A stretch of 45,218 nucleotides of DNA, taken from positions 1 through 45,218 of IMG/VR virus record IMGVR_UViG_3300032093_000241, one strand, 5' to 3'. A model generated the notes under the pieces. That model ran no database searches. It worked only from the letters and a program-made list of their open reading frames with translations, and had not been told where the DNA came from. This document shows positions 1 through 45,218 of the stretch, piece by piece. Made by a program: the position numbers and the translations under genes. This stretch comes from a virus. Position 1 is the stretch's first letter; every line of letters begins with the position of its first letter.

Positions 1-386
1 AAGAAAAGTCCATCAAATTCTGAGTTGTAGGTCGCGGCAGTTGTTGATTCGAATAACCCAACTCTTTTAATTATGTCCGTTTCAATTTGAAAATTTGAAA
101 AACTAGCCTCAAATAACTGACTTTTACCTGGTTGGTATGTTGCGTGTTTTTTTGTTTGTCTAATAACATATCCTGATGTTCCTGCCGACATTCTTACTCT
201 TGCAAATTCTTCATTAAATATTGATGAACAAGTCCCACCTGTTACTTCATCAACTATAAGGGGATTTTTATCTAAATTATGTTTTACATCCAAAATACTT
301 GTTATTGTAGAAACTCTAAGTCTACCAAAAGCATCAATATTTGGACTATCGGAATAAGCAATTTTATTGTTATATATGTAACTCAT
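1..386 (-). CDS. Virion structural protein, partial (C-terminus outside window)
   Basis: An open frame reads leftwards from ATG at 386 to the window edge without a stop, giving about 128 residues. It contains AFGRLRVST near residue 20 and GYVIRQTKKHATYQPGKSQ near residue 75. The combination of an AFGRLRVS segment and a VIRQTK-x-YQPGKSQ segment recurs in tail/virion structural proteins of many tailed phages (family recalled, not searched). It lies directly downstream of another minus-strand virion-type gene (6 bp gap), so the two are probably co-transcribed. Exact virion position is unknown. Confidence 0.65.
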   Translation of the reverse strand, partial: MSYIYNNKIAYSDSPNIDAFGRLRVSTITSILDVKHNLDKNPLIVDEVTGGTCSSIFNEEFARVRMSAGTSGYVIRQTKKHATYQPGKSQLFEASFSNFQIETDIIKRVGLFESTTAATYNSEFDGLF

Positions 387-392
387 TTTATA

Positions 393-1334
393 TTAAATAT
401 TATACCAATTATTACCTCTTGCAATTATTTGTAAAGACATATAGTTAATATTCATATCAACATAATTATATCCATCAATACTTTCACCCACTTGAGGAAT
501 TATTCTAATTCGTTTAAGAGGTGCACCACAATAACCACCCTCATCTTTTATGAATAAAAATCTACCATCTAATCCTACCGCACTTGGAAGTGTTATGTTT
601 ACAGGTCCGTTATAATTTACTCCCCAATATGTATAATCTGTAGTTGCTGTATATGCAGAACTTGTAATAACGGTTGTCTTATAATTAACAAACGCACCAT
701 CATTTACCGAATCAAAAGGTTCAATCCATTGGGATGAGTTTGAGTCAACAAACCATACAAGTTCAATTCCATCATTGGTATTATACCATCTGTCACCCTG
801 AAATAAAGTAACTCCTGTTGGAGGTGTGTCTTGGGTATAGTATCGTTTTTTCCATTCTGCTGTTCCACCTGAATTTACACTCGTTAGTGTATATCCACTA
901 TCAGGGGCTCCTGATAAAGTGAATCCACTTGTTACATTTAAATTTTGAACATTAAGTGTTCCATTTATTGTTCCACCTGTTGTTGACACAAGTCCTGACA
1001 AAGTGATTGTAAAACTTGAATAAACATCTACCCTGTTTTGAGATAATGTTATATTTCTACTTCCGTCATAAGTAAAACCTGTAACATATGATCCTGATGA
1101 TGCGCCACTTACAGGACCCCATACAGCATTTCCTGATCCATCTGAGGTTAAAACATACCCTGGTTGTTCACTTCCATCACTATAACGAAAAGAATCGTAT
1201 ATACTAAGTCCTGATGAGAAAATGGGATTAACAGGTATAGTTCCACCTATTCTATATACAACTCCTGTAAATAAATCAGATTGTAATACATAATCATATG
1301 TGTCTTTAACTAACTGATTGGATATGTTTGCCAT
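393..1334 (-). CDS. Tail fibre / virion adhesin-like protein
   Basis: A 313-residue protein with low-complexity Gly/Ser/Thr beta-rich sequence. Two copies of a GY(V/T)LTS-x-x-SG-x-A-x-W motif occur (near residues 59 and 147), a repeat often seen in Bacteroidota phage fibres and adhesins. The C-terminus is rich in short beta strands and ends GNNWYNI, like trimeric fibre tips. No signal peptide is visible. It is adjacent to and co-oriented with the partial virion protein. Receptor-binding or fibre function is inferred; no enzymatic motif is seen. Confidence 0.6.
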   Translation of the reverse strand: MANISNQLVKDTYDYVLQSDLFTGVVYRIGGTIPVNPIFSSGLSIYDSFRYSDGSEQPGYVLTSDGSGNAVWGPVSGASSGSYVTGFTYDGSRNITLSQNRVDVYSSFTITLSGLVSTTGGTINGTLNVQNLNVTSGFTLSGAPDSGYTLTSVNSGGTAEWKKRYYTQDTPPTGVTLFQGDRWYNTNDGIELVWFVDSNSSQWIEPFDSVNDGAFVNYKTTVITSSAYTATTDYTYWGVNYNGPVNITLPSAVGLDGRFLFIKDEGGYCGAPLKRIRIIPQVGESIDGYNYVDMNINYMSLQIIARGNNWYNI

Positions 1335-1425
1335 TACTTAATAAAATACTTAACTATCTATTTTTAATAAATAGTCAATTTTTCAGTTACCATAATTATA
1401 ATTAGAGTAACTATTTAATAAATAA
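1335..1425. other. Divergent intergenic region
   Basis: About 90 bp of AT-rich DNA between the minus-strand fibre gene and the plus-strand gene at 1426. It contains ATAAATAG (1367-1374), a one-base variant of the ATAAATAT octamer seen upstream of many minus-strand genes here, and CTATTTAATAAATAA just before the plus-strand ATG. Probably holds divergent promoters, but neither is a clean match. Confidence 0.3.
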
Positions 1426-1764
1426 ATGGCAGTATTTTGTTACACTTGGGATAATGCGGATGTTTACTGGAATACGGTTCATTTAACTTGGGCCGAATTT
1501 TGTATCATAACTGATATCACCAAAGGAGGTGCAACCAAATCCCAATTCATTCAAAGAATAAGAAAACTTAACAAAGATGAAAAACAAATCATCATTGGTT
1601 TATTTGCAAGGATCTTTGAAGAAGACAAAGAATTTCAAACAAGGGTAAACAAACACAAGAACACAAATGTTAAAGTTAGAATTAAAGATATTGAGATGTT
1701 TTTAAAAGAAGCGAAAAACATAGATGTCCGTATATTTATAGATAAAAAAGATAATGAGTTATAA
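1426..1764 (+). CDS. Hypothetical phage protein, 112 aa
   Basis: Starts MAVFCYTWDNADVYWNTV, a Trp-rich YTWD-x-AD-x-W opening resembling small virion-associated proteins of tailed phages (recalled resemblance only). The second half is Lys/Glu-rich and helical. It overlaps the next plus-strand gene by 11 nt, so the two form a translationally coupled pair. No known domain recognised; a structural role is a guess from neighbours. Confidence 0.55.
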   Translation: MAVFCYTWDNADVYWNTVHLTWAEFCIITDITKGGATKSQFIQRIRKLNKDEKQIIIGLFARIFEEDKEFQTRVNKHKNTNVKVRIKDIEMFLKEAKNIDVRIFIDKKDNEL

Positions 1765-2215
1765 ATTATATACAGACAAACCTAATAAGTTCAGTTGTAA
1801 TATTGAGGTGGATGGAACTTCTTTGGCAAATTCTAAAGTTCGTTTGGTTATCGAGTCTGATAATTTTAATTATATGTTTAATGGTGTTATTTATGAAAAC
1901 GGAACTTGTGAAGTAAATATTCCTAAAACAAAAGGTTTTTTAAGTGAAAGTAATAAAGGTCTTATGAGACTCGAGGTGATTGCTGATGATGTATATTTTG
2001 AACCTTGGTCTTCAGAATTTCAGGTAAAGGCTAGTAAAAAAGTTAATGTTGTTGTTGCCGAACAAGTAGAGGATGTTAAACCTAAAATCAAAGTTGAGGT
2101 TAATCAAGAACCTGAAAAGAAGATTGAAAAACCAATTGTGGAAAACAAAAAACCAGTTTCAACAAACACTTTGACTAAGAAAGATCTTATCAGTCTTTTT
2201 GGAAAATCTAAATAA
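1754..2215 (+). CDS. Hypothetical protein, beta-domain plus Lys/Glu/Pro tail
   Basis: 153 residues. Residues 1-95 look like a compact beta domain (alternating hydrophobics, no signal peptide). Residues 100-140 are a charged, Pro-containing linker, and the last 15 residues (LTKKDLISLFGK) form a short amphipathic helix. This layout, a folded head with a disordered linker and terminal helix, suits a small adaptor that docks a partner. It is coupled to the preceding gene by overlap and overlaps the convergent minus gene by 8 nt. Function unknown. Confidence 0.55.
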   Translation: MSYKLYTDKPNKFSCNIEVDGTSLANSKVRLVIESDNFNYMFNGVIYENGTCEVNIPKTKGFLSESNKGLMRLEVIADDVYFEPWSSEFQVKASKKVNVVVAEQVEDVKPKIKVEVNQEPEKKIEKPIVENKKPVSTNTLTKKDLISLFGKSK

Positions 2216-2390
2216 TTTTTTTAACCTCATAACGATATCCGTTATTTGAATTTACCTCGAATATTTCTTTGACTCGATTTGCTTCATTTTGATCCACAAA
2301 TTCCCAAATTTCGTGAGTTGACGGATCTAATATTATTACGGGCATTTCCTTACCCTTTGTATTTTTTACATATTTTATGATGATATACAT
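2208..2390 (-). CDS. Hypothetical protein, 60 aa
   Basis: A short protein with PVIILDPSTHEIWEFVDQ and regular hydrophobic/charged alternation over its length, resembling a small alpha/beta fold. It ends inside the last 8 nt of the convergent plus-strand gene. No family recognised. Codon use is like the neighbours, which supports a real gene, but size keeps confidence modest. Confidence 0.45.
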   Translation of the reverse strand: MYIIIKYVKNTKGKEMPVIILDPSTHEIWEFVDQNEANRVKEIFEVNSNNGYRYEVKKII

Positions 2391-2430
2391 AAAATAATAT
2401 TAACCTATAATCGAAAGATAATCAATAAAA

Positions 2431-2454
2431 AAAAGGTGTCTTTCGACACCTTTT
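2431..2454 (-). terminator. Intrinsic terminator with GAAA loop on minus strand
   Basis: A 10-bp stem (2431-2440 with 2445-2454) enclosing a four-base loop that reads GAAA on the minus strand. Read leftwards it ends in eight T residues, so it fits as terminator of the minus-strand operon that ends at 2530. It is partly bidirectional since the plus strand also ends in TTTT. Confidence 0.8.
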
Positions 2455-2455
2455 C

Positions 2456-2520
2456 TTAGATACTGGAATACCCCCTTCCATTGACTCATTTATGGTCTGA
2501 GTTCTCCCACTACAGGAGCA
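2456..2520 (-). ncRNA. Chain of three small hairpins before terminator
   Basis: Between the stop of the 2530-4491 gene and the terminator the minus strand can form three consecutive hairpins: CTCC/GGAG (2504-2507 with 2515-2518), ACTCA/TGAGT (2484-2488 with 2498-2502) and TGGAA/TTCCA (2464-2468 with 2476-2480). No ORF is present. It may be a structured 3' UTR or a processed small RNA. A similar three-hairpin arrangement follows another tagged gene near 37150-37235. Confidence 0.4.
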
Positions 2521-2529
2521 TATAGCCGA

Positions 2530-4491
2530 TCAGCCCAAGTCCGGCTTTTGAGAAACGAGTTTTTTATTCAGCATTTCCTCAGTATCTTTGATCCTTGATT
2601 TATACGAATCAAGAATCGGACAAATCTTAGATTGAAGTTTTCTTTCAAAATCAGAATTGAATCCATTATCTATAGCATAATCCAAAGAATCTTTCATCAT
2701 AGAAGTCAAATCATCACCTTCACCCATAAAGGATCCGCTTTTCTTTGACTTTAATATTCTATTAAACGCTTTTGAGAATTTAGATACAACATAATCACAA
2801 TCAAGATCTAATAATTTCTCAACACTTAAATCAGTATCTTCATTAAAGACTTTAACAACATTGTTAACCCACCAAGAATCTTTGTCACCATCTAATTTTT
2901 GTGCAATATCTGAGGTCATTTTGCTAACCAACATTTTTTGTGCGTTTGGTACTTTTTTACTTAAGTAGTTTAGAAGATTCTCACCTGTTGTTTCTTCAGT
3001 AAGAATTGTTTTACCGAAGTTTTGTTTTGACATATAATTGAATTCATAAATGACATCTCTCAAAAATTGATCGATCTTATTTGATTTTTTGAAAGACTCA
3101 ACAACAAAGTCAATTCTATTTTTCATAATTTCACCTTCAAGTTTTTCGATTCTACGAGTTTCTTTTATGTTCAAAAGATTTTCGTGAATACTATATTTTA
3201 AACTTTGCTTTCTTGTGTTAACTGATTCTTTCAATTTTTTGATTTCTTTAAGTTTGTTATGTAATGACTCTTTTAATGAAACAGATTCAGCCAAACTGAA
3301 TGATCTTTTTCTTTCATTAGGGTCATTTTTGGATATATTTGTTAATTGGTTCATAACTGAATCTATTCTTTTTCCGAAGTTTTTATTTGACCTACATTGT
3401 TTAATATATCTTTTATATTTTTCTTTAAGCGTGGGTTCCATATCACAATTTTGGATATAAATCGAATAGAAGGTATCGACAGCTTTTCTACAATCACCTT
3501 TTGTAATTGTTCCAAATTGTATTTTACCTTCAGGTCCATTCATTCTCTGTATTAATGTATCACAAGAAACATCTTTTCTCAATTCATACATAAAATAATC
3601 TGTTTGAAATGATCTAGGTTCCAATTCTCTTAAGTTGTGAGGTAAATATTTGTAAACTTCTCCCATATCAATTTCATCACTTTTTAACCATCCTTGCTTA
3701 CTATAAAAAGCAATTTTTTGATCTGTTGTATTCGCAGAAACCTCTTGAGATCCGGTTCTTCTTGTGTAAAGTATCTTTTCCCCCAGTTTGAAGTATCTTG
3801 GAGAAACCTCGGATAAATCTGTTTGAACATAAACTCCATCTGCTATTTTCCCAAGAGGGGCACATCTGTCTTTAAATTCAGGAACATCAACATCATTACA
3901 AGCTTCAGATCTACCTTTCTTTTCAACTTGATATTTGATGAAGTCTATTTGATCTAAAGTTCTCTTTTTTCCTGGTTCAGGCGATGGAGTTGGAGCGGGA
4001 GAAGGTTTTGGTTGATCTCCACCTTCTACTAATGCTTTACATTTCCACTTATTACCTTTTTTTAACTTTTTATCTTTTGTATAAACATCAAATGTTCCAT
4101 CATTTTTATAGTAAATTGTATCACCGGCAGAATATAATCCTGTAGGATTTCCTTCAGCATCTTTTGAATCTTCTTTAGCCTCTTTTCTCAATACACCATC
4201 ACCACCATCCTTTGGAGTGATATACATTGTTCCTTGTAATCTCGGACAAGCCGTAACTTCCTTTCCCTCAGCATTCTTTTTCTTCAAAGATCTTGCATTT
4301 AATAAATCGACAGGTAATTTCATACCTGATGTTTTCTTCTCTTCAGCGGGGGCTGTTGATGTAGAAGATCCTGAACCCTTAGAATCCGAAGATGTTGTAG
4401 AGGTTGGCGCATATGATGTCATACCAGGTTTTTTGTCAAACTCAGTATTAACCTGTGTATCAGCTTGTTCTTTTATTAATTTTCTTTTCAT
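2530..4491 (-). CDS. Large tagged protein with leader MKRKLIKE, 653 aa
   Basis: The open frame extends to 4551, but ATG at 4491 is preferred. It follows ATAAATAT (4502-4509, minus-strand promoter-like octamer) by 10 bp and gives the leader MKRKLIKE|Q, which matches the [L/I]-x-E prohead-protease consensus. Residues about 25-75 are Ser/Thr-rich and disordered. A Lys-rich beta domain with paired Cys follows, then a Pro-rich PSPAPTPSPEP linker, then a long helical C-terminal region. Further LxE-S sites (SLAES, SLKES, KLKES) lie mid-protein, so internal processing is possible. Last gene of a six-gene minus operon. Probable encapsidated internal protein; function unknown. Confidence 0.7.
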   Translation of the reverse strand: MKRKLIKEQADTQVNTEFDKKPGMTSYAPTSTTSSDSKGSGSSTSTAPAEEKKTSGMKLPVDLLNARSLKKKNAEGKEVTACPRLQGTMYITPKDGGDGVLRKEAKEDSKDAEGNPTGLYSAGDTIYYKNDGTFDVYTKDKKLKKGNKWKCKALVEGGDQPKPSPAPTPSPEPGKKRTLDQIDFIKYQVEKKGRSEACNDVDVPEFKDRCAPLGKIADGVYVQTDLSEVSPRYFKLGEKILYTRRTGSQEVSANTTDQKIAFYSKQGWLKSDEIDMGEVYKYLPHNLRELEPRSFQTDYFMYELRKDVSCDTLIQRMNGPEGKIQFGTITKGDCRKAVDTFYSIYIQNCDMEPTLKEKYKRYIKQCRSNKNFGKRIDSVMNQLTNISKNDPNERKRSFSLAESVSLKESLHNKLKEIKKLKESVNTRKQSLKYSIHENLLNIKETRRIEKLEGEIMKNRIDFVVESFKKSNKIDQFLRDVIYEFNYMSKQNFGKTILTEETTGENLLNYLSKKVPNAQKMLVSKMTSDIAQKLDGDKDSWWVNNVVKVFNEDTDLSVEKLLDLDCDYVVSKFSKAFNRILKSKKSGSFMGEGDDLTSMMKDSLDYAIDNGFNSDFERKLQSKICPILDSYKSRIKDTEEMLNKKLVSQKPDLG

Positions 4492-4501
4492 TATTTTATA
4501 T

Positions 4502-4509
4502 ATAAATAT
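4502..4509 (-). promoter_or_regulatory. ATATTTAT promoter-like octamer
   Basis: Minus-strand ATATTTAT 10 bp before ATG 4491. It is one of more than 15 exact copies placed just before start codons in this window. Confidence 0.5.
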
Positions 4510-4513
4510 ATCA

Positions 4514-5026
4514 TTAATCGGAGTCTTCTTCGCCGGATACCCAATCAGCATATGGATTTACATCAACTTCACCCTCTTTCTTTGGTTCTTCTTTACCACA
4601 ATCAGCAATTATTTTGTCATAGACTTCTTTAGTGATTGTTGTATCATAACCCTTTTCTTTTAGTTTTGCCTCTGTTTTAGGACCATAGAATCCATCTGTT
4701 TTGATCCCCCCTAAACATTCTTGAACTTTACCTATAACTGCCTTATTACTACAGAATTTTGTGAACGGGAAATCTGAACAATATTTATAAGAACCTGTAG
4801 ATTTTTTTGATGAATCATCTTTCTTTTCGTCCTTTTTTTCTTCACTACCCTTTTTTTCATCCTTTTTATCTTCAGGCGGTATTGAGACGACATCATCTAT
4901 AGTTACTACTTCACCAGATTTATCATAGGTTAATTCTATTTTATTCTCTTTGATGAGTAAACCTAATTTTTTATACTTATCGACAATTGAGGATCGTTCC
5001 TCTTCGTTTACAAATAAATTTTTCAT
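4514..5026 (-). CDS. Tagged peptidoglycan-binding domain protein, 170 aa
   Basis: The N-terminal leader is helical (MKNLFVNEEERSSIVDKY) and reaches LLIKE|N near residue 27, an [L/I]-x-E site. Residues 50-75 are an extremely Lys/Glu/Asp-rich linker. Residues about 90-150 resemble the PG_binding_1 fold: VQECLGGIKTDGFYGPKTEA carries the VQ-x-x-L...DG-x-(F/Y)G-x-x-T signature. Such domains bind cell-wall peptidoglycan. In an encapsidated protein this could help DNA entry or early wall contact. Intergenic gaps to neighbours are 10-22 bp, indicating an operon. Confidence 0.7.
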   Translation of the reverse strand: MKNLFVNEEERSSIVDKYKKLGLLIKENKIELTYDKSGEVVTIDDVVSIPPEDKKDEKKGSEEKKDEKKDDSSKKSTGSYKYCSDFPFTKFCSNKAVIGKVQECLGGIKTDGFYGPKTEAKLKEKGYDTTITKEVYDKIIADCGKEEPKKEGEVDVNPYADWVSGEEDSD

Positions 5027-5036
5027 TTTTGGATTT

Positions 5037-5636
5037 TTATTTACACTTTATACTTCCTTTTGAGGATTCTTTATCACCTTTAAAAAAAGATCCATCTTGA
5101 TTGAAGTGATAAAATCTTTCATTATCAAAAAATTGAATATAACTTCCATCATTCAATGTTACCTGTATAATTATTGAGTCGTCGTTATTCCAAGGAACTA
5201 CAGAAGATCCTTTGAATTGTGCAACACAATTAGATTTTTGAGTCCATTTGTCGGCAGCTTTTTTGAATTTTTTATCAGGGCTTTTCCATCCTTCTGCTCT
5301 ACAATTACCATCGGTCCAATATTTGGTTTTTATTGTGGGTGTAGTAAAACCACCAGGTGTTGTATATGTTACAGGACCACATTTATCATAGGAACCAGGA
5401 AAATCAAATTTATAGTAAGATCCGTCATTAAATTGTTGTGTACCTTTAACTAATTTATCGTTAATAAAAGTCCCTTTGTATGTTACATTATCTATTTTTA
5501 GTGTACCAACACCATTTTTACAATCTCCTTGTATACAACCTGTAGTTGCTTCGTTGATTATTGGTGCGACAAAATTGTTTTCTTGTGCCTCATACATAAT
5601 CGTTTTTATTTGTTTCAAATGTTCACTTATGTTCAT
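5037..5636 (-). CDS. Tagged protein with MORN-like repeats, 199 aa
   Basis: Leader MNISEHLKQIKTIMYEAQE is an amphipathic helix ending in a Glu site like its neighbours (M-Y-E rather than L/I-x-E). Residues 33-75 contain Gly-Lys-Gly-x-Leu and YKGTF-x-x-D/G-x-L-x-KG units, resembling MORN-type beta hairpins. The rest is aromatic, beta-rich and ends KGSIKCK. Four or more Cys suggest disulphides or metal contacts outside the cytoplasm. It sits between two other tagged genes with short gaps. Function unknown. Confidence 0.6.
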   Translation of the reverse strand: MNISEHLKQIKTIMYEAQENNFVAPIINEATTGCIQGDCKNGVGTLKIDNVTYKGTFINDKLVKGTQQFNDGSYYKFDFPGSYDKCGPVTYTTPGGFTTPTIKTKYWTDGNCRAEGWKSPDKKFKKAADKWTQKSNCVAQFKGSSVVPWNNDDSIIIQVTLNDGSYIQFFDNERFYHFNQDGSFFKGDKESSKGSIKCK

Positions 5637-5660
5637 CTAAATTTTAATTTAAATTTTATT

Positions 5661-6809
5661 TTAAAGTCCTCCAGAATCTTGAGTTTTTCCAGGTAGTTTT
5701 GGAACAACAGCTTTTTTACGGAATTCTTCGGCCTCTTCTTTAGTTTTTTCTTTAAGATTTTCAGCTTCATTTTTTGCTGTGTCTAACCATTTCTCTAAGT
5801 TGGGTACTATGTGTCCAGGGTCACCGCTTAGTAATGGTACTAATACCGCTAACATAGGATCTTTTAAATATATTATTGGTATTACCCAGCCAATGTTGGC
5901 CGGAGCCCAACCTTCTTTTAATCTTTCCCAAGCTATTTTTACCAATCCACCTTGTTTTTCCGCTTCAAATGGTGATGCCGAATCTTTAGCAATATCTAAT
6001 ATAGTGTGTACTAAGGTCATTACAACAGTAAGTTTTAACCATCTCTTACCGGCCTCACCAACATATGTAGATGTAACACCTAATAAACCATTATTCCTAT
6101 AAAGATCGACTAGTTCTGATGGTAATCTAGTACTACCAGTTCCTAACCACATCAGAAATCTTTTTCCCAAACTTTCGTTCCAAAAAGGACCTTTGTAATT
6201 TCTTGTAATATATTTATCCCAAGTTCTACCCAATATTTCACCGTAAACACTTTTACTATTTTTCCATCCTTCTTTGAGTCCTGTGGTAATTTGAGATTTA
6301 ACAACGGATTTGGTTTGAGGTATATTTTTAGTTAATTTATCTCTGTATTCTTTTTTTAATAAATCTCTAACTTCGTCAAACGGACCCCCAATTGTAGCAT
6401 CAACTCCTTTGTCTATAGAAGATAGAGCACTATTTTTAGATGCCTTTCCACTGTTAACATCACTTATGATATCATCATAAAAATCATCTAATATTTTTTT
6501 TTGGGATGGGTCTATTGAACTCAAAACCTTTGGTCTCAAGTATTCAGAAAACTCTTTTGATTCATCAGCGGCTTTTTTAAGATTTAATAAAAAATCTGCC
6601 TCATCTCCATTTTTTGCCGCAACTTCTGCCGCTGAAATAAAGTTATCAAAATTCTTGGACAATTTTCCTGATCTTCTGATTGATAAACTTTTTGCGGCTT
6701 TTATTGCATCATCTAATAATAAATGCCATTGCTCCAAAAGAAGTTTATTTCCCATTAGTCTATTAATGGAATTTATTTCAGTTATAAGTAATATTTTATT
6801 TTTTTTCAT
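5661..6809 (-). CDS. Tagged protein, paralogue A of a tandem pair, 382 aa
   Basis: The leader region holds INSINRLMGNKLLLE|Q, an [L/I]-x-E site. The first ~155 residues are helical and almost identical to the neighbour at 6857-8011; the C-terminal halves diverge. Residues about 225-330 include hydrophobic segments (WLKLTVVMTLVHTILDI and WVIPIIYL...LAVLVPLL) that could cross or insert into a membrane. The tail is charged and ends KLPGKTQDSGGL. ATAAATAT at 6834-6841 lies 24 bp before the start. Constant N-terminus with variable C-terminus suggests recombinational exchange of effector parts. No catalytic motif seen. Confidence 0.65.
   Translation of the reverse strand: MKKNKILLITEINSINRLMGNKLLLEQWHLLLDDAIKAAKSLSIRRSGKLSKNFDNFISAAEVAAKNGDEADFLLNLKKAADESKEFSEYLRPKVLSSIDPSQKKILDDFYDDIISDVNSGKASKNSALSSIDKGVDATIGGPFDEVRDLLKKEYRDKLTKNIPQTKSVVKSQITTGLKEGWKNSKSVYGEILGRTWDKYITRNYKGPFWNESLGKRFLMWLGTGSTRLPSELVDLYRNNGLLGVTSTYVGEAGKRWLKLTVVMTLVHTILDIAKDSASPFEAEKQGGLVKIAWERLKEGWAPANIGWVIPIIYLKDPMLAVLVPLLSGDPGHIVPNLEKWLDTAKNEAENLKEKTKEEAEEFRKKAVVPKLPGKTQDSGGL
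6601..6784. repeat. Long direct repeat, copy 1
   Basis: About 184 bp nearly identical to 7803-7986 (a handful of mismatches), encoding the N-terminal 60 residues of the two paralogues. Similarity continues, weaker, further into both genes. Spacing between copies is 1202 bp. Confidence 0.85.
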
Positions 6810-6856
6810 TCAAAAGAATTTCTTATCTATTTTATAAATATTATAATTTTTTTATT

Positions 6857-8011
6857 TTACATTCCTCCAGGATCTTGAGGTCCTTTAGAATCTTTAGTCC
6901 CACCAGTTGGTATTTTGGGAGTTTTAACATCCTTCTCAAATTCTTTACTTTCGTTTTTGATTTGATCTCCGATATATTTGAGATTTTTTTCCAAATCATT
7001 ATAAATTTCCCCTAAAATTTCTAAAGCCCTATTATCACTTTTACCTCTAATAACTGTTCTAAGTCGGGGCTTTATAAAATTCCAAACTTCATCAATATGT
7101 AATATTGGTATCATCCATCCCAAATTAGCAAGTGTTAATGCTTTATCCATTCTATCCCCTAGTATTTCCCCAGTATCTATCTCAGGATAATCAGTAAATA
7201 TTTCCTTTAAAAACTCAATAGCTGATAGAATCAATGATGTCCACAAAAATCTTTTTGCCATTGATCCTGATATGTATCCTACAGGACCTATCAAACCACT
7301 TCTTTCAAATATTTCTTTATATTCCCTCCGTAGTACTGGTCTACCGGTAATCACCCACGCTACCAATCTTTTGAAGTCTTCCATTTTCCAATTGGGTGAC
7401 CAAAAGTTTTGTTTTCTTAATATTTTTCGAAATATATCATAATAAAAAGCGGGTGCCTTGGATTCAATAAAACCTACTTTGAACTCTCTACCGAAATCCT
7501 TTACGGTTCCTATGTTTACTGATAATTTTTTTGTAATTTTATCTCTATATTCTTTTTTTAATAAATCTCTAACTTCGTCGAATGGTCCACCAATAGTTGC
7601 GTCAACACTTTTGTCCATTTTTAGTAATGCGTCATTTTTGGATGTCTTTCGTTTAGTAAGATCATCCATTAAATCATTATAAAAATCATCAAGTATTTTT
7701 TTCTGTTTTGAATCAATGGATGCTAAAACCTTAGGCGTCAAGTATTCGTAAAATTCTTTTGATTCGTCAGCGGCTTTTTTTAGATTAAGTAAAAAATTTG
7801 CTTCATCTCCATTTTTTGCCGCAACTTCTGCCGCTGAAATAAAGTTATCAAAATTCTTGGACAATTTTTCTGATCTTCTGATTGATAAACTTTTTGCAGC
7901 TTGTATTGCATCATCTAATAATAAATGCCATTGCTCCAAAAGAAGTTTATTTCCCATTAGTCTATTAATGGAATTTATTTCAGTAATTAAATTTATCTTA
8001 TTAGTTTTCAT
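6857..8011 (-). CDS. Tagged protein, paralogue B of a tandem pair, 384 aa
   Basis: Starts with the same INSINRLMGNKLLLE|Q leader and the same helical domain as 5661-6809 (residues 1-155). The C-terminal half is different: Lys/Arg-rich helices with hydrophobic stretches (LWTSLILSAIEFLKEIF, LANLGWMIPIL), ending in a Pro/Gly-rich tail DPGGM. It overlaps the upstream gene by 11 nt (stop of 8001-8939), so it is translationally coupled. Likely packaged with its paralogue; biochemical role unknown. Confidence 0.65.
   Translation of the reverse strand: MKTNKINLITEINSINRLMGNKLLLEQWHLLLDDAIQAAKSLSIRRSEKLSKNFDNFISAAEVAAKNGDEANFLLNLKKAADESKEFYEYLTPKVLASIDSKQKKILDDFYNDLMDDLTKRKTSKNDALLKMDKSVDATIGGPFDEVRDLLKKEYRDKITKKLSVNIGTVKDFGREFKVGFIESKAPAFYYDIFRKILRKQNFWSPNWKMEDFKRLVAWVITGRPVLRREYKEIFERSGLIGPVGYISGSMAKRFLWTSLILSAIEFLKEIFTDYPEIDTGEILGDRMDKALTLANLGWMIPILHIDEVWNFIKPRLRTVIRGKSDNRALEILGEIYNDLEKNLKYIGDQIKNESKEFEKDVKTPKIPTGGTKDSKGPQDPGGM
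7803..7986. repeat. Long direct repeat, copy 2
   Basis: Second copy of the repeat at 6601-6784, within the 5' part of the 6857-8011 gene. The very low divergence next to divergent 3' halves points to recent duplication or gene conversion. Confidence 0.85.
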
Positions 8012-8939
8012 TTGTCGACTCTTCTCTTATTTTTTTTAGTTGTCTTATAGTTTCCTCTTCAGTTTCATAAGGATATGGTGTTAAATCAATATTATTTTTA
8101 TCTATGATTTCTCCAGCTTTATCTGCCGATTTTTGTACAATCTCCTCATCCTTTCCCGTTAATATTGATTTCATTTCTCTAACCATTTTCATCAGATCAG
8201 ATTTTTCTCTTTTATCTAAATTCGTGGCATTTGGTATTAAATCTCTATTGACCCAAACATATAGTTTATCTGCAGTGTAAGGTATACCTGCAATTTCTAT
8301 TACAATCCTACTTAATGTTATTAAACCTTTTTTATTCAAAAACGAATAGAATCCTAAGACATTTTTTGGTGTTAAAGTTTTTAGTTTAGATACAAAATTT
8401 TTCACCATTCTTTTCCTTGTGAGTTTTTCTAAAGTTGGTGCCTCTTGACTTAAATCTTTAAATATTTGTTTCAAATCTTTCAATTGGATTTTATTAATTT
8501 TCTTCTCTTTGAAAAGTTTTATCAGTTTTTTTGTTCCCTCTACACCTAATTTTCTGAATGATGGGTATTTTTTTAAATAAGTCATCAACTCAACACCTGG
8601 TATTATTGATAACGCACCATATATCGTTGCTGTATATAAATCACCTTCTTTATAGTATTGATATGCATCTGTAACACCTGCAATGGTTGATACCCCCAAT
8701 AGAAATGGAGACGCTGGAGTTGGTATCATACCCAAAATTCCAGTTGTTAATTCAACCCATTGTAAAACTGAATGTTTATCTTTCCAATTAGGTAAAAGAT
8801 TTTCGGCCATCCAATTGTTAACCTTCATCATACCCAAATTAGGACTTAGTAATACTTGTTCTGTCAAATTCTCAGAATATGTTTTTGATAAATCATAATT
8901 CATTAATAAAATTACCCTATCTACAGATGAATTTGGCAT
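8001..8939 (-). CDS. Tagged hydrophobic-core protein, 312 aa
   Basis: The N-terminus reads SVDRVILLMNYDLSKTYSEN followed by LTE|Q, an [L/I]-x-E site; a second ATG at 8903 would still retain the site. Residues about 60-125 form a Gly/Ala/Pro-rich hydrophobic hairpin (ILGMIPTPASPFLLGVSTI ... ALSIIPGVELM) of the kind found in pore-forming or pretoxin linker regions. The remainder is Lys-rich helical. The same hydrophobic arrangement recurs in the tagged protein at 37239-37907. First gene of the six-gene minus operon; a GTATTTAT variant (8953-8960) precedes it by 13 bp. A membrane-inserting ejection protein is plausible. Confidence 0.6.
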   Translation of the reverse strand: MPNSSVDRVILLMNYDLSKTYSENLTEQVLLSPNLGMMKVNNWMAENLLPNWKDKHSVLQWVELTTGILGMIPTPASPFLLGVSTIAGVTDAYQYYKEGDLYTATIYGALSIIPGVELMTYLKKYPSFRKLGVEGTKKLIKLFKEKKINKIQLKDLKQIFKDLSQEAPTLEKLTRKRMVKNFVSKLKTLTPKNVLGFYSFLNKKGLITLSRIVIEIAGIPYTADKLYVWVNRDLIPNATNLDKREKSDLMKMVREMKSILTGKDEEIVQKSADKAGEIIDKNNIDLTPYPYETEEETIRQLKKIREESTNEN

Positions 8940-8960
8940 AAAAACTTTTTTTATAAATAC

Positions 8961-8992
8961 TTGTTGTGGATAGAAAAATTTTTATATCTTTG
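8961..8992 (+). promoter_or_regulatory. Bacteroidota-type promoter
   Basis: TATCTTTG (8985-8992) fits the TAnnTTTG -7 box, with TTG at 8964-8966, 18 bp upstream. The start codon of the plus-strand gene lies 9 bp downstream, so the leader would be only a few bases. Confidence 0.65.
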
Positions 8993-9001
8993 TAAAAAAA
9001 T

Positions 9002-9415
9002 ATGAATATGGAAAAAGTATATAACAAGAAAACAAGTACTTTTCATAATATCGATATAATTGAGTCTTTCGATAGTGAAAAGGTTGTTTTTACCACTGAC
9101 TCTAAATGTTTTCCATTGACAGATGTTTGTGTTATGTCAGGAGAAAAATTTAAAATATTGTGTGGTAAGGTGTACGATAAGTCAACTACAGAAACCGACC
9201 ATTCTGAATTAGATTTGTATTTTAAAAATGTTAATTTCACTCCTTGGGTATATGGTTCAGAAGAAGAAACCAAAAAAGTTTTACAAGAAATTAGACTATC
9301 TAATCACACTAAATCTTGTGTAGACAAAAATAAAAAGACTATAAAAGAGTATTTGCTTTCCCCCTTGTCAAACCTGTGGTCCACTTTGGCTCGTCCTTGG
9401 ACATCAAAGGGTTAG
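9002..9415 (+). CDS. Hypothetical protein, 137 aa
   Basis: Begins MNMEKVYNKKTSTFHNIDI under its own TAnnTTTG promoter. The first 70 residues look like a small beta-rich fold; the remainder is helical and basic. No signal peptide or known motif. Its last 77 nt overlap the convergent gene at 9339-9596, which is long for this compact genome, so the 3' part may be misread or one of the two ORFs may be spurious. Host-type promoter suggests early expression. Confidence 0.5.
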   Translation: MNMEKVYNKKTSTFHNIDIIESFDSEKVVFTTDSKCFPLTDVCVMSGEKFKILCGKVYDKSTTETDHSELDLYFKNVNFTPWVYGSEEETKKVLQEIRLSNHTKSCVDKNKKTIKEYLLSPLSNLWSTLARPWTSKG

Positions 9416-9596
9416 CCTTACCCCTTTTAACTCCTGTCAACCACTTGGTTACAGAAGGATAAGATCCACCTCCACCACCAGTAGATGATCCACCAGTTGC
9501 GGCATCCTGCTCACCCAATTCAGCATTTGGTAAATCGGATTCTTCTTTGGTGTAGTTAACCAAAATATTTAGTATCTTATCATAAGAAACTTTCAT
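9339..9596 (-). CDS. Small repeat protein with possible capsid leader, 85 aa
   Basis: N-terminus MKVSYDKILNILVNYTKEES leads to AELGE|Q near residue 29, an L-x-E site like the other leaders. A Gly/Ser-rich spacer follows, then two imperfect repeats: KWLTGVKRGKANPLM and KWTTGLTRGKANTLL. The basic repeats could bind nucleic acid. The start overlaps the stop of the upstream gene by one base, so it is coupled to 9596-9901. Function unknown. Confidence 0.5.
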   Translation of the reverse strand: MKVSYDKILNILVNYTKEESDLPNAELGEQDAATGGSSTGGGGGSYPSVTKWLTGVKRGKANPLMSKDEPKWTTGLTRGKANTLL

Positions 9597-9901
9597 TAGA
9601 ATATTTCTGATTTTGGTAATCTATCTGAGTGAACAGTATAGTATTCATTTAAAAATGCGATTATTTCTTCATCACTAAACTCAACATCTTCTACATCGTA
9701 AAAATTATCTGAGTCTTCTTCATCTATTAAATCAAAATTATTTGAATCAACATTTAAAGAATACGCAAAATCCTTTGTTTCAATAAGATCTATCTCATCT
9801 TGTCTGATGTAATCATCTTCGTCTTCTGTTGTTCTAAAACTAACTTCTAAAATCTCATTTTGAACATCGACATAGTATGACACTATTTCCTTAATTTCCA
9901 T
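9596..9901 (-). CDS. Acidic hypothetical protein, ~101 aa
   Basis: ATG at 9901 is preferred over an upstream TTG at 9910. The protein is strongly acidic (runs such as EDEDD, DEEDSD, DVEDVEFSDEE), with no Cys. It overlaps the stop of the secreted protein gene upstream by 11 nt. Acidic small proteins of phages are often host-protein mimics or DNA mimics, but nothing specific is recognised here. Confidence 0.5.
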   Translation of the reverse strand: MEIKEIVSYYVDVQNEILEVSFRTTEDEDDYIRQDEIDLIETKDFAYSLNVDSNNFDLIDEEDSDNFYDVEDVEFSDEEIIAFLNEYYTVHSDRLPKSEIF

Positions 9902-10769
9902 AACTATCAATCTTTATTACTTTTGAGTATTTGTCTCCTCTTTTTATAATATTAACTCCATTGATAAAGTCGGTTTGTTTTTTTCCAAGAACATCAAAAA
10001 TTTCAACTTCCAAGTTATTTTCATAAAATGAATTGATTGAAATTATTGACAGATTTTCTTTGTAACCATCAAAATCAATTTCACTTAATTTATAATATAT
10101 AGTCTTATTTCTTTCAAAGTTTGTGTCAGTATATGAATATTGTGATAGTGTTGTTGAGTTTCCATTTGATTCAATTCTTATTGGATCAAAGAATGTAACT
10201 AAGTCATAACTCTTTGTTAATTCAAAGTAATCTGAGTTTCTTTCTGTTGCGGTTGACCACATTAACTCATTTACATTTTCAATTGGATTATAAGACCCCT
10301 CAAAGTTTAAAAGTTCAACAGGTAAAGCAGATGTGTAGATTAAAGGACAGGCCGAGAATTGAGCACAATTTGGTGTCCAAGTATAACATATGGTATACCA
10401 AGTAAAAGGAACTAATGTTGTGATGGTAGCATTTGTTGATGTTGGAACAATGGTTCCTTGGGTTATTAATTGGGTTCCAAGAGAATCAAAAATCTGAAAA
10501 CTTAAACTATTATAAAGTGGAAATGGTCCACATAATCCACTCACTAAAATAAAACTTAAATTTACAGGTCCTATGTTGAAATAATTGAAACAAAAGGTTA
10601 CAGCGCTAGGTTCACCTGATACCCCTATTGGTGATGGAAATGGTTGTTGAGTGCAAGCAAAAGATCCTGCTGGTATAGAAACCGCAACACCGATAACAGG
10701 ACCTGGAAGTTGTGAATATACTTTTGACCCTATAAGTATAAACAACAGAATCAATAATATTTTTTTCAT
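9891..10769 (-). CDS. Secreted PVELL-type protein with short T9SS-like C-terminus
   Basis: The preferred start is ATG 10769, giving the signal peptide MKKILLILLFILIGSKVYSQ; the longer frame only overlaps the previous gene. The N-terminal half is a beta-rich domain with paired Cys. ALPVELLNFEG near residue 145 begins the PVELL-type module that precedes C-terminal sorting domains in many secreted Bacteroidota proteins. The C-terminus EVEIFDVLGKK...VIKID resembles a type A T9SS sorting domain. The phage would thus place this protein in the host envelope. Function unknown: adhesion or exclusion of other phages are possibilities. Confidence 0.65.
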   Translation of the reverse strand: MKKILLILLFILIGSKVYSQLPGPVIGVAVSIPAGSFACTQQPFPSPIGVSGEPSAVTFCFNYFNIGPVNLSFILVSGLCGPFPLYNSLSFQIFDSLGTQLITQGTIVPTSTNATITTLVPFTWYTICYTWTPNCAQFSACPLIYTSALPVELLNFEGSYNPIENVNELMWSTATERNSDYFELTKSYDLVTFFDPIRIESNGNSTTLSQYSYTDTNFERNKTIYYKLSEIDFDGYKENLSIISINSFYENNLEVEIFDVLGKKQTDFINGVNIIKRGDKYSKVIKIDSYGN

Positions 10770-10770
10770 T

Positions 10771-11268
10771 TTAGTTGAATTTTTTAAACCTATTGAACAT
10801 ATCTGAAATTTCATTTATCTGACTTTTGAAGCTCTCTTTTTTTGATTCTTCAAGATCCAAATTTTCTACATAGTCAAATGATTGATACTTAGGAAAATCA
10901 CCCATTTCTTCATTCATTCCACATTCACAAAGTCCTTCAGCAAATCCACACTCTGAACACATACTCTCTTTCATACCACATTCACACATTTCTTCACTCA
11001 TACCACATTCAGAACACATTTTTTCTTCATACATTTCTTTTCCGCATTCAGAACATTCGGATTCATTAATTCCCATATGTTTATATGCTGTGACATTACC
11101 TTTGTTATTTACAGTAATTCCGTTTTTATCGTTTGCTAAGTCCTGAACATATAATTCAGAAACACCAGGTTTAATATAATTTGTAACATACCCATCATAA
11201 ACCGTTTTATGTCTATCGAGTATATTTTCCCTTTCTTCGGGAGTTATTTTCATAAAATAAGCGTTCAT
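10771..11268 (-). CDS. Tagged cysteine-rich (CSECG repeat) protein, 165 aa
   Basis: The leader includes MKITPEERENILDRHKTVYD, typical of the tagged family here, and reaches GINE|S near residue 70 (I-x-E). Residues 72-122 hold five or six CxxC units of the form CSECG or CECGM separated by Met/Glu-rich spacers, suggesting zinc-ribbon knuckles or another metal site. The C-terminus is helical and basic. Minus-strand ATATTTAT (11280-11287) lies 11 bp upstream. Likely encapsidated; role of the metal-binding repeats is unknown. Confidence 0.6.
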   Translation of the reverse strand: MNAYFMKITPEERENILDRHKTVYDGYVTNYIKPGVSELYVQDLANDKNGITVNNKGNVTAYKHMGINESECSECGKEMYEEKMCSECGMSEEMCECGMKESMCSECGFAEGLCECGMNEEMGDFPKYQSFDYVENLDLEESKKESFKSQINEISDMFNRFKKFN

Positions 11269-11279
11269 AGTTTTTTATT

Positions 11280-11287
11280 ATAAATAT
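11280..11287 (-). promoter_or_regulatory. ATATTTAT promoter-like octamer
   Basis: Exact minus-strand ATATTTAT 11 bp upstream of ATG 11268. Confidence 0.5.
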
Positions 11288-11293
11288 TTTAAT

Positions 11294-11902
11294 TTATTTG
11301 GAACTCATCCAAGTGATTAATATTTGACTTGCATCTTTTTGCATTTGTCTATTAATATTTTCTGGATCAGGATTTTTTTTCATATCTTCTAAATGTTTAA
11401 TTGCCCCTCTGACCATAATACTTTGTGTTTCATCTGCAATGTCTAAAAGTTGGTCATATTGTTCATTTTCCTCAGTATTAGAATCATACTTATGGATTGA
11501 GTTGATTCTATCATTACCCATCCAAAGGTAGGATGAGGCTCCGAACATATTAACTATTCCTGATTTTCTTAGTGTTTCTAAAAATTTGAACAATACCGCC
11601 ATTTTATAATATTTGGCGAGACCCACACCTCTCATCAAGTTTTTTTCTTTCTCAAAGGACTCTTTAATTTTTTTCTTTTGGATCCTGTCAAAGTCAGATT
11701 CTAAAACCCATTTATCAACTTCTGATAATAATGATAAATCACGACCATTGTCCCAACTTACATATATAATAATATTGTCCTTAGAAAATACATCAGGCCC
11801 AACTCTTTTTACAGTTCCTCTTGTTAGTGGTGTAACACCAAATTCGTCTTTCATATCAATACAGACAATTCGGTCACCTTTTTTTACCTCAGGATTTAAC
11901 AT
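11294..11902 (-). CDS. Hypothetical protein with SH3-like N-terminus, 202 aa
   Basis: Residues 5-65 (KKGDRIVCIDMKDEFGVTP ... IIIYVSWDNGRDL) look like a small SH3-type beta barrel; a GDRIV-x-x-x-x-MxDE pattern recurs in small phage proteins. The C-terminal two thirds are helical with many Asn, Glu and Lys. It lies 25 bp upstream of the cysteine-rich gene and so may share transcription; a GTATTTAT variant (11918-11925) is 15 bp before its start. No [L/I]-x-E leader is seen. Confidence 0.55.
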   Translation of the reverse strand: MLNPEVKKGDRIVCIDMKDEFGVTPLTRGTVKRVGPDVFSKDNIIIYVSWDNGRDLSLLSEVDKWVLESDFDRIQKKKIKESFEKEKNLMRGVGLAKYYKMAVLFKFLETLRKSGIVNMFGASSYLWMGNDRINSIHKYDSNTEENEQYDQLLDIADETQSIMVRGAIKHLEDMKKNPDPENINRQMQKDASQILITWMSSK

Positions 11903-11930
11903 TTAATTTGTTTTAAAATAAATACTTTGA

Positions 11931-11938
11931 ATATTTAT
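11931..11938 (+). promoter_or_regulatory. ATATTTAT promoter-like octamer
   Basis: Exact plus-strand copy 5 bp before ATG 11944. With the variant at 11918-11925 on the other strand, it forms a divergent pair. Confidence 0.55.
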
Positions 11939-11943
11939 ATTTT

Positions 11944-12564
11944 ATGAGACAAATAATTATAAATGAGTCGCAATCCAAGTTACTTTTATCTGAAGATGTA
12001 ATGGATAGAATTTCTTCTACGGTAGACAAAACTTATAACTACGGTAAAAGTATTATAAAACAAGCTTCTGAAATTACAAAGATTGATTTGAAATTTTTGT
12101 CCACTTGGGGTGCCGCCATTGGTGGATTTTTAGCTCCGATGAACGATATAATCGAAGGAGAATATCCCGAGATTGGTGATGAAAATAAAATTCTTATATT
12201 ATTGGCTGTTGTTTTAACATTTTTCTTTGAGAATCAAGTTCAACTAAAAAAGATAACAGAAAAAATAAGAGAAGAAGGTTTGGGTGATGTATTATTACAA
12301 GTAATTTACAAAGCTGAGGTTTTAAGAAATGCTTTTGTAAGTTTTGTGAATAGTTTGTCTTTTACCGTTGGTAAATTATCAAATATGATGAGTTATTGTT
12401 TTTTGATTCCAATAATTCCAATCATAATTAATATGGGTCAAAATTTTCAATATATCAGTATTGACGAATTGGTAAAAAGAGTTTTGGCTTATGGTTTGAT
12501 GACAATGTCAGGTCTTGCTTTGAGAGATGTTCTCAAAAAGTTGGGGAAAAGATTATCTCGTTGA
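11944..12564 (+). CDS. Tagged multi-pass membrane protein, 206 aa
   Basis: Leader MRQIIINESQSKLLLSE|D matches [L/I]-x-E at residue 17. Hydrophobic segments follow near residues 57-70, 80-98 (ILILLAVVLTFFFEN), 145-160 (YCFLIPIIPIIINM) and 175-192, giving three or four possible membrane spans, with a basic C-terminus. A packaged membrane protein could form the channel through the inner membrane during DNA entry, as ejected internal proteins do in other phages. ATATTTAT lies 5 bp before the ATG. Convergent with 12553-13506, overlapping by 12 nt. Confidence 0.65.
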   Translation: MRQIIINESQSKLLLSEDVMDRISSTVDKTYNYGKSIIKQASEITKIDLKFLSTWGAAIGGFLAPMNDIIEGEYPEIGDENKILILLAVVLTFFFENQVQLKKITEKIREEGLGDVLLQVIYKAEVLRNAFVSFVNSLSFTVGKLSNMMSYCFLIPIIPIIINMGQNFQYISIDELVKRVLAYGLMTMSGLALRDVLKKLGKRLSR

Positions 12565-13506
12565 TTTGTAATAATCTTCCAATTGTGATAAAACCTTTGT
12601 CATTTGATTTTGACTCAATCCGTGTTCATATTGGTGGGTTTGAAACCAATTTCTTGCAACATCCATAAAAGGAACCTTTTTTAATTTTGAAATTCTTTTA
12701 AATCCGGCAACTTGAGCTTGAAGTTCGTGAGGTTGTATGTAGTAATTAATTTTAGATTTTGATTTTTTGGATGGTAGTTCCCCTTTTATATCTTGTTTGT
12801 AATGTTCCAATTCGTGTCTGATGGTTTCATTAAGTTCATAATGAAGTTCATTTAGAAAGTTTGGGAACTCTTGTGGTTTAAATAAAATCAAAACATTTAT
12901 TTGAGAATCTTCATCAATATATTCAGCATTTACAATAAACGGTTTTTCTAAATCTCTGTTTTCTTTGATTTCAACATCTAATGATAAATCATAACCTTCG
13001 TCAAAGTCATAAAAATATTTACCAGTAATATCTTCTGGTAATCTATATGTCTTTGAACCCTTTTTATGATTTTTAACTAAAGATATAATATCTGAAGCTA
13101 TTTTCCTTGTTTCAACTCTCATAGTTTTTGATTCAAATATACGAGATTCATTCAAAGAATCCAAAATTTTATATTCAGGGTCAACTATAACACTTTCAGC
13201 AATTTTAAGAAAATTAACAATAAAAAGTTCTAATTCTTTTTCGATTGTGTGTCTTATTCCGAATGGTAATTGTGAGTTTCCAAGAGATTTCATATTTTTT
13301 AAGAAAATACCATTTGTTCCTAACTTCGTGATATCAATACCTACAAATTGTGTAAGTTTTCTTTCTCCAACACGAATCATTTCCCTTTTATTCATTAAAC
13401 GAATTTTATATTTGAAAGAAATGGGTAGTCCAACAACTTCTCCATTAAAGTCAAAAACCCTATTTTCCAAAAATTCTTTTGATCTTTCTAAATGTTGTGG
13501 ACTCAT
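12553..13506 (-). CDS. Metallopeptidase-like protein with HELEH motif, 317 aa
   Basis: ETIRHELEHYKQD contains HELEH at residues 231-235, the HExxH zinc site of gluzincin/metzincin-type peptidases. A downstream PHELQAQVAGF supplies a possible third ligand. Residues 1-115 form a separate N-terminal domain, and SLNE|S and RIFE|S near residues 117-126 match the leader-cleavage consensus. That would release the peptidase domain on maturation. ATAAATAT (13511-13518) is 4 bp upstream of the start. Substrate unknown; a role in the virion or on host proteins is inferred. Confidence 0.6.
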   Translation of the reverse strand: MSPQHLERSKEFLENRVFDFNGEVVGLPISFKYKIRLMNKREMIRVGERKLTQFVGIDITKLGTNGIFLKNMKSLGNSQLPFGIRHTIEKELELFIVNFLKIAESVIVDPEYKILDSLNESRIFESKTMRVETRKIASDIISLVKNHKKGSKTYRLPEDITGKYFYDFDEGYDLSLDVEIKENRDLEKPFIVNAEYIDEDSQINVLILFKPQEFPNFLNELHYELNETIRHELEHYKQDIKGELPSKKSKSKINYYIQPHELQAQVAGFKRISKLKKVPFMDVARNWFQTHQYEHGLSQNQMTKVLSQLEDYYKSTR

Positions 13507-13510
13507 ATTG

Positions 13511-13518
13511 ATAAATAT
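13511..13518 (-). promoter_or_regulatory. ATATTTAT promoter-like octamer
   Basis: Exact minus-strand copy 4 bp before ATG 13506, leaving no room for a leader with a ribosome-binding site. Confidence 0.5.
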
Positions 13519-13557
13519 GATTGAATTTGATATATTATATCCAAAATCATAGGTATT

Positions 13558-14556
13558 ATGTCCAAAATCAAAACTTTATCCTCCCAACACCCTGAATTAT
13601 CATTTTCATTGTTAGATGCTGTTAAAATGATTGATCCATCAGGTGACAAAAGGACTTATTGTGAAGTAATTTCAAAACTTATTCAAAACAAGTTCAATGA
13701 AAGATACAATGAACACAGAATAAATGATTATATATCTGATCTCAAAAGAGAGTATGAAATGACTGAATTTGATTACCCAAATTCAAACAATTTTTCATTA
13801 ATACTTTTCTGTTTGATGTTAAATGAATTTATTGGTCTTGAAGTTCATAAGTCAATCAAAAAATTGCACGAATATAGAGAGAAAAAACTAATCAACGCTG
13901 ATATTACAAAATATAATTCTGTTGAAGAAATTTATAATGATATAACCGTTGCTGAAATAAAATCAGTTCAATCAGAACTTTATAAAATGGTTGAATTGGT
14001 TTTTGAGGATAATGAATGGTTATTAATTCGACCTTTAACATACGAATCATCAAAAAAATATGGTAGTGGAACAAAGTGGTGCACAACATCGGCAACTAAT
14101 GATGAATATTTTTACAAGTATTTCCAAGGAATTTTAATTTATGTTATAAATAAAAAAAATGGATTAAAGGTTGGGGTTCACGCAGAATTGGAAAAAGGAA
14201 TTTATAATAACTTAAGTTTTTGGAATCAAAAAGACGAAAGGATTGATTCATTAGATTCAAGATTACCATCTGAAATTTTGAAAAAAATTAAAGACGAACT
14301 TACAGGTAATCTTTCAAATAGAAATATTGCAGAACTAAAAGGATTTAAAACTGAATATTACAGTCAAAAAGAAGAATATTTGTTAAGAGAATTTGCTGTT
14401 AATGATACACTTACACCAGTACCTATCGATCCCCCAACGATAAGATTTGAACCTAATACTGTTACTAATGATTTTAGGCCTGAAGCTCAAGAGGGTGTTG
14501 AATTTGATAGGGATTTTGCAATCGATATACGAAGATATACAACAAATATTGCTTAA
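13558..14556 (+). CDS. Conserved phage protein with YGSGTKWCT motif, 332 aa
   Basis: Residues about 150-215 contain WLLIRPLTYESS, KYGSGTKWCTT, then YFYKYFQGILIYVINKKNG and KVGVHAELE. The YG-x-GT(K/R)WCT block followed by a Y-I-N-K strand recurs in phage proteins of unknown function (recalled, not searched). The N-terminal 140 residues are helical. No signal peptide, no leader site. Its last 4 nt touch the convergent 14553-14825 gene. Biochemical role not known. Confidence 0.6.
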   Translation: MSKIKTLSSQHPELSFSLLDAVKMIDPSGDKRTYCEVISKLIQNKFNERYNEHRINDYISDLKREYEMTEFDYPNSNNFSLILFCLMLNEFIGLEVHKSIKKLHEYREKKLINADITKYNSVEEIYNDITVAEIKSVQSELYKMVELVFEDNEWLLIRPLTYESSKKYGSGTKWCTTSATNDEYFYKYFQGILIYVINKKNGLKVGVHAELEKGIYNNLSFWNQKDERIDSLDSRLPSEILKKIKDELTGNLSNRNIAELKGFKTEYYSQKEEYLLREFAVNDTLTPVPIDPPTIRFEPNTVTNDFRPEAQEGVEFDRDFAIDIRRYTTNIA

Positions 14557-14825
14557 TCCAAGAACTTTACCTTAAGTTCCAAATCACCAGATCCTTTTAT
14601 AATTCTGTGATAAACACCCTGAGGTATAAAAATTTCTTTACCTTCTTTAAGATCGATTGGTAATTCATTATCCATTTGAAATTGCCAATCGGTCTTGTGG
14701 GTTGGGGTGATCAACCTATCTTGTTCATCAAAATGCCATTTTAATTCATTCTCTTGAACATTTTTGTCAAATTTTCTTAATCTGACTTTTTCTTCTACTT
14801 TTTCTAAAAAAGGTAATTGCTCCAT
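14553..14825 (-). CDS. Cupin-like small protein, 90 aa
   Basis: ATG at 14825 is chosen over an upstream TTG; it overlaps the stop of the upstream gene by one base (TAATG). The core LKWHFDEQDRLITPTHKTDW ... DNELPIDL ... EIFIPQGVYHRIIKGSGDL has the shape of a one-domain cupin, with several His/Glu/Gln that could bind a metal or sugar. Similar compact proteins occur in large phages. Translationally coupled to the 14825-15445 gene. Ligand unknown. Confidence 0.6.
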   Translation of the reverse strand: MEQLPFLEKVEEKVRLRKFDKNVQENELKWHFDEQDRLITPTHKTDWQFQMDNELPIDLKEGKEIFIPQGVYHRIIKGSGDLELKVKFLD

Positions 14826-15445
14826 TACCAAGTCCTCGAAGATTTAAGACCCAATTTTTTTGCAAATCTCCCAACATTGCAGCTCCAATACCCTGCAGTT
14901 GTTCTATCTTTTTTCTGAGAACATTTGTGACGAGCTGTAAAAGATTTTGCGGCTTTTTTATTTCTGTTTCTAACTCTCAAATTTGGATCACCAAATGTTA
15001 CTTTTTTGATTCCTCCACCAGGTGATTTAACATAAACCGCAAATTTCTTTGGTCCTCCTGGTGTTCTAAAAGGAGAGTTTAATTTTACTTTTTTTCCACG
15101 ATGTTCAGCCTCCATAATCATATCTTCCTCTTCTTCAATGGGAGCATCCAACCAAACTTGGCGACCATTTTCCAATAAAACAGATTTCCCAAGATTAGAT
15201 TCAACGATCCAACGATCTTCTGAACAAAGACTAATGTGTCCGCTTTCATATAAATTTCTTACTTCGTTTATGAGATTAAAATAAGAATCGGAATAAATTC
15301 TGAATACATTCTCAGATAATGAAAGTTTATTATCGATATGGTATTTTAACTCTGAGGATATCTCTACATTTTCAAGTAGATTCATAGATTGATTTACTTC
15401 CTCTTGTAATATTTTTTTAATTAATGATTCTAATTGTTTTTCCAT
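14825..15445 (-). CDS. Tagged protein with basic C-terminal DUF5872-like domain, 206 aa
   Basis: Leader MEKQLESLIKKILQE|E matches L-x-E. Residues 20-110 are helical and acidic. The C-terminal ~80 residues (AVYVKSPGGGIKKVTFGDPN, then RARH-like TARHKCSQKKDRTTAGYWSC) resemble a short basic domain (DUF5872-like, recalled) found in large-phage head and scaffold-region genes, with FGDPN, a Lys/Arg block, and Cys pairs. Its presence in a head-maturation gene elsewhere supports a virion assembly link. Coupled to the cupin gene downstream. Confidence 0.6.
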   Translation of the reverse strand: MEKQLESLIKKILQEEVNQSMNLLENVEISSELKYHIDNKLSLSENVFRIYSDSYFNLINEVRNLYESGHISLCSEDRWIVESNLGKSVLLENGRQVWLDAPIEEEEDMIMEAEHRGKKVKLNSPFRTPGGPKKFAVYVKSPGGGIKKVTFGDPNLRVRNRNKKAAKSFTARHKCSQKKDRTTAGYWSCNVGRFAKKLGLKSSRTW

Positions 15446-15476
15446 TTGTTATAACCAAAAAAAATTATTATATTTG
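15446..15476 (+). promoter_or_regulatory. Bacteroidota-type promoter
   Basis: TATATTTG at 15469-15476 with TTG at 15446-15448, 20 bp upstream. Reads into the small membrane protein gene at 15495. Confidence 0.65.
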
Positions 15477-15494
15477 TAACATATATCAATAAAT

Positions 15495-15710
15495 ATGACG
15501 ATGTTATTTAATATTTTAGTTGCCATTGCCAGAATTTATTTGGGCATTAAGTTTCTTTGGGTTTTGATTATGAATCAAGTCAATCCTGAGAATTATCCCT
15601 TAGAAAGTCTTCAGTGGTTTTTATATTTTATGATATTTGATATTTGGTTACACTCCATTTCAAGAAATGTAAAAATGAATGACGATGAAGAAGGAAAAGA
15701 TTTTACTTAA
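15495..15710 (+). CDS. Small membrane protein, 71 aa
   Basis: Two hydrophobic segments (LFNILVAIARIYLGIKFLWVLI and LQWFLYFMIFDIWLHSI) with an acidic cytoplasmic tail ending DDEEGKDF. It has its own TAnnTTTG promoter and no leader site. It converges on the PPK2 gene, overlapping its stop by 4 nt. Could be a host inner-membrane modifier or a holin-type protein; no family recognised. Confidence 0.55.
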   Translation: MTMLFNILVAIARIYLGIKFLWVLIMNQVNPENYPLESLQWFLYFMIFDIWLHSISRNVKMNDDEEGKDFT

Positions 15711-16825
15711 TTTTGTTCTGGTTTAAGAACCGTAAGTGCTTCAGGATATTCAACATCTAAGAAAGCTTCATTTTTATCGTCATAAGGTATGTTTTTTAGA
15801 ACATATCTTATGGCATTTAGTCCTGATACTCTTTTATCTATCGCATCTAAAACAACCCAAGGATTGTTCAAAGTTGAGGTTTCATCAAACAATTTATCTT
15901 TATATCGGGTAAATTTGTCCCATAAATCTTGCATTTTAGCGTCAGATTCCGAGTATTTCCACTTTTTTAAGGGTGATTCCTGTCTGGCTTTAAATCGTTT
16001 AGCCTGAGTCTCCTTATCGATTGAAAACCATAGTTTAAACAGGTAGTCCCCATCCTTTACAAGATCATTTTCAAAGGTAGCAACATTATTCATAAAGTCT
16101 TTATACTCCTCAGGGGTTCCATAACCAGCAACAGGTTCAATAAGTCCTCTATTATACCAACTTCTATCAAACAGATTGATTTTACCCTTCTCAATTTGAT
16201 TTCTATATCTATCCCACCAATTTTTTCTTTCTTCTAAAGTAGGTATACCCAAAGCAATAATCTTATAACCTATTTTAAGATTCAGATTTTCTACAAACTT
16301 TTTAATTGTGGATCCTTTACCAGCACTATCACGACCTTCAAAAACTATAATGAGTGTTTTATTTGTTTTTTGTAACCACTCTTGTAGTTTTAATAATTCT
16401 ACCTGTAATCCAAATAATTCTTTTTTATATACCTTTTTTGAAACAACTGATGGTTCGACTGGTTCTAACGAGTAGTCATCAAATCCTGGTTCTTCTATAT
16501 CATAAGTTACTTTTTCTCTTTTTTCTAAAGATTTTAGAAGTTTTTGAAAAAATGACTCCACATTTTTCTTCTGATTTCCTTTTAGTTTTAGTATTTTTTT
16601 AAGTCCTCTATCTAAAAGATTATAATCAACAATTTTGTTTTCACCTTGTTCGAGAATCTTATCCAAAATACCTTTAATCTTATTAGACATAAGGTTATTT
16701 TGTTCCAATTCCATAGAAATACGAGACATAATCTCCTCTTTTGAGGGTTGTTCGTCCTCTTTGATAATTGGGTTAATACCCATAATACTATGTATTCTAT
16801 TTAATTCTTCCTTCACAAGATTCAT
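15707..16825 (-). CDS. ppk2: Polyphosphate kinase 2 (PPK2) with N-terminal leader, 372 aa
   Basis: Residues 130-355 are a clear PPK2 domain. It has a Walker A FEGRDSAGKGSTIKK (near 162-176), LFDRSWYNRG (218-227) with the catalytic D-R-S-W-Y-N-R signature, and a lid with KWKYSESDAKMQDLWDKFTR. PPK2 transfers phosphate between polyphosphate and nucleoside mono- or diphosphates. Ahead of it lie ~110 extra residues starting MNLVKEELNRIHSIMGI and reaching PIIKE|D (I-x-E) near residue 24, the same leader type as the packaged-protein candidates. If packaged, the enzyme could raise host nucleotide supply at infection. Adjacent to a small membrane gene (1-bp gap). Confidence 0.85.
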   Translation of the reverse strand: MNLVKEELNRIHSIMGINPIIKEDEQPSKEEIMSRISMELEQNNLMSNKIKGILDKILEQGENKIVDYNLLDRGLKKILKLKGNQKKNVESFFQKLLKSLEKREKVTYDIEEPGFDDYSLEPVEPSVVSKKVYKKELFGLQVELLKLQEWLQKTNKTLIIVFEGRDSAGKGSTIKKFVENLNLKIGYKIIALGIPTLEERKNWWDRYRNQIEKGKINLFDRSWYNRGLIEPVAGYGTPEEYKDFMNNVATFENDLVKDGDYLFKLWFSIDKETQAKRFKARQESPLKKWKYSESDAKMQDLWDKFTRYKDKLFDETSTLNNPWVVLDAIDKRVSGLNAIRYVLKNIPYDDKNEAFLDVEYPEALTVLKPEQN

Positions 16826-16826
16826 C

Positions 16827-17045
16827 TCAACTATTTTTAGAAGTTTTCTTTACCCATAAATACATCAGAAAGAAAAAAAGTGACACTCCGTAAAAAATGA
16901 TATCTGTAGTCCAATAGGATCCTGTCGCATCAAGTAATAGTTTAAATAGAATATCGAATCCAAACGGAAAGAAAAAAGCAGATAACATTAAAAATATTGT
17001 GGATAAATTATTTAAAAATGTTTGTCTCCAAGTAATAATCTGCAT
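16827..17045 (-). CDS. Small two-pass membrane protein, 72 aa
   Basis: ATG 17045 is preferred; an in-frame TTG at 17084 would add 13 residues but overlaps a promoter-like octamer (17073-17080). Hydrophobic segments are LSTIFLMLSAFFFPFGFDIL and DIIFYGVSLFFFLMYLWV. The C-terminus is basic (KKTSKNS). It lies one base upstream of PPK2 and is probably co-transcribed. Function unknown. Confidence 0.55.
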   Translation of the reverse strand: MQIITWRQTFLNNLSTIFLMLSAFFFPFGFDILFKLLLDATGSYWTTDIIFYGVSLFFFLMYLWVKKTSKNS

Positions 17046-17072
17046 ATTTTTTTTGTTTGTGTGTTTGTTTTG

Positions 17073-17080
17073 ATAAATAT
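17073..17080 (-). promoter_or_regulatory. ATATTTAT promoter-like octamer
   Basis: Exact minus-strand copy 27 bp before ATG 17045, ahead of the membrane-protein and PPK2 operon. An opposite copy (17093-17100) serves the plus-strand gene, giving a divergent pair 12 bp apart. Confidence 0.45.
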
Positions 17081-17092
17081 TCAAAAATCATA

Positions 17093-17100
17093 ATATTTAT
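17093..17100 (+). promoter_or_regulatory. ATATTTAT promoter-like octamer
   Basis: Exact plus-strand copy 8 bp before ATG 17109. Confidence 0.5.
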
Positions 17101-17108
17101 TAAAAAAA

Positions 17109-17621
17109 ATGCAAATGAAATTAGTCGTTACCGAAGAACAATTGAAAAGAGTTTTCACCAAGATTGTAAATGAAGATGACAGTTCTATGGGTATGGAAAA
17201 CAAGGAAGAAAGGTGCACGAAATCTAATGTTGCCTCTCTTAGTGAGATTGTTGGTGATGATGAAGATGTTTTCGAACCATATACTAAGAGTGTTAAAAAA
17301 AGAAAAAGAGGGATCAAATCCTTTGTTGACACATTAGATCTTTTAAGAACCCTAAGAATGCATGATGATATTCCAGATAGAGGCGAACATTTAGCATATG
17401 ATCTTTTGACAAATTTGGAAAGTTTCAAACAAAAAAAATATTTTGACGAGACCAACGGGGGTTGTATAAACGCTATGGATAAGATCATTGAGTTATACAA
17501 AGAGAATGAGCACGGAGAAGACTTAGTAAAAGATATAGAAAAAGTTATTCGTCATAGAGATCCATCTGATAGAGCTAAGGAATATTTGAAATCTTGTATT
17601 CGCACAATAAAAGGTAAATAA
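17109..17621 (+). CDS. Tagged hypothetical protein, 170 aa
   Basis: Leader MQMKLVVTEEQLKRVFTKIV followed by NE|D (V-x-E, slightly off the L/I rule); a second ATG two codons in gives the usual MKLxxTE opening. The rest is helical and charged, with RTLRMHDDIPDRGEHLAYDLL mid-protein and Cys at a few positions. The downstream neighbour carries its own promoter. No catalytic motif seen. Probable packaged protein on the basis of the leader. Confidence 0.6.
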   Translation: MQMKLVVTEEQLKRVFTKIVNEDDSSMGMENKEERCTKSNVASLSEIVGDDEDVFEPYTKSVKKRKRGIKSFVDTLDLLRTLRMHDDIPDRGEHLAYDLLTNLESFKQKKYFDETNGGCINAMDKIIELYKENEHGEDLVKDIEKVIRHRDPSDRAKEYLKSCIRTIKGK

Positions 17622-17636
17622 TTTTTGGTCGACCCC

Positions 17637-17667
17637 TTGACCGGTAATTCTTTTTTATATACCTTTG
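17637..17667 (+). promoter_or_regulatory. Bacteroidota-type promoter
   Basis: TACCTTTG at 17660-17667 with TTG at 17637-17639 (20 bp). Reads into the 43-residue basic protein and the structured RNA behind it. Confidence 0.65.
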
Positions 17668-17703
17668 TAATGTAATTCAAAAACAACTAAACAAACTAAA
17701 AAA

Positions 17704-17835
17704 ATGGCAAAGAAATCATCTTCTTCATCCAACTCAGTCAAAATGACTTTCGGAGTTCGTAGATCTGGCAAACACGCTAAAAGGCAGAGTCCCAAAGCAA
17801 AAGCCACAAAGAAGTATCAGGGACAAGGACGCTAG
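17704..17835 (+). CDS. Basic 43-residue protein ending KKYQGQGR
   Basis: MAKKSSSSSNSVKMTFGVRR opens a Lys/Arg/Ser-rich peptide that ends with KATKKYQGQGR; a short basic protein ending Y-x-GQGR is seen in several large phages (recalled). It has a clear host-type promoter 37 bp upstream. Charge and size suggest nucleic acid or ribosome binding, but no function is established. The transcript continues into a structured noncoding region without an intervening terminator. Confidence 0.65.
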   Translation: MAKKSSSSSNSVKMTFGVRRSGKHAKRQSPKAKATKKYQGQGR

Positions 17836-18127
17836 TCCCCTTTGTCAACCAAATTGGACCTGTGGGTTATAATAGAGTGTTTCTCCCGAGCACGAATGTT
17901 CCCTCAGTAAAATAATAAAAACTACAAGGTTATCACGGAGCGTTTTGAATAGTGGGTTTGGCAACTTCCCCGACATAATTGAACGAATCAAAAGTCACAA
18001 AAAGGTTTGCCGGGTTTGGTGTCTTTCCCGTCCCAAAGGTTGGTTGTCCACTCACAACAGGGTTTCTAAGGTTTACCCAACACATTAAAAAACCGCGCAA
18101 GGAAAGGGAGCGACGGCTCCCTTTTTT
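17836..18127 (+). ncRNA. Structured noncoding RNA candidate (RNA A)
   Basis: About 290 bp with no ORF and visibly higher G+C than the surroundings, ending in a strong intrinsic terminator. It contains a hairpin GTTG-TCCACTCA-CAAC (18043-18058) whose loop recurs in a second candidate RNA near 39288, on a different stem. The order CACAAAAAGG (17996-18005) then this hairpin is also shared. It may be processed from the transcript of the 43-residue gene, or be a long regulatory 3' UTR. Not recognised as tmRNA, RNase P or 6S RNA. Confidence 0.55.
18103..18127 (+). terminator. Intrinsic terminator
   Basis: GGGAGC-GACG-GCTCCC hairpin (18106-18121) followed by six T. Ends the transcript begun at the 17660 promoter. 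The stop of the convergent gene at 18126 abuts it. Confidence 0.85.
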
Positions 18128-18701
18128 ATTTTAATAACTTTCTAATCTTATGGTCGATTTTTTGTCTTTCAGATAAAAGTTTTTTTAATTCAGATTTTTG
18201 ATCAAAACTCTCATTAATTTTTTCTATCTCAATATTTTCTATCCTTGTTTCTGTAACATCTGAATCGTAAATTTCATAATAAACTTCTCTACCTTCACTT
18301 GGATAGAAATCTTCAGATCTTAAAATGTTTTTTATTGTGTTTATATCATATGAAAGTCTTTTGTTTCGATATGTTCTTACAACATAATCCCTGCTATTTT
18401 CATCAACATCAAAAACATACATTTTAATTTCAGGTCTTTTTAATTCCCCCGAAAAGTTTTTTTCTCTAATTTTGATTATGTTTTTGTCAATTAACTGAAA
18501 AATAAACTCACAATCCAATTCGTCTTTTGCTTCAACACCCAAAGGTTTTAAAATTCTTTGAGTGGTATGACAAAAGTCCGCGTCATCCCAAATATGTTCA
18601 AATGATTTAAATTCTGACATCAATTGATCGTCCTTGGTTAAAATCGAAATTAATTTCCAAATAGTGTTGTCTGAATATCTTTCTAAATTCGATTTTTTCA
18701 T
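18126..18701 (-). CDS. Hypothetical protein, 191 aa
   Basis: MKKSNLERYSDNTIWKLISI opens a mixed alpha/beta protein with no signal peptide. The C-terminal 35 residues (KINESFDQ then KSELKKLLSERQKIDHKIRK) form a basic coiled coil and include an I-x-E-S site, opposite in position to the leaders of other proteins. Minus-strand ATATTTAT (18706-18713) lies 4 bp before the start. No family recognised. Confidence 0.55.
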   Translation of the reverse strand: MKKSNLERYSDNTIWKLISILTKDDQLMSEFKSFEHIWDDADFCHTTQRILKPLGVEAKDELDCEFIFQLIDKNIIKIREKNFSGELKRPEIKMYVFDVDENSRDYVVRTYRNKRLSYDINTIKNILRSEDFYPSEGREVYYEIYDSDVTETRIENIEIEKINESFDQKSELKKLLSERQKIDHKIRKLLK

Positions 18702-18705
18702 ATAA

Positions 18706-18727
18706 ATAAATATACTAACATATTTAT
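18706..18727. promoter_or_regulatory. Divergent pair of ATATTTAT octamers
   Basis: Minus-strand ATATTTAT at 18706-18713 (4 bp from ATG 18701) and plus-strand ATATTTAT at 18720-18727 (5 bp from ATG 18733). The whole 31-bp intergenic region consists of these two boxes, so both genes likely have nearly leaderless transcripts. Confidence 0.6.
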
Positions 18728-18732
18728 TTATT

Positions 18733-19206
18733 ATGAGACTTATAAGTGTTTTAAAAGAGGAGATAGATCGTCAAAGATTAATAAACTCAGCAATTAGTAT
18801 GGATTATTCAGAACAAGATGCTGAGGATTGGGTTGACGGTTTAATTGAAAAATACAACAATTTACCAAAAACACTTACATTATATAGAATTATAAGAGCA
18901 GATGAGTTCAGGGATATTGATTTAAAGTCATTAGGATCCCACTATTCAGAATCCAAAGAGGATTTACTCAGTAATTATGAATTTTCAACTGGTATTGGTG
19001 ATAAAGTGTTTCTTTTCACTGTAAAAGTCCCAAGTAGATTTGTTGATGTCCAAGAAAGTATGGAAAACAATATTTTATATCCAAATGAGAACGAAATTAC
19101 CCTTTTAAATCAAGGTAAGAATGTTAAAATAGTAAATGTTGATGATGTAACTGACCATTCTGATGATTTTGGGGATTTTGAAGATGATTATTTTTCCAAT
19201 TTTTAA
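18733..19206 (+). CDS. Candidate ADP-ribosyltransferase with capsid leader, 157 aa
   Basis: The leader MRLISVLKE|E (L-x-E) resembles the packaging peptides. The body has the order of the R-S-E class of ADP-ribosyltransferases: LTLYRI (R52), LGSHYS (S72) and YPNENEITL with E119-x-E121, followed by the strand KNVKIVNV. In that family the ExE Glu catalyses transfer of ADP-ribose from NAD+. T4 Alt, also packaged and injected, is the precedent. The fold is shorter than many relatives and the STS motif is degenerate, so enzymatic activity is not certain. Acidic C-terminal tail. Confidence 0.55.
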   Translation: MRLISVLKEEIDRQRLINSAISMDYSEQDAEDWVDGLIEKYNNLPKTLTLYRIIRADEFRDIDLKSLGSHYSESKEDLLSNYEFSTGIGDKVFLFTVKVPSRFVDVQESMENNILYPNENEITLLNQGKNVKIVNVDDVTDHSDDFGDFEDDYFSNF

Positions 19207-19207
19207 A

Positions 19208-19215
19208 ATATTTAT
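19208..19215 (+). promoter_or_regulatory. ATATTTAT promoter-like octamer
   Basis: Exact copy 18 bp before ATG 19234, immediately downstream of the preceding stop; serves the holin-like and endolysin pair. Confidence 0.45.
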
Positions 19216-19233
19216 TGGAAAAATAGAGAAAAT

Positions 19234-19524
19234 ATGAAAACTAAAACAAAAGCTTCATTCTTTAAAAGAATGTTTATGGATGACAACGATATTAATGAAA
19301 AGTCGATCGTTGGGTTTGGATCATTTATTATGATGGTCCTTTGTTTAGGTGTGGACTTGGTTACAGGTTATATGGGAAGACCACTTCTTATAAATGAATT
19401 CATTTTTGATGGATTTTTATGGATCACATTGGGTGCCTTTGGTATTGCGTCGGTTGACAAATATCTTACAGGTAAAAACAAAAAGAACAATGATGAATCT
19501 GATTCTACAGAAGAATCACAATAA
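19234..19524 (+). CDS. Holin-like membrane protein, 96 aa
   Basis: Two predicted membrane spans (VGFGSFIMMVLCLGVDLVTG and FIFDGFLWITLGAFGIASV) and a charged C-terminal tail DESDSTEESQ. It precedes the endolysin gene by 21 bp, the classic holin-endolysin arrangement. Size and topology fit a class II type holin. Other holin candidates exist at 28341 and 29613-30172, so its exact lysis role is uncertain. Confidence 0.6.
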   Translation: MKTKTKASFFKRMFMDDNDINEKSIVGFGSFIMMVLCLGVDLVTGYMGRPLLINEFIFDGFLWITLGAFGIASVDKYLTGKNKKNNDESDSTEESQ

Positions 19525-19545
19525 ACACAAAAAATTTAAATTATT

Positions 19546-20142
19546 ATGGATGTTTCAAAATTAAAGGGAAAAATCCCAGACTCAGTTATTGAACAATTAC
19601 CAACGGTAATATCAAAATTTGAATTAAACACTCCTTTGAGACTTTCTCACTTTTTGGCTCAGTGTTCTCACGAATCAGGTCATTTTAAAGTGTTACAAGA
19701 AAATCTAAACTATTCAGCTCAAGGATTACAAGGTGTTTTTGGAAAATACTTTCCAGGAAACTTAGAAGAGTCTTATGCTCGTCAACCTCAGAAGATTGCA
19801 AACAGAGTTTATGCAAATAGAATGGGAAATGGTGATGAGGCATCAGGTGATGGATACAAATATCGTGGAAGAGGAGCAATACAATTGACCGGTAAGGACA
19901 ATTATAAAGCATTTTCCAAAGCGATTAATGAAGATTGTGTTGCAAATCCTGATTTGGTATCTTCTAAGTATTCTTTGGTATCAGCAGCTTGGTTTTTCCA
20001 TAAAAATGGACTACATAAGATTGCAGATGGTGGTGCAACGGATGCTGTTGTAACTTCTGTAACAAAAAGAGTAAACGGAGGAACAAACGGACTTGCCGAA
20101 AGGATCAAAGAATTCAAAAGTTTCTTTACACTTTTATCCTAA
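19546..20142 (+). CDS. Endolysin, glycoside hydrolase family 19 (chitinase-type), 198 aa
   Basis: FLAQCSHESGHFKVLQENLN contains the catalytic Glu (E43, with E52 nearby) of the GH19 lysozyme/chitinase fold. It is followed by LQGVFGKYFP, GDGYKYRGRGAIQLTG and AWFFHKNGL, all family landmarks. Length is typical for phage GH19 endolysins. It cleaves peptidoglycan glycan strands to release progeny. No signal peptide, so it needs the holin. A terminator follows 5 bp after the stop. High confidence in family. Confidence 0.9.
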   Translation: MDVSKLKGKIPDSVIEQLPTVISKFELNTPLRLSHFLAQCSHESGHFKVLQENLNYSAQGLQGVFGKYFPGNLEESYARQPQKIANRVYANRMGNGDEASGDGYKYRGRGAIQLTGKDNYKAFSKAINEDCVANPDLVSSKYSLVSAAWFFHKNGLHKIADGGATDAVVTSVTKRVNGGTNGLAERIKEFKSFFTLLS

Positions 20143-20145
20143 TAA

Positions 20146-20169
20146 AAAAGTCCCCATAAGGGGACTTTT
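20146..20169 (+). terminator. Intrinsic terminator after endolysin
   Basis: AAAGTCCCC (20147-20155) pairs with GGGGACTTT (20160-20168) around an ATAA loop; four T follow. Ends the holin-endolysin transcript. Confidence 0.85.
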
Positions 20170-20290
20170 CGTTTGAAAGGGGGATATATATAAACCTCAA
20201 AAAATGAGGAGTGGTCTTTTTCTGTGAAATAAATATATCACATTTTTAAAAAAGTGTCAATATTGATTGCAATAATGAAACTTTTTTTAT
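20170..20290. other. Short noncoding gap
   Basis: AT-rich spacer with a small hairpin CCTCA-aaaaaa-TGAGG (20194-20209). No gene or clear promoter seen. Confidence 0.35.
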
Positions 20291-20518
20291 TTAGGATAAT
20301 TTTGTATACATTTTTAACTTTTCAGTCTCGAAGTCTACCCTATTTTTTTCAAAAAGTTCAAAAAACTCTTCATTATGGGTATCCCATTTTTTCATAAAGT
20401 TGGTATACAAATTATTAGTCACAGATACTTGATCAATTGTTTGACAAGATTTCAAAACATCTAAAATCCACTCAAACTCAGATATAATATTGTTAAGATT
20501 CAGAAATGATTTGTTCAT
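20291..20518 (-). CDS. Hypothetical protein, 75 aa
   Basis: Helical protein with MNKSFLNLNNIISEFEWILD at the N-terminus and alternating Lys/Glu. Overlaps the upstream HAD-like gene by 26 nt, so it is coupled to it. No domain recognised. Confidence 0.45.
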   Translation of the reverse strand: MNKSFLNLNNIISEFEWILDVLKSCQTIDQVSVTNNLYTNFMKKWDTHNEEFFELFEKNRVDFETEKLKMYTKLS

Positions 20519-21011
20519 TTTTCTTGATTTTGTTTTTTAGTATGTCTACCACAATTTCTTGATTCAAGCCTGTCTCACTATTTCTAACCATTACGAAGTT
20601 TTCTTTTGGTAATCCGATAAGAGACAGATCATCAATTGCCACCCAATGATTAGGTTGGTTTTTTTCAACCCATTTTAGAATCTCACGCTCTCTTGCCATC
20701 TCAACTTGAGACCACTCAGACATTTTTTTGGGTAAATTTTTCTCAGTAACTTCTTTTAGTCTGTCAGGATTCATTTTATGAAACTTGAAGATCTCCTTTA
20801 ACTCTGATAAGTCAAATTGTAATCTCCAATCAGAAGACAATACAATGTCCAAATCAAATTGTTCAACAATTTCAGATAGAATATCACAACACTCTTGATT
20901 CCACCCATATGGAACTAATTTACCTGTTGACAAAACAATGGGTGAGTCTTCATCCCAATGGCTTTCGGTCGCTAAAACCCCGTCGATATCTAAAAACAGA
21001 ACATTTTTCAT
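20493..21011 (-). CDS. HAD-superfamily hydrolase-like protein, 172 aa
   Basis: FLDIDGVLA (D8, D10) is HAD motif I, the nucleophile loop. VLSSDWRLQF is motif II, and WVAIDDLSL near residue 123 supplies the acidic motif IV. The layout matches the small HAD domains found alone or in RNA-repair enzymes (HAD_SAK type). Likely a phosphatase acting on nucleotide or nucleic acid ends, by analogy. It overlaps the downstream 75-aa gene and ends one base before the metallopeptidase gene. Confidence 0.75.
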   Translation of the reverse strand: MKNVLFLDIDGVLATESHWDEDSPIVLSTGKLVPYGWNQECCDILSEIVEQFDLDIVLSSDWRLQFDLSELKEIFKFHKMNPDRLKEVTEKNLPKKMSEWSQVEMAREREILKWVEKNQPNHWVAIDDLSLIGLPKENFVMVRNSETGLNQEIVVDILKNKIKKNEQIISES

Positions 21012-21012
21012 T

Positions 21013-21417
21013 TTAACACCAATAGTTTTTTACTACATAATTATAACACTTTCTGAAATATTTTTTTTCATATTCACGAGCCTCAACTTCAAGTGGATTT
21101 TCATCATATCCGTGAGACCTGTTCAATTTACTGTAAGAACTGTAATCCTTTGATCTTGGCATTTGTAGAAAATGACAATATTCGTGAACGATTGTATTGA
21201 TAATGTCTTCCACACTTGCCATAGAATTCAAATAAATCCTAATAATCTTTGTGTCTGGCTCATATTCACCAAAATCATCAGGATTCTTTTTAATCGAAAA
21301 CTTCAATTCAGGTGTTCTACCGTATCTCAGGGGAGATCCGAAATTTTTGATACACCAAGTCAAACTTAGTTGAGCGAGTTTCTTTTTTTCTTTAACTTCC
21401 ATCTTTTTCTTTCCCAT
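21013..21417 (-). CDS. SprT-like zinc metallopeptidase, 134 aa
   Basis: IINTIVHEYCHFLQM gives HExxH at residues 78-82. The surrounding small alpha/beta fold and a later H/E-containing YDENPLEVEAREYEKKY match the SprT/WSS1-like or minimal gluzincin domain. The N-terminus is Lys-rich. Such peptidases may act on DNA-bound proteins; the substrate here is unknown. Lies one base upstream of the HAD gene in the same orientation. Confidence 0.65.
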   Translation of the reverse strand: MGKKKMEVKEKKKLAQLSLTWCIKNFGSPLRYGRTPELKFSIKKNPDDFGEYEPDTKIIRIYLNSMASVEDIINTIVHEYCHFLQMPRSKDYSSYSKLNRSHGYDENPLEVEAREYEKKYFRKCYNYVVKNYWC

Positions 21418-21515
21418 TTAATAACACAAATTTAGTAAAAATTTATGTCATTTTAGTGGTTTTCGAAAAAAAAATTTTACCTACAGGATGACCCTCCCTG
21501 TATAATAAATATCAA

Positions 21516-21974
21516 TCATTTACACAGGACATCCGCAATTCTTACGGCATATGCATCATTTGGTTTGAATCTAGCCTCAAATCCTGATGATTTAACTAAC
21601 CCAACTGCTGAGGTTAAAACTTTATTGGAATCCCACTTAACATTCGAGTTTAAATCCAAGTCAATATATTGAACAGGTATTCCACAATCGTCTTTCAAGA
21701 AGTTTGCAACATCCAAACTTCTTGTGACTTCTCCCCATAGTTTGGTAAACCTATCTTTAATTATCGGAACTTTTTCTTCAGAATAGATAACATGCCCACC
21801 ATTATTTCCATTAAAATGAATAACAATTGCTGTGACATAATGGGTTATAGTATCTTTATTCTGACTATCAGTTCCAACATAAATCTTGGTATAGGGTATA
21901 TTTTTTATCTGATCTTTGATGTAAGATCCGATGTTTTCAACAACCCTTTTATTACCCATAGTCTTGTATTCCAT
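21516..21974 (-). CDS. RNase H-like YkuK (DUF458) family protein, 152 aa
   Basis: KIYVGTDSQNKDTITHYVTA, with a VGTDSQ strand-loop and a following V-T-A-I-V-I strand, is the core of the RNase H-like DUF458/YkuK family. IDLDLNS and ADVLCK supply further acidic residues. Members are small cytoplasmic putative nucleases. Reading frame starts at ATG 21974, four bases after the stop of the next upstream gene. Confidence 0.75.
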   Translation of the reverse strand: MEYKTMGNKRVVENIGSYIKDQIKNIPYTKIYVGTDSQNKDTITHYVTAIVIHFNGNNGGHVIYSEEKVPIIKDRFTKLWGEVTRSLDVANFLKDDCGIPVQYIDLDLNSNVKWDSNKVLTSAVGLVKSSGFEARFKPNDAYAVRIADVLCK

Positions 21975-21978
21975 AGGA

Positions 21979-22239
21979 CTATACTTTTAGAATTGTCTTA
22001 CCGTCAATATTTTCTATGGATTTAATTTTAACTTCTTTTTTAAGTTTACCATCAAAATATCGATTCATATCTGTTCCAACACTAATGTAAGGACCACCTG
22101 ATGGATCAACAAATTCAATAGAACCATCTTCTTTTCGGCCTGTCCTAAAATAAATAAAACCAGACATTTGTATTTCATTTTCTGAAATGAGGTCAAACTG
22201 AATGTTATCACCCATTCTGTTTTGATATATCGTTTTCAT
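21979..22239 (-). CDS. Hypothetical protein, 86 aa
   Basis: A beta-rich short protein with FRTGRKEDGSIEFVDPSGGP, coupled to the YkuK gene (4-bp gap) and just downstream of tRNA-Cys. No motif recognised; may be co-transcribed with the tRNA. Confidence 0.5.
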   Translation of the reverse strand: MKTIYQNRMGDNIQFDLISENEIQMSGFIYFRTGRKEDGSIEFVDPSGGPYISVGTDMNRYFDGKLKKEVKIKSIENIDGKTILKV

Positions 22240-22255
22240 TGTTTTGAATTTTTTG

Positions 22256-22325
22256 AGGATGGGATAAGAATCGAACTTACTCCAAAGGTTTTGCAGACCT
22301 CTCAGCCTCCACGACTAACCCATCC
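22256..22325 (-). tRNA. tRNA-Cys (GCA)
   Basis: Acceptor GGATGGG (22325-22319) pairs with CCCATCC (22263-22257). D stem AGTC/GGCT, anticodon arm GAGGT-CTGCAAA-ACCTT with anticodon GCA, and T arm GTAAG-TTCGATT-CTTAT can all form. The discriminator is U, an identity element of tRNA-Cys. The 3' CCA is not fully encoded (T-C-A), so it must be added. Confidence 0.9.
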
Positions 22326-22337
22326 TTTTCTATAATA

Positions 22338-22367
22338 CAAATATACATAAATTTTATTTATTTACAA
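22338..22367 (-). promoter_or_regulatory. Bacteroidota-type promoter for tRNA-Cys
   Basis: Minus-strand TATATTTG (22345-22338) with TTG at 22367-22365, 19 bp upstream. The tRNA starts 13 bp downstream. Confidence 0.65.
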
Positions 22368-22380
22368 ATAATACCAAATA

Positions 22381-22403
22381 AAAAAACCCCCAACTTGGGG
22401 GGT
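22381..22403 (-). terminator. Intrinsic terminator of the giant secreted-protein gene
   Basis: G5-C5 hairpin (CCCCC at 22387-22391 with GGGGG at 22397-22401) followed on the minus strand by a T run. Lies 92 bp after the stop at 22495. Confidence 0.75.
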
Positions 22404-22494
22404 CTATTTTTAAGGTTTGTGGCCCCATTTCTATATCCACATTTTGTTGGGTAACCTTTTCGTCAATAATTAGTTAAAATATATTCAAATTCAA

Positions 22495-25400
22495 CTATTT
22501 CTGAAAATATAACTTAGAATTAACACTTTCTTTACTGTTGTTTAAAACAATGTGATAAATTCCTTCACTCAAAAATTTATTAAACATAACCTTATTAACA
22601 CCAATTGATGGTCTTTCAACCCTTTCTTCTAAGATTTTTCTACCCGAATAGTCTAATACATTTATTGTAATTGATTCATCATATGTATTATTAAAGAGTA
22701 TTTCAAGTTGATTTTGATTGTATGAAACTTGTGTGATTTCAAATTTACTATTACTAAACTCCACAGAAACGGGACCATATACTTTGTGAACACCATTTAA
22801 ATCATATTGATGTAATACATAATATTGCATTCCGTTAGTTGGATTTAAATCCCAAGTTCTATAAGATGTTTGTGTTACTGAAAATCCGTGAGATTTTAAA
22901 CTATCAATATAATTGTAGTTAACCATATCAGTTGTTCTGTGAATTAAATAATGACTTGAATTTGATTCAGTCGCTGTTGTCCAATCAAGTCTAACTTTGT
23001 CATTATGTTTTGTTGCTTTGAATTCTAAAAGTTCAACAGGTAATGGATTTAATATTCCTGTAACTGTCCACCAATAACCACTTGTCCAATCTGTATAATC
23101 ATTTAATGTTACAGCATCTGGTGTTCCAATAATGTGTGTTTGATTTGAATAAAGCGGTAATTCCCAAGAGTTTGATGTGTTTAACCATCTTTGAGCTCTC
23201 ATATCAATATTTCCTGATTGTGCTCTTTCAGAGTTTGCATATCTCATTGTAACATCTGCTTGTCCTGTATTACCTGAATTATCTATGTAATAAAATCTGT
23301 CGGCAATACCAAATCCTGTTCCTCCCCAAGTAGGGTTATTTATATTTGTTACTGTTGGTAATGGTATGTTTTGATTATTTGCCGGAGTTCCATAAGTTGC
23401 AAATGTTACATCGTGATTACCACTATCAATGTTATAATCCAAGAAAATTGAGTTTCCTGCTTGATTTATAAATGGAATAACCCTAAGACCTGTTGTAGAC
23501 CCCATAATCCATCTAATTCTACCAAATGGAGCGACATCACTACCCAATATAGTGGACTCAGATTGAATGAATCCATTAGTTCTTGTAATTGCGCCTAAGT
23601 TTGAATTGGTAATATTGAATAACCTATTATTTAATCTTAATCTACCATTAGTTAGTCTTAAAGTATCAGTAACAATTGCGTCTGACTGAAGAGTTATATG
23701 ATTTGTATTATTGATTGTTAGATCATAAAACGATGTGGTAAATAATCCTCCCAATATTTGTGTTAAAGAACCATTCATATTTACATTACTAATACCTGAT
23801 GTAAAGGTTCCATTATTTATCCAATCTGTTTTAACATTTATATTAAATTTTGTATAAGGTCTACTAAATTGGAAGGTGATATTCGGTCTATAATCAGTTC
23901 CAGTACTTGGGAATGAATTGTTTGTTCCAAAACCATAACTACCTGAAATGGCGGCGTATGTATTATGTGATAATGTAACAGATGTTCCCGAAACACCCGT
24001 AATCTCGGGGTGAAATATAACTGAAGTGTTCGTACCAGGTGATGTAAAAGTTCCTGATACAGTAATAGTTGTTCCTGATATGTTTGTTACTTGATATCCT
24101 GGTGAGGATCCTGCCAAGACATAATGTCCAATTTGAATATTCGCAGCATTTGTAACCGTAATAGTATTTCCACCTATAACCCAAGTTCCTGTTGTTGATA
24201 CTGATACGCCGATCCCACTGACCCACATACCTGGAACAAGATTATCTACTGTAGGTATGGTGACATTTAAAATATTGGTTCCTGTTGTATTTGTAATAAC
24301 CCCAGTTGATACAACATTTCTTGGTGGGGTCATAGTTCCTGCGGGATATGATAAATTATTTCTTGTATTGATTATACTAATGAAATGTTGTAAGCCTGTT
24401 TGTTGAGTAAATGTTGGATAATCACTTGTATTAATTGTTGTCAAACCATAATTGTCCCAGCTCATATCAATAACTAGTTTATTGACGCTTCCATCCCAAG
24501 TAAATGGTGTTGATAGTGTAAAAGGAATTGTTCCTGATGTATTAGCAGTAGGGATATAAGTTGCAATATTGTAATCCATTGGTCCGTAAACAACTACAGG
24601 CGCCGGACCCACAATTGGTGGCATTGATGGGTTTGCCCCATTAAATCTAAAACTATTAAATCCACCGGTTGTATAATACATCTTGATAGTTAGATTTTTA
24701 AATATTGCTCCAGTGTTGGTATAATTTCTTTTGATGTGCATCAATAACCCATTAATTACATCACCCGTCGACATGCCTTCCGCGAGTAACTCAGTCTGAG
24801 TGTATAACCAAATATTTCTAACTTTTGCACTATTTTTGAAAGGTGCATTTTGTATGGGAACGGTAGGTGGTATTAATGTTCCGTTATTTAATTGTGCGGT
24901 ATCTGAAAATGTGCTATTAACTATTAATGCCGATGTATTGTCCAAAATGGTTAAAGTCCCATTAACTGTAAGTGAACTATTATTTGGTGCGTTTACCGTA
25001 ATTGTGTCATTACTTTCAATTCTTAGATTTCTCGTGGTAGCCAAAACACCAGCTTTAATAACAGGAGAAAAATTACCTGATCTTCCATTTGGTCCACCAA
25101 AACCTGGTATTCTTGCGTCATCACTAATTGTTGGAACTCCTCCACACCAATTTGCCGGATTATTCCAATCATTTGTAAATCCAAGCCAAGTTTTCCAACC
25201 AGGCCAAGCGGGAGCACAAGGAGGAATAATTGTTACAACATAGTCTTCCGTCTCACCAAATCCTGCAGGAGCACAGGGATCTATATTAGATTGGGCAAAA
25301 ACTTCTCTAACTCGTAATCTAGTATTACCGGCCGCAGATGTTAAAGGAACAGTAAATGATATTGTATATGTTCCCAAAGTCCCCAACGATCCCGATTGGG

Positions 25401-26865
25401 CGATTCTTTCGGTTGATTGGAAAACTCCGTCTTTATTGTAGTCTACCCAAGCTGCGATGTAATTTGAAGAATTATAAGTTCCTACTTGTAAAGTAATTGA
25501 ATATGTATTTCCAGCAGTAAAAACTGCAGTTTTAGTATTCGATGGAGGAAAAAATTCATAGTCAGGGGGATGTGCAGAAAATGGACATTGTGCGGGTGAT
25601 GGTGAACAGGACGAAGGACCATTTGTGTTGTATTGATTATTTATACCCGGAGCAACATCACCAACACATATTACCCTATGAATATAGTCATTGTTTGTGT
25701 AGTTTTGCCAAGAGGTTCCACTTGAATATATAGGTTGACAATAAACCAAATCTATGGGTCTTCCCCCCGTCAAAGTTTGAGGAATTGGTGTTCTTGCCGT
25801 AGGTGTTGATCCTACAATGGTATTGAATCCAACCACATCAGCATCAACAAAATTTCCAATACCTGCACTTAAATTTATATCATATGTAACCCAAAAATAG
25901 TTATCACCATTATCTAATCCTGTGAAAGAAGTTGTTAAAAATGTATAATTTGTGGACCAAGGATTTACAACATTTCCAAGTAATATTGCGGTATTTTGAT
26001 CAAAGAAGTTTGTTCCGCCAGTAAACCAAAGTTTAGCTGCCGTAATATCTGTGACAGGATTGCTACACCCGTTGGTGTTAAAAATTAAATCTCTAAGACC
26101 AATAGCGGTTCCTGATCCAACAACACTAATTCTTAAACCAACAACATCCTGATTTACTTGATTCGGAGCTGTAGGTGCGGTATTTTGAAATATAAGTGCT
26201 GAGGACACATAGGATTGATTAACATTTGGATATGTGTTAATTGTAAAATCATCAACATAGATATTATTACCAAAAGCACTCGCCCCAACAATACTTATAA
26301 ACACATTATTTGATCCCAAGAATGGAGCCGCACCTGGTATTGTAAAAGTAACCTGATACCAAGTTCCACAAGTTGTCGTTGGTGCCGCTCCACAATACCT
26401 TGGTATGTTTGCAGTTGCGTTTATACGAACAGGAGTTCCTGACATATTATTAACAGTATTTGCATATACATTGACACTATCTAATGATGTTGTATACCCA
26501 TTATCTCGGAACATCCAAAAACTACCAACAGCCCCTGTTACGGGCATTGATGTCATATCTAGCCGTTTTGTGGTTAGATACGCCTTTTCACCTAATGGTA
26601 TTGAAAATGATCTATATCTGGCCATTCCATTACCTGTTCTTGGGTTTGTGGTAGGATTTACCGAACCAATACCTGACATATCCCAATAGTTATCAGGATC
26701 GATACTTACCCCATATTTACCTGTTGTCCAACCCAATGGTAGAGAATTGGTAGGATAAATCGTTGACCCTTCAAATGATTCATTATACGGCACTTGTGCT
26801 TTGGTAAATCCAAAAGACAAAAAAAGATATAAAAACGATAAAAATGTGTATTTAACTAATTTCAT
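22495..26865 (-). CDS. Giant secreted multidomain adhesin-like protein with T9SS C-terminal domain, 1456 aa
   Basis: MKLVKYTFLSFLYLFLSFGF plus TKAQ is a signal peptide. Domains in order, by eye: a MAM/choice-of-anchor-like jellyroll (about 25-210), a BNR-associated N-terminal-like beta domain (about 215-365), a GEVED-type domain (about 430-545, with AAWVDYNKDGVF and FGETEDYV), a long beta-rich region, then LPVELLEFKATK near 1275 and a type A sorting domain ending GIYHIVLN...KLYFQK. This is T9SS cargo architecture of Bacteroidota, found here on a phage-like segment. It may coat the infected cell, mediate adhesion or block other phages. A PorG-like gene lies just upstream. Confidence 0.75.
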   Translation of the reverse strand: MKLVKYTFLSFLYLFLSFGFTKAQVPYNESFEGSTIYPTNSLPLGWTTGKYGVSIDPDNYWDMSGIGSVNPTTNPRTGNGMARYRSFSIPLGEKAYLTTKRLDMTSMPVTGAVGSFWMFRDNGYTTSLDSVNVYANTVNNMSGTPVRINATANIPRYCGAAPTTTCGTWYQVTFTIPGAAPFLGSNNVFISIVGASAFGNNIYVDDFTINTYPNVNQSYVSSALIFQNTAPTAPNQVNQDVVGLRISVVGSGTAIGLRDLIFNTNGCSNPVTDITAAKLWFTGGTNFFDQNTAILLGNVVNPWSTNYTFLTTSFTGLDNGDNYFWVTYDINLSAGIGNFVDADVVGFNTIVGSTPTARTPIPQTLTGGRPIDLVYCQPIYSSGTSWQNYTNNDYIHRVICVGDVAPGINNQYNTNGPSSCSPSPAQCPFSAHPPDYEFFPPSNTKTAVFTAGNTYSITLQVGTYNSSNYIAAWVDYNKDGVFQSTERIAQSGSLGTLGTYTISFTVPLTSAAGNTRLRVREVFAQSNIDPCAPAGFGETEDYVVTIIPPCAPAWPGWKTWLGFTNDWNNPANWCGGVPTISDDARIPGFGGPNGRSGNFSPVIKAGVLATTRNLRIESNDTITVNAPNNSSLTVNGTLTILDNTSALIVNSTFSDTAQLNNGTLIPPTVPIQNAPFKNSAKVRNIWLYTQTELLAEGMSTGDVINGLLMHIKRNYTNTGAIFKNLTIKMYYTTGGFNSFRFNGANPSMPPIVGPAPVVVYGPMDYNIATYIPTANTSGTIPFTLSTPFTWDGSVNKLVIDMSWDNYGLTTINTSDYPTFTQQTGLQHFISIINTRNNLSYPAGTMTPPRNVVSTGVITNTTGTNILNVTIPTVDNLVPGMWVSGIGVSVSTTGTWVIGGNTITVTNAANIQIGHYVLAGSSPGYQVTNISGTTITVSGTFTSPGTNTSVIFHPEITGVSGTSVTLSHNTYAAISGSYGFGTNNSFPSTGTDYRPNITFQFSRPYTKFNINVKTDWINNGTFTSGISNVNMNGSLTQILGGLFTTSFYDLTINNTNHITLQSDAIVTDTLRLTNGRLRLNNRLFNITNSNLGAITRTNGFIQSESTILGSDVAPFGRIRWIMGSTTGLRVIPFINQAGNSIFLDYNIDSGNHDVTFATYGTPANNQNIPLPTVTNINNPTWGGTGFGIADRFYYIDNSGNTGQADVTMRYANSERAQSGNIDMRAQRWLNTSNSWELPLYSNQTHIIGTPDAVTLNDYTDWTSGYWWTVTGILNPLPVELLEFKATKHNDKVRLDWTTATESNSSHYLIHRTTDMVNYNYIDSLKSHGFSVTQTSYRTWDLNPTNGMQYYVLHQYDLNGVHKVYGPVSVEFSNSKFEITQVSYNQNQLEILFNNTYDESITINVLDYSGRKILEERVERPSIGVNKVMFNKFLSEGIYHIVLNNSKESVNSKLYFQK

Positions 26866-26949
26866 TTTGTATAATTTTAAAAAATTTATAAAAATTTTAT
26901 TTTGTATTTATTAAATAAATACAACATAAATAATACAAAGAAAATTACT

Positions 26950-27855
26950 TTAGAAAAGGGGTATACGCCAATCTTTTGTTACTAATTTGTAACTTATTGA
27001 AAATTCAAAAAACATATAAGAATCTTTGTCTCTTGGGTCACCTCTTTGTTCACCAGGTTTTGTAATATATGGGAATTCCTGATTGGATCTATCGGCAAAA
27101 GCGACTGATATTGGACCTTTTTCTTCTAATAAAACTTGTGGATCAACATAAGATGTGCTCACATCATCAATATAATCTGTAAAAGTTTTTCTAATACCGT
27201 ATCTAAATCCGATACCTAACTTTCTGTTAAAAGCGTATCTCATCCCGAATCCAACAGGTAAACATAATTGAGTTAATTTGTATTCCTTTCTTCCTTCTAC
27301 AATTCCTTGTCCTTCAGTTGAGAGTGGTTTAAGTCTATACCAAGTTCCATCTAATTTTGCCTTTGGGTCAAAATGAAAAACTCCTATTCCTGCAAAAACA
27401 TAAAATGAATAGTCATATCCTCGTCTACCCCTAACACCCATTAATCGATATCGGTGTCCCAAACTTTCTCTTATTAGTGCATATTCACCATTTACTGTTA
27501 ATTCGTAGATATCAGTCTTAAAACTTAGATTTCTATAACTTCGAAAAAATTCTTGTGTAAGATTATCTCTTCCTGATAACTTACCATAGGTAAAAATCGT
27601 GTTTACATAAACTCTTGGTTTCCATCTATATCTAAGTCCTGTTGATATGGAAAATCTTGTTTGACTCATTTCTAAGTCTTGGAAATCGTTGGTTCCTATC
27701 GCATCTTTCCCTCCTAAATCGCCTAAAAAGTTAGATCCACCCAACCCTATATGATACTCCAACCTCTCCTTTTTCCATCTCCTCGAATAGTATTGACCAT
27801 ATATCGATTCGGCACTTATCAAAAGAATTAAAAATGTAAATAATAAACGAACCAT
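26950..27855 (-). CDS. PorG-like / DUF6089 outer-membrane beta-barrel protein, 301 aa
   Basis: Signal peptide MVRLLFTFLILLISAESIYG|Q. The mature protein begins YYSRRWKKERLEYHIGLGGS then NFLGDLGG, the opening of DUF6089-family barrels, which include the T9SS component PorG. Alternating aromatic strands and a C-terminal FEFSISYKL strand fit an outer-membrane barrel. It is 84 bp upstream of the giant T9SS-type cargo, in the same orientation. Minus-strand ATATTTAT (27861-27868) precedes its start by 5 bp. A phage homologue of a T9SS part would be unusual; assignment to PorG specifically is by recall. Confidence 0.65.
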   Translation of the reverse strand: MVRLLFTFLILLISAESIYGQYYSRRWKKERLEYHIGLGGSNFLGDLGGKDAIGTNDFQDLEMSQTRFSISTGLRYRWKPRVYVNTIFTYGKLSGRDNLTQEFFRSYRNLSFKTDIYELTVNGEYALIRESLGHRYRLMGVRGRRGYDYSFYVFAGIGVFHFDPKAKLDGTWYRLKPLSTEGQGIVEGRKEYKLTQLCLPVGFGMRYAFNRKLGIGFRYGIRKTFTDYIDDVSTSYVDPQVLLEEKGPISVAFADRSNQEFPYITKPGEQRGDPRDKDSYMFFEFSISYKLVTKDWRIPLF

Positions 27856-27860
27856 TTTCC

Positions 27861-27868
27861 ATAAATAT
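27861..27868 (-). promoter_or_regulatory. ATATTTAT promoter-like octamer
   Basis: Exact minus-strand copy 5 bp before ATG 27855; would drive the PorG-like gene and possibly the giant cargo. Confidence 0.5.
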
Positions 27869-27916
27869 CTCGAATCTATAGGTAAAATGATTCGTTTACT
27901 AAGGAAATGTTAAATT

Positions 27917-28306
27917 TTAGTAAACATATACTACAAACTCTTGAGAAACATATCCATCGGATGAAGTTATAATACACAAATAACTTCTATTTGGCACGAC
28001 ACCGTAGGAGTATCTGGAAAGTCTAATGGGGTCTGAATAATAATCGGTTGAAGCTCGTCTCCAATTACGACCATACATATAATATGAACCAAAGGGATCT
28101 TCAATCCAAAGAGTAAATGATTTGGTTTCAGAACAATAATTGTCAAAATAAATGTAAACCGTTCCTCCAACTTGATTATGACCTACATAGTCTATATAAT
28201 CAACACAAGGATAAGAATAAACGGAATATGGATCATCATCTACAACAATACAAGATGAAAATGACAGAGTAAAAAGAGTCAGAAGGATTAAGAAGTATTT
28301 TTTCAT
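27917..28306 (-). CDS. Lipoprotein, 129 aa
   Basis: N-terminus MKKYFLILLTLFTLSFSSC has a lipobox ending at the Cys, so the mature protein would be lipid-anchored. The rest is Tyr/Ser/Asp-rich beta sequence with three further Cys. Next genes on this strand are a holin-like protein upstream and the PorG-like barrel downstream. Function unknown; an envelope factor is likely. Confidence 0.65.
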   Translation of the reverse strand: MKKYFLILLTLFTLSFSSCIVVDDDPYSVYSYPCVDYIDYVGHNQVGGTVYIYFDNYCSETKSFTLWIEDPFGSYYMYGRNWRRASTDYYSDPIRLSRYSYGVVPNRSYLCIITSSDGYVSQEFVVYVY

Positions 28307-28340
28307 TTTTGTAATTTTATTTTACAAATATACAAAAAAA

Positions 28341-28547
28341 TTATGGATTTGCATCATCAGTGAAAAAATTTGTTAAAAATTTTCCAACAATAGTTAAAAA
28401 TAAGGATGTTAACTGAATTATTTGATCAAAACCACCAGCAATTGTATATGTTGTCATTGCTAAACCAACACCTAATAAAGCATCCCCTAACTTTCTCCAT
28501 TTCTGTGGAGTTGGTGCCCAATAATTCTTTTTAATTTTTGTTGGCAT
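28341..28547 (-). CDS. Small holin-like transmembrane protein, 68 aa
   Basis: MPTKIKKNYWAPTPQKWRKL then GDALLGVGLAMTTYTIAGG and a second span (IQLTSLFLTIVGKFLTNFF). The KNYWAPTP-x-KWRK-x-GD opening recurs in small membrane proteins of Bacteroidota phages (recalled), sometimes annotated as holin. Two-span topology fits. Lies 8 bp downstream of 28556-28873. Confidence 0.65.
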   Translation of the reverse strand: MPTKIKKNYWAPTPQKWRKLGDALLGVGLAMTTYTIAGGFDQIIQLTSLFLTIVGKFLTNFFTDDANP

Positions 28548-28555
28548 TTATTTTT

Positions 28556-28873
28556 TTATAAGAAGTTTACATCAACAACATAACTAATATTATGGAATGG
28601 AAACTTAACCATTTTCATAACATTATCTTTTATTTTTTTTATATAAATATTTACATCACTTGCAATTTCCTTTTTATTCCTCATACAATCTCCACTATCT
28701 TTTAATGTTAAAACAATTTTAAGTTTTTTATCATATCCTGATAAATTGAATTGTTGGACAAATATTGTTGGATTTATTTCAACCGAAACAATACAACTGT
28801 GTTTTTTTTTAATTAATGTATTAAATACTTTATTTAAATTCATCCAAAGGATATATTTTTCTTGTCTTGTCAT
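28556..28873 (-). CDS. Hypothetical protein, 105 aa
   Basis: A small alpha/beta protein beginning MTRQEKYILWMNLNKVFNTL. ATAAATAT (28879-28886) sits 5 bp before the start, and the gene is followed by the holin-like one, so the pair may be co-transcribed. Length and beta/alpha pattern resemble the divergent 96-aa protein at 28901, but no family is recognised. Confidence 0.5.
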   Translation of the reverse strand: MTRQEKYILWMNLNKVFNTLIKKKHSCIVSVEINPTIFVQQFNLSGYDKKLKIVLTLKDSGDCMRNKKEIASDVNIYIKKIKDNVMKMVKFPFHNISYVVDVNFL

Positions 28874-28878
28874 TATTT

Positions 28879-28886
28879 ATAAATAT
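28879..28886 (-). promoter_or_regulatory. ATATTTAT promoter-like octamer
   Basis: Minus-strand copy 5 bp before ATG 28873. Confidence 0.5.
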
Positions 28887-28900
28887 TATCAATCCTACTA

Positions 28901-29191
28901 TTGAAAAAACCTTTAGAAATATTAGTTAACGGATTGTATAAAAATGAAATGAAATTGCTTTTTGGTGAAAATTTCAAAATAGTAATTGGACATTTTGTTA
29001 AGCAATCCAAAAGTCACCATTTTATTGTTCACGCCAAATTGGTTCTTGAAGATCCTATAATTATTACTGAGAACTATAGCGGAACCCTAAGTTCTGTAAA
29101 TGAAGATGTTTGTTATTATGTTAACAAAAGTCTAAAATTTATGGGGGCAACTAAAGAGGCTTTGGTTATTACAACAATTGATGTTAACTAG
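28901..29191 (+). CDS. Hypothetical protein, 96 aa (TTG start)
   Basis: The frame opens with TTG at 28901; the first ATG is 48 bp downstream. A short alpha/beta protein with KIVIGHFVKQSKSHHFIVHA and an ENYSGTLSSVNED segment. Similar in size and style to 28556-28873 and 43202-43540, which may form a family of small proteins (impression only). Overlaps the convergent 29184 gene by 8 nt. Confidence 0.45.
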   Translation: MKKPLEILVNGLYKNEMKLLFGENFKIVIGHFVKQSKSHHFIVHAKLVLEDPIIITENYSGTLSSVNEDVCYYVNKSLKFMGATKEALVITTIDVN

Positions 29192-29567
29192 CCTTTATTA
29201 CTTGACTTAATCCCGCAAACATTCCCCTACACTCTTTTAATCTCTTTATTGTGTTTGGATCTTGTCTTTCAGCATATAACATTTCTAATTTTGACGATAG
29301 ATCTAAATCACTATGTAACTTTTGAATCACATCATCATCCATTTTACCTGTAAGTGTTGTTACCAGATTGTCACATAATACTCTCATTTGTGTGCAATTG
29401 TCGTGTGGATATTCATTTCTCCCAAGTTTTTTTGATGTGTCATACAATAACTCAGATATTTCTAACAAAAACTGAGATGTTTGTTGGTTAATTTCTCTCT
29501 TATTTTTTTTCATTTCTGAAATCCAACCAAATATTGTCTTACCTGACTCCCAAATTAGTTCTATCAT
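29184..29567 (-). CDS. Hypothetical helical protein, 127 aa
   Basis: MIELIWESGKTIFGWISEMK opens a Lys/Asp/Leu-rich helical protein with a few Cys. No signal peptide. Its start is 14 bp from a palindromic octamer shared with the divergent holin-like gene. No family recognised. Confidence 0.5.
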   Translation of the reverse strand: MIELIWESGKTIFGWISEMKKNKREINQQTSQFLLEISELLYDTSKKLGRNEYPHDNCTQMRVLCDNLVTTLTGKMDDDVIQKLHSDLDLSSKLEMLYAERQDPNTIKRLKECRGMFAGLSQVIKAS

Positions 29568-29581
29568 CTTTTTTTTATTTT

Positions 29582-29593
29582 ATAAATATTTAT
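29582..29593. promoter_or_regulatory. Palindromic bidirectional element ATAAATATTTAT
   Basis: A perfect 12-bp palindrome that contains minus-strand ATATTTAT (29582-29589) and plus-strand ATATTTAT (29586-29593). It lies between ATG 29567 (minus, 14 bp) and ATG 29613 (plus, 19 bp). One site could serve both directions. Confidence 0.55.
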
Positions 29594-29612
29594 AAATTAA
29601 AAAGGAAACAAA

Positions 29613-29861
29613 ATGATATTACTACAAGACATCGCAGTTGCTGATACGGTTGCAGAGGTGGCTGAAGCGGCACAACAAGTTGTTCCAAGTTTTGGAATAT
29701 TCGAACAATTAACCCAATATGGTGCTTTGGGCATTATTGTATTAGGGTTGGGTGCCGCTGGTTGGTATTTACTTAAAAGGCAAATTGACAACCAAGATAA
29801 ATTAAATAAAAAGCTCACAGAAATGGAAGAAGAGCAAAGAAAATCAAGAAAAAGAAAATGA
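29613..29861 (+). CDS. Holin-like protein 1 of a tandem pair, 82 aa
   Basis: One hydrophobic segment (FEQLTQYGALGIIVLGLGAA plus GWYLL) preceded by an Ala/Glu-rich N-terminus, with a charged, Lys/Glu/Arg C-terminus. The segment PSFGIFEQLTQYGALG is nearly repeated in the following gene. Single-span topology with charged tail fits a class III-like holin or antiholin. Start codons overlap the next gene (stop 29861, start 29858). Confidence 0.65.
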   Translation: MILLQDIAVADTVAEVAEAAQQVVPSFGIFEQLTQYGALGIIVLGLGAAGWYLLKRQIDNQDKLNKKLTEMEEEQRKSRKRK

Positions 29862-30172
29862 TGATACTACAATCAGTTGTCCCAAGTATGGGAATATTTG
29901 AAACCTTAACCCAATATGGTGCTTTAGGTGTTATTACTTTAGGTCTTGGCGCTGTTTTGTGGTTTTTACTTAAAAGACAAATCGCATCTGAAGATATGTT
30001 AAGGGACAAAGTAGATGAACTTCAAAAAGAATTGAGTGAATATATAAACGAAGACTCAGAAAAACTCAAAGAAGTTATAAATAACAATACAAATGCTCTT
30101 AGAGATTTGAAGGATGTTATTTTGGGTGGGTCGAGAACTTCAAAAACTAAGAGAAAAAATGAAGAAGATTAA
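29858..30172 (+). CDS. Holin-like protein 2 of a tandem pair, 104 aa
   Basis: Paralogue of the preceding gene: PSMGIFETLTQYGALGVI then TLGLGAVLWFLLKRQI. A coiled-coil region and a basic C-terminus (TSKTKRKNEED) follow. Overlaps the previous gene by 4 nt and the next by 14 nt. A paired holin/antiholin or two-component pore is inferred; which is which cannot be told. Confidence 0.65.
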   Translation: MMILQSVVPSMGIFETLTQYGALGVITLGLGAVLWFLLKRQIASEDMLRDKVDELQKELSEYINEDSEKLKEVINNNTNALRDLKDVILGGSRTSKTKRKNEED

Positions 30173-30470
30173 AATAGTTTTATTTGTTGGTGTCCTTTTA
30201 ATTGTCCTTAACATATTTTTTGCTGGCGATAAGCATGTAGAAGTTGTTGAGGATAATATTTCTTTAACAGAAGAGAACCAAAAACTTGAAGGTGAAAATA
30301 GATCACTTAGGACTGAAAACGCAGGTTTAAAACAAGAAAATAATAATTTAAAAGTTGCAATTAATGAGAAAAATGAAAACCCTCAACCCAAGAAAATGGT
30401 TAATAACGATGACAATGATAATGGCACTGCCTTTAGTTTCGTTGTCCCAACCGAAGTATCCGATTACTAA
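30159..30470 (+). CDS. Inner-membrane coiled-coil protein, i-spanin candidate, 103 aa
   Basis: MKKIKIVLFVGVLLIVLNIF is an N-terminal membrane anchor (reported frame opens earlier, but ATG 30159 fits). The periplasmic part is a heptad-rich coiled coil (LTEENQKLEGENRSLRTENA and similar). Its 3' end overlaps the next gene by 98 nt in another frame, the nested layout typical of i-spanin/o-spanin pairs such as Rz/Rz1. It follows two holin-like genes. I infer it spans the periplasm in the last lysis step. Confidence 0.55.
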   Translation: MKKIKIVLFVGVLLIVLNIFFAGDKHVEVVEDNISLTEENQKLEGENRSLRTENAGLKQENNNLKVAINEKNENPQPKKMVNNDDNDNGTAFSFVVPTEVSDY

Positions 30471-31443
30471 AATAATTAAAAAAGATACTGTTGTTGTAAT
30501 GAAGCTTTCACAAGCTCAAGACATCAATCGTAAATTTTCAAAATTTAAACTATACATTGATAGTTTAAATAAAGCTTGTGGTGTTAAGGTAACTGAACTT
30601 AATAAGATCAATGATTCTCTTTTATTTGAAAATACTAATCTTCAGGTTGAAGTTGAAAAATCAACGACACAATTAAATAAGATTGAAACTTCAGTAAAAG
30701 AACTTACACAACAAAAGTCATTAGTCTATGGTATATCACCAAATAGTGATACAATCTATTATTACAATATAAACAGACAAAAGAAATTCAAGACAAAAGA
30801 TTTTAACACTTGGTCTGTTCAGGCTAACATCAATTATTACTACGGCACATTTGACAGAATTAGTAATGATGTCTTTGAAACTTCTGTTTCATCTAAACTT
30901 AATTTTGGTTTAAGAGTAAACAAACAACTCTCACCTTTTGGATCTGTTAATTTAGATCTTTACAAATCTTCGTTCAAAGGTGATGATGGAAAACTTAATT
31001 ATAATACAAAAGTAAATTATCAGATTTCAGTTTTACCTCAAGTTCAAATTGGTAATGTTCAATTTTTGAATAACTATAAAAACACAATATTTTATTTTTA
31101 TACAGGTGTTGGTTTAATTAATTTTAAAACTGATACAGAAAAAAATGGTGTAGTTGTATCTGGGGAAAAGAAAACAGATTTAATCCTACCTTTTGGTGTT
31201 GGGGCGAAATATAAAATAACAGAAAGAAGTTCGGTTAATTTAGAATTTTGTTTTAACTATTATATGGGTGATGATTTGGATGGTTACAAACAAATTTTCT
31301 CTGATAACGACACATACAATAGATTCTCATTAGGTTACAATTATCAAATAGGTAAAAAAGGTAAAAAGTCTTTGACTTGGTTTAACCCTTTTGATATGAG
31401 ATATGACGATTCTTTTGAAAAGAGGTTTATTCAGATAAAATAA
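30373..31443 (+). CDS. Outer-membrane barrel with coiled coil, o-spanin-like candidate, 356 aa
   Basis: ATG 30373 gives a signal peptide MKTLNPRKWLITMTMIMALP plus LVSLSQ. Residues about 35-115 are a periplasmic-type coiled coil (LNKINDSLLFENTNLQVEVE). The C-terminal two thirds carry alternating aromatic strands typical of an 8-stranded outer-membrane barrel, ending FNPFDMRYDDSFEKRF. It overlaps the inner-membrane coiled-coil gene. Together they could link both membranes for lysis or form a phage-specific envelope complex. A barrel o-spanin would be new; alternatively this is an envelope protein unrelated to lysis. Confidence 0.5.
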   Translation: MKTLNPRKWLITMTMIMALPLVSLSQPKYPITKIIKKDTVVVMKLSQAQDINRKFSKFKLYIDSLNKACGVKVTELNKINDSLLFENTNLQVEVEKSTTQLNKIETSVKELTQQKSLVYGISPNSDTIYYYNINRQKKFKTKDFNTWSVQANINYYYGTFDRISNDVFETSVSSKLNFGLRVNKQLSPFGSVNLDLYKSSFKGDDGKLNYNTKVNYQISVLPQVQIGNVQFLNNYKNTIFYFYTGVGLINFKTDTEKNGVVVSGEKKTDLILPFGVGAKYKITERSSVNLEFCFNYYMGDDLDGYKQIFSDNDTYNRFSLGYNYQIGKKGKKSLTWFNPFDMRYDDSFEKRFIQIK

Positions 31444-31634
31444 TTTTCTCGAATATAATTTCTAACAATTCCGTTCCAAATTTTATATTGGAAGATTAAT
31501 AAAACTATGGTTCCAATAACGGGCATTGTCAGAGTTAATAATAAAAAAAGTTTGAATGATTTGGACAAATAAATAACATCATTATTATCCAAATAAAGGG
31601 CATATAGTAATCCAAAAATTATTATCAGTTCCAT
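31431..31634 (-). CDS. Small two-pass membrane protein, 67 aa
   Basis: ATG 31634 is preferred (MELIIIFGLLYALYL) over a TTG-like upstream start. Spans are MELIIIFGLLYALYLD and FKLFLLLTLTMPVIGTIVLL. A short basic C-terminus follows. It converges with the barrel gene, overlapping by 13 nt. Function unknown. Confidence 0.45.
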   Translation of the reverse strand: MELIIIFGLLYALYLDNNDVIYLSKSFKLFLLLTLTMPVIGTIVLLIFQYKIWNGIVRNYIRENYFI

Positions 31635-31701
31635 TTTGCTAATATACAATATTTTTTCCCATATTTTACAAATAGAAGAAATTTTTCTATACTTATGAGA
31701 G

Positions 31702-32748
31702 ATGAGATTATTGGTTTTTCTAATTTTATTACCACTTAATGTTTTTTCTCAGATTCTTGTAAATTCAGTTGGGACTCCTGTTCTAACAAATTTTGATCTG
31801 AATGGAACTTCAAACTGCACCGCAACCATAACTTGGGCGGACAATACTACAATTCTTGGTTGTTACACAAATAAATTAGTTTACAATTATTCTAACGGAT
31901 GTAGTAACAATGGTGGAATTCATTTGTCGGGTGTTAATGGTGATGTTGCTTTTGGGGCTAGATCATCAGGATCTAATACAAATGTTAAATTTGGGGTTAG
32001 GTTTAAAAATAACACGGGAATAACCATAACCAAAATTGATATTAACTTTAATCAAGAACAGTGGGGAAACGCTAATACAGACTCTCTCAACATCATTGCG
32101 AGTGTTGCCAATTTTGATTATGTAATTTCTCCAACAGTAACAACTATTGGTGCCGTTACAACAGGAAACAATTCATCTTTGACTTTAAGATCGTTAACCC
32201 CATTTGGATTATGTCCAACAACAATGACGGCAATACCTGGTGGGTTATCCAAACCATTTTCAGGTGTTTTAAATGTGAATCTCCAACCAGGAGATGAAAT
32301 ATTACTCAGATGGACTTACTTAGACACCCCCTGTAACAACAATCCGTTACTTATAGACGATCTTTCGGTTACATTCAATGTCGAACCCCTACCAATAACA
32401 TTATCTCTTTTTAGGGGAGATTATAACAAAAATACGGGTAATATAGATTTATATTGGCTTGTAGATTCTCAGATTAATAATGTTGGTTATTATGTTCAGA
32501 AATTAATTAATAATTCTTTTCAGAATATTGGTTTTGTTGAGGGTTTGGGATCAACAATAGTTCAACAAGAATGTAGTTTTTCAGATCCAAGTGTAGAATA
32601 TAACCAAGTTTACTATTATAGACTTGTTCAATATGACTACGATGGTCAATATGAAATTTTTAACCCAATACCTGTTAGAACCCCAACGATAATTGTTGAG
32701 GAAGAGTGGTGGAAAAAATGGGATTTATTAGGAAGACAAATTAAATAG
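31702..32748 (+). CDS. Secreted PVELL-type protein with truncated C-terminal domain, 348 aa
   Basis: Signal peptide MRLLVFLILLPLNVFS|Q. A beta-rich domain with DGHxL-like FNxG, Cys pairs and GVRFKNNTGITITKI follows, as in Bacteroidota secreted PEP/T9SS proteins. EPLPITLSLFRGDY near residue 230 is the PVELL-type module. The C-terminus stops at EEEWWKKWDLLGRQIK, so the usual final sorting strands are missing or replaced. It overlaps the convergent peptidase gene by 8 nt. Likely surface-exposed or secreted; role unknown. Confidence 0.6.
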   Translation: MRLLVFLILLPLNVFSQILVNSVGTPVLTNFDLNGTSNCTATITWADNTTILGCYTNKLVYNYSNGCSNNGGIHLSGVNGDVAFGARSSGSNTNVKFGVRFKNNTGITITKIDINFNQEQWGNANTDSLNIIASVANFDYVISPTVTTIGAVTTGNNSSLTLRSLTPFGLCPTTMTAIPGGLSKPFSGVLNVNLQPGDEILLRWTYLDTPCNNNPLLIDDLSVTFNVEPLPITLSLFRGDYNKNTGNIDLYWLVDSQINNVGYYVQKLINNSFQNIGFVEGLGSTIVQQECSFSDPSVEYNQVYYYRLVQYDYDGQYEIFNPIPVRTPTIIVEEEWWKKWDLLGRQIK

Positions 32749-33919
32749 TCTTCAAGTATTCTTTAAGTGTTTTCATATTAAAGTAATACTGTTCATTTTT
32801 TGGCTTGTTGATCTTGTGATGAAGTTCCCAATCCTTGATTGATTTCTCCTCAGTTGGTTTTTCATCTTTGATGTAGTCATAAAGTTTCGAAATCTTTTTC
32901 ATCATCTTACTTGATACTTGTTTCATTTTGTTTTGTTCGTATTTAAAAAACGCTTCGTAATCTTCACCAAATCTTGTAATTTCATTATAAAACTTATCTA
33001 CTATTTTTTGTTTTTCAGGTTTAAATACTCCTAACATTTTTTCAAGTGGTTCTTGTGCCATAATATCTGCAAATATGCTTAGAGACTTTGTGCCAAGAGT
33101 TATCATTACAGCTTTTAATATAACTTCAACAGCTTGATCGTCGTTTTCTACTTCTACACCTTCGTTTCCTAAAATTTCATACACTCTTGGTAAATAATTA
33201 TATACTTCTTTTTTCATTTTGTCAAAATCAAATGAATTAATTCTTTTTAGTCTTGAATAAACTTCATTACTTAATAAAAATTCCACAAAGTCTTTTTTGG
33301 GTATTCCCTCAAGATCCAAAGATGCTGCAACCTCAGATGGTCTGACCAAGTTTTCAATGTTTGAGGTATAATAAAGATCCATTATAAAGTCATCAATTGG
33401 TGGTATACCAAAAAAGGTTCCTGTTTTTGACAGATATAAAGAGTGTTCCTTAGTTGTATAAAATTTCCTTTTCAACATATCATATCCGTGTTTAAGTTCG
33501 TGACTTAAAATTGGTATAAACATCTTTTTATTTTGAATCAAATAATCCAAAATTTCACTTTTCTTAAATTTTGGACTTGTCACCAAGTCCATACCCATTC
33601 TAATTGTTTTGGGTTCACTTCTATCAAATTTCAAAAGATTTAATTTTGAAAAACTAAGTCCTCCTCTAACCGCCATACTAGCCAAAGCAATTTTTTCATT
33701 TTCCATAGGATGAAAATTAACCTCAAGTTCAATTTTATTAAACTTGTGATCTCCAACTATGAGTTGTTCCTTTTTTGGTAGATCTACCTCAACACTCATA
33801 CCTTTCACATTTTTTCTTGTTGTTTGTAGTTCTTCAATAATTTTGTCATAAACCAACATTGCGGCTTTTACAATACCTTCGGGAACACCTAAAGCTTCTG
33901 ATATAATAGATTTGTTCAT
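32741..33919 (-). CDS. Tagged metallopeptidase-like protein (HELKH), 392 aa
   Basis: ATG 33919 is chosen because ATAAATAT (33924-33931) overlaps the alternative ATG at 33925. It yields MNKSIISE|A, an I-x-E leader. SHELKHGYDM near residue 139 gives an HExxH zinc motif. The remainder is largely helical, with charged segments in the last 100 residues. It probably belongs to the same packaged set as the PPK2 and ADP-ribosyltransferase candidates. Substrate unknown; a third zinc ligand was not assigned. Confidence 0.6.
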   Translation of the reverse strand: MNKSIISEALGVPEGIVKAAMLVYDKIIEELQTTRKNVKGMSVEVDLPKKEQLIVGDHKFNKIELEVNFHPMENEKIALASMAVRGGLSFSKLNLLKFDRSEPKTIRMGMDLVTSPKFKKSEILDYLIQNKKMFIPILSHELKHGYDMLKRKFYTTKEHSLYLSKTGTFFGIPPIDDFIMDLYYTSNIENLVRPSEVAASLDLEGIPKKDFVEFLLSNEVYSRLKRINSFDFDKMKKEVYNYLPRVYEILGNEGVEVENDDQAVEVILKAVMITLGTKSLSIFADIMAQEPLEKMLGVFKPEKQKIVDKFYNEITRFGEDYEAFFKYEQNKMKQVSSKMMKKISKLYDYIKDEKPTEEKSIKDWELHHKINKPKNEQYYFNMKTLKEYLKTI

Positions 33920-33923
33920 ATAC

Positions 33924-33931
33924 ATAAATAT
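33924..33931 (-). promoter_or_regulatory. ATATTTAT promoter-like octamer deciding the start
   Basis: Exact minus-strand copy 4 bp upstream of ATG 33919. It overlaps the first in-frame ATG (33925), which therefore is probably not used. Confidence 0.55.
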
Positions 33932-33950
33932 AACATACTATAATAAATAA

Positions 33951-33975
33951 AAAACCCATCCGAAGATGGGCTTTT
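33951..33975 (-). terminator. Intrinsic terminator with UUCG loop
   Basis: On the minus strand CCCATC-TTCG-GATGGG (33970-33955) closes with a stable cUUCGg tetraloop followed by a T run. It follows the lipoprotein gene at 33996-34580. Confidence 0.85.
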
Positions 33976-33995
33976 TATTTCCTTTATTTTTTTGA

Positions 33996-34580
33996 TTAAC
34001 AATTATTTAAGAATATTGCTCTTTTTGGTGCGGTAAAATAAAATGGTAGAGATGCTCTAACATATACTTTCTGATCAACAGAATTACGCTCATAATAAGT
34101 AATACCCATTACATAATCATATCCTGGCCATACTGAACATCCTGAACCTAAAGTATAATAATAACGATTGGTGTTACTGAGTGATCCACCACCAGTACAT
34201 CCATTGGTATGTCCTACAGGTGCGAATGAAATGTAATAATATCTTGCTATAGTATAACAAGAATCAATTACGGGATTAAATCCAGGTTGAGGATTCCAAT
34301 TAAATACAATTGTTCCACAAGCTGAAGTGTCCATTGTAATATTAAAATCATAAGTTGGAAGGTTTACAATTGGGTATACTGGATAATTTCCGCATGGGTT
34401 ATATCCTGGTGTATTTGGATTGTTTGGATTTCCTCCACCACCTCCACCTTTTTTATCAGTAACTCCTGATGTTTGACTCATTGGTGTTACATCGGATTCT
34501 TCGCAAGCAACAAAAATCGTTGCACTTAACACAAATGCCAATATTGTGGCAATTATGATATTTCTTTTATTTTTTAACAT
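33996..34580 (-). CDS. Lipoprotein with Gly/Pro-rich linker, 194 aa
   Basis: Signal peptide with lipobox: MLKNKRNIIIATILAFVLSA followed by TIFVAC. A disordered Gly/Asn/Pro-rich linker follows (GGGGGGNPNNPNTPGYNP). The mature domain is beta-rich with several Cys and many Tyr, like secreted Bacteroidota domains. A terminator follows its stop. It may be exported to the host surface. No catalytic motif. Confidence 0.65.
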   Translation of the reverse strand: MLKNKRNIIIATILAFVLSATIFVACEESDVTPMSQTSGVTDKKGGGGGGNPNNPNTPGYNPCGNYPVYPIVNLPTYDFNITMDTSACGTIVFNWNPQPGFNPVIDSCYTIARYYYISFAPVGHTNGCTGGGSLSNTNRYYYTLGSGCSVWPGYDYVMGITYYERNSVDQKVYVRASLPFYFTAPKRAIFLNNC

Positions 34581-34666
34581 TTTTTTAAATATTAATTGGT
34601 TTATTTTACCATAAATAGTATGATTTGGGTGGAAATACCTAGTTTTTCAGTGAAATCAATAAAAAA

Positions 34667-34689
34667 AGGTGAGGATAACCTCACCTTAA
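34667..34689 (-). terminator. Intrinsic terminator
   Basis: Stem AAGGTGAGG/CCTCACCTT around an ATAA loop with T run on the minus strand; 22 bp after the stop of the small lipoprotein at 34712. Confidence 0.8.
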
Positions 34690-34711
34690 TTTTTCCTCTA
34701 ACTAAATATGA

Positions 34712-34915
34712 TTACTTAGCGGGTTCTGCTACAGGAGCGGCTGCGGTAGAATCAACAACAGTGGCTTCAGCTGCGGGAGCTTCAGTTACAGTTGTTACTT
34801 CAGCTGCAGGAGCTTCAGTTGCAACTTCTTCAGTTTTTACTTCTTCAGTAGAACCACAAGAAGCCAACATCAAAGAGGCCGCGAGCAAACTTACAAATAG
34901 AACGTTCTTTTTCAT
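34712..34915 (-). CDS. Small Ala/Glu/Thr-rich lipoprotein, 67 aa
   Basis: MKKNVLFVSLLAASLMLASC has a lipobox at the Cys. The mature part is almost entirely Ala, Glu, Val, Thr and Pro in two imperfect copies (EAPAAEVTTVTEAPAAEATV). Such low-complexity lipoproteins are typical of surface-tethered peptides. Strong codon bias for GCT/GCA. Role unknown; possibly a superinfection exclusion or lysis regulator. Confidence 0.65.
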   Translation of the reverse strand: MKKNVLFVSLLAASLMLASCGSTEEVKTEEVATEAPAAEVTTVTEAPAAEATVVDSTAAAPVAEPAK

Positions 34916-34979
34916 AATGTTTTTTAATTTGGTTTATTTAGGTTTCAAATATAAATATAAGAAAAGTTATAGTAAATAT

Positions 34980-35210
34980 TTAATTAATCAAATTTCCAAA
35001 AAGATTTACTTTTCTTGTTTCAAGTCTTGGGAGATCTTCATTAATTTCAACAACCCTCAAAATAAGACTACAAACATTTCTTAACCCAATTGGTTCTCCC
35101 GGCACAATGTAGGCATCTTTTTTTCCAATACCATCAACATCTTGGATAATGGGGGGATATTTTGTCAACATATATTGACCGTTTAACTGTCGTGTGAGAT
35201 ATAATTCCAT
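34980..35210 (-). CDS. Hypothetical protein, 76 aa
   Basis: MELYLTRQLNGQYMLTKYPP opens a short protein with VDGIGKKDAYIVPGEPIGLR in the middle, a small beta fold. No signal peptide and no leader site. Flanked by the small lipoprotein downstream and the plus-strand 35268 gene upstream. No family recognised. Confidence 0.45.
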   Translation of the reverse strand: MELYLTRQLNGQYMLTKYPPIIQDVDGIGKKDAYIVPGEPIGLRNVCSLILRVVEINEDLPRLETRKVNLFGNLIN

Positions 35211-35232
35211 AATTCAAAATATAGTTTTTTAT

Positions 35233-35263
35233 TTGGAAATTATCAAACCTTTTTCTATTTTTG
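35233..35263 (+). promoter_or_regulatory. Bacteroidota-type promoter with nearly leaderless start
   Basis: TATTTTTG (35256-35263) with TTG at 35233-35235, 20 bp upstream. The ATG at 35268 lies only 4 bp after the -7 box, so the transcript starts close to or at the start codon. Confidence 0.65.
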
Positions 35264-35267
35264 TGTT

Positions 35268-35771
35268 ATGAATATATTCTTCTTAGATCGAGATGTTAAA
35301 AAATGTGCTCAGTATCATTGTGATAAGCATGTTGTTAAAATGATTTTGGAATCCGCGCAACTTTTGTGCTCGGCTCATCATATGACCGACCAAGTAACCG
35401 ACCAAGTTCCGTATAAGTTATCACACAAGAATCACCCCTGTTCTATATGGGTTAGAGAATCTCTGTCACATTATTTATATCTTTGTGAACTTGGACTCGA
35501 ACTTTGTAAAGAATACTCCTATAGATACGGAAAACGACATAAATCACAAGAGGTAATAGAATGGTGTTTAACCAATAAAGTAAAAATTTTAGATAAAGGT
35601 TTTTCAGACCCACCAAAGGCGATGCCTGATGAATATAAAGTTAAAGATGCTGTAGAATCTTATAGGAATTACTACAAAGGAGCCAAGATGGAATTTTGTA
35701 AGTGGAAAAATAGACCTGTTCCTGAGTGGGTTACGGAATCGGTGAAGATTGTGGTGGAAACCAACCCATAG
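35268..35771 (+). CDS. Conserved phage protein with CDKHVVKM motif, 167 aa
   Basis: QYHCDKHVVKMILESAQLLC followed by SHKNHPCSIWVRES, YRYGKRHKS and PDEYK is a compact cytoplasmic domain conserved in many phage and bacterial proteins (recalled). It has been loosely linked to DNA-repair glycosylase-type families, but I do not see enough to assert an enzyme. It is expressed from a host-type promoter, unlike most neighbours. Its last 41 nt overlap the convergent 35731 gene. Confidence 0.6.
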   Translation: MNIFFLDRDVKKCAQYHCDKHVVKMILESAQLLCSAHHMTDQVTDQVPYKLSHKNHPCSIWVRESLSHYLYLCELGLELCKEYSYRYGKRHKSQEVIEWCLTNKVKILDKGFSDPPKAMPDEYKVKDAVESYRNYYKGAKMEFCKWKNRPVPEWVTESVKIVVETNP

Positions 35772-35991
35772 CCTCAAGTTGGGCCTCTGTTTGGAGTAGA
35801 GATTGTTCCGAAGGATCTAACAAATCTGTTTGATCATCAGGAACCATTAAAGCAGTTGCTGGTGGATTTGTATATGATGTAATCCATCCAAACCAATATT
35901 TTGTTATATCGCTATTACAACCTTGATTTATTGCAATTTCTTCACTCCGATCTTGAGCGTCTTGTTCGTTAGCGTAAATTAGATATTTCAT
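35731..35991 (-). CDS. Small protein next to tail fibre, 86 aa
   Basis: MKYLIYANEQDAQDRSEEIA opens an acidic, Gln/Pro-rich protein (residues 50-80). It starts at the base where the tail-fibre gene ends (shared A/T), so it is coupled to it. May be a fibre chaperone or accessory; no known domain. Confidence 0.5.
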   Translation of the reverse strand: MKYLIYANEQDAQDRSEEIAINQGCNSDITKYWFGWITSYTNPPATALMVPDDQTDLLDPSEQSLLQTEAQLEAMGWFPPQSSPIP

Positions 35992-37121
35992 TATAATGAA
36001 AAATATGTGATAATATTTGTGTTTATTGCAGAATTATTTGATGTTTGGTCTGTTGTGTAGAAAATACATTCACTAATATACCCATTTGAATTTTGACCTC
36101 CCCTTCTTCCAACTCCTTGGAATGATCCAAAGGCTATTGCTCCTGATAATGTTATTGTTTGACTCACATTATTTAAATACGCCAAGAAATTTGAACTTGG
36201 AGTTGTAACCCAATATGTTGTGACTAATTTCAATCCAGTTGCATTGTAATTGAAAGTAGCATAGAATGTTGTCGATGCCATATAAATTTTACCATCATTA
36301 TACTTCCATGCTGCATAAGGGAATACCGTATTGGTATTGGTTATAGATGCCATAATATCTCCTGTTGAGTATCTTCCCATAGTTGCATAACATCCCCAAG
36401 TTGATGTGTGAGCAATTATATTTGTTAATAATAATGATGATTGGTTGACCGAAGAATACTTTAAAATTGGTTTTCCGTTTTCAGTTAATATTGTTCCACC
36501 CGATACAATTTGAGGCTGTAAAGATGCTGTTGTTTGAACCAAATCATTTACACTTCCACTTTGGTCATACCATTTGGTTATAAATCCATCACTAACACCA
36601 ACAAAAGATGATAATGAAGTTGTGTCTAGGTCATTTCCTGTAAATCCAATATCTTGTTCTGTATTATCGGACGATCTTCTAACTCTTAATGCTGATCCTG
36701 AATAAGAACTTCTAAGTTTTCTCACAGAATATGCAACTGTTGCACCACTATATGTGTCTAACAATAAAATATTAGGAGGTGTTACCGATGGAGTAACTGT
36801 TGTGGTAACTGATGGTGTTGGTGTGTTTGTCTCAGTTACAGATGGTGTCACTGTAACAGTTGGTGTTGGAGTTTGAGTAACAGTTGGTGTTGGAGTTGGT
36901 GTTATGGATGGAATAGTTGGAGTTGGGGAAGGTTCAGGAATAAAAGGAATTTGTGGTTGATTAGAAACGGTTGGTTCATTGGGCGATTTACCAAATTTAA
37001 ATTTGTTTATATTCGCATTTGTTTCCCTTATACCACCCATACCACCAATGTCCGATCCAGGAACAATCATTGTTGTTCCATTGATTAACTTTCCTGATCT
37101 TTTTCTACCTGTAAATCCCAT
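35991..37121 (-). CDS. Tail fibre-like protein with Thr/Pro linker, 376 aa
   Basis: Residues 1-60 are a basic/Gly N-terminal domain. Residues about 65-120 form a repetitive Thr/Pro/Val linker (TPTPTVTQTPTPTVTV). The C-terminal 250 residues are a beta-jellyroll beginning GATVAYSVRKLRSSYSGSAL then RVRRSSDNTEQDIGF and GFITKWYDQSG. That block resembles the arabinofuranosidase/LamG-like modules often used in phage fibres to bind or cleave glycans. No catalytic residues are asserted. A TTATTTAT-type octamer variant (37128-37135) precedes the start by 6 bp. Likely receptor-binding. Confidence 0.6.
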   Translation of the reverse strand: MGFTGRKRSGKLINGTTMIVPGSDIGGMGGIRETNANINKFKFGKSPNEPTVSNQPQIPFIPEPSPTPTIPSITPTPTPTVTQTPTPTVTVTPSVTETNTPTPSVTTTVTPSVTPPNILLLDTYSGATVAYSVRKLRSSYSGSALRVRRSSDNTEQDIGFTGNDLDTTSLSSFVGVSDGFITKWYDQSGSVNDLVQTTASLQPQIVSGGTILTENGKPILKYSSVNQSSLLLTNIIAHTSTWGCYATMGRYSTGDIMASITNTNTVFPYAAWKYNDGKIYMASTTFYATFNYNATGLKLVTTYWVTTPSSNFLAYLNNVSQTITLSGAIAFGSFQGVGRRGGQNSNGYISECIFYTTDQTSNNSAINTNIITYFSL

Positions 37122-37145
37122 TTGTATATAAATAATCTAATTATG

Positions 37146-37236
37146 GTTTTTATAAATAAAAATCCGAATAAGGTAGCGACACGATATTCGGATTTAAGTT
37201 GCCGTGCAACTTTTACGGTCCTAAGACGTAAGTTTT
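37146..37236 (-). ncRNA. Three-hairpin noncoding element ending in terminator
   Basis: The minus strand forms three hairpins: TTACG/CGTAA (37226-37230 region), AAGTTGC-ACG-GCAACTT (37196-37212) and a final AATCCGAATA/TATTCGGATT hairpin (37171-37195) with a long loop and T run, the terminator of 37239-37907. No ORF lies in this 115-bp gap. Similar in layout to the chain at 2456-2520 after another tagged gene. Confidence 0.5.
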
Positions 37237-37238
37237 TA

Positions 37239-37907
37239 CTAATATCCTAATGATTTTAGTTTTGTTTCAAGATCATTTATGTTTTGTTGTTCTTCCCTTT
37301 TTTGTACCGCATCAAAAACCGAACTATATACTTGTCCAGCAGCGGCATATCCGCCTATATTTAACGCCAAATTACCAGAAAACTTTAAACCTGTTTTTGC
37401 CAAATTTTTTAATTGTTCTTTTACCGTGGTATTCGTTACATTTACCGACGCCTTTGATGCTGTTGATTTAACACTATTACTTAATTCATTTGAGACAAAT
37501 TCTCCGTTTTTTGAGATTCCTTCCACAACGGATTGTTCAATCTTACTCAAATTTTTTAAATTTCCTGATGATAATTTTTGAGCTAATAATTTCATACCAT
37601 TGGTCCCTAATTGTTTAATACCAGGTATTTTTCCCACAATTGAAACAACTCCAGGTAAAATAGCAAACATCGCCATAAGTCCTGCCATTTTTTTATCCCC
37701 CTCTTGTAAATATTTTGCCGCATCCAATAATTGAATTCCCGCAGACATATAAGGTCCAACAACAGGTATAAATGCGGTGGCTATTGACAACAAAATGGCA
37801 GTTTCGTGGGTCCACTTAGGGTCTACATATGCCAAACCAGGTCCTAATCCTATTACCGATTGTTCAACTAATAAACCATATTGTTTTTTTGTTATAATGT
37901 ATTTCAT
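37239..37907 (-). CDS. Tagged hydrophobic-core protein, 222 aa
   Basis: The leader MKYIITKKQYGLLVE|Q gives L-x-E. Residues 35-95 form an Ala/Gly/Pro-rich hydrophobic hairpin (ILLSIATAFIPVVGPYMSAG ... LMAMFAILPGVVSIVGKI) like the one in 8001-8939. The C-terminal half is a Lys/Ser-rich helical stretch with a small Gly/Ala domain. It overlaps the upstream tagged gene by 4 nt. A membrane-penetrating or channel function on ejection is a reasonable inference; no toxin catalytic motif is visible. Confidence 0.6.
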   Translation of the reverse strand: MKYIITKKQYGLLVEQSVIGLGPGLAYVDPKWTHETAILLSIATAFIPVVGPYMSAGIQLLDAAKYLQEGDKKMAGLMAMFAILPGVVSIVGKIPGIKQLGTNGMKLLAQKLSSGNLKNLSKIEQSVVEGISKNGEFVSNELSNSVKSTASKASVNVTNTTVKEQLKNLAKTGLKFSGNLALNIGGYAAAGQVYSSVFDAVQKREEQQNINDLETKLKSLGY

Positions 37908-38848
37908 TTGAACATATCCTCAACATTATTAGGTTTATGTGAACCACCTTGGTTTGAACTGTATAATACTTGATATTCGGAATCAGTAACTCCTTTTTTT
38001 GTATCAATTGGTTTAGATAGCTCATATCTATAACCAATATTTTTGTTAATCATTTTATCACCAGAGATAGTCCCACTCGATTTGTAACCACTAATAGCAC
38101 TTTCAATATCTTTTAAAAATTCTTTTTGTGCATTTTTTGCAAAAACACTAGATGGTACATATATTGTTGTTCCTTTTCCGTATTGAGTTGTTCCTGCGGT
38201 TCCAATACTTCTTGTATACATATCTCCACCACCTATTTTCATACCAGCACCCCACTTTCTAACAACAGGATCCAATTTTTCAAACAAATAAGCGGCATCA
38301 TCTAAGTTATCTGAAAATACGTGAAATTTCCAACCACTCATATTGCTAGTTGGTTGGTGTGTTTGAACCCATCCTGCTTTTGAGTACATTTGTTTAAATT
38401 GCAACCCAACTTGTCCTAATTTCACAGCCGATGCGGTTGCCGATGCACCTCCTCTACTTTTCAAATTCATAAGTGCGGAGTCAAAAAAAGATCTGAATTC
38501 AGTTCCATCGGCTAATTGTCTAGGAAAATAATTAATTACCGCACTTTTAGGTAATTTTCCTGTCATAACAGCATCTAAGGCATCACTAAGAGTTTTGGCA
38601 GAAACTTTAGCTCCTGATGCTGATAATAGAAATAATTGACCCCCTTCTTGCGTAATAACTTTAGAATTTTGTAGAATTTTTGCTGATTTTTTTTCTAATT
38701 CTCTCACTATGTCATCCGACATATTTGTAGATGCTGTTTTGGCTAAATTTTTTCCAAATAAAGCTTCAATTGCCGCATATTGTTCATTCAAGTAGTATAA
38801 CTTTCGAATTGATTTTTTCTCGTCTTCAGTTAAAATAAATTTTTTCAT
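37904..38848 (-). CDS. Tagged protein with lyase/LanKC-like fold, 314 aa
   Basis: Leader MKKFILTEDEKKSIRKLYYL then NE|Q (L-x-E). Residues 170-270 (SGWKFHVFSDNLDDAAYLFE ... GKGTTIYVP ... GYRYELSKP) share the order of a W-K-x-H-V strand, a long helix, a G-K-G-x-T-I-Y strand and a YRY-type strand with the N-terminal lyase-like domain of class III lanthipeptide synthetases and with phosphothreonine-lyase folds (recalled, low certainty). If true it could modify host phosphoproteins. ATAAATAT (38867-38874) is 18 bp upstream. Overlaps the downstream gene by 4 nt. Confidence 0.55.
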   Translation of the reverse strand: MKKFILTEDEKKSIRKLYYLNEQYAAIEALFGKNLAKTASTNMSDDIVRELEKKSAKILQNSKVITQEGGQLFLLSASGAKVSAKTLSDALDAVMTGKLPKSAVINYFPRQLADGTEFRSFFDSALMNLKSRGGASATASAVKLGQVGLQFKQMYSKAGWVQTHQPTSNMSGWKFHVFSDNLDDAAYLFEKLDPVVRKWGAGMKIGGGDMYTRSIGTAGTTQYGKGTTIYVPSSVFAKNAQKEFLKDIESAISGYKSSGTISGDKMINKNIGYRYELSKPIDTKKGVTDSEYQVLYSSNQGGSHKPNNVEDMFK

Positions 38849-38866
38849 TTTGTTTCCAATTTATAA

Positions 38867-38874
38867 ATAAATAT
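38867..38874 (-). promoter_or_regulatory. ATATTTAT promoter-like octamer
   Basis: Exact minus-strand copy 18 bp before ATG 38848. Confidence 0.45.
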
Positions 38875-38885
38875 AAATTAATTTG

Positions 38886-38893
38886 TATATTTG
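38886..38893 (+). promoter_or_regulatory. TATATTTG -7 box
   Basis: Host-type box 7 bp before ATG 38901. No clear TTG at the expected upstream distance, so it is weaker than other boxes here. Confidence 0.5.
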
Positions 38894-38900
38894 CATCATT

Positions 38901-39047
38901 ATGAGTCAAAATTTAAAAATATCAAAAGGTATTCATAGAAAACTTATGATGGATATGGGTGTTTATAACATTCATAAACAAAAAACATATAAATCAAAAA
39001 AAGAATACTCACGCAAACAAAAATTTAAAAAATGTTTGTTCGAGTAA
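38901..39047 (+). CDS. Small basic protein, 48 aa
   Basis: MSQNLKISKGIHRKLMMDMG opens a Lys/Tyr/Met-rich peptide ending KKCLFE. High positive charge suggests nucleic-acid or protein binding. The stop overlaps a terminator hairpin, so the mRNA ends at the gene. Function unknown. Confidence 0.5.
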   Translation: MSQNLKISKGIHRKLMMDMGVYNIHKQKTYKSKKEYSRKQKFKKCLFE

Positions 39048-39057
39048 ACATTTTTTT
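39027..39057 (+). terminator. Intrinsic terminator overlapping stop of 48-aa gene
   Basis: AAATGTTT (39030-39037) pairs with AAACATTT (39046-39053) around an eight-base loop, followed by T residues. The promoter of tRNA-Leu lies immediately after. Confidence 0.7.
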
Positions 39058-39066
39058 GTATATTTG
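39036..39066 (+). promoter_or_regulatory. Bacteroidota-type promoter for tRNA-Leu
   Basis: TATATTTG (39059-39066) with TTG (39036-39038), 20 bp upstream. The tRNA starts 6 bp downstream of the box. The -33 element lies inside the preceding terminator hairpin. Confidence 0.65.
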
Positions 39067-39072
39067 CATCCT

Positions 39073-39158
39073 GCTCGGGTGGTGGAATAGGTAGACACGC
39101 AAGACTTAAAATCTTGTTCCCCTAAAAGAGAGTGCGGGTTCGATTCCCGCCCCGAGTA
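39073..39158 (+). tRNA. tRNA-Leu (TAA)
   Basis: Acceptor GCTCGGG (39073-39079) pairs with CCCGAGT (39151-39157), leaving one G-U closing pair. Anticodon stem CAAGA/TCTTG with loop CTTAAAA and anticodon TAA (39107-39109). The long variable arm is the class II feature of leucine tRNAs. Discriminator A at 39158. The 3' CCA is not encoded. Confidence 0.9.
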
Positions 39159-39170
39159 CAAAATACTGTA

Positions 39171-39310
39171 AAAACCTAATTATCAATATTAGGCACAACA
39201 TTATTATCAATATTAGACACAAAAAGAGGTTGATTGGGATATAGGTGCGACCCCTTAGGTAAGTAACGCCAATCGTAAAAGTAGATGTCCACTCACCCAT
39301 CTTCTACTTT
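39171..39310 (+). ncRNA. Structured noncoding RNA candidate (RNA B) after tRNA-Leu
   Basis: About 140 bp without an ORF. It contains hairpin CCTAAT/ATTAGG (39175-39180, 39188-39193), a 6-bp closing stem GATTGG/CCAATC (39232-39237 with 39269-39274), and an outer stem AGTA/TACT plus GATG/CATC around the loop TCCACTCACC (39288-39297). The loop is shared with RNA A at 18047-18054 but the stem bases differ, which suggests a conserved RNA motif with compensatory changes. Likely part of the tRNA-Leu transcript. Confidence 0.5.
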
Positions 39311-39342
39311 CCTTATTATAAAAAGTTAAAATTAATTTTTAA

Positions 39343-39750
39343 ATGAAAACAAAAGAGTCCGTTTTTTTAGATATGGTCAAAGATCTTACACCATCTATAC
39401 AAGTTGGGGTAAGGACCGATGTAACCTTTAGGGTTAAAAATGTTAGAAAAACTGAAGACAAGGATCTTTATGAATTTGATTGTGTAATTTTAAAAGCAGT
39501 CAAAGAGAATGTTCCGTGTCCTTGCAAAAAAAATGCAAAAGTAACCATCAGTGAAATAAATTTCCAAGAATATAGCGGTGGTCAAACAAGAAGATTATAC
39601 CAACAATTCAGAACAGCATTTATTCATAATGAAGGTAAATGTAACGCTGATTTTATTAAAATTAGAGATTCGATGAAGTTATTTGGTATGTCTGAAGAGT
39701 CTTATGTTGCAAATATTTTTAGAGAAAAAAATAATGAGAAAAATTATTAA
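39343..39750 (+). CDS. Hypothetical protein, 135 aa
   Basis: MKTKESVFLDMVKDLTPSIQ opens a protein with a beta/helix mix and a CPCKKNAK pair of Cys (residues about 59-61) and another Cys near residue 99. It may bind zinc. Overlaps the start of the small membrane gene at 39734 by 17 nt. No family recognised. Confidence 0.5.
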   Translation: MKTKESVFLDMVKDLTPSIQVGVRTDVTFRVKNVRKTEDKDLYEFDCVILKAVKENVPCPCKKNAKVTISEINFQEYSGGQTRRLYQQFRTAFIHNEGKCNADFIKIRDSMKLFGMSEESYVANIFREKNNEKNY

Positions 39751-39877
39751 TTATATTTTGGGGTCTATATTTGAGGGATTCGTAATGAGTTTTATTGCTG
39801 TGGTCGGAGCATTTGTATATGTAAAAATGCATATTGATAATTTTTTTAAAAAATTTAAGAAAAAGAAAAAAAAATGA
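39734..39877 (+). CDS. Small single-span membrane peptide, 47 aa
   Basis: ATG 39734 gives MRKIINYILGSIFEGFVMSF then IAVVGAFVYVKMHI and a poly-Lys C-terminus. One helix and an extreme positive tail. Overlaps the 39343 gene, so coupled. May be an antiholin-like or host-membrane peptide; no homologue recognised. Confidence 0.45.
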   Translation: MRKIINYILGSIFEGFVMSFIAVVGAFVYVKMHIDNFFKKFKKKKKK

Positions 39878-39878
39878 T

Positions 39879-39886
39879 TATATTTG
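39879..39886 (+). promoter_or_regulatory. TATATTTG -7 box
   Basis: Host-type box 20 bp before ATG 39907, followed by TATTCTA as at 41333 and 43573. No convincing TTG upstream. Confidence 0.5.
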
Positions 39887-39906
39887 TATTCTAAATCTAA
39901 AACAAA

Positions 39907-40203
39907 ATGAAAAACATTATTTTCTCAGTATTTGTATTTGGAATCTTTGCTTGTCAGTCAACCAAACAATCATCTAACTGTCATTATGTAAAAACTTGTC
40001 AGGATGAGTATGTTTTGGAATGTCCAAATGCTATGAGCCATATTATGTCATATCAAGACAGTGTTACTTGGGGATATCTTCCTGATACTAATACCTACTT
40101 TGTTTTTGGTGATACCTTGTTGAAGTTTGAGGACTATCTTATCAAAAAAGAAGAGTTGAATCGATCATTGGATTCTCTACACAAATCTTGGGATAAAAAT
40201 TAA
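39907..40203 (+). CDS. Small lipoprotein, 98 aa
   Basis: MKNIIFSVFVFGIFAC has a lipobox cleaving before Cys16. The mature part is Asp/Ser/Thr-rich with three more Cys and a helical C-terminus (KKEELNRSLDSLHKSWDKN). It would be exported to the envelope. Possibly a superinfection-exclusion or lysis-timing lipoprotein; no family recognised. Convergent with the 40200-41291 gene, overlapping by 4 nt. Confidence 0.6.
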   Translation: MKNIIFSVFVFGIFACQSTKQSSNCHYVKTCQDEYVLECPNAMSHIMSYQDSVTWGYLPDTNTYFVFGDTLLKFEDYLIKKEELNRSLDSLHKSWDKN

Positions 40204-41291
40204 GCTTCGTTGTTTTCAAACTTACTTATTATTTTGGTTGCACATGCATCCAAAGACCCAAGAGTTGTAACTTGTTCACTACCTCTTTTCAATGTGATAT
40301 TTGGAAATCCCTTATAAACCACAACATACCTTTTAGTTTTTGTGTCATATCTTTCGATGGTAACATAAGGGACATCTGCATGAACACCTTTATCCCTATC
40401 CTTAACATTTATTCCTTGAATTGCCAATGTTATGGAATTTTGTCCCTTCGATAATATTTCAGAAGCTGTTTCCGTATCTAATGTCCAAGTGCAAACTCTA
40501 TTTTTACCATCAACTTTACGAACAACAGGAACTTTTTGGAAAAGCCCTGAAACCGTTTCAGGTGGTGTTTGATTTTCACCCTTGTTATTTAAATTTGCGG
40601 TCCCAATCCAAACACCATTCATCAGAACTTTAAAAATACCCTCGTTACAATTATGAACAGTAGGGAATTTTGTTAAATGTTTTTCTCTATTATATTCTAC
40701 GGAGACTCTAAGATTACCGATACATTCACCCTTTGTCTTGACAGACATTTGAATTCTAACAAATTGATCTTTTTTAAATAAATCTCTCAAAGACTTACAT
40801 TCACTTGAATTGAGATTTGATCCGCACACTTTTTGATACTCAGATTTATTATATTCTGTTGATCCTACGATTGGTTTTATATTAACTGTAGGTCTGTTTT
40901 TAATTAAACCTTTTCCTTGTAAATTATCTAATTCGCTCTCAATTTTTGTTTTGATGGTTTCCCCTCTAAATTTTGCAAGATCACCTGTGTTTAGAGGTTT
41001 ATTTTTTTCTTTATCGTAATTAGGTAATTGAGATTCCCCAACTTCAATTGTTAATGTTATATCTGCTGTAGGATTTTCTGTTAAGAAATTAGAAATTTCA
41101 CCAAGTTTTACTTGAAAATCTTTTTTTACTGTATCGGGTAATTTACCGTAACTATAATATCCCGCATCCCAATTTCCTGTAATATCTATTGTTTTTGATT
41201 TACCTTCCTTTTCAGTTCTGATTTGTTCACTAATAACCTTTTTTACAATTCTGTAAAGATCTTGTTCGGTTAGTTTTACTATTCTTTTCAT
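40200..41291 (-). CDS. Tagged OmpA-like domain protein, 363 aa
   Basis: Leader MKRIVKLTEQDLYRIVKKVI then SE|Q, matching the cleavage consensus. Residues about 40-110 (FQVKLGEISNFLTENPTADI then TLTIEVGESQLP) have the helix-strand pattern of OmpA C-terminal peptidoglycan-binding domains, with a GES-x-L segment in place of the usual NxxLSxxRA. The C-terminal 200 residues are a beta-rich domain with paired Cys. It may contact peptidoglycan during DNA entry. ATAAATAT (41302-41309) precedes the start by 10 bp. Domain call is tentative. Confidence 0.55.
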   Translation of the reverse strand: MKRIVKLTEQDLYRIVKKVISEQIRTEKEGKSKTIDITGNWDAGYYSYGKLPDTVKKDFQVKLGEISNFLTENPTADITLTIEVGESQLPNYDKEKNKPLNTGDLAKFRGETIKTKIESELDNLQGKGLIKNRPTVNIKPIVGSTEYNKSEYQKVCGSNLNSSECKSLRDLFKKDQFVRIQMSVKTKGECIGNLRVSVEYNREKHLTKFPTVHNCNEGIFKVLMNGVWIGTANLNNKGENQTPPETVSGLFQKVPVVRKVDGKNRVCTWTLDTETASEILSKGQNSITLAIQGINVKDRDKGVHADVPYVTIERYDTKTKRYVVVYKGFPNITLKRGSEQVTTLGSLDACATKIISKFENNEA

Positions 41292-41301
41292 ATTATAATT
41301 A

Positions 41302-41309
41302 ATAAATAT
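41302..41309 (-). promoter_or_regulatory. ATATTTAT promoter-like octamer
   Basis: Exact minus-strand copy 10 bp before ATG 41291. Confidence 0.5.
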
Positions 41310-41340
41310 TTGAAATAATAGATATTTTATTGTATATTTG
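41310..41340 (+). promoter_or_regulatory. Bacteroidota-type promoter for RNA C and tRNA-Arg
   Basis: TATATTTG (41333-41340) with TTG (41310-41312), 20 bp upstream. Followed by TATTCTA, as at two other host-type boxes. Transcription would begin at about the closing stem of the RNA candidate. Confidence 0.7.
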
Positions 41341-41346
41341 TATTCT

Positions 41347-41483
41347 ATTGTGAATCACCCTTCTCCGTGGGGAATCTACTCGAGCTCTAAATGATACAAT
41401 AAACGGACCTATAGTTGGATCGACGGATCCTAACCCTTCGTGGTCTGAGGGGATTGTAGTCAGACCTGAAACAGATTCACAAT
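41347..41483 (+). ncRNA. Structured RNA candidate (RNA C) upstream of tRNA-Arg
   Basis: A perfect 10-bp closing stem ATTGTGAATC (41347-41356) with GATTCACAAT (41474-41483) brackets a 137-nt domain. Inside are GGATC-GACG-GATCC (41417-41430) and GGTCTGA/TCAGACC (41442-41448 with 41460-41466, 11-nt loop). A strong promoter ends 6 bp before it and tRNA-Arg follows 8 bp after it. No ORF. Shape and promoter strongly suggest an independent small RNA, processed with the tRNA. Not recognised as any known RNA class. Confidence 0.65.
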
Positions 41484-41491
41484 TTTAATAT

Positions 41492-41568
41492 GGTTCCGTA
41501 GCTCAGCTGGATAGAGCAACAGATTTCTAATCTGTCGGTCATTGGTTCGAATCCAATCGGGATCACCA
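41492..41568 (+). tRNA. tRNA-Arg (TCT)
   Basis: Acceptor GGTTCCG (41492-41498) pairs with CGGGATC (41558-41564) with two G-U pairs. Anticodon stem ACAGA/TCTGT with loop TTTCTAA and anticodon TCT (41526-41528). T loop GTTCGAAT present. ACCA encodes discriminator plus CCA. Decodes AGA, frequent in this AT-rich window. Confidence 0.9.
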
Positions 41569-41572
41569 CAAA

Positions 41573-41603
41573 AAAACCCTCACTAAAAAAAAGTGGGGGT
41601 TTT
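41573..41603 (+). terminator. Intrinsic terminator after tRNA-Arg
   Basis: AAACCCTCACT pairs with AGTGGGGGTTT around an A-rich loop, followed by a T-rich stretch. Confidence 0.75.
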
Positions 41604-41605
41604 GT

Positions 41606-41613
41606 ATATTTAT
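41606..41613 (+). promoter_or_regulatory. ATATTTAT promoter-like octamer
   Basis: Exact copy 4 bp before ATG 41618. Confidence 0.5.
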
Positions 41614-41617
41614 TAGT

Positions 41618-41767
41618 ATGTCAGAGAAAGAAAAACCTAAGAAAAACACAGATCCAAAACAATCTCACCAAAATAATTACATCAAAAAGAAAAAAACCTT
41701 TAGGATGGGTGGTAAAAGAGGTGGAAACAATCTATTTTTTAATTTTAAGATGGATCTACCTTATTAG
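41618..41767 (+). CDS. Small basic protein, 49 aa
   Basis: MSEKEKPKKNTDPKQSHQNN opens a Lys/Asn-rich peptide continuing through KKKKTFRMGGKRGG and ending FKMDLPY. Highly basic with a single short hydrophobic patch near the end. ATATTTAT at 41606-41613 is 4 bp before ATG. Could bind DNA or RNA; unknown. Confidence 0.5.
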   Translation: MSEKEKPKKNTDPKQSHQNNYIKKKKTFRMGGKRGGNNLFFNFKMDLPY

Positions 41768-41774
41768 ATTAATC

Positions 41775-42152
41775 TTATTTATTTAGATTTGCTATAGGCA
41801 TATTTGATTTCTCCATAATACAACTTCCTAAATTCACGCTATTAGTTACAGCATCTTGAATGGCATTAATACATTCTGATGATGTTGGGCCAGTTGTACA
41901 AGCTGATGGAAATTCCACATCATTTTCTTCAAAACATTGTTTAACAAATGGACTTGTTGACATTTTTTCAATTTGTTCTTTTCCCATTTCTTTAAAAAAA
42001 TCAAATCCTTGTTTCATCATTTCTCCACCCTGTTTAAAAATATCCCCAAAATCAGGAAAACCTTGTTCGTTTAAGTAATGATTCTTGGTCGCTTTTTTAT
42101 GCATTTCAAGAATCCTATTTTTTTCATTTTGATCTAAATTAAAATTTGTCAT
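41775..42152 (-). CDS. Tagged hypothetical protein, 125 aa
   Basis: Leader MTNFNLDQNEKNRILEMHKK then ATKNHYLNE|Q (L-x-E). The remainder is helical, Met/Phe/Lys-rich (MKQGFDFFKEMGKEQIEKMS) with four Cys and a short C-terminal basic tail. It lies 19 bp after the stop of 42172-42630 in the same operon. No fold recognised. Confidence 0.6.
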   Translation of the reverse strand: MTNFNLDQNEKNRILEMHKKATKNHYLNEQGFPDFGDIFKQGGEMMKQGFDFFKEMGKEQIEKMSTSPFVKQCFEENDVEFPSACTTGPTSSECINAIQDAVTNSVNLGSCIMEKSNMPIANLNK

Positions 42153-42171
42153 TTTTTTTATTATTTTATGT

Positions 42172-42630
42172 TTATTCTTCAGGATTTATCCATTTGGTGT
42201 GAATAGGTGGTCCAGACACTTCGTGATAAATCCCCTCAACCTCCTCTATTTCATCTTGTAACATTAAAATTTCGTGGGCTAAAATACTTAGATGTCTTGG
42301 GCCATTATCTGAAAGATTATTTAACACTTCGGCCAAATCATTAGGTTCAAGGTAATCTATACTCAGTTCTGCTGCCAAATTTTCATCTATATCGTTAATC
42401 TCATCAAAAGCATCACTATAGAGGTTATCCATATGTTTATACAACATATCTAAGTGTTTAACAATCTCTTCTTCAGAAGGTTCTTTATTTTCTTCGTAGT
42501 TGAAATCAACCTCGTTTAAATCTTCTTTAATAGTTTTTTTATGAGTTTTGATTTTACCTTTTTCTTCGGATATGACTTTGCGTATAAGGTTTGATAATTC
42601 TGTTTCATTTAATCTGATTACTTTTTTCAT
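42172..42630 (-). CDS. Tagged acidic protein, 152 aa
   Basis: Leader MKKVIRLNETELSNLIRKVI followed by SE|E (I-x-E). The rest is strongly acidic and helical with many Asp/Glu/Asn and Leu heptads. Overlaps the 42627-42965 gene by 4 nt, so translation is coupled. Encapsidated candidate; function unknown. Confidence 0.6.
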   Translation of the reverse strand: MKKVIRLNETELSNLIRKVISEEKGKIKTHKKTIKEDLNEVDFNYEENKEPSEEEIVKHLDMLYKHMDNLYSDAFDEINDIDENLAAELSIDYLEPNDLAEVLNNLSDNGPRHLSILAHEILMLQDEIEEVEGIYHEVSGPPIHTKWINPEE

Positions 42631-42965
42631 TTTTCTTTGTTTTTTATGATTAGTTCTCCCTGAACTTCCAAAAGTCCAACAAGTTTTTGAAAATCTATTT
42701 GATTCATTTCGACATCTTCTGTCAATTTACATAATTTTTTCAAATTTTGTTTAAATTCTTTCTTTGTTTTTTCCAAATCAAAGTCACCATTTGCAGCATC
42801 TTCATAATATGAAAGTTTAACAACGAAATGGTGATAGGTTAACATTGCTGGTCCACCCTTTTCTTTTGCGCTTTTAACAATCTTGGATGCCCCTGAAAGC
42901 CTTTTTTCTGAAAATTCTTCGAATTTTGACTTTTTTTGTTCGTATAATAAATTTTCTAATTTCAT
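42627..42965 (-). CDS. Tagged hypothetical protein, 112 aa
   Basis: ATG 42965 is chosen over an upstream ATG because ATAAATAT (42971-42978) ends 5 bp before it. It gives MKLENLLYE|Q, a minimal L-x-E leader of nine residues. The mature part is helical and basic with a VEMNQIDFQKLVGLLEVQGE C-terminal segment. First gene of a three-gene tagged operon. Confidence 0.6.
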   Translation of the reverse strand: MKLENLLYEQKKSKFEEFSEKRLSGASKIVKSAKEKGGPAMLTYHHFVVKLSYYEDAANGDFDLEKTKKEFKQNLKKLCKLTEDVEMNQIDFQKLVGLLEVQGELIIKNKEK

Positions 42966-42970
42966 TTTAT

Positions 42971-42978
42971 ATAAATAT
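42971..42978 (-). promoter_or_regulatory. ATATTTAT promoter-like octamer
   Basis: Exact minus-strand copy 5 bp before ATG 42965, heading the three-gene tagged operon. Confidence 0.55.
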
Positions 42979-43000
42979 AACCAAATCAAAGATTATTTTG

Positions 43001-43008
43001 TATATTTG
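43001..43008 (+). promoter_or_regulatory. TATATTTG -7 box, nearly leaderless
   Basis: Host-type box only 4 bp before ATG 43013. No clear TTG upstream at 18-20 bp. Confidence 0.5.
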
Positions 43009-43012
43009 TGGT

Positions 43013-43180
43013 ATGGCAAAGAAATTCGTTATACCCAATATGAGAGAAATGAAATCAGAATATCCTGATTGCACAATCATTTCAAGATATGACGCAACCA
43101 AAATGACCCAAGGTCCATTAGAAGTGGAAATAATTTACAAAGAAGAACCTACATTAAAGAAAAATAAAAGATCCAAATAA
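43013..43180 (+). CDS. Hypothetical protein, 55 aa
   Basis: MAKKFVIPNMREMKSEYPDC opens a small protein with TIISRYDATKMTQGPLEVEI and a Lys-rich C-terminus. ATG 43013 is preferred over longer upstream frames because of the promoter box just before it. No homologue recognised. Confidence 0.45.
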   Translation: MAKKFVIPNMREMKSEYPDCTIISRYDATKMTQGPLEVEIIYKEEPTLKKNKRSK

Positions 43181-43189
43181 TTTTTCTTC

Positions 43190-43197
43190 ATATTTAT
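43190..43197 (+). promoter_or_regulatory. ATATTTAT promoter-like octamer
   Basis: Exact copy 4 bp before ATG 43202. Confidence 0.5.
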
Positions 43198-43201
43198 TAA
43201 T

Positions 43202-43540
43202 ATGAGCGGAATGAATCTTAATGCAAAAGGAATAGCCCTTACATCTGTTCTTTCAAAAAAGTTTGAATTTATTAAAAAAGTTACGGTAACCATTTCAGAT
43301 AAACAAGATTCAGGTTTGATGTCTTGTGATTATAATTTATATTGTGATTATGATATACTGAGTGACTATACTGATGGATCTGCAATTGAATTTAAAAAAA
43401 CCACATTATCGGTAATGTTTTTGGATGGGGATAGTGAAGTTGAGTCGGATATTAGACGCACAATTAGAGAAGTTAACAAAATGGTTCCACCTGAAATTTT
43501 TAATGGAAAAATTTTTGTTTTTGATATTTCTAAAAATTAA
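43202..43540 (+). CDS. Hypothetical protein, 112 aa
   Basis: MSGMNLNAKGIALTSVLSKK opens an alpha/beta protein with a VTVTISDKQDSG strand-loop and a SVMFLDGDSEVESDIRRTIR helix, resembling a small alpha+beta sandwich. No signal peptide or leader site. The size and style recall 28556-28873 and 28901-29191, but homology is not claimed. Confidence 0.5.
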   Translation: MSGMNLNAKGIALTSVLSKKFEFIKKVTVTISDKQDSGLMSCDYNLYCDYDILSDYTDGSAIEFKKTTLSVMFLDGDSEVESDIRRTIREVNKMVPPEIFNGKIFVFDISKN

Positions 43541-43550
43541 TTATTTTTTT

Positions 43551-43580
43551 TTGTTTTATTCAAAATAGTTTATACATTTG
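43551..43580 (+). promoter_or_regulatory. Bacteroidota-type promoter
   Basis: TACATTTG (43573-43580) with TTG at 43551-43553, 19 bp upstream, followed by TATTCTA. Drives the CAP-domain gene at 43601. Confidence 0.65.
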
Positions 43581-43600
43581 TATTCTAATAACAAATTAAA

Positions 43601-44062
43601 ATGAAAAAACTTGTTGTAGTTGTTATGATGTTTGTTGGGGGTGTTTGTTACGGTCAATCACCAAACGACACAATTATTCATCGGGAAAATATTGATCTTA
43701 GATATTTGGAAAAATTGTGCATGGAGGTTTTGAATGAATACAGATTATCAAAGGGAGTTAATATTTTGAAGGTCGATTCAAATTTATGTAAATCATCTAT
43801 CAAACACTCCCAATGGATGGAAAAAAATAACAAATTTCAACATAGCCATAGTGGTGTTGGTGAAAATATTTTGGAGTTGTCTATTAGTTGGGGTCTGACC
43901 TACAAACTTATGTCAGAAGCAATTATTCAGTCTTGGATTGAGTCTCCTCCTCATAATGCCAATATGTTGGATTCTGGTTACAAATTTATGGGACTTGGTG
44001 TTCAACTATATCATACAAAATATAAAACAAGGGGATTTTATGTGACCCTTCAGTTAAAATAA
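43601..44062 (+). CDS. Secreted CAP-domain (SCP/PR1-like) protein, 153 aa
   Basis: MKKLVVVVMMFVGGVCYGQ is a signal peptide. The mature domain has NEYRLSKGVN, SSIKHSQWMEKNNKFQHSHS then GVGENI, and SWIESPPHNANMLDSGYKFM then GLGV, the His/Glu landmarks of the CAP superfamily (EAQR-type). CAP proteins are extracellular and often metal-dependent; catalytic function is unproven. A secreted CAP protein on a phage may act on the host envelope, during lysis or against competitors. Driven by a host-type promoter. Confidence 0.75.
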   Translation: MKKLVVVVMMFVGGVCYGQSPNDTIIHRENIDLRYLEKLCMEVLNEYRLSKGVNILKVDSNLCKSSIKHSQWMEKNNKFQHSHSGVGENILELSISWGLTYKLMSEAIIQSWIESPPHNANMLDSGYKFMGLGVQLYHTKYKTRGFYVTLQLK

Positions 44063-44158
44063 TTAACGGTTCTGTATTGTAGTTGGTCCTTGTTCATTTA
44101 ATCCATACATTTGTCGTATAGATCTTTTTTCTTCTTCAGTTATAATAAATCTTTTCAT
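44063..44158 (-). CDS. Orphan leader peptide, 31 aa
   Basis: MKRFIITEEEKRSIRQMYGL then NE|Q and GPTTIQNR. It is essentially the leader of the tagged family alone: compare the 37904-38848 protein, MKKFILTEDEKKSIRKLYYL then NEQ. The L-x-E site is present and only eight residues follow. Either a decaying gene or a free peptide delivered with the capsid. Lies 1 bp after the stop of 44160-44267. Confidence 0.55.
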   Translation of the reverse strand: MKRFIITEEEKRSIRQMYGLNEQGPTTIQNR

Positions 44159-44159
44159 A

Positions 44160-44267
44160 TCACTTTAGACTTTTTAACACTTCAGAGTTCAATTTAATTT
44201 GTTTGTTGTTTTTAAAAATGTTTTTTCTATTACCGAGTTTTTTACTCATTATCTTTCTTTTTGCCAT
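44160..44267 (-). CDS. Small basic protein, 35 aa
   Basis: MAKRKIMSKKLGNRKNIFKN opens a 35-residue, Lys/Asn/Arg-rich peptide. ATAAATAC (44273-44280), a GTATTTAT variant of the promoter-like octamer on the minus strand, lies 5 bp upstream. Short, so probability of a real gene is moderate. May be co-transcribed with the orphan leader peptide. Confidence 0.4.
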   Translation of the reverse strand: MAKRKIMSKKLGNRKNIFKNNKQIKLNSEVLKSLK

Positions 44268-44297
44268 AATATATAAATACTACGGTATGTAATTAAA

Positions 44298-44651
44298 TTA
44301 CCAAGGACCATCCTCAGCATAATTTTCATATGAGATATATTTGATTGGAATATCATACTTGGTTGAGAAATAATCTTTAACCATACCCATCGCTTGCTCA
44401 TTACTAACATTAAAAAAATTCTTAACCATTCTTGGTAATGAGAGATCATCAACCCAAAGGTTCTGACCAGCATTACGATGATATGGTGTAAATTCTCTGC
44501 TATGACCTTTTTTTTCCACAGGATAATCTCCCAAATAAAAATATATATAACCATAATCATTATAAGTTTTAAACAATTCACCATATATGTGTTTTACAAA
44601 TCTATCGATGATTGAATTTAACTGATCTTGGGTTATTTGAAATTTTTTCAT
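44298..44651 (-). CDS. Tagged-like hypothetical protein, 117 aa
   Basis: N-terminus MKKFQITQDQLNSIIDRFVK is of the same family as the leaders, but no clear [L/I]-x-E occurs in the expected place (nearest GE at residue 24-25). The rest has WVDDLSLPRMVKNFFNVSNE and ends SYENYAEDGPW. ATAAATAT (44657-44664) is 5 bp before the start. Probably belongs to the packaged set but with a degenerate site. Confidence 0.5.
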   Translation of the reverse strand: MKKFQITQDQLNSIIDRFVKHIYGELFKTYNDYGYIYFYLGDYPVEKKGHSREFTPYHRNAGQNLWVDDLSLPRMVKNFFNVSNEQAMGMVKDYFSTKYDIPIKYISYENYAEDGPW

Positions 44652-44656
44652 ATTAA

Positions 44657-44664
44657 ATAAATAT
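44657..44664 (-). promoter_or_regulatory. ATATTTAT promoter-like octamer
   Basis: Exact minus-strand copy 5 bp before ATG 44651. Confidence 0.5.
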
Positions 44665-44673
44665 AAACATAAT

Positions 44674-44705
44674 AAAAAACCCCATCCATAATAGAAGGGG
44701 TTTTA
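44674..44705 (-). terminator. Intrinsic terminator
   Basis: AAAACCCC pairs with GGGGTTTT around a 13-base loop, with A and T tracts on either side, so it can serve both strands. It follows the stop of 44725-44904. Confidence 0.6.
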
Positions 44706-44724
44706 TAAATTTATAATCTTTTAA

Positions 44725-44904
44725 TTACTTATTTAAATCTTTTTTATCAGAATCATTATTTTCATTAATCAAAGGTTTTGCATCGCCCAATTTGGTTTCA
44801 ACAAGCTTATTAAACTTTGAGTTATCGATTTTCATTTGACCTTTGTAGTGATTTAAAATTTCTTCTTTCTCACTTTCTGAGATATTATTTAATATGTGTT
44901 TCAT
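44725..44904 (-). CDS. Small tagged-type protein, 59 aa
   Basis: MKHILNNISESEKEEILNHY opens a charged helical peptide, with PLINE|N near residue 48 (I-x-E) and a short Asp/Lys tail ending KKDLNK. The leader and the rest are almost the entire protein, as in the orphan peptide at 44063. A GTATTTAT variant on the minus strand (44921-44928) lies 16 bp upstream. Confidence 0.5.
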   Translation of the reverse strand: MKHILNNISESEKEEILNHYKGQMKIDNSKFNKLVETKLGDAKPLINENNDSDKKDLNK

Positions 44905-44935
44905 TGTTTTAGTTTTATATATAAATACTCAGATA

Positions 44936-45218
44936 TTAATCTTCTGTAACGGGAACAACAACATTTTTAACACCCGAGAAATCCTCGGATATATAATATG
45001 GAATTCCACCTTTAACTCGTTCAGAAATGGATTGATCATAACCCGTCATATAGATAAAATAGTTTCCACATTTTAATCCTTTAACCAATATATTATCATC
45101 ACCAACATTACCCACAATAATCAAATCATATTTTGATTTATCATCACCAGGGAATTCTTTTGTATTGAATTTAATAAACACCGAATCCAAATAGTTTTCT
45201 TGACTTAAAATTGGATCA
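44936..45218 (-). CDS. Partial beta-domain protein running off the window edge
   Basis: The frame is open from the right edge (residues DPILSQENYL onward) to the stop at 44936. It contains KYDLIIVGNVGDDNILVKGL then KCGNYFIYMTGYDQ and ends VPVTED. The Gly-rich loops and KGLKCGNYF-type motif are typical of small extracellular or lipoprotein beta domains. The N-terminus lies outside the window, so no signal peptide can be judged. Confidence 0.5.
   Translation of the reverse strand, partial: DPILSQENYLDSVFIKFNTKEFPGDDKSKYDLIIVGNVGDDNILVKGLKCGNYFIYMTGYDQSISERVKGGIPYYISEDFSGVKNVVVPVTED

Follow-up and report, generated by a model that had tools for sequence, protein, structure and literature searches.

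RNA C, a candidate stem-closed non-coding RNA gene upstream of tRNA-Arg(UCU) in a large Bacteroidota-type phage

The plus strand of a 45,218-base virus record in IMG/VR (hereafter the window, meaning the whole of the DNA that we analyzed) carries at 41347–41483 a 137-nt element, RNA C, whose two ends pair with each other and which is followed directly by a tRNA-Arg(UCU) gene. The carrier is a large bacteriophage of the lake or Bacteroidota type. In our preferred reading, to which we give a probability of about 0.6, RNA C is a genuine non-coding RNA gene, the first cistron of an RNA C–tRNA-Arg(UCU)–terminator unit, from which RNase P releases it as a free-standing RNA. RNA C is a credible small orphan non-coding RNA of strong anatomy, and its interest lies mostly in the class of RNAs that it indicates.

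Anatomy of RNA C and its transcription unit

The closing stem consists of a 5' arm, ATTGTGAATC (41347–41356), and a 3' arm, GATTCACAAT (41474–41483), which pair at all ten positions, as a sequence-only reading of the window had claimed. The pair probabilities in this stem are mostly 0.98–1.0, and the two outermost pairs fray to 0.60 and 0.86. The same reading described two internal hairpins, both of which we found, with unequal support. The first, GUUGGAUC/GAUCCUAAC at 41414–41434, has the 5-bp core GGATC/GATCC (41417–41421 with 41426–41430) and a core pair probability of about 0.96–0.99. The second, the 7-bp hairpin GGUCUGA/UCAGACC with an 11-nt loop at 41442–41466 (GGTCTGA/TCAGACC in the DNA), is less certain, its pair probability of about 0.6 giving it moderate support in the ensemble. 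The internal structure is a prediction made on a single sequence. A possible pseudoknot, CCCUUC/GAGGGG, and the palindrome CUCGAG were also seen inside RNA C, again in this one sequence. No ORF of at least 40 aa overlaps the element on either strand, which bears out the description of these 137 nt as lacking an ORF.

A promoter of the Bacteroidetes type precedes the stem. It comprises a -33-type element, TTGAAA (41310–41315, within ATTTGAAA; consensus scan), and a -7 box, TATATTTG (41333–41340), that matches the consensus TAnnTTTG exactly; the spacer from TTGAAA to the TATATT of the box is 17 nt. The box ends 6 nt upstream of the closing stem, exactly where the promoter had been placed before. 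In Flavobacterium, the TAnnTTTG box is located at -12 to -5 (PMC9723704), so that the +1 position of RNA C is predicted near 41345. The same box occurs on the plus strand at 39059–39066, 6 nt before the first base (39073) of tRNA-Leu, the window's other plus-strand tRNA, and the distance from box to gene is therefore identical for the RNA C stem and for tRNA-Leu in the window.

Downstream of RNA C, an 8-nt linker (41484–41491, +) leads to the second cistron, tRNA-Arg (UCU) at 41492–41568 (+), which was identified by ARAGORN and by Rfam (RF00005, 68 bits) and has an encoded CCA. An intrinsic-terminator-like hairpin with a 12-pair stem and a T-rich tail follows at 41573–41603 (+), in agreement with the earlier claim of a tRNA and a terminator at this place. 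Promoter, stem, tRNA and terminator thus stand in the correct order inside 294 bp.

This arrangement suggests the following pathway. RNA C would be transcribed from its own promoter, with its start no more than 2 nt away from the 5' arm of the stem. RNase P matures the 5' ends of tRNAs, and a cut at the 5' end of tRNA-Arg (41491/41492) would leave an RNA of about 145 nt. The 10-bp helix would then seal the ends of the released RNA and protect it against exonucleases, and RNA C would persist as a free-standing structured RNA, possibly acting in trans, as is thought for T4 RNA C/D and GOLLD.

Stem statistics and homolog searches

Two properties set RNA C apart from chance sequence. First, a 10-bp stem joining the ends of the 41341–41491 segment arose in 1 of 2000 dinucleotide shuffles. 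Second, RNA C has a G+C content of 45%, whereas the window averages 31% and only 1% of 137-base windows are as rich. The overall fold, in contrast, has ordinary thermodynamics: its folding energy is -37.6, the shuffles average -33.0 (z -1.24), 24 of 200 shuffles were equal or better, and the stability of the whole is unremarkable. The case is therefore carried by the closing stem and the composition. Elsewhere in the window, 13 further stems of 10 bp span a similar distance, and three of them contain at least three G/C.

The searches for relatives, which were of limited depth and ran on collections that may lack records very close to the window, gave neither a family nor a homolog, consistent with the novelty claimed for this RNA. 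With Rfam 15 at gathering thresholds, only three tRNAs matched in the whole window, and at E values up to 10 the region 41250–41620 contained, besides the tRNA, no family match for RNA C beyond chance level. The GOLLD model (RF02032) likewise had no match in the window at its gathering score, nor in 41250–41620 at E up to 10. RNA C alone had no blastn match among 50,697 phage records, and the region with its surroundings retrieved tRNA matches only. A covariance model built from the single sequence found no homolog in 50 related records, the longest of which has 635 kb; five matches at E 0.1–1 were judged to be chance, none being near a tRNA. Exact core patterns, which are insensitive to diverged relatives, returned chance matches, both as 16-mers and 15-mers over IMG/VR and as an 18-mer over genomes; the matches inspected were coding, and wider similarity was not found. 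Smith-Waterman comparison with about 210 upstream spacers reached at best z 3.0, which is not significant given the number of comparisons. No relatives of the two proteins encoded near RNA C were found in IMG/VR. A scan for the stem pattern included, among the matches listed, an RNA of another phage (L277:4413–4536, +) that is likewise stem-closed and lies just after tRNA-Gly; it was rejected as a homolog of RNA C for having neither sequence nor model similarity. Its stem has 12 bp or so and its z is -1.9, and the tRNA cluster around it belongs to a G+C-rich phage of 266 kb.

That no relative retaining the RNA C sequence was found would also be expected if an earlier gene of a tRNA island, for a tRNA or some other RNA, had decayed and left the element as a passively transcribed remnant, and phage tRNA islands do turn over quickly. 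Decay sits poorly, however, with a perfect closing helix and a high G+C content against a 31% background, and a search at E values up to 10 detected no trace of a tRNA within RNA C; we consider such an origin quite improbable. We also see very little reason to regard RNA C as a small self-cleaving ribozyme (HDV-like theta or hammerhead) that trims the tRNA. An association with phage tRNAs is known for HDV-like theta ribozymes (PMC10879173), which resemble RNA C in being phage-borne and tRNA-adjacent. They are located 3' of a tRNA and cleave at its 3' end, whereas RNA C lies 5' of its tRNA, is closed end to end and starts where transcription is predicted to begin, with no tRNA directly upstream that could offer the theta cleavage site. 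Furthermore, no ribozyme family matched at E up to 10, and the RNA C sequence lacks the hammerhead core CUGANGA.

Closed RNAs upstream of tRNAs in related phages

Relatives of the carrier were collected through the pyrimidine-dimer glycosylase encoded in the window (35268–35771), which gave 80 loci at 73–84% identity on contigs as long as 294 kb; another 29 loci came from a pattern search for tRNA-Arg(UCU). The tRNA clusters of these phages contain many non-coding segments. GOLLD was present in 12 of 31 related large-phage records (L140:4442–4857, L019:8345–8750, L018:3135–3536 and further records), and where examined it lay directly upstream of tRNA-Met, at a gap of 7 nt (L018) to 23 nt (L140). 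Three further families, none of which matched Rfam, were recognized, and it is in these families, and not in RNA C, that covariation was observed. Family A (L019, L118, L056, L074 and L161) immediately precedes tRNA-Arg or tRNA-Met; in its five sequences the closing helix is 100% paired, three of the nine pairs are changed on both sides, and the pairing is destroyed when the columns are slid by 1–3. Family B (L016, L019, L023 and L161) lies 4–6 nt upstream of tRNA-Arg and, in L016 and L023, adjoins at a gap of 6 nt a tRNA-Arg(UCU), the same type as that of the window; its three distinct sequences show both-sided changes at four pairs, and two of these pairs belong to the inner closing helix. 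Family C is a conserved structured RNA found in the window itself, after tRNA-Leu (GUUGAUUGGG...GCCAAUCGUAAAAGUAGAUGUCCACUCACCCAUCUUCUACUUU, 39227–39313, +), and at ten related loci; three pairs, located in two hairpins, show compensatory changes.

The slot directly upstream of tRNAs in these large phages is enriched in long closing stems. Among 234 distinct upstream segments, counting closing stems that end within 12 nt of the tRNA, we observed 22 with 8 bp or more, 8 with 9 bp or more and 4 with 10 bp or more, where shuffling gave 5.05, 1.75 and 0.4. These segments, taken from related phages, are not independent; RNA C itself is among the four longest, and of the eight, the one before tRNA-Pro in L161 resembles a tRNA missed by the gene finder. 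RNA C matches the architecture of this class, being non-coding, closed by a long helix and within about 10 nt of a same-strand tRNA. Family B resembles RNA C in that it is stem-closed and just upstream of tRNA-Arg, partly of the same UCU type, and it differs in sequence and in its two-tier closing helix. Membership of RNA C in family A or B was rejected, the best scores being at chance level (4.0 bits with model R3 and 4.5 bits with model R2, respectively). Since the family models fail on RNA C, it belongs to the class by architecture only.

The families bear on a further explanation, in which RNA C is a cis-acting 5' leader of tRNA-Arg that guides its folding, presents it to RNase P or acts as an attenuator, and has no function after cleavage. 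RNA C is only 8 nt from the tRNA and shares its promoter, and between the two we saw neither a second -7 box nor a terminator, as a leader would have it. The lack of a terminator-like hairpin before tRNA-Arg at the same time speaks against this explanation. In addition, tRNA-Leu starts 6 nt past its own promoter, so a tRNA needs no such leader, and family A is not tied to one tRNA, preceding both Arg and Met. Since other RNAs occupy the position before the same tRNA-Arg type (family B) and one family precedes different tRNAs (family A), an independent product is, by analogy, more likely than a leader needed by the tRNA, and we hold the leader function to be doubtful. That RNA C is a stem-closed non-coding RNA which has a promoter of its own and is placed in a transcription unit with tRNA-Arg draws good support from the anatomy, the base composition and the comparison with RNAs of related phages that covary and occupy an equivalent position; transcription, processing and stability are inferred.

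The relatives also brought up the idea that RNA C is a phage Y-RNA-like RNA serving a Ro60/Rsr-like (TROVE) protein. Proteins with a TROVE domain occur in 4 of 31 related records (L141:3194–4819, +; L221:8619–10226, -; L222:8190–9830, +; L223:7088–8539, +), two of them inside tRNA clusters, and Y RNAs are also closed by pairing of both ends. The other 27 records have no TROVE match, though many are fragments, and the window, itself a fragment, does not encode such a protein. The sole Y-RNA match, YrlA at 13.2 bits (threshold 69; E 7.9), extends into the tRNA and scores no better than chance. A Y-RNA-like role thus appears highly unlikely for RNA C, which we continue to treat as an orphan RNA gene.

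Upstream segments in L141 (about 4855–5002), L022, L040 and L083 proved to resemble tRNA-Leu genes that the tRNA finder had missed, with an apparent extra hairpin of some 25–30 nt in the D-loop region.

Known phage RNAs, wider meaning and other features of the window

Among known RNAs, GOLLD shares with RNA C the position of a phage non-coding RNA directly upstream of a tRNA. It is hundreds of nucleotides long (the Rfam model has 416 positions), compared with 137 nt for RNA C, and it forms nanocages (PMC12286853), for which RNA C has no known counterpart. RNAC and RNAD of phage T4 belong to the T4 tRNA cluster and are similar in size to RNA C. They are small phage RNAs of unknown function (PMC9697503) and differ from RNA C in that they are expressed, whereas RNA C is predicted; homology to them was rejected, as RNA C had no blastn match in the phage collection.

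Together with ROOL, GOLLD and T4 RNAC/RNAD are long-standing puzzles as tRNA-linked phage RNAs without a known function. The case of RNA C suggests that they are the conspicuous members of a broader practice, large phages stocking their tRNA operons with diverse closed RNAs. Several of these are small (about 100–180 nt) and easily synthesized, deleted and pulled down, which would make the role of such RNAs experimentally tractable. On a considerably more speculative reading, RNA C would be one of a large undescribed repertoire of small stem-closed RNAs that stand beside GOLLD in the tRNA operons of large Bacteroidota-type phages and that, while differing in sequence, would have in common a slot, a release mechanism and a role in infection, possibly in Ro60-like complexes.

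Three other features of the window are worth recording. At 17705–18126 (+), a small basic ORF of 43 aa precedes some 250 nt of G+C-rich non-coding sequence, whose folding energy is not unusual, and a terminator-like hairpin. On the opposite strand, the phage encodes a polyphosphate kinase 2 (PPK2; 15707–16825, -) and a HAD domain of RNA-repair proteins (20493–21011, -).
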